From Bacteroidota bacterium (GTDB taxonomy: Bacteria; Bacteroidota; Bacteroidia; M30B66): 64,000 nucleotides of DNA. Below the pieces are notes generated by a model. It was not told where the DNA came from, ran no database searches, and saw nothing but the letters and a program-made list of their open reading frames with translations. The stretch's first letter is position 1, and each line of letters begins with the position of its first letter. The stretch is from NCBI GenBank assembly GCA_027490225.1, contig JAIXYK010000017.1, forward strand, positions 62,001 to 126,000, read 5' to 3'. This document shows positions 1 through 64,000 of this stretch, piece after piece. Made by a program: the position numbers and the translations under genes.

Positions 1-3000
1 TGGGAGCGCATTGTTGGTTAAAGAACCTGAAGTCCAAGTTGAGAATTCAGGTATTCCAGTTTTAACCAACTGGTTATTTACCATATCAAGCGTAGCCCAT
101 TGATTGGTCCAGAATGCTCCATCAAATCTCCATAAGTCCAGTTCAGCTTCGGTTATTGAGCCACTTGGTGTGATTAATTCATCATCAAAATAATTAAATT
201 TTAAGGTAGCATTTAAACTTGAATTATTAGTTGGGTGAATTTCATAATAGCGATTCAAACCAAATCCCGCATTGTAAGTTTTTTGCTGGTGTCCTCTGAT
301 TATTTGAGTTAGGCCTAAATTGTTTGGGGCGCTTAATTCTGCTCCAAGTCCTGCAACATTGTCTGCTGTTGGAGCATTTAAGATTCTTGTTGCTTTAATA
401 GTACCAGAAGTTCCATAAACTCTATTGTCAGAAGTTTCACCAGATAATGATCCAGTTGTACCAAGGTCAATTTCATTTCCATTCAAATTGATATCTCCCA
501 TTACAAGTAAAATTGTTCCATTTACTTTAATGTCTTTTTGCAAAGTAAGTCCAAACTCAGGGTTTGATTTTGTTATGTAAAGGTCTTTTAAAGTAATTGA
601 GCTAGCTGCAGTAAGGTTTGAATTCTGACCTCCACTAAAAATTAACTTCGCTTCATCCGAATTAAGAATTCCATATATAGATAGGTTTCTTTTTATTTCT
701 ACTGTTGAAGTTGGATTTAAATTGAAAGCAGCAGCAGCTCCAATTACCATATTGGATTCTACGATTAAGTTTCCCTTTAAATTACTACTTGTTGCAGAAA
801 TTTGAAATGTGCCTAGCCCCGATATTTTAGCTCCCGTACTATTTATGTTACCAAAAACCGAAAGTTGATGTGTAACAGGAATAGTTACTGTAGTTCCTGA
901 TAACAAAGTAATATTTGCACATTGTCCGTTTGCTCCTGAAGTAAAGTTTGGTTGATTGGCAACTAGCCCAATAATTACATTATCGTTATTTGTGGGAACT
1001 GTTTGAGGTAACCAATTGGATGCGGTGTTCCAATTTGTATTAGTAGCACCAGTCCAAATTATACCATCAAGATATTCTCCAAGTTGAAAAGTTCCAAATT
1101 GAGTAAGTCCATTTAATTGTGTTGCGTTTGCGTAAACATCTGCGCTATTTACTAAAGCCCAAGTAGTTCCATTATTTCGAGACCCAATAAAATTGCTAGT
1201 ATTTGCTGAAGGGTCGATGTCTGTATCTACAAAATTAAATCGAGCGCTATAACTTGTAAATCCAGTTATTCCAGTTGCTGTTAAGTTCCACGATCTGTTG
1301 CAAGATTTATCTTGATTTATTCCTGAGGTGTAGATAGCTGAATGATCTCCATCAATTGTGTTTGCTGTGATGCTACCAGATCCTGAAACTGTACCCAGGA
1401 AATTCAAATTAATTGGAGCATAATTGGTTTGGTCTCCTACTTCAAAGTTTACAGTTAATGTTGATGCTGGTATTGTCTTTTTTAAATTTCCAAAAACATA
1501 ACTTGCGGAAGATCCTCCAGAAACACCATTTTGCGCAGTTACATGAATAATATTGTTTCCTGTGCTTACAAGCCCTTCATTTAAATTTAAAGTTGTTACA
1601 AACATTGAGCTGTTTATTGTCTTTGTTCCTCCTCCTGAGATTGTTATTTTCCCTAGATTAGTTGTTCCAATTAAATTTTGATTAAATCCTCCTAAGTTAA
1701 TTAAGCCATTTCCTGCAGTATATCCTCCCACACCAATATTATTAGTCCAATTTCCTTTTAAGAAAATATCTTTGCTGAAAGCATTGTTTAGTGAGCCTCC
1801 AATTATTGAAAGATTTCCATTAACAATTAGGTTTACATTGGCAAAAGATTTAGTTCCATTTCCTGTGAAAGTCAAGTTGTTGTATGAAGTCTGAGTAGGG
1901 AGACTTGCTGCATTACTTGCATTAAACTCAATTGTTCCTCCTCCGCTATTGTTGAAAGAGGCGAAATTCCCACCTGGAAACAAAAATTGATTGGAAGCAT
2001 TTGGTGTTATTTTTATAGTTCCTGTTCCGGAAACAAATCCTAGATTATGTCCACTGGTGCTGTTAATGTTAAGAGTTCCATTAATTTCAGAGATTGGTGC
2101 TATTTTGTTGTTATCCGTTGATTGGCAATTTATAGTGTGCCCAGCTGCTATTACAATATTGTGAGAAGTTGGCGGAGCGCTGCAAGGGGCTCCGTCATGC
2201 TGTAGGGTTACGTCTGTAGACCAAGCGTTTAAATCTGTCCAATTTCCGCCGCTTGTTGCATTTCTGCTGAAGTAAGTTTGAATAATACCGAATTCAGAAG
2301 GCTCTCCGGCAGAATAATCTCCTCCAATATAATTTACATTTGATAATGTTATTCTATCAGAAGCTGCATTAACCGTTGAAGCTATTCCATTTGTTGGTAT
2401 CCAGATATTGTTAAAATATCTACCGGTACTATATGAGGCCTCTGTTCCATTTATAGCATCATTTGGATGGTAATTGTATGTATGCGTTACATTTAAGCCT
2501 GAGAAGCCAGTACTTTCTACAATCCAATAGTAGGTTAACTCTTTGTTCAACAAGTCGGTAGTGGCTGGGTGCTTAGAGTTAACAGGTTTAATTGTAATAT
2601 TTCCTATTGCTGTATTTGTTGTTACATTGTATCTAGCAGGAGAATATTTCAAGGTTGTTCCAATTGGGAATGTAAAATCTTGCGCTCCAATTGGGAATAG
2701 CTTTTTAACACCTGCATCAGAATTTACTCCATTTAAACGAATCATGTTACTCGTATTAAAAGTTCCAGACGTCGTGGCTTGTTCGCCAAAAGTTAGTAGA
2801 AGGTCGTTTATGTAAAGTATTCCTAAAGTTAGCTGAAGATTTCCATTGATTCTTATGGGAGTGAAAAGATTAACGCCTGCTCCGTTTTGGATTCTTAAAT
2901 TATGAAAACTTCCATTACCGTTTCCATTAATATCTTGATCAGAAGCGGTGCCATTTAAAGTGAAGAACCCTGTTGTTCCTGTTATGCTAACATTGTTATT

Positions 3001-6000
3001 TAAATGACCATATAAATTGAAATTATTTGCTCCAATGTTCAAATTTCCGCTAATAAGATCAGCATTTCCAATTACTTGAATATTGCTATTGGTTTCGCTT
3101 GTTATTGTTCCATTTAGGAAAGTATTGTTTAAAACAAGATTAGAGAAATTAGTTATATTACCACTAACTCCAGTAATTGATTGATTAGAAGAGCTACCAT
3201 TGAATCTTGTTGTTTGGGTGTTTAAGATGGTTCTATAACCGCCAACATTTAATCCAATCGCGTTATTTGTGTTTCTATTTGTAAAGTTTCCTCCAATATT
3301 TATATCGAAACCGTTTGTGTTAAATATAGAGTTGCCATCAATTGTAAAGTTATTTAGGATAGTAGTTTCGCTGATTAGGTTATTTAAAGTTTTAGGCGAA
3401 GTAGTTCCATCTAAGGTGAAATTCCAGAATGGAGCATTTGTAGTAAGGTTGAATACAGATGATGCGGAAGTATTTGCTGTTCCTACTCTTACTTCTCCAC
3501 CTGTAATATTATAAGAAGCAGGTGATATATAAATGTCGCCAAACATATTACTGGCAAGCCCATTTCTATCGATAATTAACAAAGAATTACCTGACATATT
3601 GAAAACTGAATTTTCATTTAGTATTTCAAATTTTGCCCTGTCGAAATTGAATGAACCTGCAGTTTCAGGATTTTTACCTCTAACTAATACGGTGCTGTTT
3701 TCTGACTGGTAGTATCGTAAGCCACCCTGGAGAGAAAAACAGCTTCTGCGAATTTGACCGTTAACATTTAATACTCCATTATTTCTCACATCAATAGTTG
3801 GGAAATCAGTTGGAGTGTACTCTATATCGTTATGTGAGGTATAAGCAGCTGCTCCAACATTAACGGTTCCATTTAGAATCTCTAGTGTACCACCAATTAT
3901 TAAATCAGCTTCATTTGAATTGTTTTGACCAATGCCAACTTCTGCAGAAGTATGATTTACAGATAATTTTGCACTCGAAGGGATTGTATATTCAATGTTA
4001 TTTCCTGAAGTTAAAGTAATGGTTCCTGGTCTTGAATATTTAAAAGTACCATTTAAAAGTTGCAGCCAATTATCGCCACTGGAGCTAAAAGTTCCAGGAA
4101 TGGTAACTTCGGCAACAAAGCTTTGGTCTATTCCTTTATCAACTAAAATATTGAAAAAATCTGAAGTGGCAGATGGGTTTGTTCCTGAAATCGTAATGTT
4201 TTGGTTTCCTGTTAATGTTAACCTTACATTACTATTAGCTCTAAAATCTAAAATCCCATTGTTTGTTATGTTCCCACTTACTGTCAAAAAGTGAAGTCTA
4301 TTAGCTGTGTTTCTAACATCAAAAGTTGCGCTGTTACCAATGGTTAAATTCCCTAAGAGGTTTACAGTTTGAGGATATAAATTTTCGAATCTTAAAATTC
4401 CATTATTTACGTTTAAATCGCCATTAATTGTGAGGGTTTTTGAACTAATATCATTCAACAGAACTTCACTATTTGAATTAACAGAAGAAACATTTAGGTG
4501 CTCGTAAATCAAAACATCTGAGTTAGGAAGCGTAATTTTGTTTGTTCCAGCAGCAATAAGATTTAAATTTCTGTAGCTATTTATGCTAAGGTTTGTTGGT
4601 GCTGCGGTTTGAGTGGGTAAAGTAAAAGAATTAGAAACAGTGTAATATTCAGTGATACCTCCATTTTCTTTGAAAAATAGTCCAAAATCACCAGCAGGAA
4701 ACTCTGCTGTAGATGAATTAGAAGAAATTCTCATTGTTCCGGAACCACCAGCAGTAGAGTAGGGCAATGCTCCGAAATTGTTTCCTGTTGTAGCTGAAAT
4801 GTCAAGTGCAGAGCCTGCTGCGATTATTAAACTGCCTGCAATTGTATTATTTGATGTTACTGTTATTGTATGATTAAACATATTTCCATCACCAATTAAA
4901 ACTGGGGAGGAAGAGGTAGGAATTGTTAAAGAAGGAACTCCGTTATGTCCTGTATTTGACCAGGTTGAAGGAATGTTCCAGTTACCATTGGCTCTGCTGT
5001 AGTAAGGTGTAACGGTGCCAAAAGCTGCAGAAATCCCTGCAGTGTAATCGCCTGCTAAATTTGAAATTCCAGAAAAGGAAATAATATTTGAAGTTTCATT
5101 TACAAAAGCAGTGTTATTAAGAACAGTGTATTGGTTGGTAGTGTAGTTATAGAAAGCAGGAACGTAATTGGTATTGTCAGAAATTGTTCCATAGTTGAAT
5201 GTCATATTCATTCCATTTGTAGGAACGCCTGTAAAACCAGTTTGATTTACTTTCCAATATTGAGAAAAGCAATCAGTATTTGTTGCATAAATATGTTTTG
5301 TTGCAACAGGCCTTACATCTAATGTTCCGTAAGTAGTTGGAGACGTGGTGAATTGAATAGTTGCAGGTGTGTAATTTGTACCTGAGCCAAAAGGGTAGAT
5401 AAATGAAGTAGCGGTTGAAGCATACGTTTTACTAATTCCTCCATCAGATAAATTTCCATTTGTTTTAACGAATCTGTTTACACCAAAAGTCCCAGAAAAA
5501 GTTGCAGATTGATTAAGCCTTAATTGGTGATCTGAGATATACAAAATGCGGTCGGTAGAAATGTTAATTGTGCCATTAACAGTAATATCGTTGTTTAAGC
5601 TAATTTGATTAGAGCCTGCAGTTCCATAGGTATTTGCAAGTTCTAGGTTTTGAAAAATTCCTAAGCCATTACCTGAAATGATTTGAGCAGAAGCTGTTCC
5701 ATTCATTAGGATTTTTCCTGTACCAGTATGTGTACCTGAATTCGAAAGATTTCCTTTAGTGCTTAAAATTTTTCCTCCATCTGCTAATGTTCCATTAAGT
5801 ATTGAAATTCCTCCATCTGCAATTATCGTTGAAGCAGTTCCTGCAATTGTTAAAATGCTTGAGTTCGATTTGTTAATTGTTAAAATGTTAAGGCCGGTAG
5901 ATAATGAGCCACTTACTGTAAAAGTTTGATTGTTAACTCCATTGAAAGTTAAATTATTAACTCCTGATGTATAAGTAGTACCCGACTGTAAGTTAAAATT

Positions 6001-9000
6001 TCCACCTATTGTAACATCAAAGCTGTTAGCGTTGAGTGCACCGCTATTTGAGCCACCAATTATTGTAAAATCATTTAACACAAGTAAGGGAAATGCAGGA
6101 AGGGTTGCTTGGTTGGCGTTACTTCCGCTGAAAGACCAAGTAATGGGCGCGATTCTTACTGCACCAGCACCGGCAGAGGTTTTATTTATATTTAAATTCC
6201 AGAAAGGAGCTCTTGAGCTGATATCAAAATTAATTGCTCCAGCTAATGAAATATTAACTGTTCCACCAATCACATCTATGTTTTGTGGCAAGGAGCCAAT
6301 CATTATTCCACCATTTGGACAAAACGAGCCTGTTGTATTTGCTCTTGTTATATTTAAAATACCGCCTTCCATTTTGAATACATTCTCATTATAAGGAAGT
6401 GAAAAAACAGCGTAATATCCTTGTTCTGCGCCATTATCTCCTGTTAAAGTAACGGTACCTCCGGTTTGGATATATGTTCCTCGGTGGGTGGCAGCTGTAA
6501 TTGATGTTCTAATCATTCTTGCATTGATGGTGCCGCCTTCGACTAGGATTAAACCCGATTCTCTTATAACAATTCCTCCTTGACCAGATTGACAAGTTAA
6601 AGAACCAGCAGTAATTTTTAGTGTCCCATAAGGTACAATTGCTCCTCCGCCATTATACGTTAAAGTTGCTCCATCAATCCATACAACAGGCAAAGCAGTA
6701 GGAGAACCAATGTCATAATTTCCACCACCTGAACCATTCATTCTTGGAATGGTAATATTGTTTCCGAACCTTAATATACCATTTCCATTTGCTTCGAAAG
6801 TATTTCCATTGTTCACAAAGTTTAAAGAAACACCAGTAGCAGCTAAAACAGATAATTCATAACTTGTTGATTTAGTTGATTGAAATCCAAAGAAAGTTGT
6901 AGAACTCCCAGTATTGCAAGTTAATGTGGTATTTTGATTAGGTCCGGTAAAAAAGATATTAATCGCTCCATTGGTTGTTGAAGCCCAGTCTGCCCCATTT
7001 GTAAAATCAATTAATCCGCTATTGCTAAGATTTCCTGCTATTGTAACAGAATGGGTTGCATTAAATGTTCCTGCATTCCATGAACAACCTGAACCAATCG
7101 TTACATTTTTATTGAAAAGAAGTGTCCTATTAGTTGCGTCTCCTCCAACAGTAAAAGTTAGAGTGCCAGTGCTAGTTTTACTTGCACTGAAATTTCCATT
7201 TACTGTTAAATTTGAGTTTAAAACCAGCGTATTTGCAGTTGCTGAGGTATTTAAAATTTCGAGGTTATTATAAGTGGTTTGTGTTGTAGGCAATGTAAGT
7301 GCTGTTGCGCCAATGTTGTTATATACAATTGTCCCCCCTGTTGAGGATACGAAATTTGTGTAAGTACCTGTCGGTAAATTTGTTGATGAAAGTAGCATTC
7401 TGCCTTCTCCTGAAATAGGACCAAAACTATGACCTGTGGAGGTACCTAAATCGAGTACACCTCCAGAGTTTATAGTTAAAGAAGCAACGCTTTGGCCTGA
7501 AGTAGCTGAAACAGTTCTGCCGTTCAAAATAACAACTTGGTCTTGAGAACTTGGAACCATTGGACTAATTAAAGTATTTCCAGAAGGGTCAGTTGTCCAT
7601 GTATTTGCGGTTCCCCAATCGCCTGACTGATAAGAGTAAAGTGCAGCTCTAACAGTTGGGTCAGTAGCTGTCCATTGTCCCCACAAAAAAGTATTGTTTG
7701 AAATGGTAATTGGATTTGAACCAGGCGAGCTTGGTGTTGATACTCCGCTTAATGTTGTTCCATTCCATACCCTTGGAACATAAGCAGCAACGGATCCTAT
7801 AACCTCTGAGGCATTAAATGAGAATTGGAAATTTGCACTTGTAACAGCAATGTTTGCTGTTTGAATGTCCCAGTACTTGTTAAGCGAATTGTAGAAATAA
7901 TCTACGTTTGATTGTCTGGAAGGAATTGCGCGAATAGAAATTTGTGCAGTTCCAGTTATATTTCCAGTTAATGCTGTAATTTGGTATGGTGAATAAAATC
8001 CGCCAGAACCTACAGGATACAATCCATTTGTAGCCATATTGGTTCTAAGTTGAGCAACTGTGGTTCCCTCTTTTATCAAATTACCATCGCCACTAGTAAT
8101 AATGTATCTTGTTGAAGAAAAAGTTCCATTTAAGTTAGCAACTGCAGATAGTTTTAAATCGTTGTTGTTTATATCTAAAAAGTAGGTTCCTGAGGCTGAC
8201 ATGTTAAGTGTATTATCTACCCTAACTTGACCGTTTAAGGTTTTTGTTCCAGCGCCAGAAAGCGTTAACACTTTATAATTGATGCTTCCAAAAATACTTT
8301 GGTCACCACTTCTACTATATTGAATGATGCTGTTATTGGCATCGGTTGTAAGTGTTGATAATTGATTTGAGGCTCCTCCAAGATTTAAAATATGTGCAGC
8401 TCCAGACATATTTATGCAACCCGATCCTGCAAGATTATCGGTTAAAGTAATAGTTCTCGCTGTAGTAGCCCCAAATGCGAGCGTTCCACTTGAAACAGTG
8501 AGCAAACCAGTATTGAATCCTGTATTGGTTAATGTTAATGTGCTTCCTGGTTTGTTTACAACAACTTCAGTAAAAGTTAAAGCAGTATTTACATTGTAAT
8601 TTGCAGCAGTTGTTCCGGCAAAGGTTTGAACTCCTGTAAAAGTTAAAGTTCCATTGGTTCTTGTGAAGTTTCCATGCACAGTAATGTCATTGATTGTTTT
8701 GGTTCCTGCAGTTGTAAATCCTAAATGGTGATAAACCGCTGTGGCAACTGTTTGTGTTGTTCCTGTATAATTGAATGTGTTTCCTGCAGCAGTTAAAGAT
8801 ATAGTACCACTTGCTGCCATAGGAGCTTGGGCACCTTGGTAATTGGTGAAAGAATTACTTGCATTTATAAAAGTTGAACCAGCTGTGGTTCCAGTTAGGT
8901 TTCCTCTAATTGTTAAACCAGCAGCAATAAGTGAATTGTTTGTTAAATCAATATCTCCAAGAATATTTATGTTTACAAAAGATGGAGAAACTGTAGTATT

Positions 9001-9537
9001 TGCAGGGGCTAAAATAGTTTGATTGTTTGTTGAAAAAGTTGCAGTACCTAGATTCTGTAAATTTATTGTACCATTTCCAGCAGTGGTTAATCCGTTTCTA
9101 AATTCAAAACTATGCGTAATCGTATTCACATTCGTTAATTGACCACCGTTGTTTACAGTAACCAAACCAACAAATAAGTTGTTACCTGTAGTGTTGTTGT
9201 CAGTAAAAATCCCGTTAAGTGTAGACGATCCATTGACTGTAAAATTTAATCCCGCAACGGTTAATGTCCTACCTGCATTGATGGTTAAATTGTTAATATT
9301 TACAGCAACATTGGCTGTAATATTATGGTTGATAATAACATTGTCAGAAGCTCCCGGTGTACCGACAGGCGACCAAACTTGTGTAGACCATGAATTGGTA
9401 GATGTAGAAGTGTATGTTACCTGAGCCTCTATTTTAAAATTAGAGGTAAACAGAAACATCAGAAACAAAAATATGCTTCTATAATAACTGTTTTTATTGG
9501 TGTTTAAATAATAATTTCTAGTAAAAATTTTCATCAT
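1..9537 (-). CDS. Giant modular secreted/adhesin-like protein, partial (3' end beyond left edge), predicted T9SS cargo
   Basis: Minus-strand frame from ATG at 9537 (MMKIFTRNYYLNTNKNSYYRSIFLFLMFLFTSNFKIEAQVTYTSTSTNSWSTQVW...) reads to position 1 with no stop seen (3179 codons). It ends ...GIPEFSTWTSGSLTNNALP, resembling the ...FSPFTLGSQNNQNPLPVELLYF linker before the sorting domain of the 1954-aa protein. Composition is rich in N/T/G/S with beta-helix-like repeats and W-containing modules. It has a signal peptide-like N-terminus. Not in the ORF track because no stop lies in the window. Confidence 0.9.
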   Translation of the reverse strand, partial: MMKIFTRNYYLNTNKNSYYRSIFLFLMFLFTSNFKIEAQVTYTSTSTNSWSTQVWSPVGTPGASDNVIINHNITANVAVNINNLTINAGRTLTVAGLNFTVNGSSTLNGIFTDNNTTGNNLFVGLVTVNNGGQLTNVNTITHSFEFRNGLTTAGNGTINLQNLGTATFSTNNQTILAPANTTVSPSFVNINILGDIDLTNNSLIAAGLTIRGNLTGTTAGSTFINASNSFTNYQGAQAPMAASGTISLTAAGNTFNYTGTTQTVATAVYHHLGFTTAGTKTINDITVHGNFTRTNGTLTFTGVQTFAGTTAANYNVNTALTFTEVVVNKPGSTLTLTNTGFNTGLLTVSSGTLAFGATTARTITLTDNLAGSGCINMSGAAHILNLGGASNQLSTLTTDANNSIIQYSRSGDQSIFGSINYKVLTLSGAGTKTLNGQVRVDNTLNMSASGTYFLDINNNDLKLSAVANLNGTFSSTRYIITSGDGNLIKEGTTVAQLRTNMATNGLYPVGSGGFYSPYQITALTGNITGTAQISIRAIPSRQSNVDYFYNSLNKYWDIQTANIAVTSANFQFSFNASEVIGSVAAYVPRVWNGTTLSGVSTPSSPGSNPITISNNTFLWGQWTATDPTVRAALYSYQSGDWGTANTWTTDPSGNTLISPMVPSSQDQVVILNGRTVSATSGQSVASLTINSGGVLDLGTSTGHSFGPISGEGRMLLSSTNLPTGTYTNFVSSTGGTIVYNNIGATALTLPTTQTTYNNLEILNTSATANTLVLNSNLTVNGNFSASKTSTGTLTFTVGGDATNRTLLFNKNVTIGSGCSWNAGTFNATHSVTIAGNLSNSGLIDFTNGADWASTTNGAINIFFTGPNQNTTLTCNTGSSTTFFGFQSTKSTSYELSVLAATGVSLNFVNNGNTFEANGNGILRFGNNITIPRMNGSGGGNYDIGSPTALPVVWIDGATLTYNGGGAIVPYGTLKITAGSLTCQSGQGGIVIRESGLILVEGGTINARMIRTSITAATHRGTYIQTGGTVTLTGDNGAEQGYYAVFSLPYNENVFKMEGGILNITRANTTGSFCPNGGIMIGSLPQNIDVIGGTVNISLAGAINFDISSRAPFWNLNINKTSAGAGAVRIAPITWSFSGSNANQATLPAFPLLVLNDFTIIGGSNSGALNANSFDVTIGGNFNLQSGTTYTSGVNNLTFNGVNNQTFTVSGSLSTGLNILTINKSNSSILTIAGTASTIIADGGISILNGTLADGGKILSTKGNLSNSGTHTGTGKILMNGTASAQIISGNGLGIFQNLELANTYGTAGSNQISLNNDITVNGTINISTDRILYISDHQLRLNQSATFSGTFGVNRFVKTNGNLSDGGISKTYASTATSFIYPFGSGTNYTPATIQFTTSPTTYGTLDVRPVATKHIYATNTDCFSQYWKVNQTGFTGVPTNGMNMTFNYGTISDNTNYVPAFYNYTTNQYTVLNNTAFVNETSNIISFSGISNLAGDYTAGISAAFGTVTPYYSRANGNWNIPSTWSNTGHNGVPSLTIPTSSSPVLIGDGNMFNHTITVTSNNTIAGSLIIAAGSALDISATTGNNFGALPYSTAGGSGTMRISSNSSTAEFPAGDFGLFFKENGGITEYYTVSNSFTLPTQTAAPTNLSINSYRNLNLIAAGTNKITLPNSDVLIYEHLNVSSVNSNSEVLLNDISSKTLTINGDLNVNNGILRFENLYPQTVNLLGNLTIGNSATFDVRNTANRLHFLTVSGNITNNGILDFRANSNVRLTLTGNQNITISGTNPSATSDFFNILVDKGIDQSFVAEVTIPGTFSSSGDNWLQLLNGTFKYSRPGTITLTSGNNIEYTIPSSAKLSVNHTSAEVGIGQNNSNEADLIIGGTLEILNGTVNVGAAAYTSHNDIEYTPTDFPTIDVRNNGVLNVNGQIRRSCFSLQGGLRYYQSENSTVLVRGKNPETAGSFNFDRAKFEILNENSVFNMSGNSLLIIDRNGLASNMFGDIYISPASYNITGGEVRVGTANTSASSVFNLTTNAPFWNFTLDGTTSPKTLNNLISETTILNNFTIDGNSIFNTNGFDINIGGNFTNRNTNNAIGLNVGGYRTILNTQTTRFNGSSSNQSITGVSGNITNFSNLVLNNTFLNGTITSETNSNIQVIGNADLISGNLNIGANNFNLYGHLNNNVSITGTTGFFTLNGTASDQDINGNGNGSFHNLRIQNGAGVNLFTPIRINGNLQLTLGILYINDLLLTFGEQATTSGTFNTSNMIRLNGVNSDAGVKKLFPIGAQDFTFPIGTTLKYSPARYNVTTNTAIGNITIKPVNSKHPATTDLLNKELTYYWIVESTGFSGLNVTHTYNYHPNDAINGTEASYSTGRYFNNIWIPTNGIASTVNAASDRITLSNVNYIGGDYSAGEPSEFGIIQTYFSRNATSGGNWTDLNAWSTDVTLQHDGAPCSAPPTSHNIVIAAGHTINCQSTDNNKIAPISEINGTLNINSTSGHNLGFVSGTGTIKITPNASNQFLFPGGNFASFNNSGGGTIEFNASNAASLPTQTSYNNLTFTGNGTKSFANVNLIVNGNLSIIGGSLNNAFSKDIFLKGNWTNNIGVGGYTAGNGLINLGGFNQNLIGTTNLGKITISGGGTKTINSSMFVTTLNLNEGLVSTGNNIIHVTAQNGVSGGSSASYVFGNLKKTIPASTLTVNFEVGDQTNYAPINLNFLGTVSGSGSITANTIDGDHSAIYTSGINQDKSCNRSWNLTATGITGFTSYSARFNFVDTDIDPSANTSNFIGSRNNGTTWALVNSADVYANATQLNGLTQFGTFQLGEYLDGIIWTGATNTNWNTASNWLPQTVPTNNDNVIIGLVANQPNFTSGANGQCANITLLSGTTVTIPVTHQLSVFGNINSTGAKISGLGTFQISATSSNLKGNLIVESNMVIGAAAAFNLNPTSTVEIKRNLSIYGILNSDEAKLIFSGGQNSNLTAASSITLKDLYITKSNPEFGLTLQKDIKVNGTILLVMGDINLNGNEIDLGTTGSLSGETSDNRVYGTSGTIKATRILNAPTADNVAGLGAELSAPNNLGLTQIIRGHQQKTYNAGFGLNRYYEIHPTNNSSLNATLKFNYFDDELITPSGSITEAELDLWRFDGAFWTNQWATLDMVNNQLVKTGIPEFSTWTSGSLTNNALP

Positions 9538-9824
9538 ACATTCAAGATATAAGCGTAAAAAATTGACGCTTGCATCATTGATAGTATCGGAAAACGAAGT
9601 AAAAAATGCAGCATGCGCCTAATTTGTTTAGTGACGCTTGTTCTACCTTTTTGAATGTATTTATGTTATAGTGTTTTAATGACCTATCTTACATGAAAGA
9701 CATACAATTTTTGGGTTTGGTTATAATTAATGTTGCTGAAAATCAATTATATATAGTTGGGTGTTTATTAATTGCAGTTTTTCTTGGCAAAAGCCTTACA
9801 TCAGATTATATTTCTCTGGAAAAA

Positions 9825-10700
9825 TCATTTCAAATTTGAAAATCTACCAAAAACTCCCAATGGTAATTTTTGATTTGTGCTTGATGGAAGATATAATTCA
9901 CCAATTTCCAGTTTAGAATTTTTGTGTATCGATTTCTGATATAAATTTTCAATAATAAGTGAAGAAAACCCTAAAGAATATGTATTCAGAATAAGGAAAT
10001 GTTCTTCTTTATTTAACAATTGCTGGGTGTCTTCAACCAACTCCATTAGTTGTTTTTCTAACTTCCAGCTTTCTCCATTGGCGCCGTGACCGTAGGCTGG
10101 AGGATCCATTATTATACCATGGTAAGTGTTACCTCTTCTGATTTCGCGTTTCACAAATTTTACTGCATCTTCAACCACCCAACGAATATCTTTTAAACCA
10201 GAATGCAATTGATTTTCGTTAGCCCAAGATACTACTTGCTTAATAGAATCCACATGTGTGACATCTGCTCCGGCCGCTTTTGCTGCCAAAGAAGCGCCTC
10301 CTGTGTATGCAAAAAGGTTTAAAAATTTTACAGGTTTATCTTTTATTTTACCAATTTGTTGCTGAATATAATCCCAATTTACAGCTTGTTCTGGAAAAAT
10401 TCCAACATGTTTAAATGAAGTTAAAGCAAGCCTAAAAGAAAGTTTTTCGTTGTATTTAATTATCCACCTATCGGGCATTTGTTTCAACTTAACCCAATTT
10501 CCTGATGAACTGCTTTTTGACTCAAACCGAGTATGAGCCATTTTTAACCAATCTTGAGTCGATTTAACTTTATTCCAAATAGCCTGAGGTTCAGGTCTTA
10601 TGGTTATGAATTCTCCAAAACGCTCCAGTTTTTCGAAATTTCCAGAGTCAATTAGTTCGTATTCCTTAAAGGAATTTGGTTTTAATATTAGCACGGCCAA
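9825..10700 (-). CDS. Class I SAM-dependent methyltransferase (RlmI/RlmK-like rRNA methyltransferase family)
   Basis: FLNLFAYTGGASLAAKAAGADVTHVD SAM motif and IIMDPPAYGHG motif. The 5' end is uncertain: the TTG start in the track overlaps a TATCTTTG box. Confidence 0.8.
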   Translation of the reverse strand: MAVLILKPNSFKEYELIDSGNFEKLERFGEFITIRPEPQAIWNKVKSTQDWLKMAHTRFESKSSSSGNWVKLKQMPDRWIIKYNEKLSFRLALTSFKHVGIFPEQAVNWDYIQQQIGKIKDKPVKFLNLFAYTGGASLAAKAAGADVTHVDSIKQVVSWANENQLHSGLKDIRWVVEDAVKFVKREIRRGNTYHGIIMDPPAYGHGANGESWKLEKQLMELVEDTQQLLNKEEHFLILNTYSLGFSSLIIENLYQKSIHKNSKLEIGELYLPSSTNQKLPLGVFGRFSNLK

Positions 10701-10826
10701 AGATAATACTTGAATTTTATTAATTATTATTTATCTATATTCATTTCTTCTGTTACTTTTACGAAGTATAAAATGCAGGCAAATTTTTGTTAATTTGCTT
10801 AAGTTGTGGAAATTAAAAATTGAATA

Positions 10827-11291
10827 ATGCAATTAAACGAAGGCGTTTTTTCATTAAATGAATCAGGAATTCAATTTCTTGAAAAGCAAAAAAGAACATT
10901 GAAATTTAGTATTCCATTAACATTTATATTATCAATATTAATAACCACGGGAGGAATTTACCGTTTGGGAATTAATTTGACATCTGTTTTACTTTTGATT
11001 TCAGCTAATTTCCTTAATTATTTGCTCAACTACAGATATAATAATGTAAGAAGGAAAAACATACTTGCTCAATTGGTTACAAGGGTAACTGTAACTTCTA
11101 GCGCATTAGCTATAGAATTATTTAATAAAGAGCAATTCAACACCAGCATTGAGGCTATTGTTACCGACGATCCAAGAATACTTTTTTCGGAGTATACAAG
11201 GCTTAAAGAGCGCTGGAATTTAAAACTTGACAATGAAAAAGAGGCTTGGTTGATTCCTGGCTTTTTTAATGAATTTCAAGGAACCAAATAA
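10827..11291 (+). CDS. Hypothetical membrane protein (two predicted TM segments)
   Basis: ATG ORF, 154 aa, hydrophobic segments FSIPLTFILSILITTGGIY and SVLLLISANFLNYLLNY; sits just upstream of glpK. Confidence 0.6.
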   Translation: MQLNEGVFSLNESGIQFLEKQKRTLKFSIPLTFILSILITTGGIYRLGINLTSVLLLISANFLNYLLNYRYNNVRRKNILAQLVTRVTVTSSALAIELFNKEQFNTSIEAIVTDDPRILFSEYTRLKERWNLKLDNEKEAWLIPGFFNEFQGTK

Positions 11292-11296
11292 GAATT

Positions 11297-12784
11297 ATGC
11301 GCAAGTTTATTCTGGCAATAGATCAAGGAACAACAAGTACACGAGCAATTATTGTTGATTCAAATGCAGCTGTAATTGCTATTTCACAAAAGGAAACAAA
11401 TCAATCTTACCCACACCAAGGCTGGGTTGAACAAGATGCTGAAGAGATTTTAAATAATGTAATAGAAACTTTAAGGTTAGTTGTACAAAAAGCGAATATT
11501 TCGCCTTCTGAAATCACATCTATTGGCATTACAAATCAAAGAGAAACGGCTGTAGTTTGGAACAAGAAATCGGGAAAACCAATTTACCCGGCAATCATTT
11601 GGCAAAGTCGTCAATCAATTGATATTTGCAATAAATGGAAAGAAGAAGGCTTAGAGAAAATAGTTAGAAATTCAACAGGACTCGTAATAGATGCTTATTT
11701 TTCGGCATCTAAAATTGCATGGATATTCGAAAATGTAGAAAATGCGAGAGAACTGGCTGAAAATGGAGAGCTGTTATTTGGTACAATTGATACTTGGTTA
11801 ATTTGGAATTTAACTGGACATAATGTTCATGCAACAGATTATAGCAATGCTTCAAGAACGATGTTATTTAATATTTCAACCTTGCAATGGGACAATATTT
11901 TACTGAAAGCATTTAATATTCCGTTTCAAATTTTACCTAAAGTGCTTAACTCTATTGATGATTTTGGTAATTTAAGGCAGGAAGTTTTAGGTGTTTCAAT
12001 CCCAATTTCTGCAGTTGCAGGCGACCAGCAGGCAGCATTATTTGGGCAGGCATGTTTCGAGACAGGCAGCATTAAAAATACTTATGGAACAGGTTGTTTT
12101 TTATTAATGAATATTGGTAAAAAGCCTGTATTTTCTGAAAATGGACTTTTAACTTCTATTGCCTGGGGAATTAACGGTGAAATAACTTATGCCTTAGAAG
12201 GTAGCGTATTTGTTGCAGGTGCTGCTATTCAATGGTTAAGAGATTCTCTGGGAATTATTGACAATGCAAATGAAACTGAAGCTATAGCACGTTCCATAGA
12301 AAGCAATGAAGGTGTTTATTTTGTTCCCGCTTTTGTTGGATTGGGCACACCATATTGGAAAAGTGATGTGAGAGGAGCATTTTTTGGACTGACTCGGGGC
12401 ACAAACAAATCCCATGTAGTACGAGCAGCACTTGAGGCAATGTGTTATCAAACTTACGATCTTGTTCAAACAATGGTTAAAGAAACTAAATTGAAGATTT
12501 TGCAGATTGCAGTGGATGGGGGAGGAACTGCGAATGATTTTTTAATGCAATTTCAAAGTGATGTTTTAAATTGCAAAGTAGATCGTCCAACAAATTCTGA
12601 ATCTACAGTTTGTGGTGTTGCAATGATGGCAGGATTGGGAGCTGGGGTTTTTGATTCAATAGAAAGTTGCAGGTCAATGAGAAAAACTGATAGGATTTTC
12701 GAACCTAATATTTCGGATGAAAAAAGAAATCTTTATATAAATGGATGGCATAAAGCAGTAAATGCGACTATTGCAAATCATTGA
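11297..12784 (+). CDS. glpK: Glycerol kinase
   Basis: MRKFILAIDQGTTSTRAIIVD...GWVEQDAEEI...TGLVIDAYFSASKIAWI...GTIDTWLIWNLTG...DQQAALFGQACFE; classical FGGY/GlpK sequence. Confidence 0.97.
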   Translation: MRKFILAIDQGTTSTRAIIVDSNAAVIAISQKETNQSYPHQGWVEQDAEEILNNVIETLRLVVQKANISPSEITSIGITNQRETAVVWNKKSGKPIYPAIIWQSRQSIDICNKWKEEGLEKIVRNSTGLVIDAYFSASKIAWIFENVENARELAENGELLFGTIDTWLIWNLTGHNVHATDYSNASRTMLFNISTLQWDNILLKAFNIPFQILPKVLNSIDDFGNLRQEVLGVSIPISAVAGDQQAALFGQACFETGSIKNTYGTGCFLLMNIGKKPVFSENGLLTSIAWGINGEITYALEGSVFVAGAAIQWLRDSLGIIDNANETEAIARSIESNEGVYFVPAFVGLGTPYWKSDVRGAFFGLTRGTNKSHVVRAALEAMCYQTYDLVQTMVKETKLKILQIAVDGGGTANDFLMQFQSDVLNCKVDRPTNSESTVCGVAMMAGLGAGVFDSIESCRSMRKTDRIFEPNISDEKRNLYINGWHKAVNATIANH

Positions 12785-12835
12785 ACACAGCGATAGATGA
12801 ATGAAAATGTAATAGTTATTTGAAGCTAATTGGCT

Positions 12836-12843
12836 TACTTTTG
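12836..12843 (+). promoter_or_regulatory. Bacteroidota-type -7 box TACTTTTG (TAnnTTTG)
   Basis: Exact match to TAnnTTTG with only 9 nt between its G and the ATG at 12853; a TTTG lies at 12816-12819. Confidence 0.6.
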
Positions 12844-12852
12844 TAGCTAGAT

Positions 12853-14325
12853 ATGAAAAAATACTGTCTTTTATTTTGTTTAGTTCTATTGCTGGTGAAT
12901 ACATCATTTGCGGGGCCTGTTAGAAAACCTCAGGCACTGTTTTCTCATGCAACTTTTTTAATGGCTGGTAAAACACCTTATCTTGAAACCTATTTAATGG
13001 TTAGAGGAAATAGTATCCTTTATAAGAAAAATGCAACGGGAAAGTACCAAGGAACTATTGAGGTTTTATTAACAGTTTTGGAAGATGAAAAACCCAGATA
13101 TATTGATAAATATAATTTATTAAGTCCAGAATCTAATGATTCAATCAATGTTTCATTCAATTTTATTGACCAACAAAGAATTCCGCTGAGCAATGGGAAA
13201 TATACTCTGTCAGTTAGTATTCGAGATTTAAATGCCATTTCTGACACTGTAAAAGCCAGCGAATCAATTGTAATTTCAATGCCTAAAGATTCCGTTTGTT
13301 TATCAGATTTGCAAATGGTTGATTCTTATAAAAAAATAGAAAAACCAACAAGTATATCGAAAGGAGGATACGATTTGATTCCCCATATTAGTGAATTATA
13401 TGGTCAAAACGATAATTCACTAACATTTTATACTGAAGTTTATCACACATTATCGAATTTAGGAGAAGGGCAAAAATTCTTATTAACAGCTTATATAGTA
13501 GAGAATAATCCTTTAAAAACATTAGAAAAATACCGTGTTTTTAAAAGATTTCAATCGGCAGAAGTGAATATTTGGATGAATGAATTTAATATTTCTGATT
13601 TGCCCAATGGAAATTATTCATTGATTGTTGAGGCGAGAAATGAAGAGAATAAGTTGATGGCATATAAGACACAGAATTTTTCAAGAAGTGTTCAGAATAA
13701 ATTACCTGATTTAGATCATCTATCAAGCATTTCTTATGCAGGAAGTTTTGTAGAACTTTACAAAAATGCCGATTCATTGGCAGAGCATATTAAATGTTTA
13801 TACCCAATATCCATAGAGAATGAGCGTAACATTGCCAACAATGTGGTTAAGCTGAAAGATTTAAAAATGATGCAACAGTTTTTTCTTTCATTTTGGAGAA
13901 ATCAAGATGCCGCTCAACCGCAGGCGGCATGGGAAAAATATAAATTGGAAGTAATAAAGGTGAACAGTACTTTTTCCACATCAATCAAAAGAGGATATTT
14001 ATCAGACCGAGGAAGAATTTATTTACAATATGGCCCACCTGATAACAGAACAGTTGCAACCAGAGAACCAAGTGCATATCCTTATGAGATTTGGCAATAT
14101 TATAAGTTAGGAAAACAAAGCAATAGAAGATTTGTATTTTACCAACCAGATTTGGTGACAAATGATTACCAATTAATTCACTCTGATGCTCTTGGAGAAA
14201 TAATAAACGACAATTGGCAATTTCTTATCATGAAAAGAGATACGCAAACAAATGATATTGATGCCACTGAAACGGATTCTAAGTTTGGCTCTCAAATGCA
14301 ACAAAATTTCCAAGCGCCAAGGTGA
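12853..14325 (+). CDS. GWxTD domain-containing secreted protein
   Basis: Signal peptide; C-terminal GYLSDRGRIYLQYGPPDNRTV...YPYEIWQYY typical of GWxTD-domain proteins. Confidence 0.75.
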   Translation: MKKYCLLFCLVLLLVNTSFAGPVRKPQALFSHATFLMAGKTPYLETYLMVRGNSILYKKNATGKYQGTIEVLLTVLEDEKPRYIDKYNLLSPESNDSINVSFNFIDQQRIPLSNGKYTLSVSIRDLNAISDTVKASESIVISMPKDSVCLSDLQMVDSYKKIEKPTSISKGGYDLIPHISELYGQNDNSLTFYTEVYHTLSNLGEGQKFLLTAYIVENNPLKTLEKYRVFKRFQSAEVNIWMNEFNISDLPNGNYSLIVEARNEENKLMAYKTQNFSRSVQNKLPDLDHLSSISYAGSFVELYKNADSLAEHIKCLYPISIENERNIANNVVKLKDLKMMQQFFLSFWRNQDAAQPQAAWEKYKLEVIKVNSTFSTSIKRGYLSDRGRIYLQYGPPDNRTVATREPSAYPYEIWQYYKLGKQSNRRFVFYQPDLVTNDYQLIHSDALGEIINDNWQFLIMKRDTQTNDIDATETDSKFGSQMQQNFQAPR

Positions 14326-15185
14326 GATTCAAGTTTCGTTTTACTCGGGGTATTCTATTTTTATTTGCCAGATTGCCATTGCCAATTTTGTATGCGCTAG
14401 CTTCATTTTTAGCATTAATTGCCCAATATGTTATTAAATATAGAAGGGCGGTAATCCAACAAAATTTAAAAAATTCTTTTCCTAATTATACAATCACTCA
14501 ACTAAAGCAAATAGAGAATAAATTCTATAAGCGTTTTGCAATTATAATCGTTGAAGTGTTAATGCAATTTAGGCAGGATAAAGAATTTCTAAAGTCAAGA
14601 ATGATTGTTTCAAATCCAGAATTATTGGAGAAATATCATAAAGAAGGAAGGAATGTTGTGGCAATGGCAGGACACTTTTGCAATTGGGAATGGTTAGGCT
14701 CTTCAATGGGAATGTTTTCTTCTTATTACACTTTGGGTATTTATAAAACGCTGTCGAATAAGATGGTAGATGAGTTATTGTTTGAAATTCGTTCATTAAA
14801 TGACACCAACTTGGTTCCAATGGAGAAGGCCACCAAAACAATGCTTGGCTGTGAAGTGCCATTGTTATCTTGTTTTTTGGCCGATCAAGCTGCAAGTCCC
14901 AATAATGCTTACTGGACCGATTTTTTAAACCAGGATTCTCCATTTTTTTGGGGAGCGGAAAAAATTGCCAAAGCAAGCAACGCAATTGTTGTATTTTTGG
15001 CCATGCGCTTTGTGAAAAAAGGTTATTATTCTATCGAAATAATTGAATTGTGCAACAATCCTAAATTGATTGCCGATGGTGAAATTATTCAAATGTATGT
15101 TTCAGCATTAGAAAAAGAAATAATTGCAGCGCCTGAATATTGGTTGTGGTCTCATAAACGTTGGAAACACAAAAGACCGCAATGA
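14322..15185 (+). CDS. Lysophospholipid/lauroyl acyltransferase family protein (LpxL/HtrB-like)
   Basis: VVAMAGHFCNWEWLG (H-x4-W/E-type motif), LVPMEKATKTMLG; overlaps the upstream gene by 4 nt. Confidence 0.8.
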   Translation: MRFKFRFTRGILFLFARLPLPILYALASFLALIAQYVIKYRRAVIQQNLKNSFPNYTITQLKQIENKFYKRFAIIIVEVLMQFRQDKEFLKSRMIVSNPELLEKYHKEGRNVVAMAGHFCNWEWLGSSMGMFSSYYTLGIYKTLSNKMVDELLFEIRSLNDTNLVPMEKATKTMLGCEVPLLSCFLADQAASPNNAYWTDFLNQDSPFFWGAEKIAKASNAIVVFLAMRFVKKGYYSIEIIELCNNPKLIADGEIIQMYVSALEKEIIAAPEYWLWSHKRWKHKRPQ

Positions 15186-16204
15186 AAATAGCAATTGTAA
15201 TTTTAAACTGGAATGGGAAGCAACTGTTAAGTCAGTTTTTGCGGGAAGTAATTAATTGTTCTCCGGAAGCTGAGGTAATCGTAGCCGACAATGCATCAAC
15301 AGATGATTCAGTTGCATTTATTACTTCAAATTTTCCGGAAGTTCGTATCATAATAAATTCTAAAAATCTGGGTTATGCAGGAGGATACAATGAGGCGCTT
15401 AAACAAGTTGATGCAGAGCTTTTTGTGTTACTAAATTCTGACATAGAAGTTACACCAAACTGGATTGCTCCAATTGTTAAAATGTTCGAAAGCGATAATA
15501 CTATTGCAGCTGTTCAACCTAAGATTTTAGCTTTTAACCAAAAAACTCATTTTGAATATGCCGGCGCTTCAGGTGGATATTTAGACAGATTGGGATTCCC
15601 TTTTTGTAGAGGTAGAATATTTGAAATGTTAGAAGAAGATAAAGGTCAGTATGATCAAATTCATGAGGTATTTTGGGCTTCTGGAGCTTGTTTATTTGTA
15701 AAAGCTTCTGTTTTTAAAATTTGTGGAGGTTTTGATGAGAGCTTTTTCGCCCACATGGAAGAAATAGATTTATGCTGGAGAATGAAAAACCAAGGTTGGA
15801 GAATACTAGTGCAACCAGCATCAAAAGTTTACCATATTGGAGGAGGTACATTAGCTAAACAGAATTGGCGCAAAACTTATCTTAATTTTAGGAATAACCT
15901 CGAATTGATTTATAAGAATATTGAAGATAAATTTTTGTTGAGGAGTTTATTTTTTCGAATGTTGTTAGATGGTGTAGCTGCATTTAAATTTCTATTTAGT
16001 AATGGTCCTATGCATTTTTACGCAATTATTAGGGCACATTTGCATTTTTATAGAATGATACCTCAAATTAGTAAGAAAAGAAAAAAGTTAAAAACAATTG
16101 AAAAAACAAGAAATACCAGAGGTGTTTACATGGGTGCAATTGTGGTAGATTACTTTATCAGGAATAAGAAGAAATTCTCAGAGCTTGATATTAAGTTAGA
16201 TTAA
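15182..16204 (+). CDS. Glycosyltransferase family 2
   Basis: MKIAIVILNWNGKQLLSQFL...VIVADNASTDDSV...LNSDIEVTPNWI...EIDLCWRMKNQGWRI. The start is moved from the track's 15161 (TTG) to ATG 15182, which overlaps the upstream stop (ATGA). Confidence 0.88.
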   Translation: MKIAIVILNWNGKQLLSQFLREVINCSPEAEVIVADNASTDDSVAFITSNFPEVRIIINSKNLGYAGGYNEALKQVDAELFVLLNSDIEVTPNWIAPIVKMFESDNTIAAVQPKILAFNQKTHFEYAGASGGYLDRLGFPFCRGRIFEMLEEDKGQYDQIHEVFWASGACLFVKASVFKICGGFDESFFAHMEEIDLCWRMKNQGWRILVQPASKVYHIGGGTLAKQNWRKTYLNFRNNLELIYKNIEDKFLLRSLFFRMLLDGVAAFKFLFSNGPMHFYAIIRAHLHFYRMIPQISKKRKKLKTIEKTRNTRGVYMGAIVVDYFIRNKKKFSELDIKLD

Positions 16205-16215
16205 AATACTTAGCC

Positions 16216-16223
16216 TAACTTTG
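16216..16223 (+). promoter_or_regulatory. -7 box TAACTTTG upstream of MarC-family gene
   Basis: TAnnTTTG match 16 nt before ATG 16240. Confidence 0.55.
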
Positions 16224-16239
16224 ACAAAAATTTTAATCC

Positions 16240-16821
16240 ATGTTTCCAGCTTTTTATTTCAGTTTTGAAGAGATTCTTGCTGTTACAGTTACTTTATTCG
16301 CAATTATTGATATTGTTGGAGGCATTCCCATTTTGATTTCATTAAAAAGTAAAATAGGAGAAATAGATGCCGGGAAAGCAACCCTGTCTTCTGGTGCCCT
16401 CATGATTTTGTTCTTAGTTTTTGGAACTGGTTTTTTGGCACTCTTAGGCGTCGACCTAAAGTCATTTGCAGTTGCTGGTTCTATTGTAATTTTTGTGATG
16501 GGATTAGAAATGGTTTTAGGAATAGATATTTTTAGGCAAGACCCCGAAGCTAAATCTGGTAGTATTATTCCTGTGGCATTTCCAATTATTGCAGGAAGTG
16601 GAACATTAACTACTGTGATGACTCTTCGTGCCAATTATGGATTTTATAATATTTTGATTGGCATCTTAATCAACCTAATTGCTGTTTATTTAGTTTTACG
16701 TTCAATTAATTACCTAGAAAGTAAGCTAGGTAAAAGTGGTTTGTTTGTAATTCGTAAGTTTTTCGGAGTCATACTTTTAGCTATTGCTGTGAAGATGTTT
16801 AAGACAAATTTCATTTTTTAA
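16240..16821 (+). CDS. MarC family integral membrane protein
   Basis: FAIIDIVGGIPILISL...AGSIVIFVMGLEMVLG...VPVAFPIIAGSGTLTT-type motif (IIPVAFPIIAGSGTLTTVM). Confidence 0.85.
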   Translation: MFPAFYFSFEEILAVTVTLFAIIDIVGGIPILISLKSKIGEIDAGKATLSSGALMILFLVFGTGFLALLGVDLKSFAVAGSIVIFVMGLEMVLGIDIFRQDPEAKSGSIIPVAFPIIAGSGTLTTVMTLRANYGFYNILIGILINLIAVYLVLRSINYLESKLGKSGLFVIRKFFGVILLAIAVKMFKTNFIF

Positions 16822-16868
16822 ATGAACTTTTAATTTATCAATTTCTATCGTAGGCAAAATTTTACGAT

Positions 16869-17978
16869 ATGAAAAAAGCAATCTTAATTCTCGCAATAGC
16901 ATTTAGCTGCTATCAAACTATTTCTGCACAATCTGCAGGAAATTCTGTTTACAAACAATCAGAATCTGCTGGTAATGCAGTTTTTAATGACCCTTATTAC
17001 CAACCTAATGGTACTATTCCTTATAACCAACCAAAAGGTGTGAACTTAAATCCAATTCAAAATGGAGGAACATATACACCCATAAAAGCAGATGTTATGA
17101 TGAATGTTTTAGCAACTTCTTATGTTGCTGTATTAAGTGTAACACAAGTTGGTGAAAGTATCAGTGAGACTGATTCTTTGATGGACATTCGTTTGAACAA
17201 TGTATTTGATGCTTTGAAAGCTGCAGGGGTTCCATTGGAAAATACGCATGTTGATTTTATATCGATGGTGCCGAAATACGAATTTGAATTAACTGAAAAG
17301 CGATACAGCAAAACCCAAAATGAAGTGCCCGCTGGTTTTGAAATGAAGAAAAATGTGCATGTTAGATTTTCAAATCACGATAGGTTAAACGATTTGATAT
17401 CAGCTGCTGCAAAAGCTGAGATTTATGATCTCGTAAAGATTGATTATAATGTAGCTGATATGAATTTGATATATGAGCAGTTAAGAAAAAAAGCAGAGGA
17501 AATTATAGATACTAAAGCAGCATCATATACAAGAATGGGTTTCAAATTGGATGTTCAAAATTATGCCACTGCTCAGGGTTCTGTTTATCCGATGGAACGT
17601 TACATGAGATATACTGCTGCCAATACAGGAATGCCAAAATTCTATGGTAAAAAATCTACAAAGGAAAAACCAGTTGAGTATAATTATGCAGAGAAGAATT
17701 CTACAATTTATTACGAAAAGGTTCCATACAACCAATTTGATTTGGTATTGAATGCCGATTTAGCAGAACCAACCGTTCAGTTTTATTTTAACATGACTGT
17801 AAATTATAAAATTGTAATTGCAGAACAAGCTAAAAAAGAAGCAGAGCAGGCTAAACGCGAAGCTGAAGACAGGGAATTAGAATTGATGTTGAGACGAGCT
17901 GAAATAAACCAAAAGATAAAAGCTGCCGGTGGAAATCCCGCAATGGTTAACAATAATATTGTAGTAAAGGGTAAGTAA
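16869..17978 (+). CDS. SIMPL (DUF541)-domain secreted protein
   Basis: Signal peptide; YVAVLSVTQVGESISETDSLMDIRLNNVFDALKAAGVPLENTHVDFISMVPKYE resembles SIMPL domain; charged C-terminal coiled-coil. Confidence 0.55.
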   Translation: MKKAILILAIAFSCYQTISAQSAGNSVYKQSESAGNAVFNDPYYQPNGTIPYNQPKGVNLNPIQNGGTYTPIKADVMMNVLATSYVAVLSVTQVGESISETDSLMDIRLNNVFDALKAAGVPLENTHVDFISMVPKYEFELTEKRYSKTQNEVPAGFEMKKNVHVRFSNHDRLNDLISAAAKAEIYDLVKIDYNVADMNLIYEQLRKKAEEIIDTKAASYTRMGFKLDVQNYATAQGSVYPMERYMRYTAANTGMPKFYGKKSTKEKPVEYNYAEKNSTIYYEKVPYNQFDLVLNADLAEPTVQFYFNMTVNYKIVIAEQAKKEAEQAKREAEDRELELMLRRAEINQKIKAAGGNPAMVNNNIVVKGK

Positions 17979-17992
17979 TTATTTCTTCTGAA

Positions 17993-18000
17993 TATCTTTG
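17993..18000 (+). promoter_or_regulatory. -7 box TATCTTTG upstream of ppa
   Basis: Exact TAnnTTTG; its last three bases (TTG, 17998-18000) are the start codon assumed in the ORF track. ATG at 18016 is a better start. Confidence 0.65.
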
Positions 18001-18015
18001 GCAAAAAAGATTATT

Positions 18016-18549
18016 ATGCATCCATGGCATCAAGTAAGTCCGGGCAATAACTTACCGCAAACTGTTACTGCACTCATTGAGATTTCAAAAGGTAGTAAAG
18101 CTAAATATGAAATTGACAAGGAAAGTGGTTTGTTGAAACTCGACAGGGTTTTGTTTTCAGCGGTGCATTATCCTGCCAATTATGGCTTTATACCTCAAAC
18201 TTATGCTGGCGATAATGATCCATTGGATATTTTAGTAATCAGTCAAATTGATTTTCCACCATTAACCTTAGTAGAAGCTACGGTTATTGGCGTTATGCGA
18301 ATGGTAGATAAAGGAGAAATGGATGATAAAATTATTGCAGTTGCTACACGCGATATTTCTGTAAATTCAATAGAAAGCATGGAGGATTTGCCGGCTTATT
18401 TATTAAAAGAGATTCATCGTTTTTTTGAGGACTATAAGCAGTTGGAACAAAAAAGTAAAGTTGTGGTAGACCAGTTTTTAGGAAAGAATGAAGCTTATGA
18501 AATAATAAAAGAAAGCATAGTTAGTTACCAACAGAAATTTGGAAAATAG
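18016..18549 (+). CDS. ppa: Inorganic pyrophosphatase
   Basis: HPWHQVSPGN...YEIDKESGLLKLDRVLFSAVHYPANYGFIPQTYAGDNDPLDILV; family I PPase signature. Confidence 0.95.
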   Translation: MHPWHQVSPGNNLPQTVTALIEISKGSKAKYEIDKESGLLKLDRVLFSAVHYPANYGFIPQTYAGDNDPLDILVISQIDFPPLTLVEATVIGVMRMVDKGEMDDKIIAVATRDISVNSIESMEDLPAYLLKEIHRFFEDYKQLEQKSKVVVDQFLGKNEAYEIIKESIVSYQQKFGK

Positions 18550-18572
18550 CTCTTGGTTAAATCTTGGTAAGT

Positions 18573-18614
18573 AAAAAAAAACGGATGTTTCAATTTAGAA
18601 ACATCCGTTTTTTT
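18573..18614. terminator. Bidirectional intrinsic terminator between ppa and susD-like gene
   Basis: AAAAAAAAACGGATGTTTC-aattta-GAAACATCCGTTTTTTT perfect hairpin with A/T tracts. Confidence 0.9.
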
Positions 18615-18634
18615 ATGATTGATTTTAATCTTTA

Positions 18635-20029
18635 TTAATCAGCATCAATCCAAATTTTATTCAACACATTAGTAACATTCACAGCATTAGGATTATACAA
18701 ACGCTCCTCTTGTGGTGTAGGTAAAATTGTAGGTATTCCACTCACAAAACCACTAGGGTTTGGCTCTAATTGAGGAAATCCTGTTCTTCTCCAGTCTGTC
18801 CAAACTTCGTTTTGAGTAAATAATGCAACATATTTTTGATACATGATTTTACTAAGGTTTACACTTTCAGAAGTTTCATTTGCAAAAACAGCTTCGTATG
18901 CAGCATCTGAAGCTCCAGTTATTTGAGAAATTGAAGCTTTTACTGCATCGTTATATGCTGTAGCAGCCTCTGCGGTATTTCCGGCACGTAAATTTGCTTC
19001 TGCTTTAATAAATAAAGCTTCCACATAAGTTGCCATTGGAGCAGGAGAGTTTGCACTGCCGAAATAAGTACCAACTGCAGAAGCAGCAATATTTGCTAAA
19101 CCTGGATCAACATCAGAACCTGTATACAATCCATCATTATCTGTAGTAGCATAAAATGGTAAACGAGGGTCATTGCTCGCCTTAAGTGTGTCAATAAAAT
19201 ATGCGCCCATTCTTATGTAACCACCTCTGTTTGCTTCAAAGGCATACCATTGATTGAGTTCATTTCCATTCTCACCAAATACAGCATTGGCATCATCTTC
19301 AGTTCCAGTAAGTCCAGCGTTTTCTAAATATTGTAAAGCCAATGATGCACTTTCACCTGCATTTCTTTGACTTAAGTGGTTTGCATATCTCGCTTTTAGC
19401 AACCATGCAGTTTTAATCCATTTTGCAGGGTCTCCACCATGAATAAAATCTCCAGTAGGAAAATAGTCATTAGCTTCTGCTGGTTTTTCTAAATCTGCGA
19501 TGGCTTCAGAAAGTAAGGTTTGCAAAGAGGCATAAATACTTTGCTGAGTATCATATTTTGGCGCCATGATATCATCAGATAAGCCTTTTCCAGCTTCAGT
19601 ATAAGGAACATCGCCCCAATTAGTTGTCGCAAGACCTATATTGTAGGCTTTTAGAACCTTAGCAATACCATTAAAATATGGATTCTTTTCACCAAAATCT
19701 GCATTCATAATGTTGCAATTAATAACAACATTGTTGTAAATACCAGTCCACTCATTGGTAACATCTCCTTCTAAAATTTGATAGTTGGCTAATTCTATCA
19801 TTTGTCCATCTGTACCAGCCAATTGCTGAATAAAAATCCCTGACCTTCTTGCAAGATTTCCAGAAGTATTGCTAAAAGTAGCTACTTCAATATTAGCTAG
19901 CAATGAGCCCGGTGTTGCCTTTTCAGGGTCATTGGGATTTACAGAAGCGTCATCTAAGTATTTTTTACAGCCCGAAAGTGTAACTACTAAGAGGAGTATA
20001 TAGATAATTGTATGTTTTGTCGTTTTCAT
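18635..20029 (-). CDS. SusD/RagB family (SusD-like) nutrient-binding lipoprotein
   Basis: Lipoprotein signal LLLVVTLSGCKKYLDD; YNNVVINCNIM; NWGDVPYTEA; directly downstream of SusC-like gene. Confidence 0.92.
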   Translation of the reverse strand: MKTTKHTIIYILLLVVTLSGCKKYLDDASVNPNDPEKATPGSLLANIEVATFSNTSGNLARRSGIFIQQLAGTDGQMIELANYQILEGDVTNEWTGIYNNVVINCNIMNADFGEKNPYFNGIAKVLKAYNIGLATTNWGDVPYTEAGKGLSDDIMAPKYDTQQSIYASLQTLLSEAIADLEKPAEANDYFPTGDFIHGGDPAKWIKTAWLLKARYANHLSQRNAGESASLALQYLENAGLTGTEDDANAVFGENGNELNQWYAFEANRGGYIRMGAYFIDTLKASNDPRLPFYATTDNDGLYTGSDVDPGLANIAASAVGTYFGSANSPAPMATYVEALFIKAEANLRAGNTAEAATAYNDAVKASISQITGASDAAYEAVFANETSESVNLSKIMYQKYVALFTQNEVWTDWRRTGFPQLEPNPSGFVSGIPTILPTPQEERLYNPNAVNVTNVLNKIWIDAD

Positions 20030-20048
20030 AATATTTTTTCTTTAAAGG

Positions 20049-23000
20049 TTAAAAGCCAGCTCTGATTCCAAATGTGAAAGTTTTTACACCAGGGTTGTTG
20101 AAGTAATCGAAACCTTGAATGTTAGAACCGGCACCAGTTAAACTAGTTTCAGGGTCAACACCTTTGTATTCAGTAAATAGCAAAAGGTTTATTGCAGTAA
20201 AGTTAAAATCAAGGTATTGGATTATTTTCTTTCCAGCTGCATTGCCTTTAAAGTTAAGTCGGTATGACGCACTTACTTCTCTTAAACGTGCCCAGCTACC
20301 ATCTTCTAAATGTTGTTCTACAGCTGCTCCTGCATCTCCTTTAAATGAACGGAAATAATCGTAAGCAGAAACTTTTACATCATTAGCTGATGTTCCAGCA
20401 ACTGCAGTTCCATCGTCATTTACTACGCCTGTGCCTAAAACTCCATCAATTACATATTCTGCATTTTCGCCATCACGGTTGGCAGATTCTTCTGTTCTAC
20501 CTAAGCGGTTTAAGCGCGCATAAGTACCATTCCAAATTTTTCCTCCTTTTCTGAAATCCCAAAGGAATGAAACATTAAAGTTCTGGGCTATAGTGAACGA
20601 GTTTCTAAGTCCTGCAAGAAAATCAGGAAAAGGATTTCCTAATGCTTTTCTTACCGGATCAAGGTATGGAAGACCTGTAGATGGATCTATTATTAATTTC
20701 CCGTCAGCATTTCTTTGCCATGCAGAACCATATATAGTTCCATAAGGTTGTCCAATAACTGCAAAACTTCCTATGTCTTCGAATGCTTCTTCAATATCTA
20801 GTTCTTCTACACCATCAGCGAGTTTTAAAACTTCTGAGCGATTTCTATAATAAGTCCCACTTACAGTCCAAGTAAAGTTTTTTCTTTCAACCGGTGTAGC
20901 TGTTATAGCAACTTCCCAACCTTGATTTCTCATTTCTCCAGAGTTAACATATTCTCTTTTGAAACCTGATGATGGTGCAACTGGTTTATCTAAAAGAATA
21001 TCTACTGTTTTTTGATTGTAATAAGTAACATCAAAGCCTAATTTACCTCTAAAGAATTTTAATTCAGTTCCAATTTCTTTTCCTAATACTCTTTCTGGCA
21101 ATAAGTTAGGGCTTCCTTTTATATTACTAATTCCATAACCAACTTGGCCTAAGAAAGGAAAGCTATTTCCATTAGTGAAACCATCAGCAAAAAACGGCTG
21201 AGAGAAATATGTTCTGTTTTTATATGGCGATGGTGAAATACCGCTTTGAGCAACTGCTCCTCTAACTTTGAAAAAATCGAACCAACTTGGTAATTTAACC
21301 AATTCGTTAACTACAATTGATACGTTTGCAGAAGGATAGAAAAAGCTGTTTTTATTTTCATCGAATGTAGATGACCATTCATTTCTTCCAGTAAGTGTTA
21401 AGAAAATAGCACTTTTCCAATCAGCTTCGAAGTTAAAGAAACCGGCATAAGTTCTAATTCTGTCGTTAGAATTACTCGCATATCTATCGATAGAGTTTCC
21501 TAGGTTGTAAAAATCATCAATAATCAAATCTCTACCTCTGCTAAACACACTTTTAAAATTGCTGCTCCAGATGTTGTTACCCAAAATTAGTGTTGTATGA
21601 ATATCTTTTCCAAAGTTCTTTTTACCCGTTAATAATAAATCAGAATACATTTGAAAGCTGTTTACATTATCGTAATTTACTTGACCATAACGCAAAGCAT
21701 TATCATCGCCTGCAGAAGATTTATGGTAAACCTGCTTGCGTTCATCAGAATAATTATCAATACCAACTTTATAAGTGATGTTTAACCATTTTGTAGGGTC
21801 AGCATTGATGAAAGTGTTTCCAAAAATTCTATTTACATTATCGTTAAATGGATTTTTAAATGCAGTGTAAAGTGGATTGTCATACAAACCAAAGTAAGTT
21901 TGTACATTTCCATTTTCGTATTCATAATTGTTGATATCGTAGCTTGCAGGCATACGTAATAAACCTAGCATAATTCCAGATAAGTTAGAACCATTTTGAG
22001 GCTTAGTGCTTCTTGTATTTGAATAACTAATTGAAGTTCCAACTTTAATTTTGTCAGTTAGTTTGTGTTCTGATGCTAGTCTAACTGTAGTTCTGTTTAA
22101 TTTAGAATTTGGAATTACGCCAGAACTGTTAAAATTAGAGATTGAAAAACGATACATTGTAGTTTCTGTTCCGCCGTCAATACTTAATTGGTTATTGTAA
22201 TTTTGACCAGTATTGAAGAAAGATTTGTTGTTATCGTAAGCCTGAAGGCCAGGTGTATTAGCTATTTCAGGTCCCCAAGTAGAACTCACACCATAATCAA
22301 CATCATCATTAGTATCGAACAACTTGTCTGGTCCTGGGTCTGCAGTTGCAAAGGTTGGAGTTCCATCAGATTCTAAATAACCTTGCGCCCATCTGTCTTG
22401 TAATTTCGGAAGTTTATTTACTTGTTGCAGCTCAACAGATGAAGAAAAAGTTACACCAATTCCTTTTTTATATTTTCCTTTTTTAGTGGTGTAAATAATG
22501 GCTCCAGTTCCAGCTCTTTGTCCGTACAAAGCAGCAGCAGCAGGGCCTTTTAAAACAGTAACAGATTCAATATCATCAGGGTTAATGTCTAATGCACGGT
22601 TAGAATTTTGTACACCTTGCAAATTTCCGTTGTAAGGGTTATCAGCTCCTGAAGAAGTAAAAGTGGTGTTGTCTATTGGAATTCCATCAACCACAATTAA
22701 TGGCTGGTTGTTTCCTGTAAAAGTTTGATTTCCACGAATGTTAATCTTACTGGAAGCTCCTGGTGTTCCTCCAGAACTAGTTACTTGCACACCAGCTACT
22801 TTACCAGCAAGACCTTGAATAATGTTTGCTTCACCTGAGCCAGCGAGTTCTTTACCAGAAACTTCTGATACCGCATAACCTAATGCTTTTTTCTCTCTTG
22901 AAACACCAAGTGCTGTTACAACAACTTCTTTAAGAGCACCTTTTAACTGCATGTTTATAGAAATAAATTCACGATTAGCTTTTACTTCACGGGTTTCCAT

Positions 23001-23237
23001 ACCAACATAACTGAAAACCAAAATGCTTTCGGCATCTTTTACTTTTATTTCAAACTCTCCGTCTAAATTCGAAAGGGTGTTATTATTTGTCCCCTTTTCC
23101 AAAATTATAGCTCCGGGTAATGGAGAATTTTCAGCTTCATTGATGATTTTTCCCTTCACCAATTTCTGGGCTTGCACAGTTGCAGCCAGCAATAGGAATG
23201 CAATTAGAAAATTGCTTTTTCGTAAAAAGTGTTTCAT
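20049..23237 (-). CDS. SusC/RagA family TonB-linked outer membrane protein
   Basis: CarboxypepD_reg-like N-terminus (GKIINEAENSPLPGAIILEKGTNNNTLSNLDGEFEI), plug domain (GVQVTSSGGTPGASSKINIRGNQTF...PLIVVDGIPIDN), ATVLKGPAAAALYG motif, long beta-barrel. Confidence 0.95.
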   Translation of the reverse strand: MKHFLRKSNFLIAFLLLAATVQAQKLVKGKIINEAENSPLPGAIILEKGTNNNTLSNLDGEFEIKVKDAESILVFSYVGMETREVKANREFISINMQLKGALKEVVVTALGVSREKKALGYAVSEVSGKELAGSGEANIIQGLAGKVAGVQVTSSGGTPGASSKINIRGNQTFTGNNQPLIVVDGIPIDNTTFTSSGADNPYNGNLQGVQNSNRALDINPDDIESVTVLKGPAAAALYGQRAGTGAIIYTTKKGKYKKGIGVTFSSSVELQQVNKLPKLQDRWAQGYLESDGTPTFATADPGPDKLFDTNDDVDYGVSSTWGPEIANTPGLQAYDNNKSFFNTGQNYNNQLSIDGGTETTMYRFSISNFNSSGVIPNSKLNRTTVRLASEHKLTDKIKVGTSISYSNTRSTKPQNGSNLSGIMLGLLRMPASYDINNYEYENGNVQTYFGLYDNPLYTAFKNPFNDNVNRIFGNTFINADPTKWLNITYKVGIDNYSDERKQVYHKSSAGDDNALRYGQVNYDNVNSFQMYSDLLLTGKKNFGKDIHTTLILGNNIWSSNFKSVFSRGRDLIIDDFYNLGNSIDRYASNSNDRIRTYAGFFNFEADWKSAIFLTLTGRNEWSSTFDENKNSFFYPSANVSIVVNELVKLPSWFDFFKVRGAVAQSGISPSPYKNRTYFSQPFFADGFTNGNSFPFLGQVGYGISNIKGSPNLLPERVLGKEIGTELKFFRGKLGFDVTYYNQKTVDILLDKPVAPSSGFKREYVNSGEMRNQGWEVAITATPVERKNFTWTVSGTYYRNRSEVLKLADGVEELDIEEAFEDIGSFAVIGQPYGTIYGSAWQRNADGKLIIDPSTGLPYLDPVRKALGNPFPDFLAGLRNSFTIAQNFNVSFLWDFRKGGKIWNGTYARLNRLGRTEESANRDGENAEYVIDGVLGTGVVNDDGTAVAGTSANDVKVSAYDYFRSFKGDAGAAVEQHLEDGSWARLREVSASYRLNFKGNAAGKKIIQYLDFNFTAINLLLFTEYKGVDPETSLTGAGSNIQGFDYFNNPGVKTFTFGIRAGF

Positions 23238-23437
23238 GTTTTATAGTTTTAATTCATGAAAGTTGTATAAATTTTTCGGATTGAAGCTTTATTTCTTAAT
23301 AATTTAATAACAATTGAGGTTTTAATATTTTTAAGAGGCACATTGTTAGGTATTTATATGTTGATTATTATTTGGGCACACCCTAGAATTAATGAATAAT
23401 GAATAATTGGGCTGTGAAATTGAATAAGAAAACAAAT

Positions 23438-23513
23438 GCCCGCGCCAGTGATTGAAGCGGAAACCCGGTGCGAGGCCCTTTGCCGAGCAGCGCGTTGAAG
23501 CGTAAAGCACGGT
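23438..23513. repeat. GC-rich intergenic repeat, copy B of dispersed family
   Basis: Contains two direct boxes ATTGAAGCGGAAACCCGGT and GTTGAAGCGTAAAGCACGGT in an otherwise AT-rich spacer. Confidence 0.6.
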
Positions 23514-23596
23514 TTACAAAACAATAATGTGTTAATTATTTTTTACAATAAGTTTATATTGTTTTGTGAAAGGCGCCCAAGAAATTAAAATTATGC

Positions 23597-25345
23597 TCAT
23601 TGTTCCTGAAATTGCATCTCGTACAGTTTCCTATAAATACCTTTGTTTTTGAGCAATTCCTGGTGGTTGCCGCTTTCCATTAATTGGCCTTTGTCTAATA
23701 CCAAAATTAAATCGGCATTTTGTATGGTGGAAAGCCGGTGGGCAATAATAATGGAAGTTCGGTTTTTAGTTATAGTTTGAATGGCTTTTTGAATGGCGAG
23801 TTCAGTTTCAGTATCGATGGAAGAGGTGGCTTCATCTAAAACCAAAATGGATGGTTTGTAGAGATAGGCGCGAATAAATGCAATGAGCTGTCGCTGGCCG
23901 GCACTGAGCATGGCGCCGCGTTCCATTACGTTGTAGTTGAAACCGCCTGGTAATTGATGAATGAATTTGTCTGCACCAATGGCTTCTGCAGCGGCTTCAA
24001 TTTGGTTGATTGAAATGGAAGCGTCGTTGAGTGTTACATTATTGGCAATGGTATCTGAAAATAGGAAAACATCTTGCAGCACTACAGCTATGTTTTTTCT
24101 TAGTTGGTCAACATCATAGTTTTTTATTGAGATGCCATCTACCAATATTTCGCCTTTGTTAAATTCATAAAAGCGATTGATTAGGTTAATAATCGTAGTT
24201 TTTCCGGAGCCAGTAGCGCCGACAATGGCAACAGTTTGGCCTTTTTTAATTGTAAAGCTGAGGTCTTTTAAAACCCATTCTTCGTTGTTGTAAGCCATCC
24301 AAACATTTTTAAATGCAATGTCACCTTCGATTGTTATTGAACTTGGGTTTGGAATGTTTTGCATTGCAGCATCGGTATCGAGCACCTGAAAAACCCTTTC
24401 GGAGCTTACCATGCCCATTTGTAAGGTATTGAAACGGTCGGCCAAGGTGCGAATGGGCCTAAAAAGCATATTGATGAAAAGGGTAAATGCTACAATGTTT
24501 CCAATACTGAAATTGCCAGCAATAACGCCTCTTGCGCCCAACCAAATGATGAGGCCAATTGAAACAGCACTTAAGATTTCTACAATTGGCAGGAAAACCG
24601 AATAATGCCAAACGGAACGGATATGAGCATCGGCATGTTCTTTATTTATTTTGTTGAAAGCATCGGCTTCTTCTTTTTCTCTGTTAAATAATTGAATGAT
24701 GCTAATTCCAGAGACATGTTCTTGTACAAAAGTATTGAGCCTTGCAACTTGTGTGCGCACATCTTGAAAAGAAGATTTGATTCCATTTTTAAAAACTCGC
24801 GTGGCGATAAGTAAGAGCGGAATGGTAGATATAGAGATAAGTGCCAAGCGCCAATCGGTATAAAACATTACAATAAGCACGACCGATAACTGTAATAAAT
24901 CGCCAAATACAATTACGACACCTTCGGTAAAGATGCTGGCAATGGTTTCCATATCGCTCACTACGCGGGTTACGAGCATGCCAATTGGGTGCTGGTCGAA
25001 ATAAGCGATTTTGAAATTATTGATATGTTTGAATAGTGTAATTCTTAAATCTTTAATTACACTTTGGCCCAGAAGATTGATGATGTAATTGCTAAAGAAA
25101 TTTCCAATTGTTTCGATTAACAACACGCCAATCATGAGCATTGTCATGATAAGGAGCATTTTAGCATCGGGAATAATGATAAAATGATCGAGTGTGTATT
25201 GCACCAATAAAGGTCTTATTGGGGAAATGAGTGCTAGGAAAATAGTCAGTCCAATTGCGCCAAACAACTGGGGTTTATAAGGTTTAGTAAACGATAAAAT
25301 GCGTTTTAATAAACCTACATTAAACGCATTTCCTGAAACGGACAT
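23597..25345 (-). CDS. ABC transporter, fused permease/ATP-binding (MsbA/multidrug exporter type)
   Basis: Walker A VGATGSGKTTI, signature LSAGQRQLIAF, Walker B ILVLDEATSS; N-terminal six-TM region. Confidence 0.95.
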   Translation of the reverse strand: MSVSGNAFNVGLLKRILSFTKPYKPQLFGAIGLTIFLALISPIRPLLVQYTLDHFIIIPDAKMLLIMTMLMIGVLLIETIGNFFSNYIINLLGQSVIKDLRITLFKHINNFKIAYFDQHPIGMLVTRVVSDMETIASIFTEGVVIVFGDLLQLSVVLIVMFYTDWRLALISISTIPLLLIATRVFKNGIKSSFQDVRTQVARLNTFVQEHVSGISIIQLFNREKEEADAFNKINKEHADAHIRSVWHYSVFLPIVEILSAVSIGLIIWLGARGVIAGNFSIGNIVAFTLFINMLFRPIRTLADRFNTLQMGMVSSERVFQVLDTDAAMQNIPNPSSITIEGDIAFKNVWMAYNNEEWVLKDLSFTIKKGQTVAIVGATGSGKTTIINLINRFYEFNKGEILVDGISIKNYDVDQLRKNIAVVLQDVFLFSDTIANNVTLNDASISINQIEAAAEAIGADKFIHQLPGGFNYNVMERGAMLSAGQRQLIAFIRAYLYKPSILVLDEATSSIDTETELAIQKAIQTITKNRTSIIIAHRLSTIQNADLILVLDKGQLMESGNHQELLKNKGIYRKLYEMQFQEQ

Positions 25346-25373
25346 CTAAAATATTCGAGCTAAATTTAAGTGG

Positions 25374-25381
25374 CAAAGTTA
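25374..25381 (-). promoter_or_regulatory. -7 box TAACTTTG (minus strand) overlapping the stop of the upstream gene
   Basis: Plus-strand CAAAGTTA; overlaps the TAA of 25379..28336 and precedes the ABC transporter gene. Confidence 0.5.
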
Positions 25382-28336
25382 TTTTAATAAAGTAACTGTT
25401 CCTTTAAATTCTTTCGATTTATCTTGATATTTATAAGCAGCGATGTAGAAATAAGTTCCATCGGGCAATAAGTTTCCAGCCAGATCATAACCATTCCATT
25501 CAAAATATGGATTTACAGATTCGTGCACACGCAAGCCCCAGCGGTTATATATTTTTATATAAAACTCATCGTAAGCAAAAGAAGTTATTGCTGAAAAATA
25601 ATCGTTCTGCTTGTCACCATTAGGAGAAAACGCATTTGGGAAAGTTAGTTCCTGGAAGCAAGGTTTATTTTTAACCAAGAAAGAATCCAGTTTAGGGCAA
25701 AGTTCGCCTGGCAACTGCACCAATACTGTATACCAACCTGTATCTTGTACAGAAATGATTGCTGATGTTTCTCCCGTGCTCCATTGATATGAAAGGGCTG
25801 TAGAATCTCCGGCAAGAAACACACTTTCTCCAGCGCAAGTTTTTATTTCTTTTACTTTACCGGTATCTGCAAATTGAACATTTACAGTGATGGTATCGAA
25901 TGCAGTACAAGCTAAACTTCCATTACTATTTACTTCTATGATGTAAGTTGTAGTGCTATCGGGAATAACTTCAACTTCTCTGTCTGTTGAGAATTCTATA
26001 CTATCTGTGCTCCATGTAAATTTATAGGAAGAACCAGCCAATGTAGAAAGTAGAATAGGGTTTGATTCGCAAATTGTTGTATCGTTTCCTGCATCAACAG
26101 TAGGTAGAGGTCGTACAATAATGTTTCTGCTGTTACCAAGATTCCCGCAATCATTTACTGTTTCTACAAAAATGGGAATTGATCCGCTATTCGGGAAATA
26201 AAAATTTACTTCGTTGTTCAAAGAATCAATTACAGTTGCTAAGTTAGAATTCCATGCATAGTAAGTGTCTTCGCTTAGGGGCAAGCGGTATTCTACAGTG
26301 TCGCCAACACATACCTGAGGCGGTCCAATAATAGAAACATTGGGTGGTCCAACTACAGTCACATTCGCTATTTCAGAACCGGGGCCTACGCAACCAAAGT
26401 TTGTCTCTGTAACATAAACGGTATAATCACCTACACCATTAAAAAGAATTGGGTTAAAAGGCCCTCCTTCGAAAAAATTAGTAATGTTATTCAAACCCCA
26501 AACATAAGTTGATTGAAAATTATATGGTTGCATATAAAAATAAAGGGCAGTATTGAAACAAATGGTGGTATCTAAATCGTAATCAACAAAAGCAAAAGTC
26601 GCGGGGTCTAACAAATCAATGGTCAGTCCGGCAGGGTTAGGAGCTCCGATTGTTAACCTGATTAGCGTTCCTAATTGATCCCAGCCTTGCGAGGAATTAG
26701 TAGAAACAACCCGCATGTAATAATTCCCGGGAGCAAGACCAACAGAGCCGAGATTTGGAAGATTTGGTATGGTTAATAAAACAGTGGTGTCGCTGGTTGC
26801 TGCAACGCTACCAATAACTCCAGTGTTAATTACAAAAAAACCATTATAATCGAGGACTTGGAGCTGAAATTCGTTCGGAGCGGTATAGGTTGCTGGAGGA
26901 GGATGCACTCCAATTTCGACGGATATCAGTGTGTCGGCACCATTTACATCATCTATACAAAATTGTACATCTACAGCATTATTAGTTTCGATATCACATT
27001 CTCTTATACAAAATGGACCCTGCAAAGAGCCTATTGTGTATGGGCTGGTTGCAATTACTCTTAAGTAATAATTACAGCCGGGAGGAATTGGATGGTTTTG
27101 TGGAGTAATTAATCCTGATACAGAACCAGGCAAACCAGGGTAACTAGTATCGTCGTTACTAGTTCCTAAAACGTTAGGGTTTGGTGGGAAATTTCCATTA
27201 GAATCTGATAGCTGAAGTACGTATGTATTGTTTACGAATACACCAAAAGAATTGAATTTGGTATCAATTACACTGCCTACACAAACTGTATCGGCTGGGT
27301 TAGAAATTACTGCAGTAGAGCCAGTAACTACGCTGTTGGGGCAATCAATCACATTGATACAAACACTTGTATCAGAAATGATAATTGGGTCAATATCTCC
27401 TCTAACTACTCTAATTCTATAACAAGGATTTTCATTTAATGTAGATGGAATGGCTAAAGTTTGGAGAATTTGAACAGGATTCAAATTGTTAAGTTGGTAA
27501 ATACCTAAAGAAGTAGCCAAGGAAAAATCTCCAAATTCGTTAGACAATTGAACTTCATAAAATCCATTTCCGCAAAGCTGAACAGGGTTATTGAAAAACA
27601 ATAAAACAGGGTCGCCTTTGCAAACTGTAGTTGGAGAAATGCTGTCTAACTCTAAACGAACATCATATAAAACGGGGTCGTATTTACCAACTATTCTAAG
27701 TCCATCGATACCTAAGGAGCCTGAAAGCGGTTCTTGGGTGCTGCTGTTAATCCACCTAAAACCGAAACGTACATCACTCAAATTATTGAAAACAGGATTG
27801 TAAAATTCGTAATACGTCCATTTGTTGATGGAAGAAAACTGTGCATTGGGAACTGCTGTCCAGGGACCACCAAGGGCGCTAAAATAAAGTTCTCCGTAGG
27901 CACCAGGATTTCCCTGACAATTGGCATAAAAAACTATTCTAACACTGTCCATTCCTAAGGTGCAATTTGGTCCTGTGCTGGCAAAACGGTCGGAAGCTAC
28001 CTGAGGATTAAAATTAGCATTAGCAATATTAGGTGAGGCTGAAAAAGTTGCAGAATCTGTAATGTGAAGGTAATTGCTAAAAGGAGCAAAGTTTATTAAT
28101 CCACCGGTTGTACTATCCTGACTGATTGTATTTGGATACACAGGTGCTCCAGTAAAATCATCATTTACTACCCAAAAATTTGAACCACTGTTATTTCCAA
28201 CTAATCCGTTATTTAAGGAAAACGAACCTGGTCCATTTTCAAAATCTTCTGAATAAACAAGTATATTTTGCGCATGTGTCAGACTTCCAAATCCAAGTAA
28301 AAGCAATAGAAAAAGGCAATTGTAAAGGTGTTTCAT
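25379..28336 (-). CDS. Large secreted protein with T9SS type B (CHU_C/gliding-motility) sorting domain
   Basis: Signal peptide; C-terminus FPNAFSPNGDKQNDYFSAI...FYIKIYNRWGLRVHES...WNGYDLAGNLLPDGTYFYIAAYKYQDKSKEFKGTVTLLK. Confidence 0.92.
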   Translation of the reverse strand: MKHLYNCLFLLLLLGFGSLTHAQNILVYSEDFENGPGSFSLNNGLVGNNSGSNFWVVNDDFTGAPVYPNTISQDSTTGGLINFAPFSNYLHITDSATFSASPNIANANFNPQVASDRFASTGPNCTLGMDSVRIVFYANCQGNPGAYGELYFSALGGPWTAVPNAQFSSINKWTYYEFYNPVFNNLSDVRFGFRWINSSTQEPLSGSLGIDGLRIVGKYDPVLYDVRLELDSISPTTVCKGDPVLLFFNNPVQLCGNGFYEVQLSNEFGDFSLATSLGIYQLNNLNPVQILQTLAIPSTLNENPCYRIRVVRGDIDPIIISDTSVCINVIDCPNSVVTGSTAVISNPADTVCVGSVIDTKFNSFGVFVNNTYVLQLSDSNGNFPPNPNVLGTSNDDTSYPGLPGSVSGLITPQNHPIPPGCNYYLRVIATSPYTIGSLQGPFCIRECDIETNNAVDVQFCIDDVNGADTLISVEIGVHPPPATYTAPNEFQLQVLDYNGFFVINTGVIGSVAATSDTTVLLTIPNLPNLGSVGLAPGNYYMRVVSTNSSQGWDQLGTLIRLTIGAPNPAGLTIDLLDPATFAFVDYDLDTTICFNTALYFYMQPYNFQSTYVWGLNNITNFFEGGPFNPILFNGVGDYTVYVTETNFGCVGPGSEIANVTVVGPPNVSIIGPPQVCVGDTVEYRLPLSEDTYYAWNSNLATVIDSLNNEVNFYFPNSGSIPIFVETVNDCGNLGNSRNIIVRPLPTVDAGNDTTICESNPILLSTLAGSSYKFTWSTDSIEFSTDREVEVIPDSTTTYIIEVNSNGSLACTAFDTITVNVQFADTGKVKEIKTCAGESVFLAGDSTALSYQWSTGETSAIISVQDTGWYTVLVQLPGELCPKLDSFLVKNKPCFQELTFPNAFSPNGDKQNDYFSAITSFAYDEFYIKIYNRWGLRVHESVNPYFEWNGYDLAGNLLPDGTYFYIAAYKYQDKSKEFKGTVTLLK

Positions 28337-28450
28337 GCTGTAGAAATTGATATTTCAAATAAAGAATGAATTTGTGATTAACATTCGCTAAGTTATTTAT
28401 TTTTTTGAAACATTTTATTTTGCATTCCATTTTTAATAAATTTACAAAGC

Positions 28451-31400
28451 GTGAAATTTAAAATTGTCCTATTAATTTATGTGTTTTGTTTTATTTGCTT
28501 AGGAAAGGCAAGTGCTACGCATTTAATGGGAGGAGAAATTACCTGGGCTTGTCAGGGCAATGGTAATTACATTTTTACTTTGAAACTTTACAGAGATTGT
28601 AATGGTAATCCTCTGAATACAAATATTTCTTTAAGGGTTCATAATCATCCAACTGTTACTGCTATTCCAATGCAGTTGTTAAGTGATATAGATATTTCAC
28701 CTCAATGCAATGGCTCTGGACCAACAATTAGTTGCGCTACAGCCAATGGAAATGATCCAGGAGCAGTTGAGGAGTTTATATTTCGTTCTAATTCAATTAA
28801 CTTACCAGGTGTGCCTCCAGTTCAAGGTTGGGTTTTTACTTTTGATGATTGTTGCAGGAATTTGGCAATCGATAATTTAGTAATAGATGGTAGTACAGGG
28901 TTTACTTTGCGTGCTATTATGTATGCATATAACGGGGCAAACACATCTCCTTGCTTTGATTCATCACCAGTTTTTGCGCAGGTTCCAGCAGTGATTATTT
29001 GCGCTGGTAATGCATTTACTTATAACCACAACGCATATGATGTAGATAAAGATTCTTTGGTTTATTCATTTGGTCGACCTTTGGATTGGTTAAATGGAGC
29101 AAATTGGGGGGTAAATAGTCCACCTGAATTGCTTTTTCAGCCAGCATACAGTGTTACTAGTCCATTTCCAGGGCTAGGACAAAATGGAAGTATTCCTGCA
29201 ACATTAGATAACCTTACTGGTGAAATTGCATTTACTCCTAATTATACTGGGAATTTTGTTACCGTAGTTTCAGTAAAATCATACCGCTGCGGCATACTTG
29301 TTTCTGAAATTTTTAGAGAAATTCAAGTAGTTGTAATTCAATGCGCTCCTAATACTGCTCCATCTGTTACAGCACCTTTTGTTGATATTACTACAGGCCT
29401 ACAAACTTCTTTTGTAGATACAGTTCAAGCAGGAGATTTGGTAAGTTTTACGATTACTGCAACAGATAATGAATTTTTGCCAATTGGTGTTGCTCAAACC
29501 ATAAGTGTGGCTGCATCTGGTGGGCAGTTTGGAACCAATTTTAGTGACCCTGCAAATGGTTGTGCATTTCCTCCTTGTGCAACTCTGAGTCCTGCCCCGC
29601 CTGTTGTTCTCGCAAACAATGGCAGCATTACATTTAACTGGCAAACTACATGCGATCATGTAAATTTTTCGACCGATTGTTATGATCCCAGCAATACTTA
29701 CACATTTGTATTGCAATTTCAGGATGATGCATGTCCGGCGCCTGCATACAGAATTGCTACAGTAGCTGTAGTGGTTGAAGCTCCGCCAATTTTACCGCCC
29801 CCGCAACTTCGCTGTACTGATGTTCAAAGCAATGGGAATGTGGTGCTTTCTTGGATTCCTATAACAGATACCGATGGACTTTTTAATGCTTATATGATTT
29901 ATTCATCATCAGCTGCTGGAGGTCCTTATGTTTTGATTGACAGTGTGTTGAATATAAATCAGGCAAATACAATACTTACCGGAACAAACGCGAATAATGC
30001 TCCAGTTTATTACAGAATTAGAACACGATCTAGTTGTGGTGTATTTGGTAGCGTTTTGAGTATTCCTTCCAATACCATAGCCACTATGTTTGTTACAGCA
30101 GCTGATGGTGGTTCAGGTCAAATTAATGTCAATTGGACAACGCTTTCAACTCCTCTTTTACCAAGTTCTGTATTGCCATACACGGTGAATAAGCAAGTTT
30201 TGCCAGCAGCTTTGGCTTTTTACGCTACTTCACAAACCAATTCAGCCACAGATTTTATGCAAGGTTGCTTGCAAACAATTAACTATCAGGTTTCTCTGCC
30301 TGACCAAAGTGGTTGTATTTCCCGTTCAAACATTAATGGAGGAGATTTTAGCAACGACCAGGCGCCCGATGCTCCCGTATTGGATTCTATATCTGTAAAT
30401 CCTGCAAACAATTCGGTTTATGTTGGTTGGACAGCTTCATTGGCCAATGATGTGAGGGCTTATGTTATTTATCAAACTTCAAATGGAGCTATTATTCAAG
30501 TAGATACTGTTTTTGGTGGAAATGTAGAAGCTTTTATTGCGAATAGCAGAAATCCTGATTTGGCTGCTGTAAGTTTTTCAATTGCGGCAATTGACAGTTG
30601 TTTTAATTTAAGTCCTGTTTCATCATTGCACACTACTATTTTTAATCGGTTCGATTTATCATCTTGCGAGAATAAAGTTGAGTTATTATTTACTGCATAT
30701 CAAGGTTTTACTGTAAATTCTTATCAAATTTTTTCTAAAGTAGATGCAGGGAGTTATCAATTGCAAGCCAGTTTACCAGGTAACACTACAAATTATGTTC
30801 AGAATAATTTGATTCCAAGTGCAACGTATTGTTTTATTGTTCAGGCAATTGGGGTAGGAGGAAGCAGTACATCTAACGAGATTTGTTTTTTGGCCAATGT
30901 GCAGGATTTGCCTGAATTTGCTTATGTAAGAAAAGCAACTGTAACCAATGATGGTTTTGCTTATTCACTATGTTATATTGATACTGCATCAGACGCAGCA
31001 TTTTACAGGATAAAGCGAGCAAATTATCCTGATACGAACTTTGTATTAATTGGGACTTTCCCAATTCCAGGAAACACTAATTTGGTAGATTTTACAGATT
31101 ATAATGCAGCAACAGCTACACAAGCATATAGTTACAGGTATTATTTAGTCGATAAATGTGAAAATGAATCGATGATTTCTAATGTTGGACGAACAATCTT
31201 ATTGCGAGGTGTTGCAGGTGATGGTTTTGTAAATAGGTTGAAGTGGAATCCTTATTTCGACTGGGATGCAGATGTGGATGAATACAAAATTTACCGTTCA
31301 TTAGATAAAGGCTTAAATTATGAGCTTATTGCTACACAGGAGACTGATACTACCCTTTTGGACTTTGTTGTAGCACAAGTTGACACAATTTTAGAGTTTT

Positions 31401-31771
31401 GTTATTATGTAGAAGCCATTGAAAATCCAGGCAATCAATATGGTTTCAGAGATACTTCTTATTCAAATGTAGTTTGTGTAGTGCAACAGCCTACGATTTA
31501 TATACCGAATGCTTTTAGGCCCACAAATCTTGCAGGCAATAACTTATTTAAGCCAATTGGTTTGTATGAAACCTTGGCAAAAAACCATGAATTTAGAATT
31601 TTTAATCGCTGGGGCGAGCAGTTATTTTTTACAAAAGACACCAAGGAGCCCTGGGATGGCAAGTATATGAATAGTTATGTGCAAACAGGTGTTTATGTAT
31701 ATAGTATTCGTTTTAGATTTCCGGATGGCAGTTTATATAATAAACGAGGTTCTGTTTTGGTTTTAGACTAA
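28451..31771 (+). CDS. Large secreted protein with fibronectin-like repeats and T9SS type B sorting domain
   Basis: GTG start; signal peptide; ATHLMGGEITWACQGNGNYIFTLKLYRDCNG N-terminal region; C-terminus IYIPNAFRPTNLAGNNLFKPIG...FRIFNRWGEQLFFTKDTKEPWDGKY...GVYVYSIRFRFPDGSLYNKRGSVLVLD. Confidence 0.92.
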   Translation: MKFKIVLLIYVFCFICLGKASATHLMGGEITWACQGNGNYIFTLKLYRDCNGNPLNTNISLRVHNHPTVTAIPMQLLSDIDISPQCNGSGPTISCATANGNDPGAVEEFIFRSNSINLPGVPPVQGWVFTFDDCCRNLAIDNLVIDGSTGFTLRAIMYAYNGANTSPCFDSSPVFAQVPAVIICAGNAFTYNHNAYDVDKDSLVYSFGRPLDWLNGANWGVNSPPELLFQPAYSVTSPFPGLGQNGSIPATLDNLTGEIAFTPNYTGNFVTVVSVKSYRCGILVSEIFREIQVVVIQCAPNTAPSVTAPFVDITTGLQTSFVDTVQAGDLVSFTITATDNEFLPIGVAQTISVAASGGQFGTNFSDPANGCAFPPCATLSPAPPVVLANNGSITFNWQTTCDHVNFSTDCYDPSNTYTFVLQFQDDACPAPAYRIATVAVVVEAPPILPPPQLRCTDVQSNGNVVLSWIPITDTDGLFNAYMIYSSSAAGGPYVLIDSVLNINQANTILTGTNANNAPVYYRIRTRSSCGVFGSVLSIPSNTIATMFVTAADGGSGQINVNWTTLSTPLLPSSVLPYTVNKQVLPAALAFYATSQTNSATDFMQGCLQTINYQVSLPDQSGCISRSNINGGDFSNDQAPDAPVLDSISVNPANNSVYVGWTASLANDVRAYVIYQTSNGAIIQVDTVFGGNVEAFIANSRNPDLAAVSFSIAAIDSCFNLSPVSSLHTTIFNRFDLSSCENKVELLFTAYQGFTVNSYQIFSKVDAGSYQLQASLPGNTTNYVQNNLIPSATYCFIVQAIGVGGSSTSNEICFLANVQDLPEFAYVRKATVTNDGFAYSLCYIDTASDAAFYRIKRANYPDTNFVLIGTFPIPGNTNLVDFTDYNAATATQAYSYRYYLVDKCENESMISNVGRTILLRGVAGDGFVNRLKWNPYFDWDADVDEYKIYRSLDKGLNYELIATQETDTTLLDFVVAQVDTILEFCYYVEAIENPGNQYGFRDTSYSNVVCVVQQPTIYIPNAFRPTNLAGNNLFKPIGLYETLAKNHEFRIFNRWGEQLFFTKDTKEPWDGKYMNSYVQTGVYVYSIRFRFPDGSLYNKRGSVLVLD

Positions 31772-31793
31772 AAAAATACTGTTTTAGAAAAAC

Positions 31794-31830
31794 AAAAAAC
31801 GCCCATCCGTTTTGGGATGAGCGTTTTTTT
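31794..31830. terminator. Bidirectional intrinsic terminator between convergent T9SS genes
   Basis: AAAAAACGCCCATCC-gttttg-GGATGAGCGTTTTTTT, one mismatch in the stem. Confidence 0.85.
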
Positions 31831-31845
31831 ACGATTAATAGTTAA

Positions 31846-34800
31846 TTAATGTCTTACGATTCTTTTAGTAATAAAAGTCTTACCTGTATTTATTTTCAAC
31901 ATGTAAATTCCAGTTGGTAAATCCTTGGTAATAATTTCGGTGTTTTCATTACTTTGAGAAAGTACATTCCAACCTTGAACAAGCCTGCCACTTAAATCAA
32001 CTATTTGAATGTCAGTTGGCTGGATCTGTAGCCCATCTACAAATAAATTTAACTTATCGGTAAAAGGATTTGGATAGATTTCTGGTTCAATTGTTCCTGG
32101 AAGAAATTCAACCATTTCTGGTCCAAATTCTTCGGTTTCTCCATCAAAATCTGTTTGCACCATTTTGTAATAAGAAACACCAGATAAAGGTTCGTTGTCT
32201 GTAAAAGAATAGTTCTTTTGTTGATTAGAATTGCCGGCACCACTAACAATGCCTACTATTTCATAGTTTACAGCATCTGCACTTCTTTCAATTTGGAAAA
32301 AATGGTTGTTAGCTTCGCTGGCAGTAGCCCAGTCTAAAGTTACTTTTTTATCAGTTTGTTTTGCACCAAAGTAAAGTAACTCTACAGGTAATGGGTTTTG
32401 GTTGTTTTGAGAACCCAAGGTAAATGGACTGAAGCTAGAAACAGCACCAGAAGTAGTTAAGAAATTCACTCCTCCTGCACTAAATGTACCGCCATTACCA
32501 TGGTCTTTCCAAGTAGTACCATTCCAACGACAAACTTGTAATGTTGCAGGATTTCCAACTCCGCAAGAATTAGCAGCCCAGCTTAAATTTACAGAAACTG
32601 AAGAAGCTCCATTGGTGCGGTTTAAAATCCAGTATTCACAAATACTGATATTGTAAATAGATGGATCTTTCGAACTATGCGCATAACTTCCGTTAGAATT
32701 GCTATTTATATATTGTGCTGTAAAATGGTCAGTCGCAACGGCTGGAGCTGTCATACCAATTGGTCTGTAAGATGTTCCATTTCCTAATGGAAAAGTAAAT
32801 GCATCATTTCCTATCTTTCTTACCGCGCCATTAACATGAGAAGCATCAGAAACTGTACTTGTTGTTACATTGTCATTTAAGGTTAACAAATTGGTTGAGC
32901 TATTAACAATGATACCATTTGTAAATGTAATTGCAGTATTAACTGTAATTGGAACATTTAAAGTTAATGTGCCACTTGTTAAGTTTAGGACAAGATTTCT
33001 AAAAACAGGAGGTAATGATGCTGAGCCACTAATTTGCTGATTTGTTCCACCAAAAATTGTTTGAGCTACAGAAGCAGCAGGTGAGAATGTAATTGCTTGG
33101 ATAGAGCCAGTTGTGCTAACATTTCCATTGAACAATGCATTTGCAGTGTATGCTGGATAAAGAGTAAGCGCAGCAGTTTGATTAAAAGTAACATTTCCTC
33201 CGTATGTATCACTTGAAACACCCGCTAATCTAAGCTCACCAGTTCCGGTAGTTCTGATTAATGTTGTTCCGTTAAAGACATTTCCTCCATTTGAAGTTGT
33301 AACAGTGCTTCCTGTTTGAGTCAAAGAGGCATCATTGTTAAATCTTGTACCGTTCAGGAATAATAGATTGGCCGAAACGCTTATAGATGTGTTAAAAATA
33401 TTATTTTGTTCTAAATAAATTCCTGTGTTAGCAGTAGCAAACGTTAAGCTTATAGGTGTTCCTGCACCAGTTTGTGTAAGTCCACGAATTCTTAATGTTC
33501 CGCTTGTAAATCCTGCTGCACCAATTGAAATGGTTGCTCCCGCCTCCATTGTGCTAGTTCCTGCGTTTTGACCAAAACGAATACCTTGTGAAGTACCTGT
33601 AGAAGTAACCACAACGTTATTTGCGAAATTGTGCAAAGTTCCAGTATTTGCCAAGCTAAATAAGCCAGATCCGCTTGAGTTTATGGCGAGTGTGCTTTGG
33701 AATATATCAGGGTTTACGTTTCCGTGCACCCAAGAACCAGAACTGCTTAAGTTTAAAGTTGTAGCACCAAAGAATGAATTTCCTCCGTTGCAAGTAACAG
33801 CAGCAGTTCCATTTTGGGTAATAGAAGTAACTAAGTTAAATCTGCTTCCATTTAAAAATACCTGAGGTGCTACCAGCGTAAAGTTACTTTCGAATCTGTT
33901 ACCTGTTTCTAAATAAACAGTTGAGGTACCAGTTAAAGTTAAACTTTGAGGTGTTGTTGTTCCAGTTTGAATGAGGTTTCTTATTCTTAACGACCCAGTT
34001 GAATGTCCACTACCTCCTACAGTTATAGTTCTTCCAGATGCTAAAGTTGAAGAGCCATTTCCCTGACCAAATCTAATTCCTTGGCTTGAGCCTGTTGAAT
34101 TCATGATTATGTTTCCGTTAAATTGATGGCCTGCACCCGCATGTGCAGCATACATTATAGTATTACCTGAATTGGTCAGTGTTAATGTACTATTGAATAC
34201 ATCAGCTAAAGTTAAACCAAAGCAAAATTGACCTGCAGTAGGATTTGTTATGCTAACCGCACCATCAAAAGTACATCCGCCATTGTTGTTATTGGTGCCT
34301 GTTCCATTTTTAACCATAGTAAGGGCATTTCTAAAACGAGCTCTGTCTAAATTGAAATTTGGAAATGTCAGTGATACAGCTCCTGTAATGTCAGATCCTT
34401 GAAGAAACGAAATAGTTCCAGTACCAGTGGTTTGAGATAAATTGATTGCTGTAGCGCTGGTTTTTGTAATTCCTCTTAAAGCAATTGTTCCAGCAGTTAC
34501 TCCTCCAGCACCTAAGAAAATTGTACCATTTGGCATAGTAGTTAATCCCCCACCTGCGCCAATGTTTATTCCTCCTGTACTTGCACATGAAACAGTTAAA
34601 TTGCCGTTTAGTTGATTTGTTGCGCCAACATTAGCAATATTGATAACTCCACTTGCTGAATTGTTAACTAAAGATACATTTCCATTAAAAACATCTCTGC
34701 TTATAGAAGCCATAGTGATTGTACCATTTACTGCTGAGGTATAAGTAAAATTACCATTGAAAGTGTTACCTCCATTTGATGAGTTGGTGCTCACAACGGT

Positions 34801-37710
34801 TTTCGTAACAGAAACATTTCCATTAAAAGTAGAGCCATTGAATAAAATACCAGGTGTTGTAATTGTTAAGTTACCGCTTATGTTGTTATTCGTTTCAAAT
34901 TGAAAAAGAGTTGAAGCTCCCGTGGCAGATAGTGTCATTGCTTCTGTACCTGCTTTGGTTAAACCTCTGATTATTATACTACCTGAAGTAATAGAAGGAG
35001 TTGAAATAATGTGAGGTGAAAGAAGTGTGCTACGTCCATTGTTTTGCCCAAACCTAATACCTGTGCTGGTTCCAGTAGAATTTAAAGTTATAGAATTGTT
35101 AAATTGATGACCTAAGCCTGTATGCGCTAAAAAGAAAGCGACGGTTCCACTATTGTTAATTGTTACTGGTCCGTTAAAAATATCAGCACTTACGTTACCA
35201 AAAATTACCTGACCAGAAGTTGTATTTGTGTAATTTAACTGACCATTAAAGGTATTTCCACCATTAGAAGTGCTTGCTGAATTTACTGTTTTTGTTACAT
35301 TCACATTTCCATTAAAGGTAGAGCCGTTGAATTGGGTATTAGATGCGTTTATTGTTAGGTCACCACTAATATTATTTAATGTTTCAAATTGAATTAATGT
35401 TGTGGCTCCAGAGGCTGTAAACGTCATGGCTTGCGTTCCTGCTTTTGTAAGCCCTCTTATCATTATACCGCCTGAGGTAACTGAAGGAGTAGAAATAACA
35501 TTAGGAGAAAGCAATGTACTTAGCCCTCCGTTTTGTCCGAATCTTATTCCTAAGCTTGTCCCTGTTGAAATTAGGGTTACAGTATTGTTAAACTGATGTC
35601 CAGTTCCGGTATGTGCCAGGTAAAAGTTACTTGTTCCACTATTATTAATGATGACAGGACCATTGAAAATATCAGCTGAAACATTTCCTAAAGTGATGTT
35701 TCCGGCAGTGGTGTTTGTAAATGAAAATGCACCTGTAAATGTGTTGCCTCCAGCAGAAACAAAAGCTCCACCAGAAGATTTTGTAATATTTAAAGTTCCA
35801 GCAAATGTTGAAGTGTTAAATGTAGTGCCAGGAAAAGTGAATGTTAAATCGGCGCCCCAAGATGAATTTGGACCAAATGCCAAAGCCCCTGTTCCTGAGT
35901 TTTGTGAAAGAGAGATTGTTCCTGTTCCTGTTTGAGTAAAGTTTCTAAAAGTAATTGTACCTGTAGTAACTCCATCATTAAAAAGACTAATAATGTTGCC
36001 AGAACTTAAAGTGGTTGTTCCTGCATTGGAACCAAATGAAATTCCACCTGTACTAGAATTATTGATTCTTAACTCTCCATTTAATTGATTTCCAGTGCCA
36101 GTTGCAGACAATGCCAAAGCAGCGCTTGTTGCATTGTTATCGAGGCTTAAAGTGCTATTAAAAATATCAGGATTCACATTTTGGAAGGTCCAAGTGCCAT
36201 TGCCAGTTAAAGTAAAAGTAGTTGCACTCTCAAAAGTGTTTCCTCCATTTGAGGTGATTGCTGTCGTTGAAACCTTGTTAAAGCTGGCAGTGTTTACAAA
36301 CCTAGAACCGTTTAAAGTAATATTTGGGAAAGTAATGTCTACAGGAGCATTAAAAGTATTATTGGTTTGGAATGTAAATGTTCCAGAGCCTGTAGTTTGA
36401 GAAATTGTAATTGGGGTTGTTCCAGATTGAGTTAAACCACGCACAATTAATGAACCTAAAGGAAATCCATCATTCCAGAGTGCTATAACTTTACCAGCAA
36501 GTAATGTGGATGTTCCTCCACCTTGCCCAAAGTAAATACCTCCTGCGCTGTTGCAATTAACATAAATATTTCCATTGAATTGATTTGCAGCAGCAGCTCT
36601 GGCTAAACCAATACCTCCAGAACCAGTATTGTCGTCAATATAAAGGTCATTATTAAAAATATCTGGAGAAGTACTAGCCATATCGTAATTCCCATTCCCA
36701 TCAGTTGTAATATACGTTACACCTTCAAATCTATTTCCACCAGTATTAGTAATATTCCCCGCACCAAATTTGCGAATTCTACATTCTGCATTAAATCTGC
36801 TTCCATTTAGAAATATGAATGGAAAATCAGCATTTACATTTGCATTAAAAATACTTCCAGTTTCAAACAGCAATCTACCTGCTGTTGCTCCTGTTAAAGT
36901 AATTGTGCCCGCTCCTGATTGAGTAAATCTCCTTAATGCGAGGTCGCCAGAAGTAAATCCGTTAACACCAACAGAAATTGTTCGGTTATCAAGTAGAGTT
37001 GAAGTACCACCTCCATTTCCAAACCTAACACCACCTGTGCCGGTAGAATTTACAATAATGTTTTGATTGTATTGCGTTCCATTGGCAACATGCGACATGT
37101 AAATTCCGGCAGTATTCGTATTGCGGATTGTTACAACACCGTTATAAATATCAGCCGATGTACCCGACATCCTAAATTGTTGATTAGATGTATTGGTGAT
37201 GCTCAAGGTAGAGTTGAAAGTATTACCTCCAGTTGATTGGTCGGCAACTCCTCCTGATTTAGTAATTGTAACAGGATTGTTAAACGTGCTGCCATTAAAT
37301 AGAATTCTAGATCCTGTATAAATAACTGAAGCATTTACTAATGTTCCACTAAATGTAACTGATGCTCCAGTCATAGTAATGGTACCATTCATAATTTGCC
37401 CTCCACTAAAAACACAAGTTCCTGTAGAAGTTAAAAAGAAACCATCTAAATCTAAAGTTCCCCCAGTAATTGTTATATTTCTAACACCCGGGAGTTCTTC
37501 AAATAAAGGTTGATTTACACCTCCGGCTCCATTTATAGTAATGTCATCGGTAGGTCCAGGAACACCTGTAGAAGGTGTCCAGTTAGCTGAATTGCTCCAT
37601 ATCTGTGAAACACTTCCGTTCCAGGTGTAGGAGACCGCAAAAAGATTAGACGTGCAAGTTAAAAACATGGCTACGCCAAGAAGTAGTGAAAATTGGTAGA
37701 TTTTCTTCAT
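31846..37710 (-). CDS. Giant tandem-repeat secreted protein with T9SS type A sorting domain
   Basis: Signal peptide MKKIYQFSLLLGVAMFLTCTSNLFA; eight ~164-aa repeats; C-terminus IYPNPFTDKLNLFVDGLQIQPTDIQIVDLSGRLVQGW...DLPTGIYMLKINTGKTFITKRIVRH. Confidence 0.95.
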   Translation of the reverse strand: MKKIYQFSLLLGVAMFLTCTSNLFAVSYTWNGSVSQIWSNSANWTPSTGVPGPTDDITINGAGGVNQPLFEELPGVRNITITGGTLDLDGFFLTSTGTCVFSGGQIMNGTITMTGASVTFSGTLVNASVIYTGSRILFNGSTFNNPVTITKSGGVADQSTGGNTFNSTLSITNTSNQQFRMSGTSADIYNGVVTIRNTNTAGIYMSHVANGTQYNQNIIVNSTGTGGVRFGNGGGTSTLLDNRTISVGVNGFTSGDLALRRFTQSGAGTITLTGATAGRLLFETGSIFNANVNADFPFIFLNGSRFNAECRIRKFGAGNITNTGGNRFEGVTYITTDGNGNYDMASTSPDIFNNDLYIDDNTGSGGIGLARAAAANQFNGNIYVNCNSAGGIYFGQGGGTSTLLAGKVIALWNDGFPLGSLIVRGLTQSGTTPITISQTTGSGTFTFQTNNTFNAPVDITFPNITLNGSRFVNTASFNKVSTTAITSNGGNTFESATTFTLTGNGTWTFQNVNPDIFNSTLSLDNNATSAALALSATGTGNQLNGELRINNSSTGGISFGSNAGTTTLSSGNIISLFNDGVTTGTITFRNFTQTGTGTISLSQNSGTGALAFGPNSSWGADLTFTFPGTTFNTSTFAGTLNITKSSGGAFVSAGGNTFTGAFSFTNTTAGNITLGNVSADIFNGPVIINNSGTSNFYLAHTGTGHQFNNTVTLISTGTSLGIRFGQNGGLSTLLSPNVISTPSVTSGGIMIRGLTKAGTQAMTFTASGATTLIQFETLNNISGDLTINASNTQFNGSTFNGNVNVTKTVNSASTSNGGNTFNGQLNYTNTTSGQVIFGNVSADIFNGPVTINNSGTVAFFLAHTGLGHQFNNSITLNSTGTSTGIRFGQNNGRSTLLSPHIISTPSITSGSIIIRGLTKAGTEAMTLSATGASTLFQFETNNNISGNLTITTPGILFNGSTFNGNVSVTKTVVSTNSSNGGNTFNGNFTYTSAVNGTITMASISRDVFNGNVSLVNNSASGVINIANVGATNQLNGNLTVSCASTGGINIGAGGGLTTMPNGTIFLGAGGVTAGTIALRGITKTSATAINLSQTTGTGTISFLQGSDITGAVSLTFPNFNLDRARFRNALTMVKNGTGTNNNNGGCTFDGAVSITNPTAGQFCFGLTLADVFNSTLTLTNSGNTIMYAAHAGAGHQFNGNIIMNSTGSSQGIRFGQGNGSSTLASGRTITVGGSGHSTGSLRIRNLIQTGTTTPQSLTLTGTSTVYLETGNRFESNFTLVAPQVFLNGSRFNLVTSITQNGTAAVTCNGGNSFFGATTLNLSSSGSWVHGNVNPDIFQSTLAINSSGSGLFSLANTGTLHNFANNVVVTSTGTSQGIRFGQNAGTSTMEAGATISIGAAGFTSGTLRIRGLTQTGAGTPISLTFATANTGIYLEQNNIFNTSISVSANLLFLNGTRFNNDASLTQTGSTVTTSNGGNVFNGTTLIRTTGTGELRLAGVSSDTYGGNVTFNQTAALTLYPAYTANALFNGNVSTTGSIQAITFSPAASVAQTIFGGTNQQISGSASLPPVFRNLVLNLTSGTLTLNVPITVNTAITFTNGIIVNSSTNLLTLNDNVTTSTVSDASHVNGAVRKIGNDAFTFPLGNGTSYRPIGMTAPAVATDHFTAQYINSNSNGSYAHSSKDPSIYNISICEYWILNRTNGASSVSVNLSWAANSCGVGNPATLQVCRWNGTTWKDHGNGGTFSAGGVNFLTTSGAVSSFSPFTLGSQNNQNPLPVELLYFGAKQTDKKVTLDWATASEANNHFFQIERSADAVNYEIVGIVSGAGNSNQQKNYSFTDNEPLSGVSYYKMVQTDFDGETEEFGPEMVEFLPGTIEPEIYPNPFTDKLNLFVDGLQIQPTDIQIVDLSGRLVQGWNVLSQSNENTEIITKDLPTGIYMLKINTGKTFITKRIVRH
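33222..37164 (-). repeat. Intragenic tandem repeat array, ~492 bp period, 8 full units plus degenerate ninth
   Basis: Recurrent NVSADIFNGPV..NNSGT..LAHTGTGHQFN...STGTS.GIRFGQ.GG.STLLS...I.IRGLTKAGT...FET.N...FNGSTFNGNV.VTK...NGGNTFNG. Units at 35197..35685 and 34708..35196 are both exactly 489 bp. Confidence 0.93.
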
Positions 37711-37784
37711 TTGTATTTGGTAGATTTATTACGCCAACAAAATTGAGTTATCAGCAATTTTCTATTAAAAGCTCCGAATGTCCC

Positions 37785-37802
37785 TACTTACGTTTGTAAG
37801 TA
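37785..37802. promoter_or_regulatory. Small perfect hairpin upstream of the tandem-repeat gene
   Basis: TACTTAC-gttt-GTAAGTA, 7-bp stem, 75 nt upstream of start 37710; function unknown. Confidence 0.35.
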
Positions 37803-38110
37803 AACACGTTTTGAAACTGGGTTTTTAGTTTTTTGTTTGTTTGTTTAAAGTCTCGCTTTATGCTTGTTTATAAGCTGTAAGTGACCTATGCTTGAAAATT
37901 TATTTTTTTACTTTACATCAAACATTTGCTGCAATATTGATGTAAGAAATTTGTGGTATGTTAATTTTCATATAAGGAATAAGGATTTATTACACCCACG
38001 AGTCCAAATAGATGCACGTTGTTTTAGTTGATTTTAAAAGACTTCAAGAAAAACAGTGCTTAGTTTTGCCTGAAATTTTAACTTTCCGATGAAAAAATAA
38101 CATAAAAAAA

Positions 38111-38142
38111 AACGGAACTCATTGTGAAATAAGTTCCGTTTA
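38111..38142 (-). terminator. Intrinsic terminator of the sigma/anti-sigma cluster
   Basis: AACGGAACT-cattgtgaaata-AGTTCCGTT with U-tract on the minus strand. Confidence 0.85.
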
Positions 38143-38161
38143 GTGACGCTATGTAGTTTGG

Positions 38162-38632
38162 TTAAAATTCCTCTTCTGGTATTGCTTTTTGACCAGCGTC
38201 GCGCATGCGTTTAAGTAAAGTAATCTTAAAATCTCTTTCTGCTTTATAAAGCATGGCCACTTTTCTTGTGGGTATGGTTTTTTTAAGTTCTACCAAGTAT
38301 TTTCTTTGTAAATCAATTGATTTTTGTTGGGCCGAGAGCTCATCTTCTAAAGCTTTATCAATTTCTTTGTCGCTCATTACTGCCAATTTATCATTGGTAG
38401 ATTTACGTAATTGATTTTGTTGCTTTTTTACTTCTTCTAATTCGCCACTAAATTGATTGTAAACTGGCCAAAATTTAGTAGCTTCATCAGGACTTAAGTT
38501 TAAACGTTCGGTAATAAAAGCTATACGTTGTGCTTTTATTTTATCTCTTATTGGGCCTTTTTGATCTTTATTGGTTTGTGCAGAAATTCCTTGGAGAAAC
38601 AGGAAAAAGATAATTATTGCTTTGATTTTCAT
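38162..38632 (-). CDS. Periplasmic Spy/LTXXQ-like helical protein
   Basis: Signal peptide; RIAFITERLNLSPDEATKFWPVYNQF...; common third gene of Bacteroidota ECF sigma clusters. Confidence 0.6.
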   Translation of the reverse strand: MKIKAIIIFFLFLQGISAQTNKDQKGPIRDKIKAQRIAFITERLNLSPDEATKFWPVYNQFSGELEEVKKQQNQLRKSTNDKLAVMSDKEIDKALEDELSAQQKSIDLQRKYLVELKKTIPTRKVAMLYKAERDFKITLLKRMRDAGQKAIPEEEF

Positions 38633-38645
38633 GATTACTTAATTT

Positions 38646-39095
38646 TTACATTTCGTTGATGATGTCATTAATGTCAACATCTTCGTCGAGTAGGTAGTTT
38701 TGAATGTTGGTAGTTTCGGAGTCTGATTTTGATTTGTGAAAAGTAGAATCTGCATTCGCAAAGTCGCTGTAGTCAAGAATTTCTTCGTCGCTAAGTTCGT
38801 CAATTATTCCTTCTTGGTAAACGTAATTGCTTATTTCGTCTTGTTCAAACACTTCATTAGGTTTGTTTAATATTTTATAGCTTACAACTGCAATAGTTAC
38901 TAAAGTTGCAGCAATAGCTAAAAGAGGCGCTGGCTTGAGTAGTGGGGTGAAACGAATAACTTTTGATTGATTTTCTTCGGCAATCCTTTCGGCAATTTTG
39001 AGCGGAAACCTATCGAAATAGCCATCAGGGACACGAAAAGGGTTTTCCCTATTCATGCCTTCAGGCAAATTATCGGGTATGTCGTCGTGTTTCAT
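38646..39095 (-). CDS. Single-TM protein, putative anti-sigma/regulatory partner
   Basis: 149 aa, one TM (PLLAIAATLVTIAVVSYKIL), acidic C-terminus; directly downstream of an ECF sigma gene. Confidence 0.55.
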   Translation of the reverse strand: MKHDDIPDNLPEGMNRENPFRVPDGYFDRFPLKIAERIAEENQSKVIRFTPLLKPAPLLAIAATLVTIAVVSYKILNKPNEVFEQDEISNYVYQEGIIDELSDEEILDYSDFANADSTFHKSKSDSETTNIQNYLLDEDVDINDIINEM

Positions 39096-39126
39096 GTGTG
39101 CAATGAGTTTTGTTTTTAAATAAGGT

Positions 39127-39675
39127 TTAAATCTGTTTTATAAATTCTTCAATCTTTTTTACTGCATGGTGGTAAGATGCTTTTAATGCACCTACAGAAG
39201 TTCCTAGAATTTCTGATATTTCCTCGTATTTAAGGTCATCAAAATACTTCATATTAAATACAAGCCTTTGTTTATCAGGCAGCGTAAGCAATGCTTGTTG
39301 TAATTTCATTTGGATTCTATCTCCACTAAAGTAGGCGTCTGTTTCTAAATTTTGAGAAAGTTGATACTCAACGTCCACCATCGGGACAAAGAATCTTTTT
39401 TTCTTATTGTTCAGAAATGTGATGCACTCGTTGGTGGCAATTTTATACAACCAGGTGTATATTTTGGAATCTTCCCGAAAATTATCGAGCGCTTTAAATG
39501 CTTTTATAAAAGTATTTTGAAGAATGTCGTCAGCATCGTCGTGGTCGAGCACCATTTTGCGGATATGCCAATACAAACGCTGCTGATACTGGCGTACCAA
39601 CACGTTAAACGCATCGTTGCGTGTTTTGACATTTGCAAATCGATCGAGTATTTCCCGGTCGCTGATTTCTTCCAT
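39127..39675 (-). CDS. RNA polymerase sigma factor, sigma-70 family (ECF)
   Basis: DDADDILQNTFIKAFKALDNFREDSKIYTWLYKIATNECITFL (region 2) and LPDKQRLVFNMKYFDDLKYEEISEILGTSVGALKASYHHAVKKI (region 4). Confidence 0.93.
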   Translation of the reverse strand: MEEISDREILDRFANVKTRNDAFNVLVRQYQQRLYWHIRKMVLDHDDADDILQNTFIKAFKALDNFREDSKIYTWLYKIATNECITFLNNKKKRFFVPMVDVEYQLSQNLETDAYFSGDRIQMKLQQALLTLPDKQRLVFNMKYFDDLKYEEISEILGTSVGALKASYHHAVKKIEEFIKQI

Positions 39676-39710
39676 GTATTCCGATTAATATCGGCAAACT
39701 ACACCTTTTT

Positions 39711-40664
39711 TTATTTACGAGAGATTGCTTTTATCGCCGCATTAACAATATCTACAGTATCTAAACCGTATTTTACCATTAATTCTTCTGGCGTACCGCT
39801 TTCTCCGAAACTGTCGTTTACTGCTACAAACTCCTGAGGTTTTGGTGAATGCATAGCCAATACTTGTGCAATGCTATCTCCTAAACCTCCGTTGCGCTGG
39901 TGTTCTTCTGCAGAAACAACACATCCGGTTTTGTTTACCGAGGCCAAGACGGCTGCTGCATCTAATGGTTTAATTGTATGAATATTTATTATTTCAGCAT
40001 CAATTCCTTTTTCAGCTAAAATCTCAGCAGCTTTCAATGCTTTCCACACCAAATGACCTGTAGCAAAGATACTTACGTCTTTTCCAGACTTTAGGTGAAG
40101 GGCTTTTCCGATTTCGAATTTTTGGTCTGCTGGTGTAAAATTAGGCACTTTCGGACGACCGAAACGCAAATACACAGGACCAATATGTGCAGCAATGGCA
40201 ATGGTTGCCGCTTTTGTTTGGTTGTAATCGCAAGGATTGATTACAGTCATGTGTGGCAGCATTTTCATCATACCGATGTCTTCTAAGATTTGATGTGTTG
40301 CACCATCTTCTCCTAAAGTTAAGCCTGCGTGTGAGGCGCAAATTTTTACATTTTTACCTGAATAAGCTACACTTTGACGAATTTGGTCATACACGCGACC
40401 TGTAGAAAAATTGGCAAAAGTTCCTGTAAATGGAATTTTCCCTCCGATGGTCATTCCAGCTGCTAAACCAATCATGTTGGCTTCGGCAATACCAGTTTGG
40501 AAAAAACGCTCAGGAAATTCTTTTTGGAATGCATCCATTTTTAATGAACCCGTTAAGTCGGCGCAAAGTGCTACCACTTCAGGGTTTGTTTTTCCTAATT
40601 CTGAAAGTCCTGCTCCAAAGCCTGAGCGGGTGTCGTTTTGGTCGGTGTAGGTAAATGTTTCCAT
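39711..40664 (-). CDS. Transketolase, C-terminal subunit (split transketolase)
   Basis: LCADLTGSLKMDAFQKEFPERFFQTGIAEANMIGLAAGMTIGGKIPFTGTFANFSTGRVYDQIRQSVAYSGKNVKICASHAGLTLGEDGATHQ. Confidence 0.95.
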   Translation of the reverse strand: METFTYTDQNDTRSGFGAGLSELGKTNPEVVALCADLTGSLKMDAFQKEFPERFFQTGIAEANMIGLAAGMTIGGKIPFTGTFANFSTGRVYDQIRQSVAYSGKNVKICASHAGLTLGEDGATHQILEDIGMMKMLPHMTVINPCDYNQTKAATIAIAAHIGPVYLRFGRPKVPNFTPADQKFEIGKALHLKSGKDVSIFATGHLVWKALKAAEILAEKGIDAEIINIHTIKPLDAAAVLASVNKTGCVVSAEEHQRNGGLGDSIAQVLAMHSPKPQEFVAVNDSFGESGTPEELMVKYGLDTVDIVNAAIKAISRK

Positions 40665-40668
40665 AAGT

Positions 40669-42063
40669 TTATTTCAAGACAACTTGCTGAGAAGTGCCGG
40701 GTTGAACGGTGAATGATTTTTCTATTGTAAATAATGTTTCGCGAATGGCTTTGCCTCTGAAGACTGCCCTGTATTTTCCTGGTTGTAAGCGAACTACTTC
40801 TTGCTGTACATTTTCGCTGAGGTTGCACACCCATGTGAGTTTTCCTTTATCTTCGAGCAAAATAGCAGCGATGCCTTGTTGGCTAAATTGAAAGTTGATG
40901 GTGCCTGGCTCGTCGATTTTTACAGTGGTGGTATAACTCTGACTAATGTTCACGTCTTTTACCAAAGTGCGCGGTAGCGTTAGAACTTCGAGGTCGTATT
41001 TGCCAACTATTAGTTTTCTGGTTTCTTTGAGTGGTTGCACTTCCAGGGTTTGCGTTTCGCCCGATTTGCGAATTATACATTGCAAATCTTTGAAAAAACC
41101 GCCATCTCCAGCTTGCAATTTTAAAAAGCCTTGTGGCGCATCTATAGGAATAACGGTATGTTTCCCAGCAGTAAGTTTTACGTCTTTCTTTTCAACTTCC
41201 GGAATGGTGTGCACTACAATTCTATAGGTAGAAAAATGGTCTAAGCGCAATGTATCAGGCAAACCACGTTGATTAAGTGTATGTACAAAATTGTATTTAA
41301 TGGCACCTGTTGTTTGGTCATAAAATGTCATGGCAACATCTGTTTCGGTGGGCTTTCCGTTTTTGTCGAGCAGGCTTACCTGACAAGTTGTTTGGTTCAG
41401 TACCTGTGAAATAATAACGTTGAGCACTTGCTTGAAACCAGATTCGCTGGATGCATCATAATAATTACCAATGCAACTGAAAGACTTGGCAATGTCATCG
41501 TCTAATTTTCCTACGCCAACAATAAATGGCCTTAATACAATTCCTTTGCTTTGGAGCGCGGCAGAAATTGCACAAGGGTCGCCACCGCATTCTTCTTTGC
41601 CATCGGTAATGAGTAATACTATGTTTCGCGCATTTTTATCGGGAAAATCTTTGGCGCAAGCTTCTAATGAAAGCGCAATAGGCGTGGTTCCGCTGGGTGC
41701 AAGTTTATTGAGTCTTTGTTTTATTTGAAAGGCATTGTCGCGGGCAAATGCTACTTCAAGTTTGGTATCGTCGCAATCTTGCGGTGGGTATTTTTTTTGG
41801 TGGCCGTAACAGCGCAATGCCATTTGCACGTTGGGCTGGCTGTTGAGCGAATCTACCATTTGACCAACAAGGCGTTTGGCGATATTGAATTTAGAATCGC
41901 TTTCCCAAATGCCGAACATGCTATTGGAACAGTCGAATATGAGCAAAATGCGCGTAAATGGAGGTGCTGCCGGTTGGGCGGGCGCTGGAGTTTTTTGTGA
42001 CCAAAGTGTTGAACCGATTAACAATGCGCATACAAGCAATGCAGCCCGGCTTAGGGATAGCAA
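40669..42063 (-). CDS. VWA-domain secreted protein
   Basis: Signal-peptide-like LSLSRAALLVCALLIGSTLWSQ then FTRILLIFDCSNSMFGIW (MIDAS DxSxS), IVLLITDGKEECGGDPC. The track's start at 42285 reads through a GC-rich repeat and is unlikely; TTG at 42061-42063 is proposed. Confidence 0.75.
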   Translation of the reverse strand: MLSLSRAALLVCALLIGSTLWSQKTPAPAQPAAPPFTRILLIFDCSNSMFGIWESDSKFNIAKRLVGQMVDSLNSQPNVQMALRCYGHQKKYPPQDCDDTKLEVAFARDNAFQIKQRLNKLAPSGTTPIALSLEACAKDFPDKNARNIVLLITDGKEECGGDPCAISAALQSKGIVLRPFIVGVGKLDDDIAKSFSCIGNYYDASSESGFKQVLNVIISQVLNQTTCQVSLLDKNGKPTETDVAMTFYDQTTGAIKYNFVHTLNQRGLPDTLRLDHFSTYRIVVHTIPEVEKKDVKLTAGKHTVIPIDAPQGFLKLQAGDGGFFKDLQCIIRKSGETQTLEVQPLKETRKLIVGKYDLEVLTLPRTLVKDVNISQSYTTTVKIDEPGTINFQFSQQGIAAILLEDKGKLTWVCNLSENVQQEVVRLQPGKYRAVFRGKAIRETLFTIEKSFTVQPGTSQQVVLK

Positions 42064-42070
42064 TGAAAAG

Positions 42071-42172
42071 CCCTGCGCTTTTTGTATACATATATATGAA
42101 TCAACAGCTTTTAGCGCAGGCTTGGAATGGATAGCCCGACCCCTTGCGACGCAGGAGCAGGGGGAAGCCCCA
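42071..42172. repeat. GC-rich intergenic repeat, copy A
   Basis: CCTGCGCT...AGCGCAGG perfect inverted repeat (42072-42079/42113-42120) followed by GGCTTGGAATGGATAGCCCGACCCC...AGCAGGGGGAAGCCCC. Confidence 0.6.
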
Positions 42173-42206
42173 AACTTATATTTTACTGTTGAATTCAATT
42201 TATATT

Positions 42207-43052
42207 TTAGTAATCGCCGAGTGTTTCTTCTTGTTGTGCAAGCGCTTGTGCCAATTGTGCATCGTTTGGAGCTACGCCGTGCCATTTGTGAGAGCCCATC
42301 ATAAAATCGATACCTGCGCCCATTTCTGTTTTCATGAGGATAACGATAGGCTGGCCTTTAAAAGTATGCTGTTTGGCTACTTCCATAATTTCGAGCACGC
42401 TGGCAATGTCGTTTCCGTTCATGTGCAACACTTTCCAGCCGAAGGCTTCCCATTTGGCTTGTAAATTTCCTAGTGAAAGCACCTGCTCTGTAGAGCCGTC
42501 AATTTGCTGACCGTTCACATCAACTGTTGCAATAATGTTATCGACTTTGTTGGCTGCGGCGTACATGGCAGCTTCCCAAATCTGGCCTTCTTGCAATTCG
42601 CCATCGCCATGCAAGGTGTAAACAAGGTTGGTTTCTTTGTTTAATTTCTTGGTAAGAGCAGCGCCAATTCCTACAGAAAGTCCCTGGCCAAGTGAGCCCG
42701 AAGCAACACGGATGCCCGGCAGATGCTCTTCGGTAGCTGGGTGACCTTGCAAGCGGGAATTTAGCTTGCGAAAGGTGTTCAATTCAGCCACAGGAAAGTA
42801 GCCCGAACGCGCCAAAACACTATACCAAACAGGCGAAATATGTCCGTTGGAAAGGAAGAAAAGGTCTTCGTTATGCCCATCCATTTGGAAATTGCTTGGA
42901 TTGTGTTTTAGGATGTGAAAGTAAAGTGCCACAAAATAGTCGGCGCAGCCTAAAGAGCCGCCTGGGTGACCTGAGTTAACTGCATGCACCTGACGAACGA
43001 TGTCGCGGCGTACCTGCTTTGCTATATTTTGAAGTTCTGAAATTGTTGCCAT
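42207..43052 (-). CDS. Transketolase, N-terminal (TPP-binding) subunit
   Basis: VHAVNSGHPGGSLGCADYFVALYFHILKHNP...GSLGQGLSVGIGAALTKKL...YTLHGDGELQEGQIWEAAMYAA. Confidence 0.95.
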   Translation of the reverse strand: MATISELQNIAKQVRRDIVRQVHAVNSGHPGGSLGCADYFVALYFHILKHNPSNFQMDGHNEDLFFLSNGHISPVWYSVLARSGYFPVAELNTFRKLNSRLQGHPATEEHLPGIRVASGSLGQGLSVGIGAALTKKLNKETNLVYTLHGDGELQEGQIWEAAMYAAANKVDNIIATVDVNGQQIDGSTEQVLSLGNLQAKWEAFGWKVLHMNGNDIASVLEIMEVAKQHTFKGQPIVILMKTEMGAGIDFMMGSHKWHGVAPNDAQLAQALAQQEETLGDY

Positions 43053-43140
43053 GCGGCGAAAGTAAGCCGAGCAATTTTAAGTGGCAAGAGGAAAAGTAAG
43101 AGGTTATAAAGGAGTTTTGAACGGTTGTTGTTTTGGCACT

Positions 43141-43255
43141 CCCCGCGATTGCATTTTTTTATTGAAACAGCATTTTGGTGCGGGTCGTGTCTTCGGCCAT
43201 AGTTGCCTCCTGCGTCGGCAAGCTATCTGCCTCAGCCACTAGTGCGGGCGAAGGG
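43141..43255. repeat. GC-rich intergenic repeat, copy E
   Basis: GCGGGTCGTGTCTTCGGCCATAGTTGCCTCCTGCG...; shares GGGTCGyGTsTTyCG core with copy D. Confidence 0.4.
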
Positions 43256-43319
43256 TAAAGTTTGTGCAGGTTCGAAAAAGTAAGCGATGAAATATCTATT
43301 GAAAATAAGTCTTAACGAT

Positions 43320-43327
43320 TATCTTTG
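43320..43327 (+). promoter_or_regulatory. -7 box TATCTTTG upstream of ychF
   Basis: Exact TAnnTTTG, 20 nt before ATG 43348. Confidence 0.6.
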
Positions 43328-43347
43328 CCAACTTTTTTGAAAAAGAT

Positions 43348-44448
43348 ATGGCTTTAAAATGTGGAATTGTTGGTTTGCCAAATGTTGGAAAATCTACCTT
43401 GTTTAATTGTTTGAGTAATGCAAAAGCTCAGGCTGCAAATTTTCCTTTTTGCACAATAGAACCGAATGTGGGTGTAATTACAGTTCCTGATGAGCGCTTA
43501 ACAGCATTGTCGAAATTAGTAAATCCAGAACGCATTGTGCCAACAACGGTGGAAATTGTTGATATTGCAGGCTTGGTAAAAGGAGCCAGCAAAGGCGAGG
43601 GTTTGGGTAATCAGTTTTTGGGAAATATCCGCGAATGTGACGCTATTTTGCACGTATTGCGCTGTTTTGATGATGACAATGTAGTGCACGTTGATGGAAA
43701 AGTAAATCCGGTAAGCGACAAAGAAGTGATTGATTTAGAATTACAACTCAAGGACTTAGATACTGTTGATAAGCGTTTACAGAAAGTAGAGAAATCGGCA
43801 AGGGCAGGAGACAAGGAAGCAAAACGTGCCCAAGATATTTTGAGCAGATTTAAACAAGTATTAGAACAAGGGAAATCTGCCCGCAGTGTAACTTTTGAAA
43901 GGTTAGAAGATATTGAATTTGCCAACGATTTATATTTGCTTACCAATAAACCTGTATTATATGTGTGCAATGTGGATGAGGCGAGCGCAATAAACGGAAA
44001 TAAGCATGTAGATGCAGTTCGCGCTGCTGTAAAAGATGAAAATGCAGAAATCTTAATCATTACTGCTGCTATGGAAGCAGAGATTTCGCAATTAGAAACT
44101 TACGAAGACAAGGTTGCATTTTTAAGCGAAATTGGGTTATCAGAACCAGGCGTAAACAAGTTGATAAAATCTGCTTACCGCATGTTGGATTTAGAAACCT
44201 ATTTTACCGCTGGAGTTAAAGAAGTTCGCGCTTGGACAATCACTAAAGGAATGCGCGCACCGCAGGCTGCGGGCGTAATTCACACCGATTTTGAAAAAGG
44301 ATTTATTCGTGCGGAGGTAATTCATTACGACGATTATATTAAATACGGTTCAGAATCGGCTTGTAAAGAAAACGGGAAGTTAGCTATTGAAGGAAAAGAA
44401 TATGTGGTGCAAGATGGTGATGTGATGCATTTTAGGTTTAACGTTTAA
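43348..44448 (+). CDS. ychF: Redox-regulated ATPase YchF (Obg-family GTPase)
   Basis: MALKCGIVGLPNVGKSTLFNCLSNAKAQAANFPFCTIEPNVGVITVPD...DIAGLVKGASKGEGLGNQFL...TGS-like domain. Confidence 0.97.
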   Translation: MALKCGIVGLPNVGKSTLFNCLSNAKAQAANFPFCTIEPNVGVITVPDERLTALSKLVNPERIVPTTVEIVDIAGLVKGASKGEGLGNQFLGNIRECDAILHVLRCFDDDNVVHVDGKVNPVSDKEVIDLELQLKDLDTVDKRLQKVEKSARAGDKEAKRAQDILSRFKQVLEQGKSARSVTFERLEDIEFANDLYLLTNKPVLYVCNVDEASAINGNKHVDAVRAAVKDENAEILIITAAMEAEISQLETYEDKVAFLSEIGLSEPGVNKLIKSAYRMLDLETYFTAGVKEVRAWTITKGMRAPQAAGVIHTDFEKGFIRAEVIHYDDYIKYGSESACKENGKLAIEGKEYVVQDGDVMHFRFNV

Positions 44449-44463
44449 CAAGAGGTTTCTTTA

Positions 44464-45339
44464 ATGGCTTCAGGTTTTTTTGCAATTTTAGACGACATAG
44501 CTGCTTTGATGGATGACGTTGCCATAAACGCCAAGCTTGCAACAAAAAAAACTGCTGGTATACTAGGTGATGATTTAGCCGTAAATGCTGAAAAATCAAC
44601 CGGCTTTGTATCATCTAGAGAAATTCCAGTTTTGTGGGCCATTACAAAAGGTTCCTTTATCAATAAGTTGATTATTGTTCCTATAACTTTATTGCTGAAT
44701 GTTTTTTTACCAGCCGCCATAATCGTAATACTTATAATTGGAGGGTTTTACCTTGCATTTGAAGGAGTAGAAAAAATTGCAGAATATTTCTTTCATAAAA
44801 AACAACCTGCACAGCAAGCAGCTGTTGGTGAAATTAAAGAAGCTGCTGAATTGGAAAAAATAAAAATCAAATCAGCCGTAACCACCGACTTTATTCTTTC
44901 TGTTGAAATAGTAATTATAGCATTAAGTACGGTTTTAAACGAAAACTTAAGTATGCAAATTTTAACGGTATCGGTCGTTTCTGTAATTGCTACTGTAGGC
45001 GTTTATGGCATTGTTGCGCTGGTTGTTCGTATGGACGATTTTGGGTTTAAGCTGATTGAAAAATCGAAATCGAAAGGTTTTTTAAATATGCTGGGTCAGT
45101 TTTTAGTAAAAGCATTACCCATTTTTATCAAGATATTTTCGGTAGTTGGAACAATTGCATTGTTGCTTGTTTCGGGCGGCATATTTGCTCACAACATCGA
45201 ATATTTGCATCATATTTTATCTGGTTGGCCAAGCATTTTAAAAGAATTTTCTTTTGGAGTAATAGGCGGAATACTGGCCTTGGTTTTAATATCTATTGCC
45301 AAAAAAATTATTTCGCTATTTAAAAAGCAAAACAAATAG
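44464..45339 (+). CDS. DUF808 (YedI-like) inner-membrane protein
   Basis: MASGFFAILDDIAALMDDVAINAKLATKKTAGILGDDLAVNAEKSTGF...REIPVLWAITKGSFINKLIIVP; DUF808 family hallmark. Confidence 0.9.
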   Translation: MASGFFAILDDIAALMDDVAINAKLATKKTAGILGDDLAVNAEKSTGFVSSREIPVLWAITKGSFINKLIIVPITLLLNVFLPAAIIVILIIGGFYLAFEGVEKIAEYFFHKKQPAQQAAVGEIKEAAELEKIKIKSAVTTDFILSVEIVIIALSTVLNENLSMQILTVSVVSVIATVGVYGIVALVVRMDDFGFKLIEKSKSKGFLNMLGQFLVKALPIFIKIFSVVGTIALLLVSGGIFAHNIEYLHHILSGWPSILKEFSFGVIGGILALVLISIAKKIISLFKKQNK

Positions 45340-45460
45340 AATACCTTGTTTTTTTATAAGAAACTAGTGATGTGATGCATTAAAGGTTTTATGTGTAGCT
45401 TGAATTGTAGTTTTGACGCATTAAAATAGAAAATCAATTCTTCAATTTTTTAAATTTATT

Positions 45461-46138
45461 ATGATTATGAATTCTTTTAATGAAATGGGAAAACCAATGC
45501 AAGTAAACTTTAGACTTTTATCTTTTTGTTTTATTGTCTTTTCTAGTATGCTTCATGCTCAAAAAAACATTCCAACAGTGAAGATTGGTAAGCAAGTTTG
45601 GATGAGTAAAAACCTTAACACTTCAACTTTTAGAAACGGAGATGTTATTTTACACGCCAAAACAGATGAAATGTGGAAAATGGCGTATGAAAAAGAAATT
45701 CCAGCCTGGTGTTATTTTGGAAATGACGCTGAAAATGAATCAAAACTAGGTAAACTCTATAATTGGTTTGCAGTGAATGATGCGCGAGGCTTGGCTCCAA
45801 AAGGATTTCATGTGCCAAGTAAGGCAGAATGGGATATTTTAGTGTCATTTTTAGGTGGACAACCCGTAGCAGGAAAGAAAATGAAAAATAAAGAAGGTTG
45901 GCCGGATAATGGAAATGGTACCAATGAAAGTGGATTTTCAGGTCTTCCAGGAGGAATTCGGTTTTATGTAGGTTCCTTTGCAAAAGAACGCAAATATGGG
46001 CATTGGTGGACTTCAACAGCACTTCCACCTTTTTATGCATGGCAGTATTACCTGTTACATACTGATGACGGCATTGGCTTTTACAGCAAAGATTTCGGCA
46101 AAGGCACTGGATTGTCTGTTCGTTGTGTTTTAGATTAA
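45461..46138 (+). CDS. FISUMP-domain (Fibrobacter succinogenes major paralogous domain) protein
   Basis: VKIGKQVWMSKNLNTSTFRNGDVI...GKLYNWFAVNDARGLAPKGFHVPSKAEWD...WWTSTALPPFYAWQYYL. Confidence 0.88.
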   Translation: MIMNSFNEMGKPMQVNFRLLSFCFIVFSSMLHAQKNIPTVKIGKQVWMSKNLNTSTFRNGDVILHAKTDEMWKMAYEKEIPAWCYFGNDAENESKLGKLYNWFAVNDARGLAPKGFHVPSKAEWDILVSFLGGQPVAGKKMKNKEGWPDNGNGTNESGFSGLPGGIRFYVGSFAKERKYGHWWTSTALPPFYAWQYYLLHTDDGIGFYSKDFGKGTGLSVRCVLD

Positions 46139-46161
46139 ATTTTCAGCTCTTGGAATTTTTG

Positions 46162-46184
46162 TGAAACGTTATTTGCCTATTGCT
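46162..46184 (+). repeat. 23-nt exact duplicate of the SCO gene 5' end (remnant copy)
   Basis: TGAAACGTTATTTGCCTATTGCT identical to 46868-46890; lies on the far side of the TA module. Confidence 0.9.
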
Positions 46185-46255
46185 CTTTTAAGAATTTTCG
46201 GATTCATTTAAATAGAAATTCTATGATTTTAATTTATAAAATACTCCTAAGTGCT

Positions 46256-46555
46256 TTATAAAATTTCTCTTTTTTCTAAATCTCTTGCAGTATGGTGAAT
46301 GGTTAGAATATCAATTCTGTCAGAATCAATTATTTTGTAAATAATTCTATAATTTCCTACATTCAATTCTCTTATCTCAACGTCCCCTTTTTCTGGAACT
46401 TCTTTCCCCAATAAAGGAGCATTTTTCAAAAACTGTGTTCTTGTTTTTAGCTTTATCACCTCTAATTTAGCATATTTCTTTGAGTCTTTTGCGATAAACT
46501 CGTAAATGCTCTTCAAATCTAAAAGAGCTGTTTTTGTCCACCTTATTTGAACCAT
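46256..46555 (-). CDS. ParE/RelE-superfamily toxin
   Basis: MVQIRWTKTALLDLKSIYEFIAKDSKKYAKLEVIKLKTRTQFL...VPEKGDVEIRELNVGNYRIIYKI...ILTIHHTARDL. Confidence 0.9.
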   Translation of the reverse strand: MVQIRWTKTALLDLKSIYEFIAKDSKKYAKLEVIKLKTRTQFLKNAPLLGKEVPEKGDVEIRELNVGNYRIIYKIIDSDRIDILTIHHTARDLEKREIL

Positions 46556-46725
46556 TTTTCGAGCTCTTTTTCAAGTTCAGTTTCCGAAAATGTTTCTCCT
46601 TTTTCTGATTCTTTTTCAGCTCTCTCAATCTTGTCCAATAAAATCAACTTATCCATTAAATCGTCTAGCGAAAATTCTTCAGGAAGGGTTTCAATCGTTT
46701 CTTTTAATTGTTTCTTGCTTATCAT
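46543..46725 (-). CDS. Antitoxin of the adjacent ParE/RelE-type toxin
   Basis: 60-aa acidic ORF overlapping the toxin start by 13 nt; MISKKQLKETIETLPEEFSLDDLMDKLILLDKIE typical of Bacteroidota antitoxins. Confidence 0.82.
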   Translation of the reverse strand: MISKKQLKETIETLPEEFSLDDLMDKLILLDKIERAEKESEKGETFSETELEKELEKWFK

Positions 46726-46866
46726 AATTCTGAGGTTATGTCAAAGATACATTTAATTTCAATTTTTACTTATCATTTAACATCACCTTTTTCCTTTGCT
46801 GATTTTCCAAATTCTTCACAACCATTCAAGCCAAAGGTTGTTACTTTGTAGCACTTTAAATCATCT

Positions 46867-47541
46867 ATGAAACGTTATTTGCCTATTGCTTTGCCCATTT
46901 TGATTTTAATTGGAATGGTATTTTTTTATTTGAATGCTGATACTCATCAAAAACCATTTAAAACACTACCAATTTTAGGAAATCACAGGATTGATTCTGT
47001 GGAGGTAAATGGAAAAAAACAGTTAGATACAGTTTATCATACGGTAACAAATTTTGCATTTACCAATCAAGATGGTGAATTGGTTACCAAAAATGCTGTT
47101 GCAGGAAAGATTTATGTGTGTGATTATTTTTTCACAACCTGCAAAAGTATTTGTCCTGTTATGAGCAAACAACTCGATAGGGTTTATAAGGCGTATGAGA
47201 AAAACGATAAAGTAATGATTCTTTCGCATACAGTTGACCCAGAAACCGATACTCCGGCTCAGCTGAAAGAATATGCATCGCAATTTAAAGCCGACAACAA
47301 AAAATGGATTTTTTTAACGGGAGAAAAGCCAGCACTTTATGAAATGGCAAGAAAGAGTTATTTGCTCAATGCGGAAGAAGGAAACGGAGGAGAAGAAGAT
47401 TTTATCCATACCCAAAACTTTGCGCTGGTTGATGGCAAAGGCCGTATTAGAGGATTTTACGATGGCACCAAAACCAATGAAGTAGATTTATTAATTACCG
47501 ATATCGGTTTTTTATTGAAAGAATCTGAATTGGTGCAATAG
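46867..47541 (+). CDS. SCO family (SCO1/SenC/PrrC) protein
   Basis: YVCDYFFTTCKSICPVMSKQLDRVY (CxxxCP), SHTVDPETDTPAQLKEYA, DFIHTQNFALVD. Confidence 0.93.
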   Translation: MKRYLPIALPILILIGMVFFYLNADTHQKPFKTLPILGNHRIDSVEVNGKKQLDTVYHTVTNFAFTNQDGELVTKNAVAGKIYVCDYFFTTCKSICPVMSKQLDRVYKAYEKNDKVMILSHTVDPETDTPAQLKEYASQFKADNKKWIFLTGEKPALYEMARKSYLLNAEEGNGGEEDFIHTQNFALVDGKGRIRGFYDGTKTNEVDLLITDIGFLLKESELVQ

Positions 47542-47576
47542 CGAATTTTATATTTTAGCGCAAAATTTAAAACAAC

Positions 47577-48284
47577 ATGGGAAGAGCATTTGAATTTAGA
47601 CGCGCCAGAAAAGAAAAACGCTGGAGCAAAATGGCAAAGGACTTTGTGAAATTGGGGAAACTCATTTCTATTGCAGTAAAATCTGGCGGTCCAGACCCTG
47701 AAACAAATGCTCCATTGCGCGCTGCCATTCAAAATTGCAAGGCCATTAATATGCCGAAAGACAACATCGAATCGGCTATAAAACGTGCTTCTTCAAAAGA
47801 CGCAAAAGATTTAGACGAAGTTGTTTACGAAGGTTATGGACCTTATGGTGTTGCCGTTCTGGTAGAAACCGCCACAGATAACATCATGAGAACAGTTGCA
47901 AATGTTCGTATGTATTTCAACAGAGCAGAGGGAACTTTAGGAAAAACGGGTAGTTTGGATTTTATTTTCGACAGAAAAGCTTCTTTTAAGTTGAGCCCTG
48001 AAGGCATTGATATGGATGAACTAGAGCTGGAATTAATCGATTTCGGTTTGGAAGAGATTTTTGAAGAAGAAGGTGAAATTCATATTTACACTTCATTCAA
48101 AGATTATGGTACAATGATGACTGAAATTGAGCGAAGAAAGTTGTCAATTATCAGCTCAGAATTAGTTAGGTTGCCATCAACAACAGTAGAATTAACAGAA
48201 GAACAAGAAGAGGAAATCAATAAATTAGTTGAGAAACTCGAAGACGATGAGGATGTTCAGGCCGTTTTTACGAATATTAAATAA
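47577..48284 (+). CDS. YebC/PmpR family DNA-binding transcriptional regulator
   Basis: MGRAFEFRRARKEKRWSKMAKDFVKLGKLISIAVKSGGPDPETNAPLRAAIQNCKAINMPKDNIESAIKRA. Confidence 0.95.
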   Translation: MGRAFEFRRARKEKRWSKMAKDFVKLGKLISIAVKSGGPDPETNAPLRAAIQNCKAINMPKDNIESAIKRASSKDAKDLDEVVYEGYGPYGVAVLVETATDNIMRTVANVRMYFNRAEGTLGKTGSLDFIFDRKASFKLSPEGIDMDELELELIDFGLEEIFEEEGEIHIYTSFKDYGTMMTEIERRKLSIISSELVRLPSTTVELTEEQEEEINKLVEKLEDDEDVQAVFTNIK

Positions 48285-48330
48285 GTAAATCTAAATTTCT
48301 TTACCACACTTAAGTTATTGTTTAATTTAC

Positions 48331-50526
48331 TTATTTGTGTTGTACGATTAACTTTTTAGTTACAAATCCATTGTTGGTATTCACTTGTATCAAATAGAAG
48401 CCATTTGTTAGTGTTGGGGTGTCTATTTGATAATAATTTGATGAATTATTTATTTTTATTTGCTGAATTAATTTTCCGGAAAGGTCGGTAATATTGATAT
48501 TTTCAATTGCAACATTGCTTTTTACGAAAGCTGAATTATTCGCTGGATTTGGGTAAATTGTTAATTGAATTTCCGTACTATTATGATTAATTGAATTAGG
48601 TTCTAAACCTTTGTAAAAGCTCAAACCACCTCTTTTGTTTCCAATCATCATATCAATAAAACCATCATTATTTAAATCGCCAAAAGCAGGAGCTGAATAA
48701 GTTCCGAGGTCGATGTTAGAAAATGTAGAATCTATTAATTGAAAAGGAGCATTTATGCTGTCAGCGTTGATATTCCAAAGAAATAGCTTTCCATCTTCAG
48801 AACCCGAAAACAAATACAATTCATCAAATTTCTTAAATACCTGTGGGCAACTATAACCAAAGTTGCTGATATTTTCATTCACTGTTTCAGCACCACCCCA
48901 AAAAGCATTGTCGGAAGTTCCACTAAAAACAGGATTATTTTGTGTGCCTAAGTTTAAGTAATAAGCAATGTTTCCAGGTTTACCGCCAACAATCAGGTCT
49001 TTTTTATCATCATTATTGATATCGTAAAAAGTGGGTGAAACATAATTAATTGGAGGAATGGCATCAAACACGTCCGTTACATTTTCAAATGTAAAAGCAC
49101 CTGATGTGCTTCTCAAGTAATAGATTGTACCGAATAAAGTTCCAAATACAATGTCTAATTTCCCATCTCCAGAAATATCTACCAAAGTTGGTGCTAGGTT
49201 TTTTAAGTTAAGGCTTCTCAGATTTCCTAAGTTGTTATTTCTTAAAACAAAACTTGGGGCAGAAGCATTGCCAACATTTTCGAAAAGATGCAATGCCCCG
49301 CGATAATTTCCATCAATACCAATTAAACCTGAACTTTCAAATTCCCCGTAATTTCCAATAACTAAATCTAAATCACCATCATTATCTAAGTCGCCCAAAG
49401 CTGGATAAGCAGCTCTTCCAACATCTATTTGCTGATCGGTAAGAAAAGGAACTTCGGGCCCTGTGAAATCAAAAGCCGTTGAAATTGTTGGATACATTTT
49501 AGCTGTTCGTCCAAAATTGATGCTTTGGGTTTCTGTATTAGGAGCAATTATCAAATCTACATCACCATCATTATCTGCATCAACTTGAAATGGCGCTGGA
49601 AAAACCTCTATGTTAAAATTGTTATAGGCAACTGGATAATTATTTGGGAAATCTACAATTACATCATTTTCATTAACTGGCTGGTTTATCAGGGTAAGTA
49701 GTTCAGGGTAGGAAACATCGCCTAAAAGCAAATCGGCATCGCCATCATGGTCAATATCTCTGGCCAATTGTGCAGAACCAGAATGTCTAAAACCTGAAAA
49801 TCCAGCACGGTCGCAGCTGTCGTTGATTGTGATTGAATTGGTAGTACCGTTTTCAGTAAAGTTTCCCCAATTGTCTGAAGATTCTTCGAAGATTAAACTG
49901 TCCCTATTGCTGTATAATTCAATTGAAAGATTTTTATGGTATTCCATGCAGGTTCCCAAAATGTAGAAAGTGAGAATATCTAAATCTCCATCGCCATCCA
50001 CATCATCAATTGCAGGTAAATCGGCCCTGCTTACAAACAAATTTAATTGGCTATTTCCATAATCTGAATAAATTAGGCTATTTACCAATTCAAATTGAGG
50101 GTTTCCTGCAACAAGTTGGGTATTTTTATAAACTGCAATTCCACTGCTTGTTGAGGTAAACAAATCGTTCAAGCCGTCGCCATTGTAGTCTTTTGCTAAA
50201 ACCCAATCGTTCAAATCAGGAAAAAACGATTCATAAAATGGGTCGTAAATGAATTCAGCATTGTTGCCAGTTGCTAAATAAGTAAGCAGTTTGTCGCCAC
50301 TCCTATCGAATACAATTAAATCAGGAATTTCATCGCTGTTTAAATTGATAGAAGAAAACTGTGGAGCATTGTTTCCTCCGGCCCAAGCATTTTTTAGATT
50401 GTTCCCGTTAGCTGAAAGTTTTACGGGAATAGTTGCATCAAATCGAAAGGAAAATGGAGCAATTCCTTGAGAAAAAGCTCCTTTTACAAAGAGCATCAAC
50501 CATAGAAATACGTTCCATTTTTTCAT
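48331..50526 (-). CDS. FG-GAP/VCBS-repeat secreted protein with T9SS type A sorting domain
   Basis: Repeated DINGDGLNDL/DVDGDGDLDIL/DLDNDGDLDLVIGNYG motifs; C-terminus TIYPNPANNSAFVKSNVAIENINITDLSGKLIQQ...LTNGFYLIQVNTNNGFVTKKLIVQ. Start ATG 50526 (track used TTG 50529). Confidence 0.93.
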   Translation of the reverse strand: MKKWNVFLWLMLFVKGAFSQGIAPFSFRFDATIPVKLSANGNNLKNAWAGGNNAPQFSSINLNSDEIPDLIVFDRSGDKLLTYLATGNNAEFIYDPFYESFFPDLNDWVLAKDYNGDGLNDLFTSTSSGIAVYKNTQLVAGNPQFELVNSLIYSDYGNSQLNLFVSRADLPAIDDVDGDGDLDILTFYILGTCMEYHKNLSIELYSNRDSLIFEESSDNWGNFTENGTTNSITINDSCDRAGFSGFRHSGSAQLARDIDHDGDADLLLGDVSYPELLTLINQPVNENDVIVDFPNNYPVAYNNFNIEVFPAPFQVDADNDGDVDLIIAPNTETQSINFGRTAKMYPTISTAFDFTGPEVPFLTDQQIDVGRAAYPALGDLDNDGDLDLVIGNYGEFESSGLIGIDGNYRGALHLFENVGNASAPSFVLRNNNLGNLRSLNLKNLAPTLVDISGDGKLDIVFGTLFGTIYYLRSTSGAFTFENVTDVFDAIPPINYVSPTFYDINNDDKKDLIVGGKPGNIAYYLNLGTQNNPVFSGTSDNAFWGGAETVNENISNFGYSCPQVFKKFDELYLFSGSEDGKLFLWNINADSINAPFQLIDSTFSNIDLGTYSAPAFGDLNNDGFIDMMIGNKRGGLSFYKGLEPNSINHNSTEIQLTIYPNPANNSAFVKSNVAIENINITDLSGKLIQQIKINNSSNYYQIDTPTLTNGFYLIQVNTNNGFVTKKLIVQHK

Positions 50527-51056
50527 CAATATTCTACCAGGTTAATGATTTGATGCGTGTATTTTTCTAGGAAACTTCTACCATTTAAAAATGACAATTC
50601 TACAAGAAAAGAACAACCTGCAACTTTACCGCCTTGCATTTGTATAAGTTCAGCAGCCGCTCCAGCCGTTCCGCCAGTTGCTAATAAATCGTCGTGAATT
50701 AAAACGTTCCAATCTTCTTGAATGGTATCTACATGCATTTCAACTGTAGCTGAGCCATATTCTAAATCGTATGAAAATTGAATGGTTTCGTAAGGTAGTT
50801 TCCCTGCTTTTCTTACTGGAATGAATGGAATATTGAAGTGTTGTGCGATGAGCATTCCAAACAAAAAGCCACGACTTTCAACACCAACAACGGCATTTAA
50901 TTCGTAATCTTTAAAAGGTTCGCATAGTTCCTTTACAATTTCTCTACACAACAACGGATTTTCTAAAATAGGAGTAATGTCCTTAAACATAATTCCTGGC
51001 TTAGGAAAATCAGCAACATCTCTTATGGTATTTTTAACTTTTTCTTGAAGATTCAT
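50526..51056 (-). CDS. apt: Adenine phosphoribosyltransferase
   Basis: VKNTIRDVADFPKPGIMFKDITPIL...VVGVESRGFLFG...FIPVRKAGKLPYET...VLIHDDLLATGGTAGAAAELI. Confidence 0.97.
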   Translation of the reverse strand: MNLQEKVKNTIRDVADFPKPGIMFKDITPILENPLLCREIVKELCEPFKDYELNAVVGVESRGFLFGMLIAQHFNIPFIPVRKAGKLPYETIQFSYDLEYGSATVEMHVDTIQEDWNVLIHDDLLATGGTAGAAAELIQMQGGKVAGCSFLVELSFLNGRSFLEKYTHQIINLVEY

Positions 51057-51967
51057 TTTAAAATCAAATAATGCTGCAATTTCTCGAATATTTCTGGTTT
51101 CACAGCATAAATGTTTTTAATTTCTGATAAACTCTGGAATGCCCCGTGTTTGGATCTATAATTTGCAATTGCTTTTCCGATACCATACCAGCAATAAGGG
51201 TGTTTTTGCAACGCTTCCGAACTACATGAATTAATAGGAATTTTAGTAATTAAATTGGTGTCAATTTTAATTTGAGATTGGATGTTGTAGAACATTGTAT
51301 CATTCATTCCTTTAATTTCATACAATTGTTCTTCTGAATAAATTCCACCTAAGCGCTCTTTAAAAAACCAGATTTTTTTTGCCCAGTATTTACCAACTCC
51401 TCTTAAAGCTAGAAGATCTAAAGTATCTGCCGAATTAATTTCTAAAAGCGTAATTCTTAAAGCCTGATTGGTTCCTGCTTTTTTATTTGAAAAGGTGAAG
51501 TTTTTATTTTCATTTGATTCGGTCTTTTTAGGAAGAGAAATGCAGTTTTCTAATTGGTTATACCTACTTTCATCTATGCAATAAAGTTTTTTAAGGTCTT
51601 CTTTGTAAACGAATTTTCCTCCTTTGTTTCTGAATTTTAAAATAGAACTCGTTTCTTTTTCAGAAAATCCTAGTTTCATCCATTCTTCATTGCTCGTTTT
51701 GTTTGGATTAAAAGGGAAACAAGCAGGCAGTGTTTTAAATTTCGATTTTCTTTGCTCGTTGATTTCTGCTTTTTTTATTTGCTCCATTTGTTGCATCCAT
51801 TTGCTGGCTAATTGCATTTCTTCGGGAGAAAATTCCTGCATTTCAGTATCGAAATATGGCCAAGCAATTCTGATTGATTGTACAATTAGAATGAGAGAAA
51901 ATAAAACAATTATTCCTCTTTTCTCCGTATGAGAGAAGTTTATAAATTCCTGAATGATGCTTTTCAT
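51053..51967 (-). CDS. Helix-hairpin-helix (ComEA-like) domain protein
   Basis: Single TM then repeated HhH segments (LLEINSADTLDLLALRGVGKYWAKKIWFFKERLGGI; PINSCSSEALQKHPYCWYGIGKAIANYRSKHGAFQSLSEIKNI). Confidence 0.85.
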   Translation of the reverse strand: MKSIIQEFINFSHTEKRGIIVLFSLILIVQSIRIAWPYFDTEMQEFSPEEMQLASKWMQQMEQIKKAEINEQRKSKFKTLPACFPFNPNKTSNEEWMKLGFSEKETSSILKFRNKGGKFVYKEDLKKLYCIDESRYNQLENCISLPKKTESNENKNFTFSNKKAGTNQALRITLLEINSADTLDLLALRGVGKYWAKKIWFFKERLGGIYSEEQLYEIKGMNDTMFYNIQSQIKIDTNLITKIPINSCSSEALQKHPYCWYGIGKAIANYRSKHGAFQSLSEIKNIYAVKPEIFEKLQHYLILK

Positions 51968-52028
51968 CTTTTTATTTTTTTGATGAAATTACTTGCAACA
52001 AATCAGTTTATCATGCAAATAGACGTGT

Positions 52029-52050
52029 ATAAACGTTTATTAAACGTTTA
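52029..52050. promoter_or_regulatory. Tandem AAACGTTT palindromes (possible operator or dispersed repeat)
   Basis: ATAAACGTTTAT followed directly by TAAACGTTTA, each a perfect palindrome, upstream of 51967 (-). Confidence 0.4.
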
Positions 52051-52072
52051 ATTTTATGAAGCTAAATAGATA

Positions 52073-53506
52073 TTAAGCTTTAACTGGAGACTTTTTTATT
52101 TTGATAAGGTACTTTTTCAAATCAATCTTTACTTCACCCGACAAAACTAACAAAGCAATAATATTGGGAAATGCCATGGCTAAAATCATCATGTCGCCTA
52201 GGTCTGTAACTGCTTTTAAACTCAATGCGCAACCTAATACTGTGCAAGTTAAATACAAGATTTTATAGGATAGTGTGCTGAAAGTTGATTCTCCAAATAA
52301 CCAGGTCCATGCTTTAAGTCCGTAATACGACCAGCTAATCATAGTTGCAAAAGCAAATAGAAAAACTGCTAATGTCAATAACAAAGGAAACCAAGAGATG
52401 ATGGTTCCAAACGCCCTTGATGTTAAAGCTGTACCTTCAATGTTTCCTGCATTGTATTGTCCTGTGAAAACTATTACCAAAGCTGTCATGGTGCAAATTA
52501 CTACAGTATCAATAAAAGGTTCTAAAAGTGAGACAATACCTTCGCTCACAGGGTCGTTGGTTTTTGCTGCTGAATGAGCAATGGAGGCTGAACCAATACC
52601 AGCTTCGTTAGAAAAAGAAGCTCTTTTAAATCCAATAATCATCACCCCTAAAAATCCACCTTTAACAGCCGTACCCGTAAATGCTTCAGAGAAGATAAGT
52701 TGCGCAACCTCCAGCATTTTATCGAAATTCGAAAAAATAATAAACAAACTGCAAGAGACATATAAAATGGCCATAAAGGGAACAATCTTCTCTGCCACCC
52801 GTGCTATGGAATGCAGGCCGCCAATAATAACTGAACCAGTTAAAATTGCCAAAACAAAACCAATCCAAAGGTTATAGCCCTGAAGTACGGGGAACTGAAT
52901 TTCTAATTGGGCAAATGTTTGATTAGATTGGAGCATGTTGCCTCCTGCTAATGCACCACCAACGCATAAAATTGAAAAAATAGCTGCAAATAATTTTCCT
53001 GTTTTAGGTAATTTAATTCGTTGAAACGCTACAGGAATGTAATACATAGGGCCGCCTGAAACTTCCCCTTTATTATTGATTTTTCTGTATTTTAATCCAA
53101 GTGTACATTCCGTGAATTTGGATGTCATTCCGAGTAATCCTGCAACAATCATCCAAAAAGTTGCGCCAGGACCACCGGTCGAAATTGCTACAGCAACACC
53201 CGCAATATTTCCTAAACCAACTGTTGCAGAAAGCGCTGTTGCCAATGCTTGAAAATGAGTAACTTCACCTTTGTCTTCGGGTTTGTCGTATTTTCCGCGA
53301 ACTAAATCAATTGCTAATTTGAAGCACCTCACATTTACAAAACGCATTTGAATTGTAAAGTAAATAGCCCCAGCAATCAGCCACAAAACGATAATAGGCA
53401 TTGGAGCTCCAATCTCAATTCCCAATGCTTTAAATGGGTCCCAAAAAACAATTTGTTCCAGAAATGCAATGAGCGGTGCAAAAAGCGTATTTATTTTTTC
53501 GTTCAA
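52073..53506 (-). CDS. Alanine/glycine:cation symporter (AGCS, sodium:alanine symporter)
   Basis: FQALATALSATVGLGNIAGVAVAISTGGPGATFWMIVAGLLGMTSKFTECTLGLKYR...SNEAGIGSASIAHSAAKT. Confidence 0.95.
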   Translation of the reverse strand: MNEKINTLFAPLIAFLEQIVFWDPFKALGIEIGAPMPIIVLWLIAGAIYFTIQMRFVNVRCFKLAIDLVRGKYDKPEDKGEVTHFQALATALSATVGLGNIAGVAVAISTGGPGATFWMIVAGLLGMTSKFTECTLGLKYRKINNKGEVSGGPMYYIPVAFQRIKLPKTGKLFAAIFSILCVGGALAGGNMLQSNQTFAQLEIQFPVLQGYNLWIGFVLAILTGSVIIGGLHSIARVAEKIVPFMAILYVSCSLFIIFSNFDKMLEVAQLIFSEAFTGTAVKGGFLGVMIIGFKRASFSNEAGIGSASIAHSAAKTNDPVSEGIVSLLEPFIDTVVICTMTALVIVFTGQYNAGNIEGTALTSRAFGTIISWFPLLLTLAVFLFAFATMISWSYYGLKAWTWLFGESTFSTLSYKILYLTCTVLGCALSLKAVTDLGDMMILAMAFPNIIALLVLSGEVKIDLKKYLIKIKKSPVKA

Positions 53507-53516
53507 AATGATGCTT

Positions 53517-54428
53517 TTAGCTTGTTGCTGCTTTCAGTTGTTGGTCTAAAATGGCAAGACCATCTTCGAATTTTCTTGGGTTATAACCTAAAACGCGCAT
53601 GGATTTATCAAGGTTGAAGCCCGTTCTTGGAGGTCTTTTTGCCGGCTGATTCAATGTAGAAGAAGAAACACGGTTGATTATTGATTTATCTAACTTGTAA
53701 AAGTCTGCTACACGTTCTACCAATTCTATTACACTCATATAATCTTTGCCACTGATATTAAAAATTCCATTGGCATGTTTTTCAAAAGCCAATAAGCAAC
53801 CTTCGGCTAAATCTTCAGCTAATGTTGGCATACGGAATTGATCGTCTACTACATTAATTGGATTTCCTTTTTCTAGCGCACCTTTTGCCCAAAGCACCAC
53901 ATTGGTTCTGCTCATGTGGTCGACCAAGCCGTAAACTAAAATAGTTCTTAAAATGGCCCAGTCTTTTGAATTTTCTTTAACAATTTTTTCTGCCTCTGCT
54001 TTTGACCATCCATAATAAGAAACAGGATTTGCTTCAGCTTCTTCATCATATGGTCCATTTTCACCATCAAAAATAAAATCGGTAGACACGTGAATTAAGT
54101 GCGCATTGTATTTGTTGCAAGCATCAACAATGTATTGAACAGCTGTTACATTTTGCAAAACACAGCCTTCTTTGTCTGTTTCACAGGCGTCAACATTGGT
54201 CATTGCGGCTGCATGAATTACTGCGTCAGGTTTTACACGTTCAAAAATGGCATCTATGTCTGCTTTACTTCCAATATCCATTGGAAAATAATCATAGCCA
54301 GTTTGTGTAATTAATCTATTTTCTCCTCTTGCTGTGGCTGTTAACTGAATGTTTCCTCGTTTTAAGCAGGCATATACCAGTTTTTGTCCAAGTAGTCCAT
54401 TGCTACCTGTGATGAGTAATTTTTTCAT
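53517..54428 (-). CDS. SDR/RmlD-like sugar-nucleotide-binding reductase
   Basis: KKLLITGSNGLLGQKLV (Rossmann), DAVIHAAAMTNVDACE, HVSTDFIFDGENGPYDEE, YGWSKAEAEK. Confidence 0.9.
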   Translation of the reverse strand: MKKLLITGSNGLLGQKLVYACLKRGNIQLTATARGENRLITQTGYDYFPMDIGSKADIDAIFERVKPDAVIHAAAMTNVDACETDKEGCVLQNVTAVQYIVDACNKYNAHLIHVSTDFIFDGENGPYDEEAEANPVSYYGWSKAEAEKIVKENSKDWAILRTILVYGLVDHMSRTNVVLWAKGALEKGNPINVVDDQFRMPTLAEDLAEGCLLAFEKHANGIFNISGKDYMSVIELVERVADFYKLDKSIINRVSSSTLNQPAKRPPRTGFNLDKSMRVLGYNPRKFEDGLAILDQQLKAATS

Positions 54429-54442
54429 TTAAAAATATGGTT

Positions 54443-54663
54443 TTATAAATCCCAAACCCGACTTCTGTTGCTTTGGATAAATTCTTTGATACGCAATATG
54501 AAAGCCATGTGCAGGTAAACTATGATTGGAGAACCCAATGTTAAGAACGAAGCATAAATAAAAAACAACCTGATTTGTACCGTTTTTAAGCGAAGTTTAT
54601 CGCCTAACCAGGCGCAAACGCCAAAGGTTTGTTTTTCAAAGAAATCTAAAATTGCCTGAATCA
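54443..54663 (-). CDS. PspC-domain protein
   Basis: MIQAILDFFEKQTFGVCAWLGDKLRLKTVQIRLFFIYASFLTLGSPIIVYLHMAFIL; the start within the track ORF is uncertain. Confidence 0.65.
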
Positions 54664-54778
54664 TTTGCTTGGTTCTAATTACCCGCACGAAAATAGAAAA
54701 TTCAAATTTCATTTCAAGTATTTTTATTCACAATACTCATTGATTTTCTAACTTGCGCCCAAATTCAAATAACCATTT

Positions 54779-56410
54779 ATGTTAAAAGGCTTTTTCAACG
54801 TACCCAAAGCAATTAATGAACCTGTAAAAAACTATGCTCCTGGAAGTGCAGAGCGAGCAGAAATTAAAGCAATGTTAGCCCATTTGCAAAGCATAGAATT
54901 AGATATTCCTATGGAAATAAATGGTAAAGCTGTTTTTACCGACAAAAAAATTCAATTGCGCCAACCACATAAAAGAAATCATGTGTTAGGTACATTTTCA
55001 AGAGGCGATGAAAGCCATGTAAAACAGGCAATTGATGCTGCATTAAATGCAAAACAAGCTTGGGAAATGATGGCCTGGGAAAACCGTGCAGCCATATTTT
55101 TAAAAGCTGCAGATTTAATTGCTGGTCCATACAGAGCAAGGTTGAATGCTGCAACTATGTTGGGTCAATCAAAGAATGTATACCAGGCAGAAATTGATTC
55201 AGCTTGTGAAATAATAGATTTTTTAAGATACAACGTGCAGTACATGTCTGAAATTTACAGACAACAACCAGAGTCTTCACCTGGAATCTGGAATCGTTTG
55301 GAGCAAAGACCATTGGAAGGTTTTGTGTTTGCATTAACACCATTTAATTTTACCGCCATTGCAGGGAATTTACCTACTTCAGCCGCTATGATGGGCAATG
55401 TAGTTGTTTGGAAACCAGCCGATACACAAATTTATGCTGCACATGTATTGATGGAGATTTTCAAAGAAGCGGGCGTTCCTGCTGGTGTTATAAATCTTGT
55501 ATTTGTAAGCGGACCAACAGCTGGAGATGTAATTTTTTCACATCCTGATTTTGCCGGAATACATTTTACTGGTTCTACAGGAGTTTTTCAAAATATCTGG
55601 AAAACAATTGGCGACAATATTCACAAATACAAAACTTACCCAAGAATTGTAGGTGAAACTGGAGGAAAAGATTTTATTGTTGCGCATGCTTCAGCAGACC
55701 CAATTGTAGCTGCTACGGCTATTTCCCGCGGAGCATTTGAATATCAAGGGCAGAAATGTTCTGCCGCCAGTCGTGTGTATATTGCCGATAATATTTGGCC
55801 AGCCGTTAAAGAAAGATTACTGGCTGATTTGGCAAGCTTCAAAATGGGCCCAGTTGACGATTTTAGCAATTTTGTAAATGCAGTAATTGATGAAAAATCG
55901 TTCGATAAACTGGCTTCTTATATTGATGCAGCAAATGCTAATCCTGATGTTGAAGTAATTGCAGGCGGAACTTATGATAAAACAGATGGATATTTTATTA
56001 AACCTACAGTTTTAGTGGTAAAAGATCCTTATTACACTACGATGTGTGAGGAATTATTTGGGCCAATAGTTACAATTTATGTATATCCTGCAATTGATTT
56101 CGAAGCAACTTTGAAAATCGTAGATGCCACTTCAATTTATGCTTTAACAGGTGCTGTAATTGCTCAAGATAGATACGCTGTAGAACAAGCCACTGTTGCA
56201 CTGAGAAATGCAGCTGGTAATTTTTACATCAACGATAAACCTACTGGAGCAGTTGTTGGTCAACAGCCATTTGGTGGCGCAAGAGGTTCTGGAACGAACG
56301 ATAAAGCAGGCTCAATGATTAATTTATTGCGTTGGGTTTCTCCAAGAACATTAAAAGAAACATTGGTTCCCGTTAAGGATTACAGGTATCCATTTTTAGG
56401 AGAAGCATAG
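54779..56410 (+). CDS. pruA: L-glutamate gamma-semialdehyde (1-pyrroline-5-carboxylate) dehydrogenase
   Basis: ALDH fold: FVFALTPFNFTAIAGNLPTSAAMMGNVVVWKPA, GETGGKDFIV, FEYQGQKCSAASR, NFYINDKPTGAVVGQQPFGGARGSGTNDKAG. Confidence 0.95.
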   Translation: MLKGFFNVPKAINEPVKNYAPGSAERAEIKAMLAHLQSIELDIPMEINGKAVFTDKKIQLRQPHKRNHVLGTFSRGDESHVKQAIDAALNAKQAWEMMAWENRAAIFLKAADLIAGPYRARLNAATMLGQSKNVYQAEIDSACEIIDFLRYNVQYMSEIYRQQPESSPGIWNRLEQRPLEGFVFALTPFNFTAIAGNLPTSAAMMGNVVVWKPADTQIYAAHVLMEIFKEAGVPAGVINLVFVSGPTAGDVIFSHPDFAGIHFTGSTGVFQNIWKTIGDNIHKYKTYPRIVGETGGKDFIVAHASADPIVAATAISRGAFEYQGQKCSAASRVYIADNIWPAVKERLLADLASFKMGPVDDFSNFVNAVIDEKSFDKLASYIDAANANPDVEVIAGGTYDKTDGYFIKPTVLVVKDPYYTTMCEELFGPIVTIYVYPAIDFEATLKIVDATSIYALTGAVIAQDRYAVEQATVALRNAAGNFYINDKPTGAVVGQQPFGGARGSGTNDKAGSMINLLRWVSPRTLKETLVPVKDYRYPFLGEA

Positions 56411-56569
56411 TTACTTTTTATAAAGTCAGAATTGCTGTATAGAAATATTCGGGAACTGGTTTCACCTAAGTTTTTAAGGTTGTGTTTGTACAAGCTATTT
56501 TTGCACAAATAACATATTAATTAAATAAGTGTTATTTATTCGAAAGGAGATTTATGTCTCAATTTTTAT

Positions 56570-56577
56570 TACTTTTG
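56570..56577 (+). promoter_or_regulatory. -7 box TACTTTTG
   Basis: TAnnTTTG match, 10 nt before ATG 56588. Confidence 0.55.
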
Positions 56578-56587
56578 AGATATAGCA

Positions 56588-57218
56588 ATGCTGAAAGTAC
56601 TCAATTTTAATGTTCATTTAAAAGAACTGTTTTTCTTAATTACAGTGCTTTTTGCGGCCGATCAAATCTTGGCGCAAGACCAACCAATTCTTGGTAAATT
56701 TCTAATTACCAAAGTAGGCAGTGATGTATATTTAAATTGGACAATAAATGCAGGAAGTATTTGCAGTGGAATAGAAATTGAGCGCTCCACAGACAGTATT
56801 GCTTTCGAAAATATTGGGAATATTGCAGGTACCTGCGGAAGTATTTCAGAGGCTGTTACTTACAATTTTACTGATAAATCACCTATTACGAATAAGAAAA
56901 ATTACTACCGACTTATTTTTGGAGGAACACAAATTTCGAAGGTAATTTCGATAGAATTTATAGATGTTGAAAAGTTAGGATACCAAATAAGACCACATCC
57001 TTTGCTTGATAATTCAGTTATTTATTTCGAGAATAATAAAAAAAACGGCGCATCAAATTGATTTTTACGCAAACAACGGAAGTTTAATGCACAGTTTAAC
57101 GGTAACCACAGATAAATTTGAAATACAGCGTTCCACTTTTCCGGCAGGATTATGCCATTTTATAATTTCAAATAAGGAAAATTACGCAATTATAAAAGGA
57201 AGTTTATTGGTGCAATAA
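56588..57218 (+). pseudogene. Small secreted protein with apparent T9SS type A-like C-terminus, frameshifted at an A8 run
   Basis: ORF 56588..57061 and ORF ending 57218 are parts of one protein. Removing one A from the A8 tract near 57038-57045 gives ...NSVIYFENNKKTAHQIDFYANNGSLMHSLTVTTDKFEIQRSTFPAGLCHFIISNKENYAIIKGSLLVQ* (630 nt, 209 aa). Confidence 0.75.
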
Positions 57219-57252
57219 ATTGGATTTAATGTTAAGTAAAATTCCATTTTTT

Positions 57253-57390
57253 TGGGCGTTCCCCTAAACCAATTTTGAGCATTTAAAATTACCAAACATT
57301 TTATTTTTTGGTTTAGGGTCGCGTGTTTCGCTGCAAGCTCCTACGGAGGCTTTTCGCTGCACCCGCTAACGCAGCATTTCGTTAAATAGT
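57253..57390. repeat. GC-rich intergenic repeat, copy D, with 11-bp perfect inverted repeat
   Basis: CCCTAAACCAA (57262-57272) pairs with TTGGTTTAGGG (57308-57318); two TTTCGCTGCA boxes at 57326 and 57352. Confidence 0.65.
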
Positions 57391-57471
57391 GAGTTTAAAT
57401 AAGTATGATTTAACAATACGAAATATGCTTAATTTGTAAATTATTAATCAGTCTTTAGAAATAAATATATT

Positions 57472-58053
57472 ATGAATGATAAACATTTTTTAAGCTCCAT
57501 TTTTATTGAACAAAATTTTAAAAAAGAAGATTTAGAAACAATTTTACAACAATACCAAAGAATTGAATTTTCTAAGAATGATTTTCTTATTCAGGAAGGA
57601 ACAACAGCTAATTTCTATTATTTTATGGAAAGCGGCTTTGCCAGATCTTATGTGATAGATTTGGAAGGAAATGATATCAGTACAAAATTCTTTGGTCCAA
57701 CTGATATTGTAATAGATTGGCATTCCTATTTCTTAAAAACAAAATGCCGCGAAAATATTCAGGCCATTACCCCTTGTGTAGCCTGGAAAATTACTTTCGA
57801 AAATTTTATGAAACTGTTTAATATCGAAGCTTTTAGAGATGTTGGCAGAACCCGTTTAGTGAACAATTATTTTGAGTTGAAAACCCATTCCGTTTCGGTA
57901 ATTGCCGACCCAGCAAAAGACAGGTATTTAAATCTTTTGAAAACCAAACCCGACATTATTCAAAATGTACCTTTGAAACAAATCGCAACTTATTTAGGAA
58001 TTACAGATACTTCGTTAAGCCGGATTAGAAAAGAAATTGCTGAGCAGAAGTAA
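57472..58053 (+). CDS. Crp/Fnr family transcriptional regulator
   Basis: cNMP-binding-like N-terminus (NDFLIQEGTTANFYYFMESGFARSYV) and C-terminal HTH (VPLKQIATYLGITDTSLSRIRKEI). Confidence 0.9.
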   Translation: MNDKHFLSSIFIEQNFKKEDLETILQQYQRIEFSKNDFLIQEGTTANFYYFMESGFARSYVIDLEGNDISTKFFGPTDIVIDWHSYFLKTKCRENIQAITPCVAWKITFENFMKLFNIEAFRDVGRTRLVNNYFELKTHSVSVIADPAKDRYLNLLKTKPDIIQNVPLKQIATYLGITDTSLSRIRKEIAEQK

Positions 58054-58127
58054 ATTCTTGTTTAATTAATTGAGATTTAAATACATTTAATTTTTATTGC
58101 AGGAAATAATAATTAATCAGTTTTCAA

Positions 58128-58844
58128 ATGAATGCACTGGCACAATACCCAATTCCAACTTGGATTTCTATTTTATTCTTAATCGCTATTCCGCTACCAT
58201 TTGTGCTAATTACATTATTTACGCACAATGCTGCAAAAAAAATAAATCAACAAGCAGTTTCTAAAATTGTAATCCTATTTTTCATTTTATACCTGTTGTA
58301 TATTTCTGTTGCGAGTTTTAATGGCTGGTTTAACCAGGTTTCTTTTCCTCCAATGGTGCTGTTGTGTACAACTTTCCCTTATGGATTTTTGCTTTTTGCA
58401 GTTTTAATAAATACCAAAAGCTATAAAAGTATTCTTCATCATACAGCAATTGAAGACCTCGTAAAGCTTCATATTTTTCGTGTTATTGGAATTTTCTTTG
58501 TGCTACTTGCTTTGTGTAACGCTTTGCCTAAAACTTTTGCATTTATAGCTGGTTTTGGAGATATAATTACTGCTTTAATTTCCATTTTCGTTGCAAAGGC
58601 CATTCAAAATAAGAAAAGCTATGCTAAAACATTGACATTGTGCTGGAATATTTTTGGAACCATAGATATCTTATTTACAGCAATTGCAGCCAATGTGCTT
58701 ACAAAAATATCTATTGAAACAGGCTCCATGGGAGTTGATTCCCTGGCCATGTTTCCTTTTTGCATTATTCCTGCTTTTGCGCCACCAACAATTTTATTAT
58801 TGCATTGGGCCATTTTCCAGAAAATGAAACAAAAAATGACCTGA
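58128..58844 (+). CDS. Hypothetical multi-TM membrane protein
   Basis: 238 aa, about six hydrophobic helices; ATG start; cotranscription arrangement with neighbours. Confidence 0.65.
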   Translation: MNALAQYPIPTWISILFLIAIPLPFVLITLFTHNAAKKINQQAVSKIVILFFILYLLYISVASFNGWFNQVSFPPMVLLCTTFPYGFLLFAVLINTKSYKSILHHTAIEDLVKLHIFRVIGIFFVLLALCNALPKTFAFIAGFGDIITALISIFVAKAIQNKKSYAKTLTLCWNIFGTIDILFTAIAANVLTKISIETGSMGVDSLAMFPFCIIPAFAPPTILLLHWAIFQKMKQKMT

Positions 58845-58930
58845 AAATCATTTCTTGTCCTATGGCAAGAATAGCCGATTATGCCCATTCTACATTTGTA
58901 CCATAATAAACAACTAAAAAACAAAACATC

Positions 58931-59278
58931 ATGGTACAGAAAAATGAATTTATGTTATTATTCCGCTTTGAGCCTAATTTTAACTACCAGCCAACAGAAG
59001 CTGAACTCAGCGAAATGCATCAACATTGGGGTGCTTTTATTGGTCAAATTGCCTTAGAAGAAAAACTAGTTAGCACACACCAACTTGGTTTTGAAGGAAA
59101 ACAAATTTTTGCTGATGCTTCTTTGCAAGATGGTATCCATATTTCTAATAAACAGGCAATTGCTGGAAATATGGTTGTAAAAGCCAACACTATAGAAGAA
59201 GCAATTGAAATGGCAAAAAGCTGTCCTATTTTACATGTAGGAGGAAGCGTTGAAGTAAGAAGTATTCAACCAATGTAA
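58931..59278 (+). CDS. YCII-related (YciI/DGPF) domain protein
   Basis: FMLLFRFEP...MHQHWGAFIGQI...IAGNMVVKANTIEEAIEMAKSCPILHVGGSVEVRSIQPM. Confidence 0.85.
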   Translation: MVQKNEFMLLFRFEPNFNYQPTEAELSEMHQHWGAFIGQIALEEKLVSTHQLGFEGKQIFADASLQDGIHISNKQAIAGNMVVKANTIEEAIEMAKSCPILHVGGSVEVRSIQPM

Positions 59279-59303
59279 TTATCTAAAAAACTAACTCACT
59301 AAA

Positions 59304-59849
59304 ATGAACAAGAAAATGATTTTCATAGGATTAGCAATTGTTATAGTTGCATTTATAGGTTTTGGATTATACAAAGCCAGCGGATTAACGTCCATTCAAA
59401 TAGTACAAACTACTACTATTAAAGGGTCTAAAGAAGAAGTATTTGATATGGTACGTTATTTAAAAAACTTCCCAAAATGGTCTCCATTTTTAGCGCAAGA
59501 TCCTGCGCAAAAGTATGAAGTTAAAGGCACAGACGGCAATGTTGGCGCGCAATACCATTGGAATGGTAATGGTGGTAAAGATATTGGTTATCAAGAAATT
59601 GTGAAGATTGATATGTTGAATTTTATCGGCTTAAAATGCGATATTCAGAAACCATTTGAAGCCCAGCCAACTTTTGAATATACATTTAAAGAAACTCCAA
59701 ATGGAATTGAAGTAACGCAGGATTTTAAGGTAAATTCAGAATTAGTTCCTGCTTTTTTTATGTGGTTAGGTGGAGCCAAACAAGGCATGGAAACAACCAA
59801 CAAGCAAGGCTTAGATTTGCTGAAGAAAGCTGTAGAAAAGGAAGGTTAA
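59304..59849 (+). CDS. SRPBCC family protein with N-terminal TM anchor
   Basis: TTTIKGSKEEVFDMVRYLKNFPKWSPFLAQDPAQKYEVKGTDGNVGAQYHWNGN...; polyketide cyclase/START-like. Confidence 0.85.
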   Translation: MNKKMIFIGLAIVIVAFIGFGLYKASGLTSIQIVQTTTIKGSKEEVFDMVRYLKNFPKWSPFLAQDPAQKYEVKGTDGNVGAQYHWNGNGGKDIGYQEIVKIDMLNFIGLKCDIQKPFEAQPTFEYTFKETPNGIEVTQDFKVNSELVPAFFMWLGGAKQGMETTNKQGLDLLKKAVEKEG

Positions 59850-59899
59850 ATTTTTAATTTTAATTTGAAGAAAATCCAGTTTTATGCTGGATTTTTTTT

Positions 59900-59967
59900 C
59901 TCTGTGTTCTCTGTGCTTCAACCTCTGTGTTCTCTGTGCTATTTATTTCACAGAGGTCACAGAGATC
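59900..59967. repeat. CTCTGTGTTCTCTGTGCT direct repeat x2 plus inverted CACAGAGGTCACAGAG
   Basis: Exact 18-nt repeat at 59900-59917 and 59923-59940, then inverted partner at 59949-59967. Confidence 0.8.
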
Positions 59968-60164
59968 ACTCCGCTTGTCGAAGTGAGCTTGTAGCAGGGA
60001 GTTCACAAAGGTTGTTGCTCTAAGTTTAAGTAGGTTTTTCTTAGTTTTTTTAATTTATTTTAATTCAAAAACCTTTTGATATAAGTTAGAAGTTAAGGTG
60101 AAAAGTCTTTTACGAAACTGAAAGTTTAACATCAACTAATTCCGCATAAGCAATTGGAGCAAAC

Positions 60165-60230
60165 TACCCCGCCAAGGGGTTTTGGCCATTGGGTTGGCGC
60201 GGAGTAGTGCGGAAAGTGCGACCCTGACCT
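60165..60230. repeat. GC-rich intergenic repeat, copy C
   Basis: ACCCCgccaaGGGGT hairpin and GTAGTGCGGAAAGTGCGACCCTG core. Confidence 0.5.
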
Positions 60231-60383
60231 TTTATTTAATGATTAAATTAGATTAGAATGTATTAAAAAGGGCAGGGGTATGCCCTAATTTTTGAAAACC
60301 AGATATAAGATTTATCATAAATGGTTTTTTTGGTTTGCACATTTCAAATAATAATTGTTGCTTTATGGCTTAAAACCATCTTT

Positions 60384-62282
60384 ATGAAAAACAAATACTT
60401 ACAGTTTACAATTGCGTGTGTTTTGGCTGTATTGGCCGTGAATACACTTTCTGCGCAAAGCAGAAGATTTCAATCTGAACTTTATAAAATGAGCAGATTA
60501 GCTCAAAATAAAGTTACACAAACGGTTAACAGAGAAGTTTGCGCTGCGAATTTTATGTTTACGGGGAATTCTGTCGGACAACAGTTAATTGTTGCATTTT
60601 CTAATACCAGTGTGGTAGAAGATTTTACACAAACAGTTTATAGTTGGGATTTTGGGGATGGTCAAACTGACGTAAATCCTGCTCCTGTTCACACATTTGA
60701 TGTTAATTTTCTGCAATATGTGGTTTGCTTAACAGTTACAAATGTTGTTACGCAATGTACTTCAACATATTGTGATACTTTAAATGTATCTGAATTTTAT
60801 GTGCAAGAGCCTTGTAATGCAAGTTATGGTTGGAGTCATGATCCATCAGCTTCAAACATTGTATATTTTGGTTCTTATAATCCTGGCAACTTTAACTATT
60901 CTTGGGATTTTGGCGACGGAACTCCTGTAATTAGTGGTTATGATGCCTATAGCGCAACACATGGTTTTGCACAATCTGGAACTTACCAGGTTTGTCTTAC
61001 AGTAACAGATACTCTGAATGACTGTAATTTAACTGAATGCCAAAGTGTTGTGGCGCAAGATATATTGGCCGGAGGAACAGGAAGTGTTACCATTAATCAA
61101 TTGCCAAATATTGAAACTTCTATTCAAAATATTCTTTTTGGAAATTGTGTAGATGTGAGTAATATTCAATTTAACGGTTCTACATCACAGGCAATTGGTT
61201 ACTTAAGTGACTCTACCAGCGTTTTAGGATTTGATTTCGGTTTGTTGTTAACTACAGGAACGATATTTAATGCAATTGGCCCTAATAACCAAGGTGGTGC
61301 CGGGACCGCTTTGAGCTTGCCGGGAGATCCTTTATTAGACCAACAAATTCCTGGTTATTATACGATGGATGCTGTGAGCATAGAGTTTGATTTTGTGCCA
61401 CAGGCTGATACGGTAATTGCTTGCGAATTTGTATTTGCTTCTGAGGAATATCCTGAATTTGTTGGAACACAGTATAATGATGTATTTGGATTCTTTATTC
61501 AAGGACCAGAAGATTCATTAATTGGATTGCACAACATTGCTTTTTTACCAGGAACAACAACTCCTATTGCTATAAATAATGTTAGTGACGCTTTGAACAG
61601 TCAGTATTATGTGGACAATACAAATGGACAAATTTTGCAATATGATGGTTATACTACACCAATTAGTTTGCAATATCCGGTAACACCGGGGCAATCTTAC
61701 CATTTTAAAATTGTAATTGCTGATGCTGGTGATGGAATTTATGATTCGGGTGTTTTCTTGAAAGGTGGAAGTTTCTTAGGAAATACGCCTTTACCAGCAG
61801 CTCGATTTGCTTACAATGCTGATGGTTTAGCTGTGCAGTTTCAAAATTTAAGTTTACGTTCTGATACTTACTCTTGGGAATTTGGTGATGGAGCAACAGC
61901 TTCAACAGAAAATCCATCTCATACTTATGATCAGCCAGGAATTTATAATGTACGCATGGGGGCAGGAAATATGTGCTACAACAGAGATACAACAATTACT
62001 GTAGCGGTTACTACAACAGGCATATTAGAAATGGACAAGGCCTTGAATTATAAACTAGTGCCTAATGGAAATGGGCAGTTTAATTTGAGCTATGCTTTAA
62101 TGAACAACAGCGATTTGCAATTGGAAGTTATTTCCATGAGCGGTCAATTGGTGTTTAGCAAATCTTTAAAGAATGCTTCTTTTGGCAATGAAATGATAGA
62201 TTTATCTGTTTATGCAAGTGGAATTTATCAATTGAGATTAAGAAGTAATAGTTCAGTAGAAACGATTAAGTTTCTGAAGTAA
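60384..62282 (+). CDS. PKD-domain, choice-of-anchor-L-type secreted protein with T9SS type A-like C-terminus
   Basis: Start ATG 60384 (MKNKYLQFTIACVLAVLAVNTLSAQ); PKD motifs YSWDFGDGQTDVNPAPVHTF, YSWEFGDGATASTENPSHTY; CEFVFASEEYPEFVGTQYNDVFGFFIQGP; C-terminus LQLEVISMSGQLVFSKSL...YASGIYQLRLRSNSSVETIKFLK. Confidence 0.92.
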   Translation: MKNKYLQFTIACVLAVLAVNTLSAQSRRFQSELYKMSRLAQNKVTQTVNREVCAANFMFTGNSVGQQLIVAFSNTSVVEDFTQTVYSWDFGDGQTDVNPAPVHTFDVNFLQYVVCLTVTNVVTQCTSTYCDTLNVSEFYVQEPCNASYGWSHDPSASNIVYFGSYNPGNFNYSWDFGDGTPVISGYDAYSATHGFAQSGTYQVCLTVTDTLNDCNLTECQSVVAQDILAGGTGSVTINQLPNIETSIQNILFGNCVDVSNIQFNGSTSQAIGYLSDSTSVLGFDFGLLLTTGTIFNAIGPNNQGGAGTALSLPGDPLLDQQIPGYYTMDAVSIEFDFVPQADTVIACEFVFASEEYPEFVGTQYNDVFGFFIQGPEDSLIGLHNIAFLPGTTTPIAINNVSDALNSQYYVDNTNGQILQYDGYTTPISLQYPVTPGQSYHFKIVIADAGDGIYDSGVFLKGGSFLGNTPLPAARFAYNADGLAVQFQNLSLRSDTYSWEFGDGATASTENPSHTYDQPGIYNVRMGAGNMCYNRDTTITVAVTTTGILEMDKALNYKLVPNGNGQFNLSYALMNNSDLQLEVISMSGQLVFSKSLKNASFGNEMIDLSVYASGIYQLRLRSNSSVETIKFLK

Positions 62283-62300
62283 TAAGCAGTATAGCAAAAG

Positions 62301-62336
62301 AAAGGCGCATGAATTTCGGTTCATGCGCCTTTTTTT
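62301..62336 (+). terminator. Intrinsic terminator
   Basis: AAAGGCGCATGAA-tttcgg-TTCATGCGCCTTTTTTT perfect stem. Confidence 0.9.
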
Positions 62337-62581
62337 GTTTTATTCAATTGTCTTATAGCGATTTAAAAAACATTGGATAATTTTTATTCAAATTAAACTT
62401 GATTATAGGGTTATAGAATTTATAGAAGTATATTATTATTTTGAAATTCAGAACTTTAGTAATTGTTAAATCAAATACTGGAAATAATGTTTGGAAGTTT
62501 GGAGTTTGTTTTTTAGGTAACCCATTTCCCCTTCCCATATGGAAGCGAAGGTAATTGAAGGGAAATTATGTTGCAATTTTT

Positions 62582-62610
62582 TAAACGTTTATAAACGTTT
62601 GATAAACGGA
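62582..62610. promoter_or_regulatory. Phased TAAACGTTT repeats, similar to 52029-52050
   Basis: TAAACGTTTATAAACGTTTGATAAACGGATAAACAA, ~10-bp period; followed by ATTTTATGAA as at the 52 kb site. Confidence 0.4.
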
Positions 62611-62675
62611 TAAACAATAAAAATCAATTTTATGAATCGGAGTTTTTCGTGCCAGTACTAATAATATATTATAAT

Positions 62676-62707
62676 AAAAAAGGCGCAATAACAAAGTTAC
62701 TGCGCCT
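62676..62707 (-). terminator. Intrinsic terminator of the DPP III gene
   Basis: AGGCGCAATAAC-aaa-GTTACTGCGCCT with one mismatch and A-tract on the left (U-tract on minus). Confidence 0.8.
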
Positions 62708-62731
62708 CAATCATGTTAATAGATTTTCTTA

Positions 62732-64000
62732 CTAATTCACATTCGGCAAGAAGCTGTATTTCTTTCCAAATTCTAGCATTTGATCAGAGAATGAAGTTGG
62801 ATATTCAACTTTTACATCAGTAATTTTGCCATCTTTTTCAACAGCAACTAAGCGAGGCTGAATGAATCCTTTGTAAGGAGCAACGTTTAGTTTTGAAAAA
62901 CGTTCTTTAACTTCTTTATGAATAGCTGGGTCAATTTTAACTCCGTAATTTTCAACCAATGCTTGTCCTGCTTTGAAATCTCCTTGTGATTTAATGCGTT
63001 GGATTTCTTTTAATAAATCTCCAAAAAGCACGCGTAATTTTTCGTAATTATTTATTTGAATGTATGTTTTACCATCACGTTTAATAAATTCAGCAACTTT
63101 GTCGGCTGCACCTTTTTCCATTACCCATTTAGAAATTAATTGACGGTTACGCATGTGCGCTTCTTCAATAGATTTACCTAAATCGATTCTGTTGAGTTGC
63201 AACATCAAACCATTCAATAAATAACTTTCATATTCAGTTTTACCAACTTCTAAAGATGGCATAACGCCAATGTCTACTAATTTCTGGTCATAGATATAAT
63301 ATAAAGCAACCAAATCTGCACGGGCTTCTTCTAATGCATTTTGGTAATTTTTTAAGGTGATATCCGGCGTTGCAATTCCCGGTTCTAATTGTCCACTTGC
63401 ATGGCCAATAACTTCATGCATATCAGTATGTAATTCTGAAGCGATGTTTCCAAATTCTTTAGCGCGTTTTTTAGTTTCATCATTTAAGCTGAACTCTCCG
63501 GTGCTCGGACTTTTTGCTCCTGCAATATTATATGCACCAACAATGTTTCCAAGAGAAACAGATTTAGAACCATGTTCCTGACGGATCCAGTTGCTATTCG
63601 GAAGGTTAATTCCAATTGGAGTAGAAGGAGCGGCATCGCCAGATTCTACCACAACATTGATTGATTTTCCAATAATACCTTTTACTTCTTTTTTCTTGTG
63701 GTTTGGAAATAAAGGTGCATTGTCTTCGAACCATTGGGCATTGTTTGCGATTGTTTCAATTTTCTTGGTAGCTTCTTTATCTTTAATAGAAACTACAGCT
63801 TCGAAACTTGCTTTTTTTCCTAATGCATCTTGATATACTTCAATAAATCCGTTCACCACATCGATTGCAGAATTTACATCGGCCACCCAAGCAATGTTGT
63901 ATTCATCAAATTTCTTTAAATCGCCTGTTTCATAAAATGTTATTAATAATTCGAGTGCTTTTTTCTGGTTATCGTTTTCTGCAACTGTAACAGCTTTTTT
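62732..64000 (-). CDS. Dipeptidyl peptidase III family (M49) metallopeptidase, 5'-truncated by window edge
   Basis: HTDMHEVIGHASGQLEPG (HExxGH) and EEARADLVALYYIYD. The frame stays open from the track's start (63886) to 64000 (KKAVTVAENDNQKKALELLITFYETGDLKKFDEYNIAWVADVNSAIDVVNGFIEVYQDALG), so the real start is outside the window. Confidence 0.9.
   Translation of the reverse strand, partial: KKAVTVAENDNQKKALELLITFYETGDLKKFDEYNIAWVADVNSAIDVVNGFIEVYQDALGKKASFEAVVSIKDKEATKKIETIANNAQWFEDNAPLFPNHKKKEVKGIIGKSINVVVESGDAAPSTPIGINLPNSNWIRQEHGSKSVSLGNIVGAYNIAGAKSPSTGEFSLNDETKKRAKEFGNIASELHTDMHEVIGHASGQLEPGIATPDITLKNYQNALEEARADLVALYYIYDQKLVDIGVMPSLEVGKTEYESYLLNGLMLQLNRIDLGKSIEEAHMRNRQLISKWVMEKGAADKVAEFIKRDGKTYIQINNYEKLRVLFGDLLKEIQRIKSQGDFKAGQALVENYGVKIDPAIHKEVKERFSKLNVAPYKGFIQPRLVAVEKDGKITDVKVEYPTSFSDQMLEFGKKYSFLPNVN

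Follow-up and report, generated by a model that had tools for sequence, protein, structure and literature searches.

The SCO locus and its repeated gene start

The window, by which we mean the whole 64-kb stretch of DNA that was analysed, carries a small toxin–antitoxin (TA) operon between a FISUMP-domain gene and an SCO1/SenC gene, which we refer to as SCO. The features of this part of the window are the following.

45461 to 46138, plus strand: FISUMP-domain gene (Fib_succ_major; PF09603, E = 2.3e-42), the upstream neighbour
46161 to 46211, plus strand: remnant of the SCO gene start, reading GTG, KRYLPIA, LLRIFGFI and a stop; its duplicated part, 46162-46184, ends with KRYLPIA and is an exact 23-nt match
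46185 to 46867, no strand assigned: the putative inserted segment between the repeat copies, 683 bp (706 bp with one repeat copy)
46256 to 46555, minus strand: ParE/RelE-superfamily toxin, 99 aa (PF05016, E = 7e-18; TIGR02385 RelE_StbE)
46543 to 46725, minus strand: antitoxin, 60 aa, overlapping the start of the toxin (an ORF, with a similar ORF in the homologue of G002)
46742 to 46749, minus strand: TATCTTTG, predicted Bacteroidota -7 promoter box (TAnnTTTG), which starts 24 nt ahead of the ATG of the antitoxin
46867 to 47541, plus strand: intact SCO1/SenC gene, 224 aa (PF02630, E = 1.4e-29), with the second repeat copy at its 5′ end (46868-46890)
47577 to 48284, plus strand: YebC/PmpR gene (family match), from which the gene order is conserved with G008 onwards

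By the family of the toxin and the small upstream antitoxin ORF, which overlaps the toxin ORF by 13 nt, the pair is a predicted type II ParE/RelE toxin–antitoxin system. The toxin scores 35.6 bits against TIGR02385 RelE_StbE (cut-off 27.9) and has a weak match in the PDB (6x0a, E = 2.4e-4). The 60-aa antitoxin is not named by Pfam, NCBIfam or PADLOC, and a similar antitoxin of 60 aa accompanies the toxin homologue in G002. The sequence TATCTTTG fits TAnnTTTG, which we take to be the consensus of the Bacteroidota -7 box. This motif precedes 37 of 109 homologous antitoxins at a distance of up to 90 nt, compared with its presence in 4% of random 90-mers. The two TA genes are the only recognisable genes of the 683-bp segment and, with a -7 box, an antitoxin and a toxin of its own, the unit looks autonomous. 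Its G+C content is 29.4%, against 36.0% for the window. A search of the region against Rfam gave no match at the gathering score.

The original prediction held that this pair lies between two exact copies of the first nucleotides of SCO and that such a match is very unlikely to arise by chance in 64 kb, and on both points our analysis agrees with it. The 23-mer TGAAACGTTATTTGCCTATTGCT is an exact direct repeat with copies at 46162-46184 and 46868-46890, offset by 706 bp, and both the toxin and the antitoxin lie wholly inside the bracket. No other exact direct repeat in the window is as long, the runner-up measuring 19 nt, and the longest repeats in simulated 64-kb sequences (order-4 Markov, n = 15) were of 15-21 nt and never reached 23 nt. 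By chance one would expect about 1e-4 pairs of 23 nt in 64 kb, a number that falls to about 4e-6 for the whole window if the spacing is limited to at most 1 kb. The right copy begins at base 2 of the SCO ATG. At the left copy the reading frame is GTG-KRYLPIALLRIFGFI-stop, an abandoned remnant of 16 codons whose GTG follows the FISUMP stop codon after 22 nt; which of the two start codons, the GTG of the left copy or the ATG of the right, was that of the ancestral SCO is uncertain.

Across the 66 contigs (3.77 Mb) of the genome the 23-mer has just these two copies, even with up to 3 mismatches allowed, and the absence of a third copy rules out an origin of the left copy as an unrelated dispersed repeat, a reading that the original prediction had set against itself. 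Past the 23 nt, the similarity between the sequences beside the two copies is not significant upstream and borderline at best downstream, and this lack of a convincing alignment argues for a clean short copy and not for a decayed long one.

Since the gene order is kept with G008 rightwards from YebC, it is on the side of SCO that the locus varies. Within positions 44464-48284 of the window, the genes left of YebC, namely those for the DUF808 protein, FISUMP and SCO, have no syntenic counterpart in members of the family, and the DUF808 neighbour gene was not found in the relatives. The variability on the SCO side of the locus thus reaches beyond the TA pair. The genomes compared were one of the genus and 10 of the family and order. 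In none of nine relatives of the same family does SCO adjoin this TA pair, FISUMP or YebC; the SCO genes of these relatives are mostly 50-65% identical and stand in other neighbourhoods. Because SCO is never syntenic in them, the empty site of the window itself was not seen. A relative that lacks the TA pair and nevertheless carries both 23-nt copies was not found among them either. The case for an insertion in the window is therefore argued in part by analogy, from its own scar together with the homologous loci, and by the same analogy FISUMP would be the ancestral upstream neighbour of SCO.

Flanking repeats and empty sites at homologous loci

Homologous toxins were gathered from the class and the phylum, and the flanking DNA of each locus was compared by local alignment of both flanks of each pair, with mismatched flanks and with control placements in the same genome set as nulls. 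With the window's own score as threshold, 16 of 111 loci, the window being included by construction, have matched flanking repeats of at least the window's strength. Placements of the same size in 361 kb of the same genome set gave 13 in 2220, which come down to 7 distinct repeats. Fisher's test of loci against control placements gives about 1e-14, a figure that is indicative only because the placements overlap. An origin of the TA-flanking repeats in generally repeat-rich host genomes is unsupported by these same-set controls. The other 95 of the 111 TA loci are without such flanking repeats, which counts against the reading of an insertion in the window.

At six of the 16 strong loci the repeat is a gene-end duplication, with the TA pair between an intact gene and a dead remnant of it. 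Gene names outside the window were read from translations, and most of the genomes are apparently draft or metagenome assemblies.

Window: SCO 5′ end; 23 nt, exact
G053/L112: cyclase 5′ end; 49/56 nt, beginning exactly at the ATG
G390/L109: prmA 3′ end plus 24 nt; 114/118
G072/L114: 3′ end of a T9SS-tail gene; 26 exact nt that run to the stop codon; the stop of the toxin lies inside the repeat
G214/L125: phosphoglycerate kinase (pgk) 3′ end; ~61 nt
G582/L230: 3′ end of an oxidoreductase-like gene; ~183 nt

The duplications thus measure 23, 26-51, 56, ~61, 118 and ~183 nt, and their sequences differ from locus to locus. That the 23 nt of the window are the shortest of the six also counts against the insertion reading, as do the GTG of the left copy, which makes the ancestral start codon uncertain, and the failure to see an empty site at the window's own locus. 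The remaining strong repeats are attC-like or otherwise intergenic (G002, L128 and others). The 7 control repeats lie in or between long genes or are intergenic, and the gene-end and remnant pattern is absent from them.

Two of the six gene-end cases, the cyclase 5′ end (56 nt) and the prmA 3′ end (118 nt), have an empty site in a congener. G053 has the geometry of the window, with an upstream gene, a remnant, the TA pair and the intact cyclase gene in this order; in its congener G154 the upstream gene (ending VKK-stop) is joined directly to the intact cyclase gene, and both the TA pair and the remnant are absent. In genus g135, three genomes (G390, G400 and G401) have the order prmA, TA pair, prmA remnant and rluD. 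In G398 of the same genus, prmA runs into ...CCATAGAAAGTCTAATAATAAAC before rluD, which is the sequence found past the remnant in the other three, and here the junction of the 118-nt duplication can be seen at the level of the base. The prmA tree of this genus does not separate a gain of the TA pair from its clean loss through the repeats, and this must be counted against the insertion reading; the duplicated prmA end is nonetheless that of the target, whether G398 never had the TA pair or lost it.

Some further observations were made at the homologous loci. L164 (G401) and L165 (G400) are both missing ~90 nt that G390 has in the interval from the prmA end to the antitoxin. In G401 there are also private variants common to both copies of the prmA end, which suggest that the repeats have undergone gene conversion with each other in this genome. 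At L134 1663-3145 (G242) a 51-nt exact repeat, its copies 1430 bp apart, surrounds the TA pair and further sequence, and may represent a similar but larger insertion. The TA pairs of L203 and L213, from two genomes of one genus (G430 and G723), are bracketed by one repeat family, CGAGTACTGCTGACCGTCATCGCCCGCGAA, possibly an attC-like or other cassette site. One of the control hits, L275 7802-8464 (G353), has a small four-helix-bundle-like gene between two similar intergenic repeats, and this gene may be another small mobile one.

The closest homologue of the TA pair (L082 9722-11509 in G002, contig C12; 71% identical at the DNA level across 470 bp) is flanked by repeats of 154 nt, which have GCTAAC...GTTAGC ends and the look of integron attC sites, and the unit next to it has a methyltransferase-like gene. 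This homologue seems to be an integron cassette. No integrase above the cut-off was found, and the single-strand fold of the repeat has an attC-like stem layout that is no better than that of shuffles. The homology with the G002 pair has no counterpart to the 118 nt between 46750 and SCO, a further point against the insertion reading.

Probable insertion at the gene end and its alternatives

Copies of target sequence stand on both sides of the TA operon; they are specific to each locus in length and in sequence, and the target gene is intact. The preferred explanation, to which we would give a probability of about three in four, is that SCO received a bare TA operon at its 5′ end and that the first 23 nt of the gene were duplicated in the process, a long and variable target duplication of this kind keeping the target whole. 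It is favoured by the exact repeat that brackets the TA pair and has an abandoned gene start as one of its copies, by the excess of flanking repeats at homologous loci over controls together with the six gene-end duplications, by the empty sites in the congeners G154 and G398, and by the low G+C content of the insert. The original prediction is thereby supported in part. Its proposal that the TA pair inserted at the SCO 5′ end and that the gene start was regenerated gains strong backing by analogy, from the cyclase of G053 and G154 and from the base-level empty site of prmA in G398; the empty site it expected at the window itself was not seen in the nine family relatives, where SCO is non-syntenic.

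As to the course of such an insertion, a break with long overhangs may have captured a fragment that carried the TA operon, or the fragment may have entered through one homologous and one illegitimate junction. The gene end is present twice, and it could have been doubled either by fill-in or by a second copy of the gene. The copy beside FISUMP would then have become the dead remnant, and the copy across the TA pair would have kept SCO whole, with its ATG start and a new leader. The six cases suggest that the survivors are those insertions that spared the target gene, which would place the scars at gene ends. The direct repeats could allow a clean loss of the TA pair by recombination, a loss that TA addiction should counter.

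The homologous route is a version of the preferred explanation and not an alternative to it, so that our confidence in the one overlaps with that in the other. It would have a fragment from another strain, with the TA pair upstream of SCO, recombine inside SCO and form an illegitimate joint after codon 8 of the resident gene. A replacement anchored in this way explains why the repeat starts at the start codon without similarity upstream, and the cyclase copies of G053, whose 7 differences in 56 are mostly synonymous or I/L, are allele-like. However, a donor is required that already had the TA pair beside the same gene, which merely shifts the question, and the prmA locus agrees with its empty site on either flank, its two copies sharing 114 of 118 positions. 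The scar left by this route is identical to that of capture at a break, and the data do not separate the two; we regard the homologous route as possible, if somewhat unlikely. More doubtful still is that minimal TA operons spread through Bacteroidota by a dedicated and novel route, which would place them at gene ends and duplicate the end. If this were true, the TA pairs would themselves be the mobile units, without transposase, integrase or terminal repeats.

The original prediction had likened the arrangement to integrative elements that restore the gene they target, and this comparison fared less well. In its specific form, a tyrosine recombinase supplied in trans would have integrated a small cassette (att, XerCD/dif or attC), with the 23 nt as attachment site and the gene start restored. 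The geometry of remnant, element and regenerated gene end fits such an event, the nearest TA homologue is flanked by the 154-nt attC-like repeats of G002, and dif modules with TA genes are known from Acinetobacter (PMC6449649). Against this, the lack of a third genomic copy of the 23-mer at up to 3 mismatches means that it is neither the chromosomal dif nor a sequence with other sites in the genome; an XerCD dif module was rejected on this ground and because the homologous loci carry unrelated repeats. An integron integrase stays below the cut-off in the genome of the window (best 73 bits vs 265), where the search met only generic tyrosine recombinases. By inspection there is no attC-like sequence at the window locus, and the 683-bp insert has no recognisable integrase gene, as an ICE or IME would. 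The duplications, from 23 to ~183 nt, copy whichever gene end adjoins and have no common att-like sequence. We consider site-specific integration to be quite improbable.

We judge equally improbable that the left copy is due to chance or to an unrelated small duplication, for example by template switching, independent of the arrival of the TA pair. Short tandem-like duplications do occur, and the empty site was not seen at the window locus; however, chance would give only about 4e-6 such pairs at a spacing of up to 1 kb, the TA pair sits exactly between the copies, and the pattern recurs at five more of the homologous loci, whereas size-matched controls lack it. That SCO was anciently duplicated in tandem, the left copy decaying and receiving the TA pair later, is very improbable, for although a direct duplication of the gene start is indeed seen, decay would give graded similarity and not 23/23 identity with nothing convincingly alignable beside it.

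Relation to known modes of insertion

The entry of solitary TA operons into chromosomes has long been a puzzle, as they are called mobile and the mechanism is usually not visible. Scars that mark both junctions, taken together with empty sites in congeners, make the insertion of a TA pair testable. The survey of PMC2701414 noted fresh TA insertions, and the terms "direct repeat" and "target duplication" are absent from it. In the open-access literature we found no published report of insertion with long target duplication for TA pairs.

The sections of PMC2654758 that deal with TA islets describe ccdO157 of Escherichia coli as a chromosomal type II TA genomic islet. Like the unit described here, it is a lone TA operon with no mobile element at a variable chromosomal site; those sections mention no target duplication for it, whereas the scars reported here give the junctions directly. 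The TA cassettes of super-integrons, as the same source presents them, resemble our unit in that a whole operon with its own promoter forms one small unit, but the window locus has neither an attC-like site nor an integron integrase. The XerCD dif modules of Acinetobacter (PMC6449649) are likewise small units within short repeats, some with TA genes. Unlike these modules, which share one conserved site sequence, each locus described here has a different repeat, and that repeat is a piece of the neighbouring gene.

The closest parallel in kind comes from restriction-modification (RM) systems. Their insertion duplicates the target over a long and variable length, on the order of 100 bp (Nobusato et al. 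2000; Furuta et al. 2010; reviews in PMC3874152 and PMC3031569). As described there, such insertions have in common with ours a small addictive unit, no transposase, long variable target repeats and recognition against close empty sites. The differences are that here the unit is a type II TA operon of ~0.5 kb in Bacteroidota, that six scars copy a gene end and leave the gene intact, and that the duplication in the window, of 23 nt, is shorter than the order of 100 bp given there for RM systems. RM systems, the other classical addiction modules, were proposed 25 years ago to insert with such duplications, and this mode would here be extended to toxin–antitoxin pairs.
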